Part shown: piece after piece, positions 1-26,746 of the stretch
How positions within the stretch are numbered: the first letter of the stretch is position 1
How the letters are laid out: each line of letters starts with the position of its first letter
Source: a virus
Direction: 5' to 3' (one strand)
Length of the DNA: 26,746 nucleotides
Virus record (IMG/VR): IMGVR_UViG_3300025870_001528
Span: 1-26,746 of that record
Notes under the pieces: generated by a model
What the model was told of the DNA's origin: nothing
Database searches by the model: none
Seen by the model: the letters and a program-made list of their open reading frames with translations, nothing else
Program-made: the position numbers and the translations under genes

Positions 1-192
1 TTTCTAGGTTATTATATCTATAACAATCTTGGTATACAAGAGCCTCGTATTACTCTTAACAAGCTTGAAATAACAGAAAATCCTGATCAAGCTGAATACC
101 TCATTAACATTGATTTTAGTATACCAAGATTAGACATTCATAACCTATCTTTAAATGCTACTCTAAACAAAGATGGGTATGTTTTGGTTTAA
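1..192 (+). CDS. 25: Baseplate wedge protein gp25-like, C-terminal part (5' end outside window)
   Basis: An open frame runs in from the left edge and stops at TAA 190-192, leaving 63 C-terminal residues. It contains the pattern IQEPRITLNKLEI, which matches the EPRI-type motif near the C-terminus of gp25/GpW-family baseplate wedge proteins. The alternating hydrophobic residues after it fit the final beta-strands of that fold. In T4, gp25 is a lysozyme-like baseplate wedge component that contacts the sheath-initiating region. The next gene is gp6-like, a gp25-gp6 order familiar from T4-like phages, and this supports the call. The N-terminus, start codon and promoter are not visible. The family call rests on a short motif plus synteny. 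Confidence 0.72.
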   Translation, partial: FLGYYIYNNLGIQEPRITLNKLEITENPDQAEYLINIDFSIPRLDIHNLSLNATLNKDGYVLV

Positions 193-208
193 TAACTACT
201 GCTCGTAG

Positions 209-216
209 ATTAAATA
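209..216 (+). promoter_or_regulatory. Late-type promoter element ATTAAATA before gp6
   Basis: ATTAAATA resembles the T4 late -10 element TATAAATA. Six bases separate it from ATG 223. If the element occupies -13 to -6 as in T4, transcription would start at about 222, which leaves essentially no leader. No Shine-Dalgarno sequence is visible. Confidence 0.7.
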
Positions 217-222
217 TCTATA

Positions 223-2067
223 ATGAGCTTAGAAGATTTCACAGACTACAAACTTCCTAAGAACGCCTATCTTACTTTTGATGCTGATACTCTTAAGAGT
301 CTTATCGTTGAGCGTTTGAATGAAAATGAGACGTTTACAGATCAGAACTTTGAAGGTTCAAACTTTAGTGCATTCATCGATGTAGTAGCGTATATGTATC
401 ATGTATTACTATTTCAGCTCAATACTACATCTAACGAGTCTACCTTTAATACAGCCACTATTTATGAGAACATGAATAAGCTTGTTGGTAATATTGGTTA
501 CAGCCCGCTTGGTGATCAAACATCACTACTTAACTTTAATCTTTCTGCTAGTAATATTACCCCGAATGTATACACAGTACCTAGATTTGCTTCTGTTGGT
601 GTTAATGGTAATAATTATATCTCATTAGAAGATATTACTTTTGAGAAAGTAACCTCTAATACTCTAGAGGCTGTTAGACCATCAAATAATACACTATATC
701 AAGGTGCTCTTCAAGAAGCTTCATTTACAGCAACTGGTGAACCTTATGAGAATATTATTCTTATAGATAGCTTTACTTCAAAGCAGTTTATTCAATCAAC
801 TAATAATCTTAACAACTCTAAGTTTATTAGTGATAATACTTTTAGTGTATTTGTAAAAGATACTGCTACTAATATATGGACACAATGGTCTGAGACAGCT
901 TCTTTATTCTTAGAATCTGCTGAAAATAAGAGATATGAAAAGAGGCTTAATCAATCTGGTAATTACGAGTTTAAATTTGGTAATGATCAGAATGGTAAAA
1001 AGTTAACTGAAAGTGATACAGTTCTTATCTTTTACGTAACTTCAGATAACCAGGCTGGTGAGGCTGGTCCTAATGCACTAGCAGGTGCATCTTTTAATCT
1101 TTATGCTTCTCCTAATTTTACTGCAATTAGTGAAATACTTTATAGTGCGGATGAAAACCTTATTACACCGGCTAATGTAACTAGCTTAACTCTTAATAAC
1201 CCTAATAGAACCTCACCTCCTAAATTAGCTGAGACAGTAGATGATATTAAGAATAGTGCACCGAAAGTATTTGCTTCACAAAATCGACTTGTTACTAAAG
1301 CAGACTATCAATATCAAATTAATAGAAACTTTAACAATATTACTAAAGATGTGCAAGTTTTATCAAATAATGACTTTACATCAAAGGTACTAGCTTACTA
1401 TAATGACAATGGTCTAGCCCAAGGTAATGATGATGCAAGAATGCTCTTCTCACAAGTTCAATTTTCTGCTTCTACATCTTTTAATAATGTATACATCTTT
1501 ACTGTACCTGCAGGTAACCCTACATTAAATGGTTTGACTCCTAACTATCTTAATGCTTCACAAAAACAGCTTATTTCAGACTTTTGCAACAATAAGAAAG
1601 ATATTACACAGAACGTTGTAGTAACAGATGCTTTATTTAAGGCCTTTACTTTTGGTGTATCTCGAGTAGGTGGTTCAAGTGTTACATCTACAGATACAGT
1701 TGATGATATCGTACGAAATAGCTTCTTGAGGATTACTGTTGATAAAAATCAAGCTCTTAATGATAGTGCAATTAAATCAGCAGTTTACAATACGTTTAAT
1801 ACTTACTTCAATAAAGTGCAATTAGGTAGTATTATTGATGTAGCAAGTTTAACTAACGACTTACTCAATATTCAGGGTGTTACAGCATTACACACGGTTA
1901 ACGGTAGTGCAGAGATAGCAAATCTTAGCTTTGTTGTATGGAATCCAGACTATAAAGAATCAGACAGGGGTATACAATCATTAAACTACCAACTTGAAGA
2001 TTTTGAATACGGTTATTTTTATAATGTAGAGAATATTCCTAATAAGGTTGTTATTGAGAGGTTGTAA
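223..2067 (+). CDS. 6: Baseplate wedge protein gp6-like (baseplate J family)
   Basis: This 614-residue protein is close to T4 gp6 (about 660). Gp6 dimers form the inner ring joining the baseplate wedges. The N-terminus reads like gp6 (an LKSLIVERLNEN segment, then SNFSAFIDVVAYMYHVLLFQLN). The central segment VFASQNRLVTKADYQYQI carries the baseplate-J-type pattern NR-VT--DY near residue 355. The C-terminus has a GVTALHTVNG turn followed by WNPDYKESDRG and an aromatic tail, as in gp6 homologues. The upstream partial gene is gp25-like, the expected neighbour. The start at ATG 223 is set by the late-type element ending at 216. A short hairpin with a GTAA loop (2059-2072) overlaps the stop codon but lacks a U-tract. 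Confidence 0.85.
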   Translation: MSLEDFTDYKLPKNAYLTFDADTLKSLIVERLNENETFTDQNFEGSNFSAFIDVVAYMYHVLLFQLNTTSNESTFNTATIYENMNKLVGNIGYSPLGDQTSLLNFNLSASNITPNVYTVPRFASVGVNGNNYISLEDITFEKVTSNTLEAVRPSNNTLYQGALQEASFTATGEPYENIILIDSFTSKQFIQSTNNLNNSKFISDNTFSVFVKDTATNIWTQWSETASLFLESAENKRYEKRLNQSGNYEFKFGNDQNGKKLTESDTVLIFYVTSDNQAGEAGPNALAGASFNLYASPNFTAISEILYSADENLITPANVTSLTLNNPNRTSPPKLAETVDDIKNSAPKVFASQNRLVTKADYQYQINRNFNNITKDVQVLSNNDFTSKVLAYYNDNGLAQGNDDARMLFSQVQFSASTSFNNVYIFTVPAGNPTLNGLTPNYLNASQKQLISDFCNNKKDITQNVVVTDALFKAFTFGVSRVGGSSVTSTDTVDDIVRNSFLRITVDKNQALNDSAIKSAVYNTFNTYFNKVQLGSIIDVASLTNDLLNIQGVTALHTVNGSAEIANLSFVVWNPDYKESDRGIQSLNYQLEDFEYGYFYNVENIPNKVVIERL

Positions 2068-2081
2068 AACCTTGCTCCGTG

Positions 2082-2089
2082 ATTAAATA
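2082..2089 (+). promoter_or_regulatory. Late-type promoter element ATTAAATA before PKD-domain gene
   Basis: ATTAAATA ends seven bases before ATG 2097. The surrounding 16 bases, GATTAAATAAGTGTAT (2081-2096), recur exactly at 16425-16440 in front of another structural gene, which suggests an extended promoter beyond the eight-base core. T4 geometry predicts a start at about 2095. Confidence 0.7.
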
Positions 2090-2096
2090 AGTGTAT

Positions 2097-4331
2097 ATGT
2101 CGCTTAGCTCACTATCATTAGACCAATCAGGGGATTTTGATCTGCTCTACAACTTTTTTTGCACACGCAATTATAAGTTCGAAGAGACTAAAAATGGCTT
2201 TGCATTGCCATTTACACCAATGTACTTTGTTCCAAATATGGAAGATGGTATAGAGGACTTTGTAAGTAATAAAAAAATTGTATGGGATTTTGGAGATTCA
2301 ACAACCAGTGAAGCTATTACAGCATCTCATGCATATAGTAAGCCAGGTAGTTATAAAGTAACCTGCTATCTTTATGATAAAAATGGAGAGGGGTATTATG
2401 ATACTTTTCACTCTGATGTTAATATTAGTGACTTTATTGAAGATACTTTAACTATCTCTGTAACAGGTGATGATTCTGACCATTATCTTAGTGGGGGTAA
2501 TCTATACTATACTACAGGTAAGATAGCAAGTGCTATAACTGTTAATAGATATAACTCCTTTAGATCACTTGAAACTGGACTACCAACTATAGTTCCTTAT
2601 GCTTCAGCAGCTGGGCCAGATCATGATTACTTTGCTCAAGGTTATGATAAATTAACTTACGGTCACTTACATCCTAGTTCTACTTTTGTTCAAATCTTAA
2701 CTTCAAACGGTACAGTTGAAACATTACCAGTAAATGAAGTTGAAACTATTGATACTAATATCTATATCAAATTAAGCAGTGGTGAGGTAGTTTATACAAC
2801 AGCAACAGATCCTGATGCATTCTTCGCAGGATTATCTGGTTACGGTGAATTATACTTTAAGAGTGATTTTGCTGATCGTTACAATCTTATACTAGGCTAT
2901 AAACAAGGAGATATCTTCGAGTATGCTAATACTACAAACTACGGATTATCTGCAGAAATATATGAGAATAATTCTTATAGAGAACTTTCCTTTTCATCAA
3001 ATGGACTTGATGGTGAAGGTGCAGATGTTACAACAGTCTTTGACATAGGTTCAGAAAAATTTGCTGGTACTAAGATTGCATTTGTTGCTAATGTTAAAGA
3101 TGAGGCTGGATTTAATCAACGTAATATGCCATTACTGAGTAGTGCTGTTGGTGGTTATGATTTTGATGTTATATTAACAGATGGTGTTACTGAATATGAT
3201 ATTGAGGTACAGCCATACTTCCAATCTCTCTCATCTTTACTATCAGGTGGCTTCTTTAAAGGCTACTTTGTAAGTAACACTAATACCACTCTTGATAATG
3301 TATTTCTATCAGGCCGTACAATAGTTAATGGTTCATACCAAGTAAGAGGTATAAGTAATACCTTTACTATTAATCCTAGTAGTTATTTTGACATTGCAAA
3401 ACAGAATGAAGATATTGATTTTGAAGAGTCTTTCAAAGAGATAGCAATACAGCCATTATTCTCCGATGCTAGGGTATTGATGAAGGACTTTATTGGCTCT
3501 ATCTTTGGTGATCTTAGCTCTTCTCAAGATTCAGTAGGTAAAGCCACATACGAGAAGATTCAGAACTTCTTCGATAATAATACAGATATTGATACTTGTA
3601 ATATTGACCAGCTTAATGGTTTATTGCAAATGTTTAGCTTACCCGAGCTTAACAAATATTCCTTACCTCCAAAACTTAGTAGATTAGTCAACTTACTGTC
3701 AATTAGTAAGTCAAAGCTATTTGGTGCTCGTAATAGAGATCAATCAACTTACCAGTCATATGGCTATAAGAACAATGCTTTCTATGGTTACAATTTAGGT
3801 GAGAGATTAACTGATAGTAGTATAATAGTTGCTGGTTCAAATATAGTTGCTAACGAGCTATACAGTGGAAAGTATGTAACTTTAAATACTTCACTTCCTA
3901 TTAGTGCTACAAGCTCACCAACAATATCATCCACGGATGGATTTATATACTCAACAGATACTGGTTCTTTACTATCAGCAGACACTTACTTACTTCCAAA
4001 CGTTGCTACTGTTGATGTGTGTGGTAATGCATTAAGTGGTGTCTCTCTTTCTGCTTCAAGTCAATTCTACTCTCTTAGTGATTATAATGATTCGTGGGGG
4101 TGGAATCTACTATCCGGTGCTAGTAGAGGTATAACAGACATTTACTCTTTCTACTATCAAAACAGCTCACTAGGACCTATAGAAGATTCTATTATTAACT
4201 TTAACGATCCTAATAATACACTTTCACATACCCTTACTTCATATACCAACTGGAGTAAGGATAATGGTATAATGTCTAACATCTTTGCTAACTCACTGTA
4301 TGAGGGGTTAGATCTCTTCAATAACGAATAA
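2097..4331 (+). CDS. Virion structural protein with N-terminal PKD-like domain
   Basis: This 744-residue protein is not assigned to a named T4 gene. Residues about 59-113 form a PKD-type immunoglobulin-like domain, with the signature WDFGDS, then ASHAYSKPGSYKVTCYLYD. PKD domains commonly mediate surface or carbohydrate contacts in extracellular and virion proteins. The rest is rich in Ser, Asn, Tyr and Asp with alternating beta patterns, as in phage fibre or baseplate decoration proteins. A GTG at 2091 in the same frame could start the protein. ATG 2097 is preferred because GTG 2091 lies upstream of the predicted transcription start near 2095. The next gene begins 8 nt after the stop without its own late element, so the two are probably co-transcribed. 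Its position after gp6 would suit a gp7-like role, but no sequence motif shows that. Confidence 0.75.
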   Translation: MSLSSLSLDQSGDFDLLYNFFCTRNYKFEETKNGFALPFTPMYFVPNMEDGIEDFVSNKKIVWDFGDSTTSEAITASHAYSKPGSYKVTCYLYDKNGEGYYDTFHSDVNISDFIEDTLTISVTGDDSDHYLSGGNLYYTTGKIASAITVNRYNSFRSLETGLPTIVPYASAAGPDHDYFAQGYDKLTYGHLHPSSTFVQILTSNGTVETLPVNEVETIDTNIYIKLSSGEVVYTTATDPDAFFAGLSGYGELYFKSDFADRYNLILGYKQGDIFEYANTTNYGLSAEIYENNSYRELSFSSNGLDGEGADVTTVFDIGSEKFAGTKIAFVANVKDEAGFNQRNMPLLSSAVGGYDFDVILTDGVTEYDIEVQPYFQSLSSLLSGGFFKGYFVSNTNTTLDNVFLSGRTIVNGSYQVRGISNTFTINPSSYFDIAKQNEDIDFEESFKEIAIQPLFSDARVLMKDFIGSIFGDLSSSQDSVGKATYEKIQNFFDNNTDIDTCNIDQLNGLLQMFSLPELNKYSLPPKLSRLVNLLSISKSKLFGARNRDQSTYQSYGYKNNAFYGYNLGERLTDSSIIVAGSNIVANELYSGKYVTLNTSLPISATSSPTISSTDGFIYSTDTGSLLSADTYLLPNVATVDVCGNALSGVSLSASSQFYSLSDYNDSWGWNLLSGASRGITDIYSFYYQNSSLGPIEDSIINFNDPNNTLSHTLTSYTNWSKDNGIMSNIFANSLYEGLDLFNNE

Positions 4332-4339
4332 TATTTATA

Positions 4340-7255
4340 ATGTCTAATCAATCAGCCACAACAGTATCTGTTCTATATTCCATCACAAATGATGAGATAA
4401 CTAACGGTGATTTTAGAGATAACGTAACTCCGTTTTCGTTTCTTGATTTCATTAATAATACTCAGGCTGACTACGCTCCGGAGGAGTATAGCAACTTTTA
4501 TAGTTCATACCTGTCTAATTGGCATTCAAAGCAACAAGGGTCAGAGGTAGAGCAAAAGGTAGCATTCACAGAATATTACCAACAGTTCATTAAAGAGATA
4601 GTTGTTAGTTATACTACGGAAAGTGAAAAGAGATTCCTTGAAAAAATTAACTTTAACGATCCTGTAGATCTTGATGTAGCTATTCCATTCTTTGCTAACA
4701 GACTTAAAGATATTGCTCTATTCTATAAGAAGAAGCGTGATGAAGGTAAATTTGTTATTGATCGTAATAAGTTAAAAGGTAGTACAACAGGGGTAGAAAA
4801 AGCTATCTTTGATAACATTTACAACTTCTTATTTACTGCAGAGGATTCGTTAAATGCACAAACTTTCGACATTACAGGAATTACAGATGGTCTTGGTATT
4901 GAGATTGAAGAGTTCGTTGATGTGTATGGCAATTATTTTGACCTTCCAAAAGATGGTGTACCAGATAATATCAATAGCATTGATACAAAGTACTATCTTG
5001 ACCCACTTGCAATAGAAGCAGTAACTGGTCAGGAGAATTTCTTAGGTGCTATTAGATCATTTAAGGTTAATCCACCAGCAATCTCACCTGAAGAGTTTGA
5101 TGCTATCTGTAATCCAGATAATGAGCTTGTTGAGATCTTTAATGCTTATGAAAAGGGTGGAATACCCATGGGTGAGTTTTATGCATTAAAACGTGCTCTT
5201 ATTAGTAAGTTTTTAGGTACTGATATCTACTATATCGATACTACTACAGTTCCTGCTACATCAGGATTGTTAATTGCTGCAAATAACCCTGCAGCTAATG
5301 CAATGAACTTGCAAAGTGCTGATGCAGCTCAAATTGAATCTGGTGACGTAAAGCTACTCAGGGATATTGGTCTTAATTTTACACCTGATAATATTGGATT
5401 ATTCAAATTACAAGCAGAAAATTATAGCTATAGTATTGATCCAACTGTATTAGATAACGAGTTTGTTATATTTCCAGATCCTGATAAGTTTGGAAATGTA
5501 TCAGTTAATCCAGTAAGTAGTTACCCTGTATATTACAAATTTGATTATAGTCAAAATGTTAAGAATGTCTCTAGTGGATTAGCTGCTGGTGATCCAAAGA
5601 TTACTAACAAGACCACTACATTTGAATCATATACTACAAAAGAGCGTAATAATTCTCAGCTTAAAGATCAAAATGATATTAGTTATAGGATTAACTTTAC
5701 TGACTTATATAATCAAGGGGTAATCGATAAATATGAAACTGATATTTTTGGTAATGAGTATGCATTGTTTAAATACCAGCCTTTAAAGCCTATCAACTTA
5801 GAGGGCTCAAATGTAGTTAAAAATCTGCTTCTTGATGGGTACGATTATTGGGATCCATTTGAAGGGTATGGGTTTAACTACTCTCTTACTGGTATTAGTG
5901 GTAATACATTTAGATCTGGTCTCACGTCAGTTACAAATGGTATGACAGCTAGACCATCTGATGAACTAACACTGTATATGCGTGAGTTTTACCCTTATCA
6001 AGACTTACTAGTTGATACACGCAATCTACAACCATTTTGGAGAGATGGTGGAGCATTTACCTACCTAGATGGGGATATTCTACCTAACCCACTTACTGGT
6101 CTAGGACCAGGATTTCCAGCTCCTCTTTGTTATCATTATACTGTATTAGCAGAGTGTACATTCCCATTAGATACTGTTTTAGAAACTAACCAATCACCAC
6201 TTTCAGATATTCAAACTGAAGCTGAGCTTGATATAATGACTAGTGATATAGATTACAACTTCTTCTTTGATGTGAGAGGGTTGCTTTCTGCTGGTGCACC
6301 ATATATTAGCTATGATGGTGGATATTTTGCAGATGATATTTATTTAAAGAATGACTTTAATTATACAGATAACTTAACATTCCTCGATACAGCAGATCCT
6401 AAAGGATCAACTGTTCTATCAGATCTTTCTGCTGATTCAGCGCACCTTACCAACGAAGAAAGGAATTCACTTGCTGGTAAGTTATATGTTAAGAACGGTG
6501 CATACTCTTATTCATTACCACTTTCTTCAGCTCTTGAAAATGTTGTAGGTAAATACTCTTCAGCAGTACAAGCAGATTTAAATCAATCACTTATTGACTT
6601 TGATTTAATTCAGAATACTATCTTTATGCAAACAGATAGTAATCTTGTTATAGATAAAATTGGATATGCAGAAAGCAAATTTATCAAACCAGCAACATCT
6701 AATACATTATACAGTATTAATAGTGCAGATAGAGTTGAGGCATTTTCTAATCGATTCTATGTAGAAGAAACAGGTAAGGTTTATTTTGCAAGATTTCAAA
6801 CCACAGGAGATGAATGTGCAGAAATCGCAAGGAACTATTTAACTGTATACCCGGAGATATATGAATATAGTATTAGTGATAATACTACAAAGTTAGTATT
6901 CCCTACATTACCACCTCTTTCATCAAGTGTGAGTGATTTTGAGATTAATAGTATACTTGATACTACAAGAAACTATACACCTCAAGAAGTTCACACTCCA
7001 AATATTGCTTATAATAAGAGAAATGATATATTCAAGTTGACATATATTATTAATGACATGAATGATATGACACATATGATTGATGCATCATTTAAGATGG
7101 TTGATAATATATTAACACTTATCGATGTATATAAATATGAAGATGGTGGAGTTACAAGAACAACTACTTTTGGTCTAAGTACTATGTTTGGTAGTATATC
7201 TGCTGCTAACGGTAGTTTCACAAGAAATCAAGCAACCTTTGAACTTACAGTATAA
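4340..7255 (+). CDS. Large uncharacterised virion structural protein
   Basis: This 971-residue protein lies between a PKD-domain gene and a small PKD-like gene. The N-terminal 250 residues look mainly helical and charged, with segments such as FLDFINN, FTEYYQQFIKEI and FFANRLKDIALFYKKKRDEGK. The remainder is acidic, Tyr/Asn/Ser-rich and probably beta. A helical N-terminus followed by a long beta region suits a baseplate-attached arm or fibre, but I do not recognise the family. Only a degenerate AATAATA precedes the ATG and no Shine-Dalgarno is visible, so it is probably expressed from the transcript starting near 2095. The stop codon TAA shares one base with the next start (TAATG), which suggests translational coupling. 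Confidence 0.7.
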   Translation: MSNQSATTVSVLYSITNDEITNGDFRDNVTPFSFLDFINNTQADYAPEEYSNFYSSYLSNWHSKQQGSEVEQKVAFTEYYQQFIKEIVVSYTTESEKRFLEKINFNDPVDLDVAIPFFANRLKDIALFYKKKRDEGKFVIDRNKLKGSTTGVEKAIFDNIYNFLFTAEDSLNAQTFDITGITDGLGIEIEEFVDVYGNYFDLPKDGVPDNINSIDTKYYLDPLAIEAVTGQENFLGAIRSFKVNPPAISPEEFDAICNPDNELVEIFNAYEKGGIPMGEFYALKRALISKFLGTDIYYIDTTTVPATSGLLIAANNPAANAMNLQSADAAQIESGDVKLLRDIGLNFTPDNIGLFKLQAENYSYSIDPTVLDNEFVIFPDPDKFGNVSVNPVSSYPVYYKFDYSQNVKNVSSGLAAGDPKITNKTTTFESYTTKERNNSQLKDQNDISYRINFTDLYNQGVIDKYETDIFGNEYALFKYQPLKPINLEGSNVVKNLLLDGYDYWDPFEGYGFNYSLTGISGNTFRSGLTSVTNGMTARPSDELTLYMREFYPYQDLLVDTRNLQPFWRDGGAFTYLDGDILPNPLTGLGPGFPAPLCYHYTVLAECTFPLDTVLETNQSPLSDIQTEAELDIMTSDIDYNFFFDVRGLLSAGAPYISYDGGYFADDIYLKNDFNYTDNLTFLDTADPKGSTVLSDLSADSAHLTNEERNSLAGKLYVKNGAYSYSLPLSSALENVVGKYSSAVQADLNQSLIDFDLIQNTIFMQTDSNLVIDKIGYAESKFIKPATSNTLYSINSADRVEAFSNRFYVEETGKVYFARFQTTGDECAEIARNYLTVYPEIYEYSISDNTTKLVFPTLPPLSSSVSDFEINSILDTTRNYTPQEVHTPNIAYNKRNDIFKLTYIINDMNDMTHMIDASFKMVDNILTLIDVYKYEDGGVTRTTTFGLSTMFGSISAANGSFTRNQATFELTV

Positions 7256-7779
7256 TGGACACTATATTTATTAATTTTGACACAATAACAGAAAATACAA
7301 CTACCACGCTTGATGTAATAGATTTTAAAGGTGCACCAAGTATTAATTTTGTACTTACTGGTATTGATGAGACTGTAAATAAAGCTCTTACAATGGATAT
7401 TCAATGGGGAGATGGTACAGATATTCAATTTGCTCAAAAGGACATTGTATTTAACTACAAAAAGAAATCAATATTAGATGAAGTGTTATATGGTAAGGTT
7501 GGTGGAACAATCTTAAATCAATACATACATACGTATGTTCCTACAGCTTCTAGCTATTTTACTGAAATAAATGCACAGTTTCTAATCTATTTTAATAATG
7601 GATTTTATGCAAATATTACACAGCCAATTAAATTGATAAGAGAATCTTACTATGATGATATTCAAAAATTGGGTATTATGAATACACAAATGGTTGGTCT
7701 GTCATCGAGCAATACTGTGGCTAACTTACAGAGTAAGTATAATAAACGTACTTACACTACGTTTCTTGAAAAAGAGTAG
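7255..7779 (+). CDS. Small virion protein with a PKD-like fold signature
   Basis: This 174-residue protein starts in a TAATG overlap with the preceding gene. Its core reads MDIQWGDGTD, followed by an insertion with KKK and then NQYIHTYVPTASSYF. That reproduces the PKD landmark order W-GDG ... H-Y ... Y, and so resembles the domain in the gene at 2097. The C-terminal 40 residues (DDIQKLGIMNTQMVGLSSSN and following) look helical and may anchor the protein to a partner. No late element or Shine-Dalgarno precedes it. A baseplate or fibre accessory role is inferred from position. The PKD resemblance is by eye. Confidence 0.65.
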   Translation: MDTIFINFDTITENTTTTLDVIDFKGAPSINFVLTGIDETVNKALTMDIQWGDGTDIQFAQKDIVFNYKKKSILDEVLYGKVGGTILNQYIHTYVPTASSYFTEINAQFLIYFNNGFYANITQPIKLIRESYYDDIQKLGIMNTQMVGLSSSNTVANLQSKYNKRTYTTFLEKE

Positions 7780-7799
7780 TTTGATTCTCAAGTTAGAGG

Positions 7800-7807
7800 A
7801 TTAAATA
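7800..7807 (+). promoter_or_regulatory. Late-type promoter element ATTAAATA before LamG-like gene
   Basis: ATTAAATA ends six bases before ATG 7814. T4 geometry predicts a transcription start at about 7813, leaving one leader base. A GAGG at 7796-7799 lies upstream of that start and would be absent from the late mRNA. Confidence 0.7.
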
Positions 7808-7813
7808 TGTATG

Positions 7814-10800
7814 ATGAGTTCCTCATACACCAAGTCTACTAGTGCAATATCATTCCCTACTGGGGAATACAATGATAAGTATGTTGATCTTAAGCAATAT
7901 GTTTCAAGGCTTGAGCAAGGATTTAGTGTTAATAATATTGATGCATTTATCGGTGCGAAAGACACAAGAATAAACAACTATTCTTCCTTTATAATGTCAG
8001 ATAAAGGTCTTCTTTCAGATTATTTTAAACTTTCAAGTCTTGAAGAGGGTCAAAGTACATCTCTTGTTACAAAACTTAAATTTCCAACCCTTACTGAAGT
8101 TCCAGACTCCTTCTTCTATATCTTTAATGAAAATGTAAAGGCAGATGAGGCGCAGAGACCAATTGGTCTGAAAGCACTTGAGAAAGTGGGTAATTTTGAA
8201 AATAATTACTTTTTTGAATTAGAAGCTCTTAATAATAACTTACTACGTGTTAAGCATAATGATGGGTTATTTGATTACTATCTTAACTATAATAATGATA
8301 AGTTTATATTTTACAAAAATACAGACAATTACAAGGATATAACAAAAGAGAGACTTGATGTATTCAGATATTTGCTAGATGATGATGGGTACTTACAACT
8401 CTTTAAATTTATTGATGATAAGCTTCAAGTAGTTTCAAATATTGATGGTACTCTGACTCTTGTTCCTATGGAGGTTGGTAAAGTAAATAGAAATGTAACT
8501 AACCTTATTAATATTGACTATACACTTGATCAAAATAAGCAATTTCTCAATAACAGCTTTGCAGCATATAATGTAAAAAACTCATCTAATCTAATATTAA
8601 ACACTGAACGTGGTTCTTTTGATGATGCTGGTCAATATATGCTAGTTACTAATACTAATAGTATATCTAGTGATAAGATGCCTATTAATTATTTTACACT
8701 AGATTCATCTAGATCAGAGTTTAGCCATATAAAGCGTGGTAGTAACATGATTAATGCAAGATATGGATTACCAGGTAATGATGTTAGAGATTACTACGGT
8801 ATAGATTCCGGTAATGATCAAGAAACTGGTTCAGGCAAGCTAACATTACTATATAATTTTTATGATAAAGACGTGTATGTGGAAAATGGCAGTGATACTT
8901 ATTTCACTGCTCCCTCTTCAATTTACCCCTATGATAAGCTCAATATCAACGATACCACTTTCGCTAGCAATGGTGCTTTCTCTGGGCCTACTCCTATTTT
9001 AGCAGATAAGATTTTTATTAAACGTAGTAATACTACACAATACAATAATGGTAGGTATTTATGTACTTGGCTATCTGGTGGAATTTTAGGTGAACCCGGT
9101 GTTTGGGTTGATCGTTATTACTATCCTGATAAGATTACAAAATTGCAAGCACTTTCAAGTGATGCAAGGTTTTTGGCTTCATTCCTAGATAGTGTTGATA
9201 GTGTTGATCTAGCAGTTAGTAATACAGTTTTAACAAGAGAGAAGTTCTTTGATAAGAAAAGTGATGCAGCTATTGAACCTAATAGCAATATTAAATATCA
9301 AAGAATAGGTCCTGCAGATATTAAAGAAATTATTGATTCTTCATCACCATTAATTTCAGCTTTTGATAGTATATCTACTTCTAAAACTGTAAGAGGTGAG
9401 ACAGAGAATATTTGTAGAGAATTTACTGGTACAGAGTATACCTTTGCAGGTAGAGAGTTTGTATGTTTTGAAGTTCATAAAGATATTGACCAAGCAAAGT
9501 CGTTTACTCTTAGCTTTGACATGTATCTCGATACAAACAATAAGTATGGTTTTGAATTACTTGGTAATAACACTAATGAAGGATTTGGTATATTCCAAGA
9601 TCAAACAGTAACACCATTTATACATGTTGTTAGTGGTCCAACAATGTACATCTACAATACAGATTTTGTACAACTTAATAAAGTAGACTTTAAGACAAAT
9701 ATTAAGCAAGTTTGGAAAAGAAGTGCGTTAGATGATTATATTGTTGCAACAGCTGGTAATTTATACTATAAAGTTAATACACAAGGTAATAATATTAAGC
9801 TAGATTGTGGTTCAGATGTTATCGATACACTCGCTACACAGATGGATCATGACTATATTGACTTCTTACAGTCAGATCAGCAAGTTAAGCGCATGGACGT
9901 GAATACAATGACTGTTAGTTCTATGTCTGCTGCAGAGTTTGATGTATATAAAAATGAGTTGTGTTTGTATGATAATGTTATTCAACAGAACAACACTATT
10001 TACAAGTTACCTGGTGAGAAAACAGCATGGGAAAATAATAACACCATGTTCTATCAAGTTAGTAACTTTATTGTTAAGCACAATACTGAGGTAGGTCCAG
10101 AAACATTCCTTACATCGAAAGATGAAATAGTTGACTTTACAATTAATGATGATACTATTGCAATTGTTACATCAAATAGATATTTTGTATTTAACACTAG
10201 TGGTGTATTTACTACTACAGGTAGTATTAGTACCATTAATATTCCAGTACCTGCTGCTGACCCTGGAACAACCGTGTCACTTTCTGCAGGAGAGTTTATA
10301 TCTATTGACTGGGTTAATGAATATATTAGAGGTGTACAATATAAATATCCTGTATTACTAGCAAAAGGTAGTGATGCTCATTTATATCTTGCAAAGGGAA
10401 CATTTCCAACTCTTACCGCAGCTCCTTTAGGTAACGTTACACAGGAAATTAATACTAAAGATGTAAAGCTTACTAATTACAATGCATTGAACCGCATTTA
10501 TGATAAAAATTCAATTGACTTTAAGCTAACTTTAAAGAATTATCTTAACTCAGAAGATATAACTAACAGGACAATTTCATTCTCACCTAGTGCTTTCGAG
10601 CCCGGCTTCTACAACTTCACTTATAGGTTAGATACCCTTCAAGGTAACGTCAGTTTATATATTAATGGTGACTTATACGATAATCAAACCATTCAACCAG
10701 GTAAGTTTCAAATTCAAGACATATTCCAAGATGAGTTCTTTGTAGGTACAACTGGATTTCAAAGTAATCTAGATCTTGCAACATATTTAAAACAACCAGA

Positions 10801-11146
10801 ATACTACTATAGCAAGGATCTTACTATACGTAACCCATTTATCTACGATAGAGCTATTAACACAGAAGAGGTTTATGCTCTATACCTATTAAATAGAAAG
10901 ATTGATGATTTAATTCTTTCACTTCCAGGAGGTCAACGTACTTCTAAGGCTGAGATTCAACAATTCTTTAAGTTCAATAGAACTAATTCATCTAATCTTA
11001 TAGATATTGTTGTTCGTAATTTATCTATTACAGATATTGCAGTAAGAGAACAGTTAAAAACAAGTATTCTAGCAGAAGCTAGTCAATTTGCACCTGTAGG
11101 TGTTACTATTAACGACGTAAAATTTATAAACTATGGCGATTCCTAA
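7814..11146 (+). CDS. Large virion structural protein with LamG/concanavalin-like jelly-roll segments
   Basis: The protein has 1110 residues when started at ATG 7814. ATG 7811 is in frame two codons' distance earlier at most, but it lies upstream of the predicted transcription start. Residues about 915-1022 look like a LamG lectin-like fold: FYNFTYRLDTLQGNVSLYING, then DEFFVGTTGF, then LTIRNPFIYDRAINTEEV. A second stretch near residue 560 (SFTLSFDMYLD, then YGFELLGNNTNEGFGIF) resembles the first half of such a fold. Between them lie repeated short hydrophobic strands (for example DTIAIVTSNRYFVFNTSG) that look propeller-like. The C-terminal 60 residues resemble a baseplate-type alpha/beta tail (VREQLKTSILAEASQF, APVGVTINDVKF). 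Baseplate periphery or fibre is the likely location. The last 14 nt overlap the next gene. Confidence 0.72.
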   Translation: MSSSYTKSTSAISFPTGEYNDKYVDLKQYVSRLEQGFSVNNIDAFIGAKDTRINNYSSFIMSDKGLLSDYFKLSSLEEGQSTSLVTKLKFPTLTEVPDSFFYIFNENVKADEAQRPIGLKALEKVGNFENNYFFELEALNNNLLRVKHNDGLFDYYLNYNNDKFIFYKNTDNYKDITKERLDVFRYLLDDDGYLQLFKFIDDKLQVVSNIDGTLTLVPMEVGKVNRNVTNLINIDYTLDQNKQFLNNSFAAYNVKNSSNLILNTERGSFDDAGQYMLVTNTNSISSDKMPINYFTLDSSRSEFSHIKRGSNMINARYGLPGNDVRDYYGIDSGNDQETGSGKLTLLYNFYDKDVYVENGSDTYFTAPSSIYPYDKLNINDTTFASNGAFSGPTPILADKIFIKRSNTTQYNNGRYLCTWLSGGILGEPGVWVDRYYYPDKITKLQALSSDARFLASFLDSVDSVDLAVSNTVLTREKFFDKKSDAAIEPNSNIKYQRIGPADIKEIIDSSSPLISAFDSISTSKTVRGETENICREFTGTEYTFAGREFVCFEVHKDIDQAKSFTLSFDMYLDTNNKYGFELLGNNTNEGFGIFQDQTVTPFIHVVSGPTMYIYNTDFVQLNKVDFKTNIKQVWKRSALDDYIVATAGNLYYKVNTQGNNIKLDCGSDVIDTLATQMDHDYIDFLQSDQQVKRMDVNTMTVSSMSAAEFDVYKNELCLYDNVIQQNNTIYKLPGEKTAWENNNTMFYQVSNFIVKHNTEVGPETFLTSKDEIVDFTINDDTIAIVTSNRYFVFNTSGVFTTTGSISTINIPVPAADPGTTVSLSAGEFISIDWVNEYIRGVQYKYPVLLAKGSDAHLYLAKGTFPTLTAAPLGNVTQEINTKDVKLTNYNALNRIYDKNSIDFKLTLKNYLNSEDITNRTISFSPSAFEPGFYNFTYRLDTLQGNVSLYINGDLYDNQTIQPGKFQIQDIFQDEFFVGTTGFQSNLDLATYLKQPEYYYSKDLTIRNPFIYDRAINTEEVYALYLLNRKIDDLILSLPGGQRTSKAEIQQFFKFNRTNSSNLIDIVVRNLSITDIAVREQLKTSILAEASQFAPVGVTINDVKFINYGDS

Positions 11147-13094
11147 TTTCAACTCATATAAAAAGGTATACACTACTGGTGATCAGTTTATTTTAACTGG
11201 TTCTGACTTCAATGGCTTTGTTGAGCTTGTAGATGGTGTTGCAAAAGAGGTGTCATCAGGTAAAACACTTACACCAAAAGGAACTTATTCAACAGATCTC
11301 TTCTATACCGAGTACTTTCAAGATAGAGTTGTTGCAGATGTAGATCTTGCACTTCCTAATACTGTTGATGAGTGCATTTTTAGTCTAAATGATAACTTAG
11401 ATTACTCTTTATTCAAGTATAAATTAGATAATATACGTGACAACAATACATATGTATATTCAAAACTGTTTATAGCTTCTAATAAGCTTCCTTTTACTGA
11501 TAGTATTCGATATGCAACTGTTGATGCTCCTACATCAACAGAATTCACTGTTAATGTTAGTGATGTAGATACACCAGAGTTTAGAGCTAATGAGAAGTTT
11601 GCTAATAACCACTATTTAAGTGCATTTGGTAATGTAGTAGCTGCTACAGCACAAACTAATCTAGAGCATTTAACTCATTTTTCACTTTTTGCTGCTACAA
11701 AAACAAATTTAATTAGTCTAACTGGTTCAGATACTGATCTTGTTGTTATAGAAGATTCTACCGGTTATGAGATGGATGGTAATGACCTTGCATTTGGAGA
11801 AATTGGAGGTATAGCATCAACACCGGACTCATTATACGTGTCTGATAAAGCTAGGAACGTTGTTATTAGGTATGATATTGCTGGATACAATAACAACGAT
11901 AGTTCATTACGTAATACAAGGAACTTTCTTGAGTTAGTTGGAGGTTTTGGAGGGTCTTCTAGACAGACTAAATTTAAAGCACCTACCATATTAGCAGCAA
12001 ACAAGTCAGAAGTAGCTGTGTTTGATTCAGGTAACGCTGTTATAAAATTATACGATAGTGAGTTTAACTTTATTACAAGAATCACCTCAATTAACTTTAG
12101 AGTTGAAGCCATGGGTGCTATGGCTTTTGATCCTGACTTTAATTCTCTTTATGTTATAACATATAGAGATATTATTACAGATGGTATAACTAACCGTGTG
12201 TTGTATCTATATAGGTATAGTGATGGCTATAAGTTTAAAGAAGAGTTCGTTCTAGATGATAGAATTGCACTGGATGAAGTAGTTCACTCTCTTACCTTTT
12301 CTGGTACTGATAGTAATTACTGGTATTTTGGTACAAATAAGACAGTCTATAAAAAGTTCAAGACTAGACCGAAGGAAGTTATAGGTAAATTTAGGTCAGA
12401 GCGTTTATTTTTACTTAACAATGCAATAGAAGAAGAAGTTATAGATAATGTTGCTGTTACTATCAACAATAGATGGAACTTTAATGATATTAACTTTAAT
12501 AATGCTGATTTTATATGGAATCTTGGAGTAGAAACAAATGCTCTTCCTGGTATTAAAGCAGTTGATGGGTTATTAGAAGATAGTATCACTTCATTTTCTT
12601 TATTCCCGGGTATTAGTTCGTATGACCGAGCTATTATGCTAACAACTGGTAGGTTATATTTCTTTAATGAGCCTACTGGTGATGCATATCAGCGTGTTAT
12701 TAAGGATGAAAACTATAATAACTATGGTAGTGCAGGATTCTCGCTAAATAATGATGCATTTATTCAAGCATCTGTTATTAATACAGAGCTATTTAAAGTA
12801 ATTAATGATACACTAACGTTAAAAAACAACCTAGTTGGTAAATTTACCGGTAAGTATGTTAATGATATTCTTGAGCTAGATAATTATAACTATGATGTAG
12901 ACTTTAAACTACTATTAACACAAGAAATAGAGAACTTATATCTTCATACTAACGAAGAAAACGTAGTTGGTACTATAAATCGTTGTTTTGAGCTAATATA
13001 CAATCTTCAGGTAAAACTTATGAATATTGTTAAGGTAAATGTTGAGAGTAATGTGCAAAATGCGTACAATAAGAGTGGCTTTATACAAATTTAA
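11133..13094 (+). CDS. Virion structural protein with NHL/beta-propeller-like repeats
   Basis: This 653-residue protein has a start codon lying 14 nt inside the previous gene, consistent with coupled translation and no separate promoter. Residues about 200-420 show NHL-like blades: GEIGGIASTPDSLYVSDKAR, then VVIRYDIAGYN, LELVGGFGG, KAPTILAANKSEVAVFDSGN, VIKLYDSEFNFITRI, and AMAFDPDFNSLYVITYRD. NHL propellers are usually protein- or glycan-binding platforms. The C-terminus (from about residue 590) becomes helical: LLTQEIENLYLHTNEENVV, then INRCFELIYNLQVKLMNIVK. A fibre or baseplate component is inferred from the neighbours. No T4 counterpart is recognised. Confidence 0.7.
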   Translation: MAIPNFNSYKKVYTTGDQFILTGSDFNGFVELVDGVAKEVSSGKTLTPKGTYSTDLFYTEYFQDRVVADVDLALPNTVDECIFSLNDNLDYSLFKYKLDNIRDNNTYVYSKLFIASNKLPFTDSIRYATVDAPTSTEFTVNVSDVDTPEFRANEKFANNHYLSAFGNVVAATAQTNLEHLTHFSLFAATKTNLISLTGSDTDLVVIEDSTGYEMDGNDLAFGEIGGIASTPDSLYVSDKARNVVIRYDIAGYNNNDSSLRNTRNFLELVGGFGGSSRQTKFKAPTILAANKSEVAVFDSGNAVIKLYDSEFNFITRITSINFRVEAMGAMAFDPDFNSLYVITYRDIITDGITNRVLYLYRYSDGYKFKEEFVLDDRIALDEVVHSLTFSGTDSNYWYFGTNKTVYKKFKTRPKEVIGKFRSERLFLLNNAIEEEVIDNVAVTINNRWNFNDINFNNADFIWNLGVETNALPGIKAVDGLLEDSITSFSLFPGISSYDRAIMLTTGRLYFFNEPTGDAYQRVIKDENYNNYGSAGFSLNNDAFIQASVINTELFKVINDTLTLKNNLVGKFTGKYVNDILELDNYNYDVDFKLLLTQEIENLYLHTNEENVVGTINRCFELIYNLQVKLMNIVKVNVESNVQNAYNKSGFIQI

Positions 13095-13115
13095 TTAGCT
13101 ATTTGACGCTGCCCA

Positions 13116-13123
13116 TATAAATA
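13116..13123 (+). promoter_or_regulatory. Late-type promoter element TATAAATA (exact T4 consensus)
   Basis: TATAAATA is identical to the T4 late consensus. Five bases separate it from ATG 13129, so a T4-type start point coincides with the A of the start codon. An out-of-frame ATG at 13125 reads only a short peptide and is ignored. Confidence 0.78.
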
Positions 13124-13128
13124 TATGT

Positions 13129-13731
13129 ATGGCAAGCACCTCTCTTACCAATACAAATATAAGTGACACCTACACAGGTGTGCTTCACGCTAAAGGCGAA
13201 CCATTACCTGCTACAGGTAGTGAGTACATCTATGATGGATTCGGTAATAGATCAGGTTTGCGATTAGGTCGTAATGAGATTGATATTAGCGGTACATTAG
13301 GGTCTGATTTTGCAACTGCTGCTGCAAAGGCACTTTTCCCTGTAGGTTCTGTTATGTTTTCTGTTGATGATGTTAATCCAACACAACGGTTTGCTGGTAC
13401 AACGTGGGTAAGGGTAGCAGAGGGTAGGTTTATTGCTGCTGTTGGTACAGGATCTGATGCTAATTCTCAATCTGGTACTATTACTGCAGGAGCAGATACT
13501 GTAGGTGAGTATAATCACACACTTACAACAGCAGAGTTACCAGCTCATAACCATGACTTACCAATTAGTAATGCTAATGGTATTGATCAAGATGCAATGG
13601 GTCAGGGTGTTTCATATAATGCAGCAAGAACACCAAATGCTGATATTAACTCAGAAACAGCAGGTAGTAATACACCACATAACAATATTCCCCCAGCTTT
13701 TGGCCTATATGCTTGGCATAGAACCGCCTAA
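13129..13731 (+). CDS. Short tail fibre / receptor-binding head protein (gp10/gp12 C-terminal type)
   Basis: This 200-residue protein has the hallmarks of the C-terminal head found on many phage fibres and on T4 gp10/gp12-like proteins. FPVGSVMFSVDDVNPTQRF opens the module, TTWVRVAEGRFIAAVG follows, then HTLTTAELPAHNH with a metal-binding-type HxH, and finally HNNIPPAFGLYAWHRTA at the very C-terminus. Such heads usually trimerise and may bind the host surface. The N-terminal 60 residues have no recognised domain and probably attach it to the tail. It has the exact-consensus late element and appears to be the first gene of a transcript that also covers the two fibre genes downstream (gaps of 19 and 5 nt). 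Confidence 0.8.
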   Translation: MASTSLTNTNISDTYTGVLHAKGEPLPATGSEYIYDGFGNRSGLRLGRNEIDISGTLGSDFATAAAKALFPVGSVMFSVDDVNPTQRFAGTTWVRVAEGRFIAAVGTGSDANSQSGTITAGADTVGEYNHTLTTAELPAHNHDLPISNANGIDQDAMGQGVSYNAARTPNADINSETAGSNTPHNNIPPAFGLYAWHRTA

Positions 13732-13750
13732 ACTTTAACAATTTAAGACA

Positions 13751-14767
13751 ATGCCTGATATCGAAATCGTCAAACTCAAAATAAGGAGAGGAACAGACTC
13801 TCAACGTAAGCAAGTTGCTCTAGAGCAAGGTGAGCTCGGTTATACTACCGATACAAAGCGCACTTTTATTGGTGATGGAGCTACTCTAGGTGGTGCACCT
13901 GCGGGTAATATTATACATGCACCGTTAAGTATTAATACTCGTACTAACTTAAATACGGCTGTTAAAGGTGATTTGGTATATGAAGATAATTTACTTTATC
14001 AATTGTCTGGAACTGATTATGCAACGTTATCTAGCTGGGCATTTATTGGATCAAGACCAGATGATTTAAATCTTCAATATAATGCAAGTAATGAGTTATC
14101 AATTAAACCAGGTTCAGTTAGTATTTCTTCTTTAAGTGGTGATGTTACTAAAGATAAAGGTGGATTACTTTATACTCCAGATGGTCTTTCAGCTAATGTA
14201 GATCAATCAACTATTACAGTAGATTCAATAACAGGAGCTCTTTCAGTAATTGGTGGAACAGTAACATCTACAGTATTAGGTAATGGTTTATGTGGTGGTA
14301 GTGGTTCAAATATTGAAATTGACGCTACTTCAACTTTCTGCTTCCCAGCAGGTCAATTACAAATTAATACATTGCCTACACAATCAGTTCAAGCTGATGC
14401 TCTTTGTACATCTAGTGTTGGTGCAACTCTAAATGTTTCAGGTAACGTTCTTAACCAAGCTACAGTTGGAGCAAACACTGCTCAGCCATTTAATCAATCT
14501 GTAATTGATCAGTATGGTCGTGTGACATCTTCTTCAACAACAATTGAACAGAATCTCTCTGGAACTGATACATCTGGTAATGGTCAAATCTTCTTCGGTT
14601 CACTTAATGAAGAGAATCCAGGTGCTACAGGTGAGACAGTTATTAATGCATTATCAGCTAATAGTGATCGATCAGCTTCTGTTGCAATTGCTCTTTCATC
14701 TGCTGGTTTCATTCAGATAGCTTCTGGCGATCAAGGTAACTTCGCAATCCCAATCTTCAAATTCTAA
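13751..14767 (+). CDS. Tail fibre protein with Mtd-type N-terminal attachment motif
   Basis: In this 338-residue protein, residues about 8-45 carry VKLKIRRGTDSQRKQVALEQ followed by GELGYTTDTKRTFIGDG. This is the short N-terminal motif seen in many phage fibres and in the phage tropism determinant (Mtd) family, thought to attach the fibre to the virion. The next gene has a related motif. The middle and C-terminus are Ser/Thr/Gly-rich with beta-helix-like character, plus several Cys (LCGGSG, TFCFPAG, ALCTSS). The end GDQGNFAIPIFKF is hydrophobic and could be the trimerisation tip. No collar or enzymatic domain is visible. There is no late element and no Shine-Dalgarno, so it is likely co-transcribed from the start near 13129. 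Confidence 0.75.
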   Translation: MPDIEIVKLKIRRGTDSQRKQVALEQGELGYTTDTKRTFIGDGATLGGAPAGNIIHAPLSINTRTNLNTAVKGDLVYEDNLLYQLSGTDYATLSSWAFIGSRPDDLNLQYNASNELSIKPGSVSISSLSGDVTKDKGGLLYTPDGLSANVDQSTITVDSITGALSVIGGTVTSTVLGNGLCGGSGSNIEIDATSTFCFPAGQLQINTLPTQSVQADALCTSSVGATLNVSGNVLNQATVGANTAQPFNQSVIDQYGRVTSSSTTIEQNLSGTDTSGNGQIFFGSLNEENPGATGETVINALSANSDRSASVAIALSSAGFIQIASGDQGNFAIPIFKF

Positions 14768-14772
14768 AAATC

Positions 14773-16389
14773 ATGGCAAAGAAAATCGAAATACTCGAAA
14801 ATACTCTTCTTAAACTAATTGTTCGTCAAGGAACAAATGATGACCGAGCTTTAGTCACCTTATCAGAGGGTGAATTAGGTTATACTACAGACTGGCATCG
14901 GCTATACGTAGGAGATAGTCAAACACAAGGAGGTCATGTTGTAGGTAATTTGTATAAAGGTGCTGTTGCAGATCATACATCACTTACTACGGAGATAGAA
15001 AATGGTGATTATGTCTTTAACACAACAAATAACACATTATTCATTAAGAATAGTACTGCTGCCGGTTGGCTTTCAGCTGCTCGTATTTTAGAGGCTGCAG
15101 ATGGTACAATAACAATTGATGATAGTGCAGGTACTATTGCTGTAGGTACTTTATCTGCTGGGGACTTCCATGCTGATGCCCTTGGTAATTCTATCGAGCT
15201 TGTTGGTGGTAGAATTTCATTGAGTGCAGGTCAAATTAAGACTGATATCATTAATACAGACTCTGCTACACACCTTTCACTTCCACAGAAGCTTAAAATT
15301 AATGCTGTTAATTATGATTTCCCAGTAGGTGGTCTTGCTAATAATGCTTTTTTAGGAACAGATAGTAGTGGTAGACTTAGTTGGTCAGCACCATTAAATA
15401 CTGCCTCTCTATACTTTAACTCTTCTGCAGCTATTCCTATTGGTACAGTAGTGGCAGCTGCAAGTGGCGCTACAATACCTGTTGGGTGGCTTAAGTGTGA
15501 TGGACAGTTAATTGCAGGTGCAGATTATCCAGATCTTTCTGCTGCTATTGGTTCACAATACGGTGGTGGCGCTGTTAACTTCAGGGTTCCAGACTATACA
15601 GATGTAGTTCATGTAGGTACAGATGAACCAATACAATTTACTAATAGTACTCTTACAAGTACTGGTTCTGCTACTTATACAACCAAGGGTGTAGTATATA
15701 TTATTAAATCACTTGCTGATACTATCACTACATCAAGTGTTACCTTCGGTGGAGGACTAACTGCTCAAAAAGCAGGGGTAGATTTTACTGATACACCAGT
15801 ATCCGTGTTTGATAGTGATGTAAAGGTAGGATTACCTATACCTGGTATAGAAACCTTTACTGCTTCTACAGCACTATCTACTAGTGGACGAACAACATTT
15901 ACAACTAAAGCTGAATATACAAAAGTATGGGTAACAGGATCAGGTGCTAAAGGTGGAAACCGCACTGGTGGTGCTGCTGCTACTTCTTATGCTATACTTT
16001 CTGCTCCTATTGGTACTGCATTTGACGTGTATGTAGCAGCAGGACAGACTACTATACAATCTGATGGATTGCCAAGCAAGATTGCAATAGGTGGTGGTGG
16101 AGCAGATTTAGTTGTTAGTGATGGTGCAGACTATTATGAGTCTGGTACTACTCCTCCTAATGATAGATCTGTTAACAGTGGTACTATTGCAACTAGTAAT
16201 TATATCGTAGGTGGTTACATTATACCTGGTGGTCGTGGTGGTTGGAGAACAGTTAATAACGATGAGGAAGTTGGTGCTACAGCTTCATACTGGGGCGCAG
16301 ATAATGTTCCTGGTGCTGGATCAGGTGCATTTAATGAAGCTACAATTGATACTGTTGATGGTCTGGTAAAGTTTGAGTGGGGAATGTAA
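14773..16389 (+). CDS. Tail fibre protein: Mtd-type N-terminus, tail collar domain, glycine-rich C-terminal tip
   Basis: This 538-residue protein shows four parts. Residues about 12-50 (KLIVRQGTNDDRALVTLSEG, then ELGYTTDWHRLYVGDS) match the attachment motif of the previous gene. A beta-rich shaft follows. Residues about 220-285 are a phage tail collar domain: IPIGTVVAAASGATIPVGW, LKCDGQLIAGADYPDL, IGSQYGGGAVNFRVPDY. The C-terminal 150 residues form a glycine-rich tip (YTKVWVTGSGAKGG, YVAAGQT, IAIGGGGADLVVSDGADY, GGYIIPGGRGGW, ending VDGLVKFEW). Glycine-rich tips of this kind are often the variable host-recognition part of T-even-type adhesins. It begins 5 nt after the preceding stop, so it belongs to the same transcript. 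Confidence 0.82.
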   Translation: MAKKIEILENTLLKLIVRQGTNDDRALVTLSEGELGYTTDWHRLYVGDSQTQGGHVVGNLYKGAVADHTSLTTEIENGDYVFNTTNNTLFIKNSTAAGWLSAARILEAADGTITIDDSAGTIAVGTLSAGDFHADALGNSIELVGGRISLSAGQIKTDIINTDSATHLSLPQKLKINAVNYDFPVGGLANNAFLGTDSSGRLSWSAPLNTASLYFNSSAAIPIGTVVAAASGATIPVGWLKCDGQLIAGADYPDLSAAIGSQYGGGAVNFRVPDYTDVVHVGTDEPIQFTNSTLTSTGSATYTTKGVVYIIKSLADTITTSSVTFGGGLTAQKAGVDFTDTPVSVFDSDVKVGLPIPGIETFTASTALSTSGRTTFTTKAEYTKVWVTGSGAKGGNRTGGAAATSYAILSAPIGTAFDVYVAAGQTTIQSDGLPSKIAIGGGGADLVVSDGADYYESGTTPPNDRSVNSGTIATSNYIVGGYIIPGGRGGWRTVNNDEEVGATASYWGADNVPGAGSGAFNEATIDTVDGLVKFEWGM

Positions 16390-16425
16390 TATTAAATTTA
16401 TCTGCTTGTAAACAACATACACAAG

Positions 16426-16433
16426 ATTAAATA
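16426..16433 (+). promoter_or_regulatory. Late-type promoter element ATTAAATA before the 459-residue structural gene
   Basis: ATTAAATA ends five bases before ATG 16439, so a T4-type start point falls on the start codon itself. It sits in the same 16-base string GATTAAATAAGTGTAT found at 2081-2096. Confidence 0.75.
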
Positions 16434-16438
16434 AGTGT

Positions 16439-17818
16439 ATGGTATATCCAAGTGACCTTCCACTTTCTGCTACTTCTGTAGCTGTATTCGAGGATGGGCT
16501 ATCTCCAGAGTATGACATTACATGGTCTTTCACCTATCAGTTAACTAACTATGATGTTACAGATGAGTTTGGCTTCAATATGTTTTTGCAAGATGCAAGT
16601 TACAGTCTTTCTGGTGGTGGTGTTGGTTTAGATCTTGGATATAGTGGTGGTACAGTATTTGCACCTACTTCAGCTCAAGGTATGAATGGTGGTGTTATTG
16701 GTATTGGTATTGATTCACTCGGTGTCTTTGCTGCTAATACCGAATACATTGATTCTTCTTTAAGAGACGGTCTTAGTGCTGGTCTTTCTGCAAATAGCAT
16801 TACTGTAAGAGGTTCAGGTTTATCAGGTGAACGATATGACTTTATAACTACTGCAGTAATTAGTGCATTTGACATTAAGAGTGATGGTCCAAAGACTTTG
16901 AGAGCAGGTCTTGGTAACTATGGTCGGAAATTACGTGTTGATTACAAAGCAGAAGCAGATACTTTCTACACTAATATATTAGACGTAGATATACCTAAGG
17001 TTGAATACTTCGAAGGTGGTACATTTAGACCAGGAGTTACTATTATTAAACCTTTAACATCTAATAATACTAACGGTGATGTTATTATTACAAATTTTCA
17101 CGTTGAAGGTAACACAGATGCTACAACAACATCTACTATAAGTTCAACACCAATGGTTCCATTTGAACCAGATTACAATTCACTTGGAGATACCCCACAA
17201 CTACCACCAGATGCTGAAGCTCCACAACGTTTACCATTTTTAGGTATAGAGCCTGCAATAGGTTGTCCAGATGTTTATTGTGGTTTAAGTGCCACTGGTG
17301 GTCTTAGTGATAGTGGTACTGTTATTAGCAACAGTTATTATCCTAATACATTTCTCTATAGTATATCTGCATTTATTGGTGATGTAGAAGTACAATGGGC
17401 TTCAGCAAGTAACCCATATAGGTTTATCTATGAATATGATGGTGAGACAAAGATAGATACAGGATTTGTTGGTAGTAGAATCTTTAATTATGGTGGAACA
17501 TCACGACAGACTTTTAGAACTGCTTATGATAATTCAAATAAGATTAATCAAATACCAGATGCTTTTGAAATAGCAGCTCCAGATGGTTATCCTTTTGTAC
17601 GTGATTCTCTTTCTGCTAGTCTTAGTAGCTTCTATAAAGATACAGATAAGTCTAGACTTACTGTTAGTGTGTATGCACCACTATCAACCTCTGATTGGGT
17701 AACATTAGTTGGTTGCCCCTACTACACTCTATCTTGCGGTACTGAAGATAGTTACCTGTGTGGTTTAACTCGACAACATGAAGCATTACGTAAGGTTGTC
17801 TTTCCAAACATTGTATAA
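16439..17818 (+). CDS. Virion structural protein with a C-terminal domain shared with the downstream protease-fibre protein
   Basis: This 459-residue protein has no recognised family. The N-terminal region is beta-rich (LPLSATSVAVFEDGLSPEY, Gly-rich GGGVGLDLGYSGGT). Residues about 325-436 form a distinct module: PYRFIYEYDGETKIDTGFVG, then FNYGGTSRQTF, PDGYPFVRDSLSASL, a beta-segment LTVSVYAPLSTSDWVTLVG and a closing CPYYTLSC. A clearly related module lies in the next gene (residues 549-661). The Cys-containing segment GCPDVYCGLS precedes it. The window gives no sign of enzymatic function. Adjacent genes sharing the module suggest a docking or stalk domain that joins the two products or binds the same partner. 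The next gene begins 3 nt after the stop. Confidence 0.7.
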   Translation: MVYPSDLPLSATSVAVFEDGLSPEYDITWSFTYQLTNYDVTDEFGFNMFLQDASYSLSGGGVGLDLGYSGGTVFAPTSAQGMNGGVIGIGIDSLGVFAANTEYIDSSLRDGLSAGLSANSITVRGSGLSGERYDFITTAVISAFDIKSDGPKTLRAGLGNYGRKLRVDYKAEADTFYTNILDVDIPKVEYFEGGTFRPGVTIIKPLTSNNTNGDVIITNFHVEGNTDATTTSTISSTPMVPFEPDYNSLGDTPQLPPDAEAPQRLPFLGIEPAIGCPDVYCGLSATGGLSDSGTVISNSYYPNTFLYSISAFIGDVEVQWASASNPYRFIYEYDGETKIDTGFVGSRIFNYGGTSRQTFRTAYDNSNKINQIPDAFEIAAPDGYPFVRDSLSASLSSFYKDTDKSRLTVSVYAPLSTSDWVTLVGCPYYTLSCGTEDSYLCGLTRQHEALRKVVFPNIV

Positions 17819-17821
17819 AAA

Positions 17822-20800
17822 ATGAGCTCAAACACTCCAACTCCGACACCTCCAACTTCTTTAACACCGAGTTCGACACCAACTTCAACTCCGTTGCCAG
17901 CTGGTTCATTAGATTATGGTGTTATAGGTGATGATATTTCTGTTGGTAGCAACATTATGTATCGTGGTGCTGTTAAAGGTAATGATGGTTTGTTATACTT
18001 AATACCTTATGATTCTGATAATGTTACAGTAACAGATCTTTCAGATGAGTCTCAAGTTCAATACGATATTACAAGTCTTGACAACTCTACATTTAAAAAG
18101 TATGTTGGTGGTGCTATAGCACCAAATGGTAAAATTTATGCAGGTCCACATAATGCTTCAGCACCGTTGATTATTGATACTACTCAAGATCCTCCTACCT
18201 TTGCTGAAGTAACTGGTTACACTCCAGGGTATAATCTTCAATGTCGTGGTCCTGCATATTATAACAATAGAGTCTATATACCTTCTTATACCGGTGGTTC
18301 AATATGGGCAGTTGTTAATACAGATACAGATAGTAAGGAAGCAAGTATTGTTTGGGCTACTCCACCGAGGACAGATGCTATCTATACAACAAGGACATCT
18401 TATGCTACCGAAGCTGGTGGTACTGCTCTTAAGTTCTACGATGCATTATTAGGTGGTGTTGCAGGTAATAATGGTAAGATTTATGGTATGCCATATGGTG
18501 CCTCCCGTATCAATATTGTTGACACCTCTACTGGTGTTTCAACATGGGGAAGTGATTACATTACAGGTAACGCACCTATTGACAATGATTCTTTTAACTA
18601 TACAATGCTTTTAAAGAAGACATACTTTAATAAGTATGCATATGGTGCATTGGCTGGTAATGGATGTATTTATGCGCACGGTAGTAGAGCACGTTCTATT
18701 CTTAAAATAGATACTTCAGATGATTCAGCAACTGAGATTCCATATCCACAAACTATTATTGACGCAATGCTTGATGGTGGGTTAGAATCAGATGCAGATA
18801 CAGAAAATGCTGCTGCTTTCGGTTCAGTACTAGGTGGTGATGGTAAGGTATACTCTACTCCTTGGAATATTCCTTATCTTATCTGGATTGATCCTACAGA
18901 TGACTCTATCGGTTTTGAGGATATTTCAACTGTGCTTGCACTTTCTGCTTCTGGAGCATCAACTGGTTGGTATACATTAGGTACTTCAATTGGTAATGAT
19001 ATATACCTTTCACCGGGTGCTGCTGATAGAATTCTTGAAATTGAACTAGCAGGAGTATCTGCTTCACCAACACCTACCCCAACACCAAGTACTACACCTT
19101 CTTCAAGCTTTGTAGCTACACCAACACCAAGTACTACGAGATCTGCAACCCCTACTGCAAGTAACTCGAACACTCCAACACCTAGCACATCACTTTCTAA
19201 TACACCAACCCCTTCTACTACTCCGAGTTCAACACCAACTCCAACACCTACTAATACACCAACACAAACACCTAGTAATACTCCTTCAATAAGTGTTACT
19301 CCTAGTGATACACCAAGCCCATCTACATCAAACTCACCTTCAACAAGTGTTACACCAAGTGTATCAAGGTCAGTTAGTACTACACCAAGCAACACTCCAA
19401 GTGGAACACCATCACCATCTGTTACCCCCTCACCTTCTGTTACTCCTTCTAACTTGTTTACAAGGTGCATTACACTTAACTATAGAACAAAAGATGGTCC
19501 AGATAGATTTATTGTAACATATAAAGGAGCAGTTGTAATTGATACTGGTTTTGTTGGTCATAGTAAATTTGACTATAATGGTTCACAAAGACATGTCTTT
19601 ACAAATGCTATTGATAAAGAGAAGACTGATATAAGTGGTACTACTCTTGCAGATGATGGTTATCCTGTAGTCAGTTCAACTCTCTCAGGTAGTACTACTC
19701 ACTCTGTACCACGCTTTAATCAAGATGAGGCATTTATGACTATTCAAAGCCCAGTTAATGATAAACCAACCTGGACTTACACTCTCAACTGCCCAGTTAT
19801 TTGTAGCCCTACACCAAGTCCTACACCAAGTACTACACCATCCCCTTCTGAATCAGGTGCTCCATTTGTTACCCCTTCAGTATCGATGTCTAATAGTAAG
19901 TTGCCTACTCCTACACCAGAGCTACCTACTCCTACACAAATAACACCTACCCCACCTGTATATTCTCCTCCACCAGTATATTCTCCTCCACCAGAATCAC
20001 CACCGTGGGAAACTCCAGAAATCTTTCCATCCCCAGACCCAGTACCATCACCTGAACCGTCACCGGATCCAATACCCTCAGATGAATCACCAGAACCTGG
20101 TGAACCACCAATTTATAATTCACCGGAAATTCAGACACCTACTGCTACCCCACCAACACCAACACCTACACCGGTACCAGAACCCGGAGAGCCAACACCT
20201 ACCCCAGTGCCAATAACTCCAACCCCGGATCTTATAACAGAAACACCTATACCAGCACCACCGGTATATTCTCCTCCGTCTCCGGAACCATCTCCAGAAC
20301 CATCTCCATCTCCAGATCCAGGTACAGATGATATGTTAACTATTCTTAAGAGCAATATTAATTCATTGCTAGGTGCTTATAACCCTCTTACAGATATTGA
20401 TATATTTAGTAACTATACTTCACAAGAAAATTTAACACGTAATACAGGTAACCCATTTCATGGTATCTTTGGTAGTACCGGTATAGTTGCTTGGAATAGT
20501 AGAATAAATGAAGGAGGTGGTACACAACTCGGAGGTGTTGCAATTACCCCACAGCATATCTTATATACAAAGCATGCTAATTACCAAGCTGGTAATGAAG
20601 TGGTCTTTGTTGATCGAAGCAATAATCAATATGTAAGAGAAATTGAAGGGACTATGGATTTCCCAGGTTCTAGTAATAATGAAGGTGATTTTGGTGTTGC
20701 ACTTTTAGATTCAGCATTACCTGCAGCTATTGAACCAGTTAAGATGTTACCAGCAGATAGTTATAAATATTTTAATTCAAATTTATTTAGCCCAGCAAGT

Positions 20801-21235
20801 CCAACAGTCTTTTTACCTACTGCAAGTGATTGTCCTTTCTTACGCACTGACCAAGAAGAAAAATCATTAGCTGGTTCAGTATCAAGAATTTTCTTTAGTA
20901 GTTTTACTGATAGTGATCCTAATAATTATCACGGTGATCAGAAGCCTATTTTTGAGATGCGTACAAGTAGTACACCAGAACCATACTTATCTTGGTATGA
21001 ACTACCTGTTGGTGGTGATTCAGGTAGTCCAATGTTCTTTTTACTTAATAATGAATTGGTGTTTGTTGGATTAGTCAATTCTAACTCAACAGGATCATTC
21101 TTCGGTCAAGCTCGTAACCGTAATGCAGTTAATCGTATGATACTTGATGCAGAAAGCTCTGCAGGTTTCTATCCAACAGGACTCACTCCTACAGATACTA
21201 CCCTTATAGGTAACTTTAAAGATTATACTGAATAA
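17822..21235 (+). CDS. Modular tail-associated protein: seven-repeat beta-propeller, PTS-rich stalks, shared domain, trypsin-like serine protease
   Basis: The protein has 1137 residues. After a Thr/Pro-rich start (1-28), residues about 28-412 contain seven repeats of G-x(4-6)-G-(K/L)-(I/V/L)-Y followed by ID(T)-type strands, at residues 49, 97, 143, 212, 275, 334 and 387. This fits a seven-bladed propeller. A Pro/Thr/Ser stalk spans 414-543. Residues 549-661 match the C-terminal module of the preceding gene. A second Pro-rich stalk (662-835) contains two PVYSPPP units. Residues about 837-1137 form a chymotrypsin-type domain with candidate triad H918 (TKHAN), D956 (GDFGVALLD) and S1067 (GGDSGSP). 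No signal peptide is seen, so it is probably a virion fibre or decoration acting on the host surface, or a self-processing fibre. It ends before a strong terminator. Confidence 0.78.
19062..19452 (+). repeat. Pro/Thr/Ser-coding low-complexity tract 1 (stalk)
   Basis: About 130 codons are almost entirely Pro, Thr and Ser, in irregular TPTPS-, TPSTTPS- and SVTPS-type units. At DNA level, ACACC, CCAAC, AGTACTACA and similar words recur in varied order. It encodes the stalk between the propeller and the shared module of the 1137-residue protein. Such tracts can change length by slippage or recombination. Its complement is open as a long false antisense frame. Confidence 0.85.
19806..20327 (+). 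repeat. Pro-rich low-complexity tract 2 (stalk)
   Basis: About 174 codons are dominated by Pro with Thr, Ser and Glu, including two consecutive PVYSPPP units, a third PVYSPP near the end, and PEPSP/PTPTP runs. Compared with tract 1 it is richer in Pro and Glu, and therefore more rigid and acidic. It separates the shared module from the protease domain. Confidence 0.85.
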
Positions 21236-21267
21236 AAAAAAGCCTAACCAGACGGTTAGGCTTTTTT
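21234..21267. terminator. Bidirectional intrinsic terminator closing the structural module
   Basis: GCCTAACC (21242-21249) pairs with GGTTAGGC (21254-21261) around an AGAC loop. An A-tract precedes the stem and a T-tract follows it, so both strands end in a U-run. On the + strand it lies just after the protease-fibre stop codon. On the - strand it lies 26 nt beyond the stop of the outer-membrane protein gene. Confidence 0.93.
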
Positions 21268-21292
21268 ACTAGTATTGTATTGTTATGTAACT

Positions 21293-22012
21293 TTAGAAGC
21301 TCTTTGAAAAGGAGATTCCTGTAAGTGTCTCATCATCTGAACCAGCATAGATGGTACCAGCTGTATCAGATGCAACATTTACAAATGTAACAAATGGTGT
21401 AAGGGTAATTCCACCAAAGTAATTATAATCATAATCTTTACTAAAGGTTAGTTGAGTGTGAGTAAACTCTGACTCATCAAAGCTATAACCAACTGTTGCA
21501 GTTAGGTCAATATGTACTTGATTGTCAAGTACAAAGGGAAATGGATCAATAGAGCGCTTAGCTGTAAGTTCAAAGTATCCCAACCCATTACCTTCTGTGG
21601 CAAAATATTGTGTACCTGTAATATTAGTATCAAAAAGCTCTTTAGCAAATGAAACACCAATTTCACTAGTTACATCACCAGCAAGATCTGTTCCTCCAGT
21701 ATAGCGCTTATAGGCTACTCCTGCAGTAAACTCACCAACTCCTTCAAAGGAGAAGTCACGAACAAAACCAACTGATAGATTAGTGTTATTAAGCTCAGAG
21801 TTATCAGCATAAGAATAAGAAGCTTCCAATCGCGCAAAGTCAAATTCATAAGCAGTACTTACACCGGTTACTTTATCACTGTCACCAAACTTAGCACCAC
21901 GCCAGACATCTGTATCCCTATAGGTAGAGAATACTTCTAGTGGAAGTGCAGTAACATCTGCAGAGGCAAAACCAACTGCAGCCAACGTTGTTAATATAAT
22001 AGTTTTTAGCAT
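21293..22012 (-). CDS. Phage-encoded outer-membrane beta-barrel protein
   Basis: This 239-residue protein has a clear Sec signal peptide: positively charged start, hydrophobic core and AxA cleavage after A18 (GFASA|DV). The mature part is made of alternating hydrophobic/polar strands rich in Tyr, Phe, Gly and Thr, for example YEFDFARLEASYSYADN, FTAGVAYKRYTGGTDL, VHIDLTATVGYSF and YNYFGGITLTPFVTFV. It ends in Phe (GISFSKSF), the usual C-terminal signal for barrel insertion. The length suits a barrel of about 10-12 strands. I cannot place it in a porin family with certainty. Its likely destination is the host outer membrane during infection, where it might alter permeability, block receptors or act in lysis. 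All three are inference. A late-type element sits 4 nt before the start and a terminator follows the stop. Confidence 0.82.
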   Translation of the reverse strand: MLKTIILTTLAAVGFASADVTALPLEVFSTYRDTDVWRGAKFGDSDKVTGVSTAYEFDFARLEASYSYADNSELNNTNLSVGFVRDFSFEGVGEFTAGVAYKRYTGGTDLAGDVTSEIGVSFAKELFDTNITGTQYFATEGNGLGYFELTAKRSIDPFPFVLDNQVHIDLTATVGYSFDESEFTHTQLTFSKDYDYNYFGGITLTPFVTFVNVASDTAGTIYAGSDDETLTGISFSKSF

Positions 22013-22016
22013 ATCG

Positions 22017-22024
22017 TATTTATT
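22017..22024 (-). promoter_or_regulatory. Late-type promoter element AATAAATA before the outer-membrane protein gene
   Basis: Read on the - strand, AATAAATA ends four bases before ATG 22012. T4 geometry predicts a start within one base of the start codon. Confidence 0.65.
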
Positions 22025-22035
22025 ATAAAGTATTT

Positions 22036-22051
22036 TGTTGCTTATGCAACA
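22036..22051 (-). other. Short hairpin just downstream of the tRNA
   Basis: On the - strand TGTTGC and GCAACA form a 6-bp stem around ATAA, seven bases after the tRNA CCA end. There is no U-tract, so it is unlikely to be an intrinsic terminator. It might bound the tRNA 3' trailer for processing. Confidence 0.35.
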
Positions 22052-22058
22052 GTTAAAT

Positions 22059-22133
22059 TGGCTCCGAAGGTAGGGTTCGAACCTACGACCTAGTGGTTAA
22101 CAGCCACCCGCTCTACCGCTGAGCTACTTCGGA
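22059..22133 (-). tRNA. tRNA-Asn (anticodon GUU) with encoded CCA
   Basis: The - strand folds into a full cloverleaf. The acceptor stem is TCCGAAG/CTTCGGA (7 bp), followed by discriminator G and an encoded CCA (22059-22061). The D-arm has AGCTCAGCGGTAGAGC. The anticodon stem GGTGG/CCACT closes the loop CTGTTAA with anticodon GTT at 22099-22101. The T-arm reads GTAGGTTCGAACCCTAC. The anticodon reads Asn AAC/AAT codons, which are very frequent in the structural genes here. A late-type element lies 20 nt upstream of the mature 5' end, so the tRNA may be made late, with a leader of about 15 nt removed by RNase P. Confidence 0.96.
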
Positions 22134-22153
22134 ATAAAATCTTTTACTTAAAG

Positions 22154-22161
22154 TATTTATT
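22154..22161 (-). promoter_or_regulatory. Late-type element AATAAATA upstream of tRNA-Asn
   Basis: On the - strand AATAAATA precedes the tRNA 5' end by 20 nt. The predicted transcription start is near 22148. It is the only such element here that is not directly followed by a protein start. Confidence 0.5.
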
Positions 22162-22183
22162 TTTAGTTTGTATTAAATCAACC

Positions 22184-22429
22184 TTAGATATTACCTAGCT
22201 CATGCTCAACCTCAACATCTCGTAACATAGAATGAAACCTCTCTTGAATATACTTCTCAAACGCTAATGGTTTAACCCACTTAGTATCTTTATCTGATAC
22301 ATTCGCTTGAACTAGCTTTTGATCTACTGCTTGAATACCTTCAACTAAGCATGCCCATCGAGCAAAAGCTTCTTGAGTCATTTCTTCCGTAGTACCGTCT
22401 TTCTTATTAAGAGTTATGTTCTTATTCAT
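22184..22429 (-). CDS. Hypothetical 81-residue protein
   Basis: The family is not recognised. The protein is soluble and probably helical, with no signal peptide or membrane segment. Notable segments are TTEEMTQEAFARWACLVEGI, VDQKLVQANVSDKDTKW and a C-terminal helix, FEKYIQERFHSMLRDVEVEH. It is downstream of the lipoprotein gene with a 25-nt gap. A degenerate late-like TATAATTA ends 7 nt before ATG 22429. A purine string AAAGAG just before the start is the nearest thing to a Shine-Dalgarno in this cluster. Confidence 0.6.
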   Translation of the reverse strand: MNKNITLNKKDGTTEEMTQEAFARWACLVEGIQAVDQKLVQANVSDKDTKWVKPLAFEKYIQERFHSMLRDVEVEHELGNI

Positions 22430-22454
22430 TACTCTTTAATTATATCGGAGTTCC

Positions 22455-22757
22455 TTACGGTGTAGTCTTACTCTTATATTTGCTAGTTCGTACACGTACA
22501 GGTTGTGATACATGTCTGTGTACTGTTGGAGGACAATATGACCTACGTGGATAAGAGATATACGATGGGTAATGCCGTGAAGCATAATAAGGCTCATAGT
22601 ATTGGCTAGTAGTATAAAGCCGAGTACGTGCAAAGTGTGTTTGTGTAGGTATATACCTTACAGTAGTTGTTGGAGTCGGGTCATAAGAATAAGATGTATA
22701 TGTACCATCACAGCTTATAAGGAACAATGCCAGACATGATAGTATAATTTTATTCAT
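22455..22757 (-). CDS. Small Tyr-rich lipoprotein
   Basis: In this 100-residue protein, residues 1-16 form a lipoprotein signal peptide (MNKIILSCLALFLISC) with lipobox L13-I14-S15-C16, so C16 should be lipidated. The +2 residue is Asp (D17), which in enterobacteria keeps lipoproteins in the inner membrane. Whether that holds in this host is unknown. The mature part is unusually rich in Tyr, Pro, Arg and Ser (YTSYSYDPTPTTTVRYIP, QYYEPYYASRHYPSY) and basic towards the C-terminus, with no recognised domain. A late-type element overlaps the stop codon of the gene before it and ends 5 nt from ATG 22757. Lysis, superinfection exclusion or envelope attachment are possible but unproven roles. An overlapping frame at 22436-22633 is rejected. 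Confidence 0.75.
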   Translation of the reverse strand: MNKIILSCLALFLISCDGTYTSYSYDPTPTTTVRYIPTQTHFARTRLYTTSQYYEPYYASRHYPSYISYPRRSYCPPTVHRHVSQPVRVRTSKYKSKTTP

Positions 22758-22762
22758 ATACG

Positions 22763-22770
22763 TATTTATT
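22763..22770 (-). promoter_or_regulatory. Late-type promoter element AATAAATA before the lipoprotein gene
   Basis: On the - strand AATAAATA ends five bases before ATG 22757, so the predicted start point is the A of the ATG. It overlaps the TAA stop (22766-22768) of the upstream gene. Confidence 0.68.
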
Positions 22771-23137
22771 CACCAGTTACCTCTTCTGGGTTAGTTTGTA
22801 GAATTGGTGTCTTCATCATTCCAAGTTCTATATTATTATTACACTTAGGACATCTGAATACATTCTCTGTATTAGCAAAGACATCTACATCAAAAGTATA
22901 TTCACCACATACACAAGTGGTAGAAACTCTACTCAACGATAATACACCATCCATTTCTGTTTCAAACTCTGCATATAGAGCTTCTTTATTAGTAACGTTA
23001 AGGTTATTAAGAAACCAAAACACAACAAACTGTACTGCTGTTGCAAGAGCAAACCCTTGCCAGAAATTTAACCATGCACCTAAACCATAAGCAAACAAAG
23101 CAGATACAACTGCGGTAATTAATAGTGATCTAACCAT
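22766..23137 (-). CDS. Membrane-anchored zinc-ribbon protein
   Basis: This 123-residue protein has two hydrophobic helices at the N-terminus, about residues 4-23 (LLITAVVSALFAYGLGAWL) and 25-43 (WQGFALATAVQFVVFWFL). Together they form a helical hairpin that would leave both ends on the same side of the membrane. The cytosolic part carries a four-Cys zinc ribbon: C75-x-C77 (TCVCGEYTF) and C96-x2-C99 (RCPKCNN). No family is recognised. It may tether a nucleic-acid- or protein-binding ribbon to the inner membrane. It lacks the late-type element. Instead a sigma70-like promoter with an internal palindrome lies just upstream, so it could be expressed at a different time from its neighbours. Confidence 0.7.
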   Translation of the reverse strand: MVRSLLITAVVSALFAYGLGAWLNFWQGFALATAVQFVVFWFLNNLNVTNKEALYAEFETEMDGVLSLSRVSTTCVCGEYTFDVDVFANTENVFRCPKCNNNIELGMMKTPILQTNPEEVTGE

Positions 23138-23146
23138 ATACTAGTA

Positions 23147-23174
23147 AGTATAACCTATCTTATAAGATAGTCAA
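23147..23174 (-). promoter_or_regulatory. Sigma70-like promoter with a perfect palindrome in its spacer
   Basis: On the - strand TTGACT (23169-23174) and TATACT (23147-23152) are separated by 16 bases. The spacer holds CTATCTTATAAGATAG (23155-23170), a perfect 16-bp palindrome overlapping the end of the -35. This is the arrangement of a repressor operator. The predicted start near 23140 leaves a leader of about 3 nt before ATG 23137. Confidence 0.55.
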
Positions 23175-23177
23175 CTG

Positions 23178-23504
23178 TTATAGAGATATTTTATTAAGCT
23201 CTTCTGGTAGTTCAAGAATCAGATTATTAATTTGGTCAATTTTATCTTGTAGTTGACTTACATGCTTACTGTCAACAGTTTCGTTCTGTTTAACATTCTC
23301 TAGCATACGCTGAAGATCAGCAAGTGATACAAAGGTATTCCCAAGAACCTGTATAATACCTTCTAATTCATGAGGTAAAATAGAATCTGCTTTTTGGAAT
23401 TGTTCTTGATCTTTATACATACGTTCTTGACCACCAAGATCCATTTGTTGATTGATAGGATCTTTCGCAGTTCCTACATAATACGGATTACTTGCAACAT
23501 TCAT
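23178..23504 (-). CDS. Hypothetical helical protein, possibly virion-associated
   Basis: The family of this 108-residue protein is not recognised. The N-terminal 35 residues are polar and Gln/Asp-rich with YYVGTAKDPINQQMDLGG. The rest is strongly helical: PHELEGIIQVLGNTFVSLAD, then LQRMLENVKQNETVDSK and a likely coiled coil VSQLQDKIDQINNLILELPE. No signal peptide or membrane segment is seen. It is transcribed from the left half of the palindromic double promoter (element at 23512-23519, 7 nt before ATG 23504), so it is probably a late gene made together with the divergent gene at 23539. Paired late expression suggests a structural or assembly role, but that is inference. Confidence 0.65.
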   Translation of the reverse strand: MNVASNPYYVGTAKDPINQQMDLGGQERMYKDQEQFQKADSILPHELEGIIQVLGNTFVSLADLQRMLENVKQNETVDSKHVSQLQDKIDQINNLILELPEELNKISL

Positions 23505-23511
23505 GTATTAT

Positions 23512-23519
23512 TATTTAGT
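23512..23519 (-). promoter_or_regulatory. Late-type promoter element ACTAAATA, leftward half of the palindrome
   Basis: On the - strand ACTAAATA ends seven bases before ATG 23504. It is the mirror of the element at 23526-23533. Confidence 0.68.
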
Positions 23520-23525
23520 CTCGAG

Positions 23526-23533
23526 ACTAAATA
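23526..23533 (+). promoter_or_regulatory. Late-type promoter element ACTAAATA, rightward half of the palindrome
   Basis: ACTAAATA ends five bases before ATG 23539, so a T4-type start point falls exactly on the start codon. This decides the start codon of the gene. Confidence 0.7.
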
Positions 23534-23538
23534 TTGAC

Positions 23539-23973
23539 ATGAGTAAATTTGAAAAGAGATTCTTGAAGGTCCTTAATGAAGATATCAAGGATGAAGAGGC
23601 ATTTGATCTAGAGCTTGACGATGATACCTCATCAGAAGATTTTGATGTAGACATGGAAGCAGATACAGAAGTTGCTGAAGTTGATCCTGCTGTTAAAGCT
23701 GCAGAAGCAATGGGTGAAGCAAATGCTGCCATGGTTAATACACTTAAAGGTTGGATTAACTCAGGTGATGAATTTCTAAAAAAGCTTAATGATAGTAACG
23801 ATCCTAACTCTATTGCCTATGCAATTGGTAATGCTGAAGCTGACACATTATTTGATAAGATGAGTGGTGAGCAACGTCGTGTATCAAAAGTAGCTACTGA
23901 TCTTGCTGCTCTTAATGAAACTTTCCGTGGTTATCTTGCACAGTCAGAAAACCCAGCACTCAAAGGAGTTTAA
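23539..23973 (+). CDS. Hypothetical 144-residue protein with acidic N-terminal segment
   Basis: The start is ATG 23539. The frame is open further upstream through the promoter palindrome but without a better start. The N-terminus is basic (MSKFEKRFLKVLNED). It is followed by a very acidic stretch (AFDLELDDDTSSEDFDVD) to about residue 45, then an Ala-rich helical body (VKAAEAMGEANAAMVNTLKG, MSGEQRRVSKVATDLAALNE). A basic tip, acidic linker and helical body resemble scaffold- or capsid-associated small proteins, but no family is recognised. The stop codon overlaps that of the convergent primase gene. The likely terminator lies 36 bases further on, inside the primase antisense strand. Confidence 0.7.
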   Translation: MSKFEKRFLKVLNEDIKDEEAFDLELDDDTSSEDFDVDMEADTEVAEVDPAVKAAEAMGEANAAMVNTLKGWINSGDEFLKKLNDSNDPNSIAYAIGNAEADTLFDKMSGEQRRVSKVATDLAALNETFRGYLAQSENPALKGV

Positions 23974-25007
23974 GCATTAGTATACTTTTTAATCTCAGTC
24001 ATCTTAACAATACCTTCGAGTCCTTCGAAGGTATTTTTTTGTATCCAATCCCAACCAATTTCATCTTTATTAGCAGCTCGAGCTAAATCATTAAAGTCTT
24101 TATACTTCTTACCTAGTGTTTCTGGCCATATAAACACGGTCTCTCCTTGTTTAAGCAAAGCCTCACTCTTTATCATGGATGCTCTATCACCCCACTGAGA
24201 GTCAAGGACCCACACCTTATCATACCATTTAAGAGTGGTGTTCATCTGCTCTTCTTGCCTCTTAGTAAGTGACTTACCACGTTCAGTAATACCAGCTACT
24301 GCAACAGAGTTACGAACAAAGAATGCATCAATAGGACCTTCGAAGATATACACTTTATCATGATCACTTGATACTTTATCAATGTTAAATAGAGTTTTCT
24401 CACTACCTACCTTACCAAGATACTTGGGCTTAGTTCTTAAGTCTGATGTCTTTACTGTTCTGGTCTGATAAAACTCTATCTCACTTCTCTCATTAACAAA
24501 GGGTATTGTAATCCGGTGCTTATGAACCTTATCAGTTAATGAAACATAAAGATTGTCAGGTCTATTAATAGCAGTATCCAGTCTTCTCGACTTAATAATC
24601 TGGTTGCATGCTCTAATAATAATATTATCCTTATAAAAATCTTGCTGCATCTTATCTAATAGATTAATACTATCAGCAGGTAGAGTCTCTGTTTGTACTT
24701 TGGCTACAACTTCATCATCTTTAGTAATATCAATAGTAACTTCATAATCTTTTACCTCTTCAATAATATCTGAGTTACTGCAGTTACTTACTTCTTTAAT
24801 CCACTTAAATGGTTTACTTGACCAACCACAATTATGGCAGAAAATGTTATCATTATCTGGAATATAGTAGCAACGCTTCTTCTTTGGTGACTCCATACAA
24901 ATGGGACACGAGCATTGATATACGTTATTGAATCTATTGTAATAAGGACTTCTACCAAACTCGTAGAACTTAGCTACAACATACTCTCTTGGAAGTGTAA
25001 GTAACAC
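23970..25007 (-). CDS. 61: DNA primase, T4 gp61-like
   Basis: The 345-residue length matches T4 gp61 (342). Gp61 makes RNA primers for lagging-strand synthesis together with the gp41 helicase. The N-terminus has a zinc-ribbon DNA-binding module with C34-x2-C37 (CPIC) and C57-x2-C60 (CHNC). The TOPRIM-like catalytic part shows E223-GPID (YIFEGPIDAFFV) with D227, then VLD269 and a downstream KDFNDLA (303-309). The start is probably GTG 25007, since the first internal Met is residue 38, inside the zinc module. The upstream RNase H gene ends 12 nt earlier. Codons 323-333 double as a + strand terminator, and the last 4 nt overlap the convergent gene. Confidence 0.88.
   Translation of the reverse strand: MLLTLPREYVVAKFYEFGRSPYYNRFNNVYQCSCPICMESPKKKRCYYIPDNDNIFCHNCGWSSKPFKWIKEVSNCSNSDIIEEVKDYEVTIDITKDDEVVAKVQTETLPADSINLLDKMQQDFYKDNIIIRACNQIIKSRRLDTAINRPDNLYVSLTDKVHKHRITIPFVNERSEIEFYQTRTVKTSDLRTKPKYLGKVGSEKTLFNIDKVSSDHDKVYIFEGPIDAFFVRNSVAVAGITERGKSLTKRQEEQMNTTLKWYDKVWVLDSQWGDRASMIKSEALLKQGETVFIWPETLGKKYKDFNDLARAANKDEIGWDWIQKNTFEGLEGIVKMTEIKKYTNA
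24009..24040 (+). terminator. Intrinsic terminator embedded in the primase antisense strand
   Basis: AATACCTTCGA (24009-24019) pairs perfectly with TCGAAGGTATT (24025-24035) around GTCCT, an 11-bp stem, and runs into seven T residues (24034-24040). It ends + strand transcription from the gene at 23539. On the - strand no U-run follows, so primase transcription should not stop there. Confidence 0.9.
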
Positions 25008-25019
25008 AACTAATTATAG

Positions 25020-25892
25020 CTAACTAAACATCGAAGTCAACCTATGACTCAATATAAAAGTACTATACCAGTCTTCCTTCTTCTTAAGAATATTCTTAAG
25101 CTCAAGCTCTTCACATTCATATAAAAATTCTGACCATGCATATTGAATATCTACATCAAGTTGTTCTTGATAGTAGTCAGCCTCCGCTTTATGAGTCATT
25201 ACTTCACAGAGATTGAATACAGTCATATTCTTCTCATAGATCTCCTCTTGCTCCTCGGTAAGCTGTAACTCTTTATCAAGCCACTTACGTACTCTTGCTT
25301 TACCAAAGCGAGGAATTCCTGGTACATTATCAGATTTATCACCTAACAAGCATTTTGCAGGTAACCATTCTTCCATAGTATACCCTGTATCATCAACAAA
25401 CGTATCATGACTATATTCACGCTTACGAATAGGATCAAACATAATAGTATCACTATTTACAAGTTGTAAAAAGTCTTTATCTACTGATGCAATAACTTTC
25501 TTACCTTCAAAAGTCTTACAGATATAGGCTACAATATCATCTGCTTCCCGTTCACGTGGGAAAATTGACTTAATACCAATCTGTGATAGTAGTCTTGTAA
25601 TAGTTTCATTCTGCTCATGAGGAGAACTATCCTTAGACCTATTACCTTTATAACCATCTAACTGATCCTTACGAACATTAGGTTTATAATCAGGTTTGTA
25701 GTCCCATACACATATAGTCTGTGTAGGTTTATACTTTCTAACATAAGAAAATATAGCATTAAGAGTAAAGTAGATATGCAAACCTGCAATCTTATCTAAA
25801 TCACCTTCATTATATTTTTTAACTTGGTTCTTTGCAGTCCAATAAGTGCGATGAACAAGATTATTTCCATCTATGATTAAAGTCTTACTCAT
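25020..25892 (-). CDS. rnh: 5'-3' exonuclease / RNase H (T4 Rnh, FEN-like family)
   Basis: This 290-residue protein is close to T4 RNase H (305), which removes RNA primers and flaps on the lagging strand. The family's acidic metal-binding residues are visible: D8 (LIIDGNN), D64 (CVWDYKP), E116/D118/D119 (READDIVAYI), D138/D140 (SVDKDFLQLV) and D185/D188 (LLGDKSDNVPGI). The last motif leads into a helix-hairpin-helix, GIPRFGKARVRKWL. The Tyr/Lys-rich arch region (YKGNRSKDSSPHEQ) is typical of flap nucleases. The start ATG overlaps the stop of the upstream gene (ATGA), so it is translationally coupled. Primase follows directly, a sensible primer-making and primer-removal pair. Confidence 0.88.
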   Translation of the reverse strand: MSKTLIIDGNNLVHRTYWTAKNQVKKYNEGDLDKIAGLHIYFTLNAIFSYVRKYKPTQTICVWDYKPDYKPNVRKDQLDGYKGNRSKDSSPHEQNETITRLLSQIGIKSIFPREREADDIVAYICKTFEGKKVIASVDKDFLQLVNSDTIMFDPIRKREYSHDTFVDDTGYTMEEWLPAKCLLGDKSDNVPGIPRFGKARVRKWLDKELQLTEEQEEIYEKNMTVFNLCEVMTHKAEADYYQEQLDVDIQYAWSEFLYECEELELKNILKKKEDWYSTFILSHRLTSMFS

Positions 25893-26137
25893 TTAGTATT
25901 ATTATTATATTGAGCTTCACAGGTTTTCCAAATATCTCTAGAAAGCTTTTCCACTAATGTTATTATATCAGAGTTCCTTCCAAGATCAAACTTATCTAAA
26001 GGAACTTCTACGTTCTCCATACTTGGCATACTTAGACAAGAGACGTTATCTTTATCTACCGCTATAACAGCAAACATCTGACCAACATAGTCACCGTGAT
26101 TAACGGCATACATCTCTCTCTTCTTAATAGGGTCCAT
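25889..26137 (-). CDS. Hypothetical 82-residue protein, beta-rich
   Basis: ATG 26137 is chosen because it gives a 14-nt overlap with the upstream gene and has an AAAGG just before it. An in-frame start at 26173 would add 12 residues and 36 nt more overlap. The sequence MYAVNHGDYVGQMFAVIAVD, then NVSCLSMPSMENVEVPLDKF, suggests a small SH3-like barrel of five short strands. A helix follows (DIITLVEKLSRDIWKTCEAQ). No family is recognised. Its position directly before RNase H, with coupled translation, suggests a replication-linked role, which is not shown. Confidence 0.65.
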   Translation of the reverse strand: MDPIKKREMYAVNHGDYVGQMFAVIAVDKDNVSCLSMPSMENVEVPLDKFDLGRNSDIITLVEKLSRDIWKTCEAQYNNNTK

Positions 26138-26456
26138 CACCTTTATTATAACCGCCAGTGCCATAAGTGCCACCTAAATTACCAGCTATAAATAATCGCA
26201 TTGCAAGTGTATCTAATGCATCCATTTGTTGATCTGAGTGTGCACCTTTAACTAATACTGTGTTACCTTCAATATCATAACCAAATATATAGAACGAATC
26301 TAGATACTCCGATACAACTGATTTTAACTTCTCTCGAAGTTCCTTTTCACTTTTATATTTTTGCAAATTTTCAGGTTGAAGATTGAGAGCTGCTTCAATC
26401 AGCTCTCTCACTTCTTCATCAGCTGTTTTCTTTGGTTCCTGATTGTTCTCTTCCAT
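26124..26456 (-). CDS. Hypothetical 110-residue protein
   Basis: No family is recognised. The N-terminal half is charged and helical (MEENNQEPKKTADEEVRELI, then EKELREKLKSVVSEYLDSFY). The second half reads FGYDIEGNTVLVKGAHSDQQ, then a helix DALDTLAMRLFIAG and a flexible Gly/Tyr-rich tail (GGTYGTGGYNKGDGPY). The order helix, strand, helix, Gly-rich tail is all that can be seen. A late-type element on the - strand ends 8 nt before ATG 26456, and AAGG directly abuts the ATG. Its 5' end overlaps the 3' end of the upstream gene by 38 nt. Confidence 0.65.
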   Translation of the reverse strand: MEENNQEPKKTADEEVRELIEAALNLQPENLQKYKSEKELREKLKSVVSEYLDSFYIFGYDIEGNTVLVKGAHSDQQMDALDTLAMRLFIAGNLGGTYGTGGYNKGDGPY

Positions 26457-26746
26457 CCTTATTATATTTAGTCAAGAAGTCGTTATCTTCAACTTGTTGG
26501 CAGCCATGATCTAGTAATCTCTGAACTACAACTTCAATTGAATTAGTTTTTAACACATAACCTCTTTTAAATCTCTGACCTCCATCAGAGAAACTAAACA
26601 AGAATTCATCTTTAAACGGAAGATTTTCAAAGCAAGTCACGTAGACAGACACACCACTTGGATCAACAAGTATAGTCCATCTACGTGCATCATGCTCACC
26701 ATACTTATCAAATATCCTAAGGGTAGCAAAACCACTATCCTTAAGA
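26419..26746 (-). CDS. Uncharacterised protein, C-terminal part (5' end outside window)
   Basis: The frame is open to the right edge, with at least 108 codons ending at 26419. A GTG at 26652 is internal, because sensible coding sequence continues upstream of it (LKDSGFATLRIFDKYGEHDA, then RRWTILVDPSGVSVYVTCF). The pattern is a run of short beta-strands (DEFLFSFSDGGQRFKRGYVL) followed by a helix (SIEVVVQRLLDHGCQQ) and a polar tail. No family is recognised. The 3' end overlaps the next gene by 38 nt and covers its promoter element, so the tail must serve both coding and control. Confidence 0.65.
   Translation of the reverse strand, partial: LKDSGFATLRIFDKYGEHDARRWTILVDPSGVSVYVTCFENLPFKDEFLFSFSDGGQRFKRGYVLKTNSIEVVVQRLLDHGCQQVEDNDFLTKYNKDGREQSGTKENS
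26465..26472 (-). promoter_or_regulatory. Late-type element ACTAAATA upstream of the replication block
   Basis: On the - strand ACTAAATA, inside the 3' end of the previous gene, ends 8 nt before ATG 26456. It shares the form and spacing of the late elements although RNase H and primase lie downstream. Confidence 0.5.

Follow-up and report, generated by a model that had tools for sequence, protein, structure and literature searches.

The analysed stretch of DNA, hereafter the window, is a 26,746-base virus record from IMG/VR with a GC content of 35%. A gene for a gp6-like baseplate wedge protein lies near its start, and the nearest relatives of this protein are the gp6 proteins of T4-like cyanophages (28–31% identity). 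A 746-aa protein with a PKD domain (2091–4331) adjoins the baseplate wedge gene. On the plus strand, domain matches identified a fibre gene with an Mtd_N domain (13751–14767) and a second fibre gene with Mtd_N and tail-collar domains (14773–16389), and these are followed by the gene of a 459-aa fibre-cluster protein (16439–17818), whose homologue in the related record L010 carries a protease fused at its N-terminus. The ORF under study encodes a fibre protein of 1137 aa from an ATG start at 17822–21235 of the plus strand. It is the last gene of the rightward cluster and is followed by a GC-rich hairpin, GCCTAACC-AGAC-GGTTAGGC with a T run, recognised by sequence at 21240–21267, and then by a convergent gene. 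The hairpin was absent from the listing of the consensus scan; it is likely a bidirectional terminator that closes the cluster. A sequence-only reading had placed the protein at the end of the fibre cluster of a T4-type phage, and the gene order, the gp6-like protein, and the two Mtd_N fibre genes agree with this placement. The ORF lies within a fibre/baseplate gene cluster, and the predicted link of the protein to the virion is well supported by this gene context.

The convergent gene (21293–22012, minus strand) encodes a protein of 239 aa that is β-barrel-like in sequence and whose N-terminus is signal-like. Relatives of this protein were found in L003 (10964–11683), L010 (12505–13254), and L102 (372–1124, together with the protease). 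Encoded next to a surface protease, such an outer-membrane-type phage protein could play a part in superinfection exclusion.

The domain order of the 1137-aa protein is a Pro/Thr/Ser tail, a propeller, a first stalk, a 116-aa module, a second stalk, and a trypsin-like protease. The N-terminal tail (residues 1–27; 17822–17902) consists of Pro, Thr, and Ser to 81%, and a signal-peptide-like sequence was looked for at the N-terminus and not seen. Residues 28–412 (17903–19057) were assigned to a seven-bladed β-propeller on the basis of the AlphaFold (AF2) model m8e714b566a06, Foldseek, and seven sequence repeats, which start at approximately residues 48, 96, 142, 211, 274, 334, and 385. The model of residues 26–661 showed the β-propeller with mostly confident prediction over approximately the first 385 residues, and the closest solved folds were virginiamycin B lyases (target TM 0.81–0.85 in Foldseek), which are seven-bladed propellers. 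Stalk 1 (residues 413–545; 19058–19456) is 79% Pro/Thr/Ser and was disordered in the model (pLDDT approximately 25), and stalk 2 (residues 662–833; 19805–20320) is 66% Pro, Thr, and Ser, with 38% Pro. The length and frame of the ORF, the seven repeats, the two stalks, and the lack of a signal peptide had all been described from the sequence alone and were confirmed here. The module between the stalks (residues 546–661; 19457–19804) had been called novel; it is a real unit but not a unique one, as a paralogous copy with approximately 30% identity forms the end of the protein encoded upstream at 16439–17818. This recurrence indicates that the module is a repeated unit of the fibre cluster.

The C-terminal domain (residues 837–1137; 20330–21232) was not recognised by its sequence alone. 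The whole ORF gave no Pfam match at E≤0.1, the fibre chaperone Peptidase_S74 included, and the protease domain as a single sequence gave nothing trypsin-like in Pfam, including PF00089 (Trypsin), PHROGs, NCBIfam, or PDB sequence searches. No match to PF13365 (Trypsin_2) was found in the window genome, in a search that detected its controls. We gathered relatives for alignments because the single-sequence searches were blind to the domain, and the fold surfaced in the alignment-based searches only. PF00089 matched 5 of 20 and 4 of 27 relatives at E≤0.1 in the two alignments used, and the 20-row and 27-row family profiles matched solved S1-type serine proteases among the PDB matches listed. In the alignment with the plasminogen activator 1a5i, the profile segments lIsprHilfakH, gDiaivlLdsdlp, and GDSGSP fall on its His, Asp, and Ser segments, and all three catalytic residues coincide.

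The AlphaFold model of residues 837–1137, calculated from a 20-row alignment, had a mean pLDDT of 84.5 and a pTM of 0.88. A Foldseek search of the PDB with this model gave 1118 matches at E≤0.001, with a probability of 1.00 and E values down to 1.7e-8; the best 50 of the 1118 were all trypsin/chymotrypsin-type folds, including chymotrypsin, trypsin, and plasminogen activators. The matches also included trypsin-like chains from the Umb1 umbrella particle (8w20). The double β-barrel fold expected of a chymotrypsin-type protease was thus found by model and Foldseek at the level of fold class. The superposition was loose (TM by query 0.35–0.48 and rmsd 6–11 Å in the best 50 of 1118), which supports the fold class rather than its details and indicates that the loops differ greatly from those of known proteases. 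The domain has one cysteine and therefore no internal disulfide. The model and the profile matches support the assignment of residues 837–1137 to a predicted trypsin/chymotrypsin-fold domain (PA clan, S1-like), and the fold proposed by the sequence-only reading withstood the structure prediction.

The putative catalytic triad consists of H918 (20573–20575), D956 (20687–20689), and S1067 (21020–21022), the last within GGDSGSP; the order His-Asp-Ser and the alignment make these residues equivalent to H57, D102, and S195 of chymotrypsin. We scored conservation over 251 columns in 27 diverse relatives with a median pairwise identity of 25%. The His and the Ser were kept in 27/27 and the Asp in 26/27, the sole exception being L047, so that the triad predicted from the sequence is also conserved among the homologues. 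Six columns were fully invariant (H918, G1065, D1066, S1067, G1068, and P1070), which include the GDSG oxyanion loop and the following Pro (each residue 27/27), and D956 stood at 96%. The triad residues are within the ten most conserved of the 251 columns, which indicates that the triad is more than a chance pattern. Six positions ahead of the catalytic Ser, the window protein has Leu, and the family as a whole shows S, D, N, P, L, K, Y, and others. If this residue corresponds to position 189, which is Asp in trypsins proper with their Arg/Lys specificity, an equivalence drawn by sequence only, its variability suggests that substrate preference probably differs among the members.

Approximately 50 loci with the protease domain were found, nearly all in uncultured phages. 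A scan with the pattern GDSGSP...NN was the productive search and gave 35 stretches; a profile built from four rows matched 36 records out of 40, all except the propeller relatives L006–L009, and a later alignment scan confirmed 45 loci. The scan with P0002 and the first alignment scan, with three rows, gave no new loci, and a scan with the pattern HILYxKHAxY returned known loci only. Among 50,697 phage records, MW202510.1 was the sole match, and a pattern-limited scan of 84,980 species genomes gave three loci, all on short MAG contigs. One of these contigs (L143) has phage genes. Another (L144, JAHFMA010000019.1) comes from a Parcubacteria MAG and carries genes for cell division and sugar biosynthesis. 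On it, a protein with Mtd_N and a trypsin-like member of the family, both with signal-like N-termini (1430–3866), sit between an FtsW/RodA-like cell-division gene and sugar-biosynthesis genes; it is possible that a cell uses a phage-type Mtd_N/protease pair here. Within the reach of these scans, the family is mainly one of uncultured phages. No family in PHROGs or NCBIfam recognises the protease domain and Pfam Trypsin barely does, so standard annotation calls these proteins hypothetical. A description of the family was not found in a search of the open-access literature, beyond which most subscription papers lie.

In the relatives, the protease gene as a rule directly adjoins or overlaps the gene before it (for example in L075, 3258/3258; L054, 7605/7605; L137, 5377/5377; and L138, 3267/3267), and Mtd_N was present in 7 of 10 tested neighbours. 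In L137 the protease gene has a baseplate hub gene on one side and a baseplate wedge gene on the other, and in L068 one Mtd_N fibre gene is flanked by two different protease genes. The N-termini of a few relatives (L121, L126, L139, and L144) are signal-like, and these versions may be secreted proteins instead of virion components. Fibre-type and protease genes that start in a signal-peptide-like manner, which is unusual for phage tail proteins, were seen at L121:5383–7934, L126:4576–7406, and L139:3821–8287. The fibre proteins at L006:3330–10379 (2349 aa) and L010:7998–12425 (1475 aa) are mostly Thr/Pro/Ser repeats, and the stalks of the former extend over well more than 1000 residues. At L128:4898–8491, a ribonucleotide-reductase-like gene is apparently split by two intein-like stretches near a protease-bearing protein of 962 aa.

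A quick tree placed the window, L003, L102, L010, and L044 in a supported clade (SH-aLRT 96), within which the position of the protease differs. In the window and L003 it forms the C-terminal part of the propeller protein. In L010 it is the N-terminal part of the 459-aa protein's homologue, and the propeller protein has no protease. In L102 it is free-standing between Pro/Ser tracts, and in L044 it is mid-way in a 581-aa protein. We also considered L044 as a tail-tube protein with an inserted protease and rejected this, as no match of the flanking parts in PHROGs, Pfam, or PDB favoured it. In other members the protease shares a chain with fibronectin III and DUF285 repeats (L045) or with an Ig-like Big_2 domain (L068, a match below the cut-off). 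Judged from its four arrangements within one supported clade, the protease domain is mobile. The sequence-only reading knew of no counterpart of the architecture in T4-type phages; it is not unique, since L003 shares the whole layout, and the protease domain itself is widespread and shuffled in uncultured phages.

The comparison with the sister phage L003 (IMGVR_UViG_3300017751_000066) revealed a sharp change within the gene. Over approximately 2,955 aligned bases (16439–19390), the two sequences differ at 2 positions. From 19391 to 22000 the divergence is 2.5–30% per 200-base bin, with flanks at approximately 0–1%, and it returns to approximately 1% after approximately 22000. This patch spans the end of stalk 1, the module, stalk 2, the protease, and most of the convergent gene; its left edge (approximately 19390) lies inside the repetitive stalk 1 and its right edge near the end of the convergent gene. 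On this comparison, 19391–22000 is a recombination cassette. The dN/dS values against L003, calculated by the Nei-Gojobori method for this one sequence pair, were 0.11 for residues 837–984, which hold H918 and D956, 0.51 for the hypervariable segment (residues 985–1056; 20774–20989), and 0.19 for residues 1057–1137. Such a pattern would be expected of an enzyme whose active site is retained while its surface changes, and fibre tips often show a similar one.

The best explanation of the sequence and model evidence, to which we assign a probability of roughly 0.55, is that the protein is an endopeptidase borne on the fibre, which cleaves proteins of the host surface as the phage adsorbs. In the proposed mechanism, the 1137-aa protein would be built into the tail-fibre assembly, with the propeller and the module as structural or binding units, and the two long Pro/Thr/Ser stalks would keep the protease away from the fibre. 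The C-terminal 300 residues would act as an active serine endopeptidase of the trypsin/chymotrypsin fold on this appendage. At adsorption, the protease may cut a host-surface protein, such as an outer-membrane protein, an S-layer, a pilus, or another coat, and the cleavage would thin the coat, expose the receptor, or let the virion move, as fibre-borne glycan depolymerases do on polysaccharides. Different phages would carry different protease variants, swapped by recombination.

The main rival is a fibre maturation protease, which would cleave its own stalk or a neighbouring fibre protein at assembly and then stay or leave, a role (though not a fold) comparable to that of self-cleaving tail-fibre chaperone domains. 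The usual place of the protease gene right after a fibre gene, often overlapping it, agrees with such a role, for this position codes for fibre chaperones and tip adhesins in known phages; the long disordered stalks would also be easy substrates. However, the domain shifts its place relative to its partners within one clade, the propeller-protein relatives L006–L009 lack it (although their records are fragments), and L068 encodes two distinct copies on either side of a single fibre gene. The S1-region residue is moreover not conserved, whereas a constant specificity would be favoured if all members had the same processing task. Sequence by itself accommodates both of the roles that the sequence-only reading had put forward, surface cutting and maturation; domain mobility, this variable residue, and the recombinational exchange of the protease favour surface cutting, and we regard maturation as unlikely.

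A trypsin fold that serves purely as a binding module, as an adhesin without catalysis, appears less probable again. The invariance of the His, the Ser, and the GDSG.P loop, with the Asp in 26 of 27, was found in very divergent members, and a pure binder would be expected to have lost these residues in some lineages; the fibre-cluster position, the fast variation in part of the domain, and the occurrence of this fold within a large assembly, the Umb1 particle, are the points that speak for it. We give little credence to a post-lysis or soluble enzyme that clears host-surface protein debris or receptors so that the progeny are not trapped. The free-standing version in L102 and the several versions with signal-like N-termini would suit such an enzyme, but here the protease forms one chain with over 800 residues of propeller and stalk scaffold, has no signal peptide, and is encoded at the end of a late structural cluster. 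That GDSGSP is a chance motif in an unrelated fold, as the trypsin-blank single-sequence searches might suggest, is contradicted jointly by the PDB profile matches, the AlphaFold model, Foldseek, and the triad conservation in 27 members, and is hardly believable.

If the surface-cutting endopeptidase is the correct reading, phage fibres could process protein coats (S-layers, outer-membrane proteins, and pili) too, and the family would account for a hidden part of the fibre diversity in uncultured phages. The known virion enzymes that clear the way to the cell mainly degrade glycans or peptidoglycan; the present results suggest that some phages cut proteins, and not sugars alone, on the surface of the attacked cell. 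More tentatively, and at slightly less than even odds in our judgement, the loci may represent an unrecognised class of fibre-borne proteases in uncultured phages, in which a mobile trypsin-fold module is shuffled among fibre-cluster proteins of the propeller, fibronectin, Ig-like, and other kinds as a protein-coat counterpart of the depolymerases, with its specificity diversified by recombination. The family offers a directly testable enzyme.

The window protease shares with the trypsin/chymotrypsin family (PF00089; e.g., the bacterial trypsin 5dk1) the H-D-S order, the His and Asp motifs, the GDSG loop, and the predicted fold. It differs in its identity of approximately 12–16%, in lying below Pfam detection, in its single cysteine, in its fusion to phage fibre modules, and in the Leu six before the Ser, where trypsin has Asp (an equivalence read from the alignment of sequences). 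Fibre-borne depolymerases act on glycans and mostly have β-helix or hydrolase folds, whereas the window domain has a protein-cutting fold; the likeness would lie in the proposed logic of a tail-displayed enzyme that is exchanged between phages as a module. L003 has the whole architecture of the window protein and near-identical DNA up to stalk 1, whereas its protease is 82% identical to that of the window and was exchanged within the divergent patch. The same protease domain with an intact triad is present in UOF78081.1, a "hypothetical protein" of MW202510.1 (Caudoviricetes sp. ct3Et533, Manatee Spring), and its gene overlaps one annotated as "rhamnogalacturonan lyase". In contrast to the window, this phage is a podovirus; its domain is 26% identical to ours, and an unrelated N-terminus of approximately 130 residues replaces the propeller and the stalks. 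Trypsin-like proteases have been annotated in the T4-superfamily phages Rhizobium phage P10VF and Sinorhizobium phage phiM9 (PMC10783043). We considered these proteins as prior art and set them aside, as the profile of the window family finds nothing in either genome at E≤1. The nearest report concerns PA-PP, a protein of a Pseudomonas phage for which digestion of casein and of an outer-membrane porin has been reported and which was assigned as a serine protease from a Mascot match and an assay on casein (PMC6748951). PA-PP is likened to the window protease by its described activity, not by sequence, and provides a precedent for a phage protein that digests a porin. Compared with these systems, the window protease is a known fold in a new family and in a new setting, the fibre cluster.
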